Source: Actinomycetota bacterium (GTDB taxonomy: Bacteria > Actinomycetota > Actinomycetes > Mycobacteriales > Mycobacteriaceae). From it: a stretch of 5,541 nt of DNA. Below are positions 1 to 5,541 of the stretch, piece after piece. The notes under the pieces are model-generated. The model saw only the letters and a program-made list of their open reading frames with translations. It was not told the origin of the DNA and searched no databases. Numbering within the stretch: position 1 is the first letter of the stretch; every line of letters begins with the position of its first letter. The position numbers and the translations under genes were made by a program. The stretch lies in assembly GCA_005787665.1 (NCBI GenBank), contig SYAB01000143.1, positions 1-5,541 on the forward strand, in the 5' to 3' direction.

Positions 1-826
1 CACCCGGGTGCGCGTCACCGCTCTGGACTACCGCCTCGACGTCAACACCCTGCACCGCGATAAGAGCGCCACGGCGCTCAAACTGAACGAACTCGGCCGG
101 GTGAGCCTGCGCACCCAGGTGCCCCTGATGCTCGACGAATACTCCCGCAACGCGGCCACCGGATCGTTCATCCTGATCGACCCGGACACCAACGTGACCG
201 TTGCGGCCGGCATGGTGCGCGACACCGTGCCGGCGGCCACCCGGTCGGCCACCCCGAACACAGTGCGCCACCAGTCCTTGGTCACGGCAGGGGAGCGCCT
301 GACCAAGGGGCGCACGCTGTGGTTCACCGGCCTGTCCGGTTCGGGCAAATCCTCGATCGCGGTCTTGGCCGAGCAGAGCCTGCTCGAACATGGGTGTCCC
401 GCCTACATTCTCGACGGGGACAACCTGCGGCACGGCCTCAACGCCGATCTCGGGTTCGCGATGGCCGACCGCGCCGAGAACCTGCGCCGACTGGCGCACG
501 TCGCGACGCTGATGGCCGACGCCGGGCTGACTGTGCTGGTGCCGGCGATCAGCCCACTGGCCGAGCACCGCGAGTTGGCCCGAAAAGTTCACTCCGACGC
601 CGGGATCGAATTCTTCGAGGTGTTCGTCGACACCCCGTTGGCCGACTGCGAGCGTCGTGATCCCAAGGGGTTGTATGCCAAGGCGCGGGCCGGGGAAATC
701 ACCCACTTCACCGGAATCGACAGCCCCTATCAGCGGCCGACGAACCCGGACCTGCGGCTGACCCCGGACCACTCCGCCGCCGAACTCGCCGAGCAGGTCA
801 TCGCACTGCTGGAAGATCCGGTATGA
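1..826 (+). CDS. cysNC: CysNC, sulfate adenylyltransferase large subunit fused to APS kinase (3' part only)
   Basis: The 5' end is outside the window; the frame is already open at base 2, so the GTG at 8 is an internal codon, not the start. Numbering from that codon, residues 1–70 are the last beta-barrel domain of the CysN GTPase subunit (LDVNTLHRD, LNELGRVSLRTQVPL, TGSFILID). A short linker follows, then a full APS kinase (CysC) domain at about 90–272: Walker A GLSGSGKSS at 108–116, DGDNLRHGLN at 136–145, ISPLAEHRE at 181–189, and the lid and product region DPKGLYAKARAGEI at 218–231 with FTGIDSPYQRP at 234–244. With CysD, CysN makes APS from sulfate and ATP using GTP hydrolysis; CysC phosphorylates APS to PAPS. 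The domain order matches the mycobacterial CysNC fusion (about 614 residues in M. tuberculosis, from memory). It ends with TGA at 824 and leads directly into cysQ. All visible kinase motifs are intact. Confidence 0.96.
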   Translation, partial: TRVRVTALDYRLDVNTLHRDKSATALKLNELGRVSLRTQVPLMLDEYSRNAATGSFILIDPDTNVTVAAGMVRDTVPAATRSATPNTVRHQSLVTAGERLTKGRTLWFTGLSGSGKSSIAVLAEQSLLEHGCPAYILDGDNLRHGLNADLGFAMADRAENLRRLAHVATLMADAGLTVLVPAISPLAEHRELARKVHSDAGIEFFEVFVDTPLADCERRDPKGLYAKARAGEITHFTGIDSPYQRPTNPDLRLTPDHSAAELAEQVIALLEDPV

Positions 827-836
827 GAGGCCGGCG

Positions 837-1565
837 GTGAACGATCACGAACTGGCCGCCTCGCTGGCCACCGAGGCCGGCCGCCTGCTGCTTCGCGTGC
901 GTACGGAATTCGCCGACGCGCCGCCCGAGGAACGCAAGGCCGCCGGCGACATGCGGTCCCACGACTTCCTGATCGAGCAGTTGGCGGCCGCCCGCCCCGG
1001 CGACGCGGTGCTCTCCGAGGAGGCCGCCGATGACCCCATCCGATTGCGCAGCGAACGGGTTTGGATCGTCGACCCCCTCGACGGCACCCGCGAGTTCTCT
1101 GAGCACGGCCGCGCCGACTGGGCGGTGCACGTTGCACTGTGGTCGGCCGGTGATTTGGTCGCCGGTGCGGTGGCACTGCCCGCTCAGGGGATGACGCTGG
1201 CGACACCTCGGGTGCCGGCGTTACCGCCGGCACCGGCGGTGCCGCGCATCGTGGTCTCGCGCACCCGCCCACCCGCAGTCGCGTTGCAGGTCCGGGAGGC
1301 GTTAGACGCGACGCTGATCGAGATGGGTTCGGCCGGAGCGAAGGTCGCCGCCGTGGTGCAGGGACATGCTGAGGTTTACGTGCACGCCGGGGGACAGTAC
1401 GAGTGGGATTCCGCGGCCCCGGTCGCCGTCGCCCGCGCGGCGGGACTGCATACCTCACGCATTGACGGTTCGCCGTTGCGCTACAACCAGACCGATCTAC
1501 TCCTGCCCGATCTCGTGGTGTGCCGTCCGCAGTACGCACCCGATGTTCTGGCCGCCTTGCGATAG
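837..1565 (+). CDS. cysQ: CysQ, 3'-phosphoadenosine 5'-phosphate phosphatase (inositol monophosphatase superfamily)
   Basis: The 242-residue product has the Mg2+/Li+-sensitive phosphatase signatures in order: acidic metal ligands in LSEEAADD (59–66, Glu61/Glu62), the core motif DPLDGTREF (79–87), and the second motif GGQYEWDSAAPVAVA (185–199) with Asp191. The family hydrolyses PAP to AMP, and some mycobacterial members also act on inositol phosphate or fructose bisphosphate. PAP accumulates when PAPS is used by sulfotransferases or reductases, so the job fits the upstream PAPS-making gene. From memory it resembles M. tuberculosis CysQ (Rv2131c, about 267 residues) but is shorter at the N-terminus and probably a distinct lineage. 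The GTG start at 837 is preceded by AGAGG at 826–830 (spacing 6) and lies 10 bp after the cysNC stop, indicating one operon with possible translational coupling. PAP rather than inositol phosphate as main substrate is inferred from context. Confidence 0.92.
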   Translation: MNDHELAASLATEAGRLLLRVRTEFADAPPEERKAAGDMRSHDFLIEQLAAARPGDAVLSEEAADDPIRLRSERVWIVDPLDGTREFSEHGRADWAVHVALWSAGDLVAGAVALPAQGMTLATPRVPALPPAPAVPRIVVSRTRPPAVALQVREALDATLIEMGSAGAKVAAVVQGHAEVYVHAGGQYEWDSAAPVAVARAAGLHTSRIDGSPLRYNQTDLLLPDLVVCRPQYAPDVLAALR

Positions 1566-1789
1566 CGATCGCGGCCCGGATATTCACACCCGCAACAGGA
1601 GTTTCTTCTTCGTTATCCAGAAAAGGTTTGCTCTCAGCACCTCATCGGAGTGGTACCCCGCCGCGGGACGCGGTTGCCCACCACGTCGGCAAAACCGCAA
1701 AAGTAGCTGTGAGCAGGCACGAACGCTGCCGGAACGGTTCGCCGCGGCCGGATTTCCGAGGCCTTAGGTAACTTCTTTGCCCGAAGTAC

Positions 1790-1817
1790 TTGCGCTCAGG
1801 ATTTTCTCAGCTAGTCT
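1790..1817 (+). promoter_or_regulatory. predicted promoter with embedded 11-bp-period CTCAG direct repeat (gene at 1856)
   Basis: TTGCGC at 1790–1795 (-35-like), a 16-bp spacer and TAGTCT at 1812–1817 (-10, fits TANNNT) form a plausible housekeeping-type promoter; transcription would start near 1824, giving a leader of about 32 nt. The spacer holds two 7-bp units, GCTCAGG (1794–1800) and TCTCAGC (1805–1811), separated by 4 bp and thus 11 bp in phase, the second touching the -10 box. The same arrangement occurs before the gene at 3358. An OmpR-family response regulator dimer is a good candidate binder. The boxes are seen; function is inferred. Confidence 0.6.
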
Positions 1818-1843
1818 CATGGAGTCAGTATCAACTGCTTACC

Positions 1844-1848
1844 GGAGG
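1844..1848 (+). promoter_or_regulatory. ribosome binding site fixing the start at GTG 1856
   Basis: GGAGG lies 7 nt before GTG 1856. The upstream in-frame TTG at 1790 lacks any such site and overlaps the predicted -35 box, so the longer frame is not used; starting at 1856 also puts a normal signal peptide at the N-terminus. Confidence 0.85.
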
Positions 1849-1855
1849 ACTCACC

Positions 1856-3052
1856 GTGCAAATCTCACTTCGTTCACATCTGATCGCGGGTACCGCCGCG
1901 GTTGTCGGGGCCAGCGCCATCGCGATGACCCCGGTCATGGGGGCTCAGCTGAGCCTCCCGGCCATCAATGTTCCCACCGTCGCCAAGGTCACGCTGGCCG
2001 GCCTCGACAGCCCCATCAGCGAGCTGCTGGGTTCGGTCCTCCTGGGCGGCCAGTTGCTGTTCAGCACCGACACGGACGTCACCAACCGTGCGCTCTGGGG
2101 CCCGACCGCTTTCCCGTTTGCCCCGACGCTGCCCAACACCACCCCCCCGTTCGACCAGACCGGAACGTCGGCTCCAGTGTTCCCGGTCGCGCTCGAATCC
2201 GATGAGCTCGGTGCTTACACCTCGATCGGCGTGCTCCCGAACTTCATCGACTTCGCGCTGCCGATCGTTCGCCAGCTGGGCATCAACGGCTCGGACTACC
2301 TCAACGTCGCCGTCGCGGGTCTGTCCGCCGCCGGTGTTGCGCTGAGCGAGGGTGTGTGGAATGCCGTGGGTGATCTGCTGACCCTGGACATCCCGGGCGC
2401 CCTGGCAACCCTGGCCGCGTCGATCAGTGACGCGGGCACCCTGGCCCTCGGCGCCGGTGCCTACGTCCTCAGCGGCGTGGTAACCCGGCTCCAGGCTGTT
2501 ATCGAAGCGACCATCGGCGCGCTGCCGCTGGCCATCGGTGCCGGCGTGGCCCAGATCAGCCTGGTGGTGAGCAAGTCCATCTCGGTCATCACCGACACGT
2601 TCGCCGCGACCTCCTTCGAAGACGGCTGGAACGCCGCCATCGACGGGCTCTTCGGTGCCACCGGCATTCCGGGAACGATCCTCAACGTCACCATCGGCGC
2701 GGGACAGCAGACCGCCGCGATTCCGTACGGCGCTCCCCCCACCTTCGAGCCGACCACGGATTCGATCGCGGCCAGCTATGTGCCGAGCGTCCGCACCGTG
2801 GCGCAGAGCGGGATCATTGCCGTTGCCAACGCGCTGGCCACCCCGGTTCCGACGGCAGTTGCTGCAGCTCCGGCTGCGTTGGCTGCGTCGGCCCGTGCGG
2901 CTGCGGCCGAGGCGGCTCCGGCTGCTGAGGCTCCGGCTGCCGACAGCTCTGAGGCGGCTCCGGCCGCTGAGGCTGCCGAGGCTCCGGCCGCTGAGGTTGC
3001 GGCCCCGAAGCCGGCCCGCAAGGCGGCTCGCGCGGTCCGTCCCTCTGCCTAA
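1856..3052 (+). CDS. exported mycobacterial protein of unknown function with Ala/Pro/Glu-rich tail
   Basis: The 398-residue product from GTG 1856 begins with a typical signal peptide: basic residue Arg6, a hydrophobic stretch at about 9–29, and a possible cleavage site after MGA at 28–30. Residues 31–55 (LPAINVPTVAKVTLAGL) open the mature protein. A long body follows, rich in Ala, Gly, Leu and Val, with amphipathic or hydrophobic stretches at about 150–240 (including VAVAGLSAAGVAL and IGALPLAIGAGVAQISLVV). These could be membrane-active helices. Residues 330–383 are a low-complexity Ala/Pro/Glu tail with repeated EAAPAAE units, ending in a basic KPARKAARAVRPSA. There is no cysteine and no catalytic motif that I recognise. 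I recall similar exported hypotheticals in non-tuberculous mycobacteria, but no characterised relative. It is not a PE or PPE protein: the N-terminal PE/PPE motifs are absent. Plausible roles are a cell-wall or outer-membrane protein. The Pro-rich tail could be O-mannosylated or bind wall polymers, which is inference. It is transcribed from its own promoter and followed by a strong hairpin. Confidence 0.88.
   Translation: MQISLRSHLIAGTAAVVGASAIAMTPVMGAQLSLPAINVPTVAKVTLAGLDSPISELLGSVLLGGQLLFSTDTDVTNRALWGPTAFPFAPTLPNTTPPFDQTGTSAPVFPVALESDELGAYTSIGVLPNFIDFALPIVRQLGINGSDYLNVAVAGLSAAGVALSEGVWNAVGDLLTLDIPGALATLAASISDAGTLALGAGAYVLSGVVTRLQAVIEATIGALPLAIGAGVAQISLVVSKSISVITDTFAATSFEDGWNAAIDGLFGATGIPGTILNVTIGAGQQTAAIPYGAPPTFEPTTDSIAASYVPSVRTVAQSGIIAVANALATPVPTAVAAAPAALAASARAAAAEAAPAAEAPAADSSEAAPAAEAAEAPAAEVAAPKPARKAARAVRPSA
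2903..3003 (+). repeat. imperfect coding repeat, Ala/Pro/Glu tail
   Basis: The unit GAGGCGGCTCCGGC occurs at 2909–2922 and 2951–2964, and GAGGCTCCGGC at 2927–2937 and 2978–2988. They encode EAAPAAE / EAPAAE blocks. Alanine switches towards GCT here while the body of the gene favours GCC and GCG, so the tail looks like a locally amplified segment. Confidence 0.75.
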
Positions 3053-3076
3053 CGGCTAACGCACCACAGCAGTAAA

Positions 3077-3111
3077 CACGCTGCCCCTCCGCCCAGCGGA
3101 GGGGCAGCGTG
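3077..3111 (+). terminator. strong hairpin, probable transcription terminator
   Basis: A perfect 16-bp inverted repeat, left arm 3077–3092 (CACGCTGCCCCTCCGC) and right arm 3096–3111, with a 3-nt CCA loop, starts 24 bp after the stop codon of the upstream gene. No T-run follows (CTGTCTGG). Mycobacterial intrinsic terminators often lack a clear U-tract, so termination is likely but efficiency is uncertain. It could also protect the mRNA 3' end. Confidence 0.8.
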
Positions 3112-3310
3112 CTGTCTGGAGACCTCGTCGCTTTCGGGGGGAATTCTCAGAAACGAGCCCATGGTCGGGGATGCGCCACACCCGGCTGGGCCGGGCGGGG
3201 CGGCACCGGCACCGATCTGGCCGCGCACCGACTGAACTGTGGGTATCGGCCGGGTCCCGGCTTCGCGCCGGCAATCGGGAAAACAGGGTGACGTATTCTC
3301 GCCCATGGGG

Positions 3311-3339
3311 TAGGCACTCAGCTTTTTCTCAGGTATGGT
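3311..3339 (+). promoter_or_regulatory. predicted promoter with embedded 11-bp-period CTCAG direct repeat (gene at 3358)
   Basis: TAGGCA at 3311–3316 (weak -35), a 17-bp spacer and TATGGT at 3334–3339 (-10, fits TANNNT) predict a start near 3346 and a very short leader. The spacer contains ACTCAGC (3316–3322) and TCTCAGG (3327–3333), 11 bp in phase with a T-rich 4-bp gap, the second unit touching the -10. Over the 24 bp from first unit to end of -10 it matches the promoter at 1794–1817 at 17 positions, although the surrounding DNA is not obviously related. Confidence 0.6.
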
Positions 3340-3357
3340 AGGGCTAACGGAAAGGCG

Positions 3358-4557
3358 GTGACACGCGTGCGCAGGGTGATTGGACCTATTCTGACGACGG
3401 GCGTGTCGCTGGTGACCGCCGGTGTGGTGGTCGCCAACCCGATTGTGGCGCCTCGCGCCGACGTCGCCATTCCGGCGGTGCAGCTCTCGGCCGGCAACAC
3501 TGAGACCATCGGAATGCTCGATCAGGCCTTCCTCGACGCGATCGCTCCCGGCCCGGCAGGTTCGAGCAATCCCTTCTCGGTTCTCAAGGATCTGATCTCC
3601 GGACTGGCCGCCGACGCCACCTCGATGGGTAAGGACGTCATCGTCGATGCCTTCGTGGCGGGCGTCGCCGCGGTGTCTCCACCCGAGTTGACCGCGGCGT
3701 CGAGTCCCTACGCCCCCTTCGCCGCGAGTCCGTTACCCGATTTCTCCGCGATCACCGATCCGCGCGATCTCAGCGCCCTGGTTCCTTCGATGGCCGACGT
3801 ATCCGCCGCGGCGGCGGATTCCCGCGAGTTCGTCGCCAATGACGTGGTCCCGGTGGTGCGGGAGTTCGTCACGAGCCTGGCGGCCGATGTCGAGTACGTC
3901 AGCACCGGACTCATTGAGGCTGCCTTCGCCGTCGGCGCCCTGGTGGCCCACGAGCCGATCCTCATCGCAAGGACCCTCACCGCGTTGGTCAGTGGCGACT
4001 TCGAGGGTGCGCTGGCCAACGCCGTCAAGGCGGTGGTGGCCCCGCTCGGCCCGCCGGCCATGGTCTACGACACGCTGCAGACCGTCGTCCTCAAGTACCT
4101 AGCGCCGGCGCCCCGCAACCCCGCAGCCCCGGCCTCGGCTCCGGAACCGGGCGTGCGACCCGCGCCGGTCCCGACCGCACCCGGCCCATCAGACTCAGGC
4201 CCATCAGACTCAGGCCCATCAGAATCTGGCCCGGGGGTCGCTGACGCGTCATCGCGGACCGTCCGCGACGATCGGCGCCACCGCAACCCGGTGCTCGGCT
4301 CGACGCCGGTCGGGATTGACGCTGTACGCCCGGACTCGAGCCTCGCCGGTGCCGCCCGCAAGGCCGCCGGGGCCGTCCGCGACGCGATCAGTGCGGTCGC
4401 CGAACAGGCCGCCGGACCGACTTCGGGTAGCGCGAGCGGATCAGCCGTCACCAACCCGACGGGCGCCGACAGCGCCGACGGGGAAGCCGCCCCGGCGGTC
4501 TCCGATGAGCCCGCCAAGCCCGCCGGTCGTGCCCAGGCCGCTCGCCACCGCGGCTGA
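3358..4557 (+). CDS. exported or membrane-anchored mycobacterial protein of unknown function, Pro/Ser/Ala-rich C-terminal half
   Basis: The 399-residue product starts with [10 protein letters not shown] and a hydrophobic segment at about 8–29 ([18 protein letters not shown]), a signal peptide or N-terminal anchor without a clear AxA cleavage site. The sequence [12 protein letters not shown] (35–46) follows, recalling LPAINVP...VTLAG in the protein at 1856. Residues 50–248 form the folded part, predicted mostly helical, with a hydrophobic stretch at about 183–212 and a segment [31 protein letters not shown] at 210–240. From 249 onward it is Pro/Ser/Ala-rich and probably disordered, with three GPSDS-type repeats (276–290), and it ends in basic [11 protein letters not shown]. 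No cysteine and no catalytic motif are visible. Start choice is not settled: GGAAAGG at 3349–3355 sits 2 nt from GTG 3358 and 11 nt from the in-frame GTG 3367, which would give MRRVIGP. It resembles hypotheticals I recall from non-tuberculous mycobacteria; no function is known to me. A surface or periplasmic role is inferred. Confidence 0.85.
4183..4227 (+). repeat. three tandem 15-bp units encoding [15 protein letters not shown]
   Basis: GGCCCATCAGACTCA occurs exactly twice (4183–4197, 4198–4212), then a third copy changed at two bases (GGCCCATCAGAATCT, 4213–4227). The period is five codons, so copy-number change keeps the frame. The units use TCA for serine, a rare codon in this GC-rich genome, which marks the array as a recent local duplication. 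Confidence 0.92.
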
Positions 4558-4613
4558 CCCGCGCCGATGCCTTCTGGTCCGCGCGCAGTCAGACCAGTGG
4601 CAGAATCCGCAGC
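4558..4613 (+). promoter_or_regulatory. possible promoter/operator of the Rrf2-type regulator gene
   Basis: In this 56-bp gap an inverted repeat CTGGTC (4574–4579) / GACCAG (4592–4597) with a 12-bp centre is followed by CAGAAT at 4601–4606, a one-mismatch -10 box lying 7 bp before ATG 4614. No Shine–Dalgarno site is visible, so leaderless transcription from about 4613–4614 is possible, as is common in mycobacteria. The inverted repeat would overlay the core promoter and could be an autoregulatory operator. All functional readings are inference from spacing. Confidence 0.4.
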
Positions 4614-5090
4614 ATGCGGATGTCGGCGAAGGCGGAATACGCCGTCCGCGCCATGACCCAACTGGCCACGGCCGAACCCGGCGTGGTGGTCAAGACCGAC
4701 GACCTCGCCGCCGCCCAGGGCATTCCGGCCCAGTTTCTCGTTGACATCCTCGCCGACCTGCGCGCCGACCGCCTCGTGCGCAGCCATCGTGGCCGCGACG
4801 GCGGCTACGAACTGGCCCGGCCGGCCGAGACGATCAGCATCGCCGACGTGCTGCGCTGTATCGACGGACCGCTGGCCAGCGTTCGGGATATCGGATTGGG
4901 TGACCTTCCCTACTCCGGTCCCACCGCGGCACTGACCGATGTGTGGCGCGCGCTGCGGGCGAGCATGCGGGCGGTCCTGGAAGCCACCACCCTGGCCGAC
5001 GTCGCCGCCGGCGCGCTGCCCGACCACGTCACGGCGATGGCGGCGGACTACCTCATCCAGGAAGACCACCGCGGACGCCGCAGTGTTTGA
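4614..5090 (+). CDS. Rrf2-family transcriptional regulator, Rv1287-like, lacking Fe–S cysteines
   Basis: The 158-residue product has the Rrf2 winged-helix domain: N-terminal helix [18 protein letters not shown] (1–18), helix-turn-helix from about 26 to 54 ([30 protein letters not shown]), wing [14 protein letters not shown] (57–70), and [15 protein letters not shown] (75–88). A dimerisation helix covers about 105–125. Rrf2 members such as IscR and NsrR bind a cluster through three cysteines after the wing; here the only cysteine is Cys82, inside the DNA-binding domain, so an Fe–S cluster is not expected. Clusterless relatives include CymR, which senses cysteine status with CysK. From memory the protein is close to M. 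tuberculosis Rv1287, beside cysN there, so control of sulfate assimilation or cysteine metabolism is the best guess. ATG 4614 gives the usual family N-terminus; ATG 4620 is possible. Its 3' end overlaps the transporter gene. Confidence 0.9.
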
Positions 5091-5541
5091 CCGGACGGGG
5101 ATTGACGCGCCGGGGATTGACGCAGCGGGGGGGACTGAGACCGGACCGGCGCTGACCCGGGTGGAGATCCTCGGCGGAATCGGCCCGAACTGGTTCGCCT
5201 CTGTGATGGGCACCGGAATCGTCGCCAACGCCGGGGCCACTCTCCCCATCCATCTTCTCGGCCCCACCCATCTTCCGGGCCTGTACACCTTCACCCGCGT
5301 GATGTGGGTGATCGCCGCTCTGCTGTTGGTGGTGCTACTGGCCGTGATCGGTGGGCATGGGCTGCGGCACCCGACTGTGGCGCGCAGCCACGCCCGCAAC
5401 CCGCAAATGGCGCACTTCTACGGCGCGGCACCGATGGCACTGCTGACGGTGGCCTCCGGTGCGGTGTTGGTGGGCGGAGATCTTATCGGCGATCGCGCCG
5501 CGGTCGAACTGGCCTGGGCGCTGTGGATGGTGGGCACCGTC
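5083..5541 (+). CDS. TDT-family membrane transporter (TehA/SLAC1/Ssu1-like), 5' part only
   Basis: The frame from GTG 5083 is open for 153 codons to the window end. After a polar N-terminus of about 30 residues comes the family hallmark [19 protein letters not shown] (34–52) in the first membrane helix, then hydrophobic helices at about 70–90 ([21 protein letters not shown]), 111–132 and from 141. The TDT family has ten helices and includes anion channels and exporters: TehA, plant SLAC1, the malate carrier Mae1 and the sulfite exporter Ssu1. In this sulfur neighbourhood sulfite or another sulfur oxyanion is an attractive substrate, but this is inference; annotation pipelines often say C4-dicarboxylate or tellurite. 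GTG 5083 overlaps the regulator gene by 8 bp, suggesting translational coupling, though no good ribosome binding site is visible. GTG 5161 is an alternative start that still keeps the first helix. Five-residue repeats in the N-terminus ([15 protein letters not shown]) come from the DNA repeat at 5087–5131. Confidence 0.88.
5087..5131 (+). repeat. three tandem 15-bp TTGAC…GGGG units at the regulator/transporter junction
   Basis: The units are TTGACCGGACGGGGA (5087–5101), TTGACGCGCCGGGGA (5102–5116) and TTGACGCAGCGGGGG (5117–5131). The last two share a 13-bp exact core at 5096–5108 and 5111–5123. The first unit contains the TGA stop of the regulator gene. The array lies in the 5' end of the transporter frame and is in frame with it. 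Confidence 0.85.

What the first reader, a model, noticed from the sequence alone, without database searches (positions are those of the whole stretch)
1790..1817. Two separate exported-protein genes share one promoter design: CTCAG repeats 11 bp apart abutting the -10
At 1794–1817 and 3316–3339 the order is identical: NCTCAG, T-rich gap, TCTCAG, 1 bp, TANNNT. 17 of 24 positions match although flanking DNA and leader lengths differ, so this looks like selection rather than a simple duplication. The 7-4-7 direct-repeat layout (period 11) resembles the mycobacterial PhoP site (TCACAGC-N4-TCACAGC) and the MprA box (two 8-bp repeats, 3-bp gap) as I remember them. Each intergenic region also has one further lone CTCAG about 160–170 bp upstream (1633, 3146). 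The likely meaning is co-regulation of the pair by an OmpR-type response regulator, with the site placed to replace a weak -35 or to block polymerase.
Basis: partly seen in the sequence, partly recalled or inferred. Interest (0 to 1): 0.72.

Follow-up and report, generated by a model that had tools for sequence, protein, structure and literature searches.

The report
MprA boxes abutting exported-protein promoters
Two neighbouring genes for exported proteins in a freshwater Mycobacterium carry the same promoter switch, which matches the probable binding site of the envelope-stress regulator MprA and recurs before many members of one uncharacterised exported-protein family.

Summary
CTCAG-N6-CTCAG-N-TANNNT occurs at 1795-1817 and 3317-3339; the repeat pair occurs twice against 0.01 expected, although flanks and proteins are unrelated.

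In 198 Mycobacterium genomes the strict pattern has 107 matches, in 49 genomes, against 3 for the reversed pattern; 82 of 107 precede one BLAST-linked family of exported proteins. Starting from the proteins instead, 35 of 87 upstream regions hold the box (reverse strand 3), and 29 of those 35 have TANNNT exactly 1 bp after it.

The regulator is most likely MprA, not PhoP. Of 30 OmpR-type regulator genes examined (58 found), only the three mprA orthologues carry the box. It stands before mprA in 35 of 37 distinct upstream sequences, before pepD/htrA in 16 of 17 loci, and before sigB in three of four genomes. TCTCAG beats PhoP's TCACAG 23 to 1.

Shown: motif, distribution, spacing. Inferred: MprA binding. 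Open: activation or repression. The box lies 1 bp from the -10 here, but about 10 bp from the -10-like element at mprA and pepD.

The parts
1794..1810 (+). box A, GCTCAG-GATTT-TCTCAG, predicted MprA site of gene A
   Evidence: the same element with new flanks before 82 of 107 matches in 198 genomes
1812..1817 (+). predicted -10 element TAGTCT, 1 bp after box A
   Evidence: 29 of 35 boxes found without asking for it have TANNNT at exactly this offset; transcription start not mapped
1856..3052 (+). gene A, exported protein of 398 aa, GTG start after GGAGG; no Pfam or NCBIfam family
   Evidence: export inferred from the hydrophobic N-terminus, no signal-peptide program used
3081..3107 (+). G+C-rich hairpin between genes A and B (no T run), consistent with separate transcription
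   Evidence: sequence; a similar hairpin stands in relatives L001, L002, L083, L085, L089
3316..3332 (+). box B, ACTCAG-CTTTT-TCTCAG, predicted MprA site of gene B
3334..3339 (+). predicted -10 element TATGGT, 1 bp after box B
   Evidence: as for box A
3367..4557 (+). gene B, exported protein of 396 aa (GTG 3367; GTG 3358 is the alternative)
   Evidence: (closest database copy is 396 aa)

Best explanation
Both elements are direct-repeat operators (TCTCAG-N5-TCTCAG) of the envelope-stress response regulator MprA. They place two separately transcribed exported-protein genes in the MprA regulon, together with mprA itself, pepD/htrA, sigB and many further exported-protein genes of the genus. MprB is known to be activated by misfolded exported protein; phosphorylated MprA would then bind the two half-sites on one face of the DNA between the -10 and the usual -35 position. 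Because the box overlaps the promoter and ends 1 bp from the -10, I commit, only slightly (0.55), to repression: the cell would stop making bulk exported proteins while it raises proteases and stress sigma factors. Activation by an RNA polymerase contact fixed to the base pair is nearly as likely (0.45). Shown here: the motif, its distribution, its spacing and its presence at known MprA targets. Inferred: MprA binding and the direction of control.
For: Enrichment: 107 matches against 3 with the reversed pattern in 198 genomes; 82 of 107 before one BLAST-linked family of exported proteins. Protein-led test without the -10 in the pattern: 35 of 87 upstream regions score 10 or more of 12, reverse strand 3 of 87; 29 of the 35 have TANNNT 1 bp downstream, against 0 of 41 low-scoring best sites. 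Link to MprA: of 30 OmpR-type regulator loci examined (58 found in four genomes) only the three mprA orthologues score 11-12, the other 27 at most 9. The box stands before mprA in 35 of 37 distinct sequences and before pepD/htrA in 16 of 17 loci, 28-29 bp before the mprA reading frame counted; before sigB in G101, G007 and G012 (SigB by PDB 7pp4) and before a second HtrA-type protease. Known MprA targets: sigE and sigB (PMC4867592 section 5), its own operon and sigE (PMC8561658 passages). Identity of the regulator: gene order regulator-kinase-HtrA as in C. glutamicum cg0996-0998; L202, R203, K205 of the recognition helix fall at the residue numbers printed for MprA. C. glutamicum MprA sites at the secreted-protein gene cg0793 read AGCTAAGAAA and ATTCTAAGAA, like the CTTAG/CTAAG variants before mprA in the freshwater clade. 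For repression: cg0793 rises in the mprAB mutant and falls on mprA overexpression, one of its sites lies between -43 and -14, and MprA~P shuts the SigA promoter P1 of sigE (passages).
Against: No binding, expression or start-site data for this family. mprA is autoregulated by more than MprA (SigE acts on it too), so the box there could belong to another factor. Two mprA upstream sequences lack the box (L160 scores 8, L171 scores 5). sigE, the best-known target, has no box of 10 or more in the one genome examined (best 9). 52 of 87 family members have no box of 10 or more. Against repression: the 1-bp spacing is nearly invariant, a -35-like TTG is present in only 10-16% at the right spacing, and mprA, where MprA is known to activate, uses the same repeats though 10 bp from its -10-like element.
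Confidence: 0.75

Rival explanations
1. PhoP site: the repeats are a variant of the PhoP box TCACAGC-N4-TCACAGC and PhoP is the regulator.
For: Same 7-4-7 layout and strict spacing as the PhoP site (PMC4832192 passages and section 8). PhoP is the nearest solved relative of this MprA.
Against: Third base is T, not A: in the family-led test TCTCAG gives 23 sites of 11 or more, TCACAG 1. Regulator genes other than mprA do not carry the box. The recognition helix differs from PhoP at Val213 (Ala here) and Ser216 (Val here); Ser216 shares the water that reaches A6, the third base. That the Val explains the T is my inference.
Confidence: 0.06
2. Another direct-repeat binding protein, unknown, shares targets with MprA (mprA, pepD, sigB and the exported genes).
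For: The link to MprA is by genomic position only; 28 of 58 OmpR-type regulator genes found in the four genomes were not examined, nor were other regulator classes.
Against: mprA, pepD and sigB together are the signature of MprA in the literature seen, and C. glutamicum MprA sites have a related half-site.
Confidence: 0.13
3. MprA-independent core promoter architecture, or a spacer kept by descent among duplicated genes.
For: 82 of 107 matches belong to one linked family, so part of the sharing may be inherited; the linking used Ala-rich sequences without a low-complexity filter.
Against: Genes A and B are not detectably similar and their flanks are unrelated; the box also precedes a non-coding RNA-like element and other genes and mprA, pepD and sigB; among 67 non-redundant sites nothing but the box, T-rich flanks and the -10 is conserved.
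Confidence: 0.05
4. Chance resemblance of two short motifs.
For: CTCAG is common in this window.
Against: 0 of 200 shuffles reach two pairs; 107 against 3 in 198 genomes.
Confidence: 0.01

Closest known systems
MprA box of Mycobacterium tuberculosis (He and Zahrt 2005, paper not held; seen only in reference lists)
   Same: Direct repeats one helical turn apart; same targets mprA, pepD, sigB carry it here.
   Different: The published box letters could not be read. At the exported genes the box ends 1 bp from the -10; at mprA and pepD about 10 bp from a -10-like element.
MprA sites of Corynebacterium glutamicum (PMC12113857; passages and section 8)
   Same: Half-sites such as ATTCTAAGAA, a secreted-protein target, a site between -43 and -14.
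   Different: Reported as a loose 10-bp motif TKTTAAGAAM, not a strict TCTCAG repeat.
PhoP box TCACAGC-N4-TCACAGC (PMC4832192)
   Same: 7-4-7 direct repeat, period 11.
   Different: Third base of the half-site; different response regulator gene.
MtrA and CutR sites (PMC6265350, PMC12802291; passages)
   Same: OmpR-family regulators of envelope and secretion; MtrA is a direct repeat.
   Different: MtrA c-G-T/A-n-A-C/T-c repeat and CutR TAWATAAA do not fit.

Membership tests
MprA operator | present at the mprA promoter (autoregulation) | tested here: met
   35 of 37 distinct upstream sequences score 10 or more of 12; L160 and L171 do not
MprA operator | present at other known targets pepD and sigB | tested here: met
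   pepD/htrA 16 of 17 loci; sigB in three of the four genomes searched, not found in G003
MprA operator | present at sigE | tested here: inconclusive
   one genome read, best site 9 of 12
MprA operator | direct repeat with period 11 | tested here: met
   5-bp gap 23 sites, 4-bp gap 4, other gaps 0 or 1
MprA operator | agreement with the published M. tuberculosis box letters | not testable with these tools
   paper not held
MprA operator | bound by MprA | not testable with these tools
   needs gel shift or ChIP
PhoP box | TCACAGC half-sites | tested here: not met
   1 of 87 upstream regions at 11 or more of 12, against 23 for TCTCAG
PhoP box | two 7-bp repeats, 4-bp spacer | tested here: met

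The most novel reading that the evidence does not exclude
A separate class of response-regulator promoter: an OmpR-family dimer sits in the spacer of a SigA promoter, ending exactly 1 bp before the -10, much as MerR-type activators do, and activates without a -35. It drives a large exported-protein family and a small structured RNA across the genus.
Probability: 0.3. Interest if true: 0.75.

Novelty: new variant of a known kind. Interest (0 to 1): 0.58.

Why it matters
It would put a large, nameless family of mycobacterial exported proteins under the envelope-stress regulator MprA, whose kinase is held to sense misfolded exported protein, closing a loop between what the cell exports and the stress that export causes. 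It also gives a sharp, testable site (TCTCAG-N5-TCTCAG-N-TANNNT) with a geometry unlike that at mprA and pepD, so the effect of box position on the direction of MprA control becomes directly testable in a laboratory Mycobacterium.

Tried and rejected
PhoP as regulator: rejected on the third base and on regulator-gene promoters. MtrA and CutR motifs: do not fit. A second -10 further downstream, as at mprA: not seen among 67 non-redundant sites. A conserved -35: not seen; absence of an extended -10 TGN says nothing, since the box fixes those bases. Lone upstream CTCAG: weak. Structure of proteins A and B: models too poor for a fold search (mean pLDDT 49.4 and 32.2), none was run; no solved relative by profile (best E 0.085). 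Rfam: no match at E 0.1 or better in L012, L046, L102, L078 and the window. sigE in one genome: no strong box. Paper searches: nine; none showed this motif at this protein family, but they cover open-licence papers only and I read passages, not every hit.

Full report
Setting. The window is chromosomal DNA of a Mycobacterium close to freshwater genome bins; the three loci found in the genome collection are bins titled Actinomycetota, uncultured actinobacterium and Mycobacterium sp.. No whole genome is held for the window itself. Genes on the plus strand: end of a cysNC-like gene, an inositol-phosphatase-like gene, exported protein A (1856-3052), exported protein B (3367-4557), an Rrf2 regulator and a SLAC1-type transporter. 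A and B match no Pfam or NCBIfam family.

The observation. The two elements are as described and beyond chance: two CTCAG-N6-CTCAG pairs, 0.01 expected, 0 of 200 shuffles reach two. They agree at 17 of 24 positions while 60 bp upstream agree at 28% and 38 bp downstream at 24%. The proteins are not detectably similar (E 5.3). The lone upstream CTCAGs are not convincing.

Distribution. In the three genomes that hold the close relatives the strict pattern CTCAG-N6-CTCAG-N-TANNNT has 6 matches and the reversed control 0. In 198 genomes of the genus it has 107 matches in 49 genomes; the reversed control has 3. I fetched all 107. By BLAST linkage 82 of 107 lie before one family of proteins with a hydrophobic N-terminus; all but two of the 82 starts are 20-63 nt from the -10, the two others 189 and 210 nt. 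Reading frames were chosen by a score that favours such N-termini and the linkage used no low-complexity filter, so the family's edges are soft. Of the other 25, 13 precede a conserved non-coding stretch (below) and 12 are mixed, among them two proteins with bacterial Ig and cadherin-like domains (L006, L084; for L006).

Reverse test. A profile of 31 family proteins was run on 20 genomes that I picked, 13 with and 7 without strict matches; 17 have members. From the fetched regions 88 members were read and one dropped for a short upstream. Of 87, 35 have TCTCAG-N5-TCTCAG at 10 or more of 12 in the 250 nt upstream, reverse strand 3. The -10 was not part of this scan, yet 29 of the 35 have TANNNT at exactly 1 bp, while 0 of 41 low-scoring best sites do. 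The gap is 5 bp: 23 sites of 11 or more, against 4 for a gap of 4 and 0 or 1 for others from 0 to 11. So 52 of 87 members do not carry a good box; the wiring belongs to part of the family. Three genomes without the family (G049, G166, G005) still carry the box before mprA and pepD, so the regulon is wider than the family.

Which regulator. OmpR-type regulator genes number 58 in four genomes; 30 came with loci. Their upstream regions were scored: three mprA orthologues reach 11, 12 and 12, the other 27 at most 9 (one reaches 10 on the reverse strand). The gene is present once in 197 of 198 genomes. In 37 distinct upstream sequences, drawn mostly from the 30 best-matching loci, 35 score 10 or more and 24 are perfect; L160 scores 8 and L171 5. 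In 17 loci read through to the HtrA-type protease gene pepD, 16 score 11 or 12. In the freshwater clade the mprA box is degenerate (for instance TCTTAG-N5-TCTAAG). The looser pattern CTCAG-N6-CTCAG in four genomes gives 49 matches, reversed control 14; besides mprA and pepD it marks sigB in G101, G007 and G012 (SigB by 7pp4), a second HtrA-type protease (L288, L293) and an LmeA-like gene (L277, L290). 30 of these 49 were read, the mprA and pepD ones by their coordinates. sigE in G012 has no box above 9.

Literature seen. M. tuberculosis sigE and sigB are MprA targets (PMC4867592 section 5). MprA activates its own operon and sigE (PMC8561658 passages). MprA~P turns sigE P1 off and P2 on, and MprB is released by misfolded extracytoplasmic protein (PMC10027907 passages; PMC11173970 passages). 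espACD is thought to be regulated both ways (PMC5855569 passages). In C. glutamicum MprA is mainly a repressor; cg0793, a secreted protein, has sites AGCTAAGAAA and ATTCTAAGAA and rises 3.45 (log2) in the mutant, falling 4.15 on overexpression by the table (PMC12113857 passages and section 8; its correction read whole, does not touch this). Whether its -43 to -14 is counted from the start site was not stated in what I saw. The 2005 paper that defined the mycobacterial MprA box is not held, so the letters could not be compared.

PhoP. The layout equals PhoP's 7-4-7, but TCACAG gives 1 site of 11 or more where TCTCAG gives 23. In the aligned recognition helix PhoP N-V-V-E-S-Y is N-A-L-E-V-Y here. 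In the PhoP structure Ser216 shares the water that reaches the third base A6. That Val at this place goes with T is my inference.

How it would work. In 67 non-redundant sites there is, beyond box and -10, only T-richness between and before the half-sites and a weak A/T phase upstream; no conserved -35 and no second -10. TTG at the -35 place occurs in 10% (spacer 17) and 16% (spacer 16). The -10s are weak: 45 of 67 match TATAAT only at the three bases the pattern asks for. At mprA the repeats end about 10 bp before a conserved A-C-T-type -10 and the start codon; at pepD a looser one lies at the same distance. Two classes of placement thus exist. For repression speak overlap with polymerase, the cg0793 precedent and sigE P1; for activation speak the fixed spacing, the weak promoter and the known activation of mprA. 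I put 0.55 on repression, 0.45 on activation, given MprA.

A small RNA candidate. Thirteen strict matches precede a conserved non-coding stretch of about 90 nt with a 12-bp stem; two of 13 (L050, L078) replace a G-C by an A-U pair. Energies are below single-base shuffles (z -2.0 to -6.0). The next gene differs: an LLM-type oxidoreductase in some, an amidase-like gene in others. Four of the five sources scanned were such loci and window was the fifth; Rfam gave no match.

Verdict. Real, widespread and best read as an MprA operator with an unusual placement. The regulator is inferred from genomic evidence at about 0.75.

Noticed in passing
L012, L026, L029, L038, L046, L050, L055, L060, L073, L078, L079, L096, L102, just downstream of the box: A conserved structured non-coding stretch of about 90 nt behind the same box and -10, with a compensatory A-U pair in two of 13; no Rfam match in the four loci scanned. 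Candidate MprA-controlled small RNA.
   Followed up: partly
L277 and L290 near 1500: CTCAGAGTTCGCTCAG conserved upstream of an LmeA-like gene in G007, G012 and, by the same sequence, G101.
   Followed up: partly
L284 and L289 near 1500: A CTCAG repeat pair stands several hundred bases before a polyketide-synthase-like gene in G101 and G007.
   Followed up: no
1633-1637 and 3146-3150: Lone CTCAGs upstream of both genes; kept in close relatives but only weakly enriched.
   Followed up: partly
2921-3000: Four reverse-strand CTCAGs fall in the Ala/Pro/Glu repeat of gene A, from GCTGAG codons, and explain part of the CTCAG excess in the window.
   Followed up: no
L171 (G076): One genome with 11 family matches lacks the box at both mprA and pepD; its mprA promoter looks rewired.
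   Followed up: no
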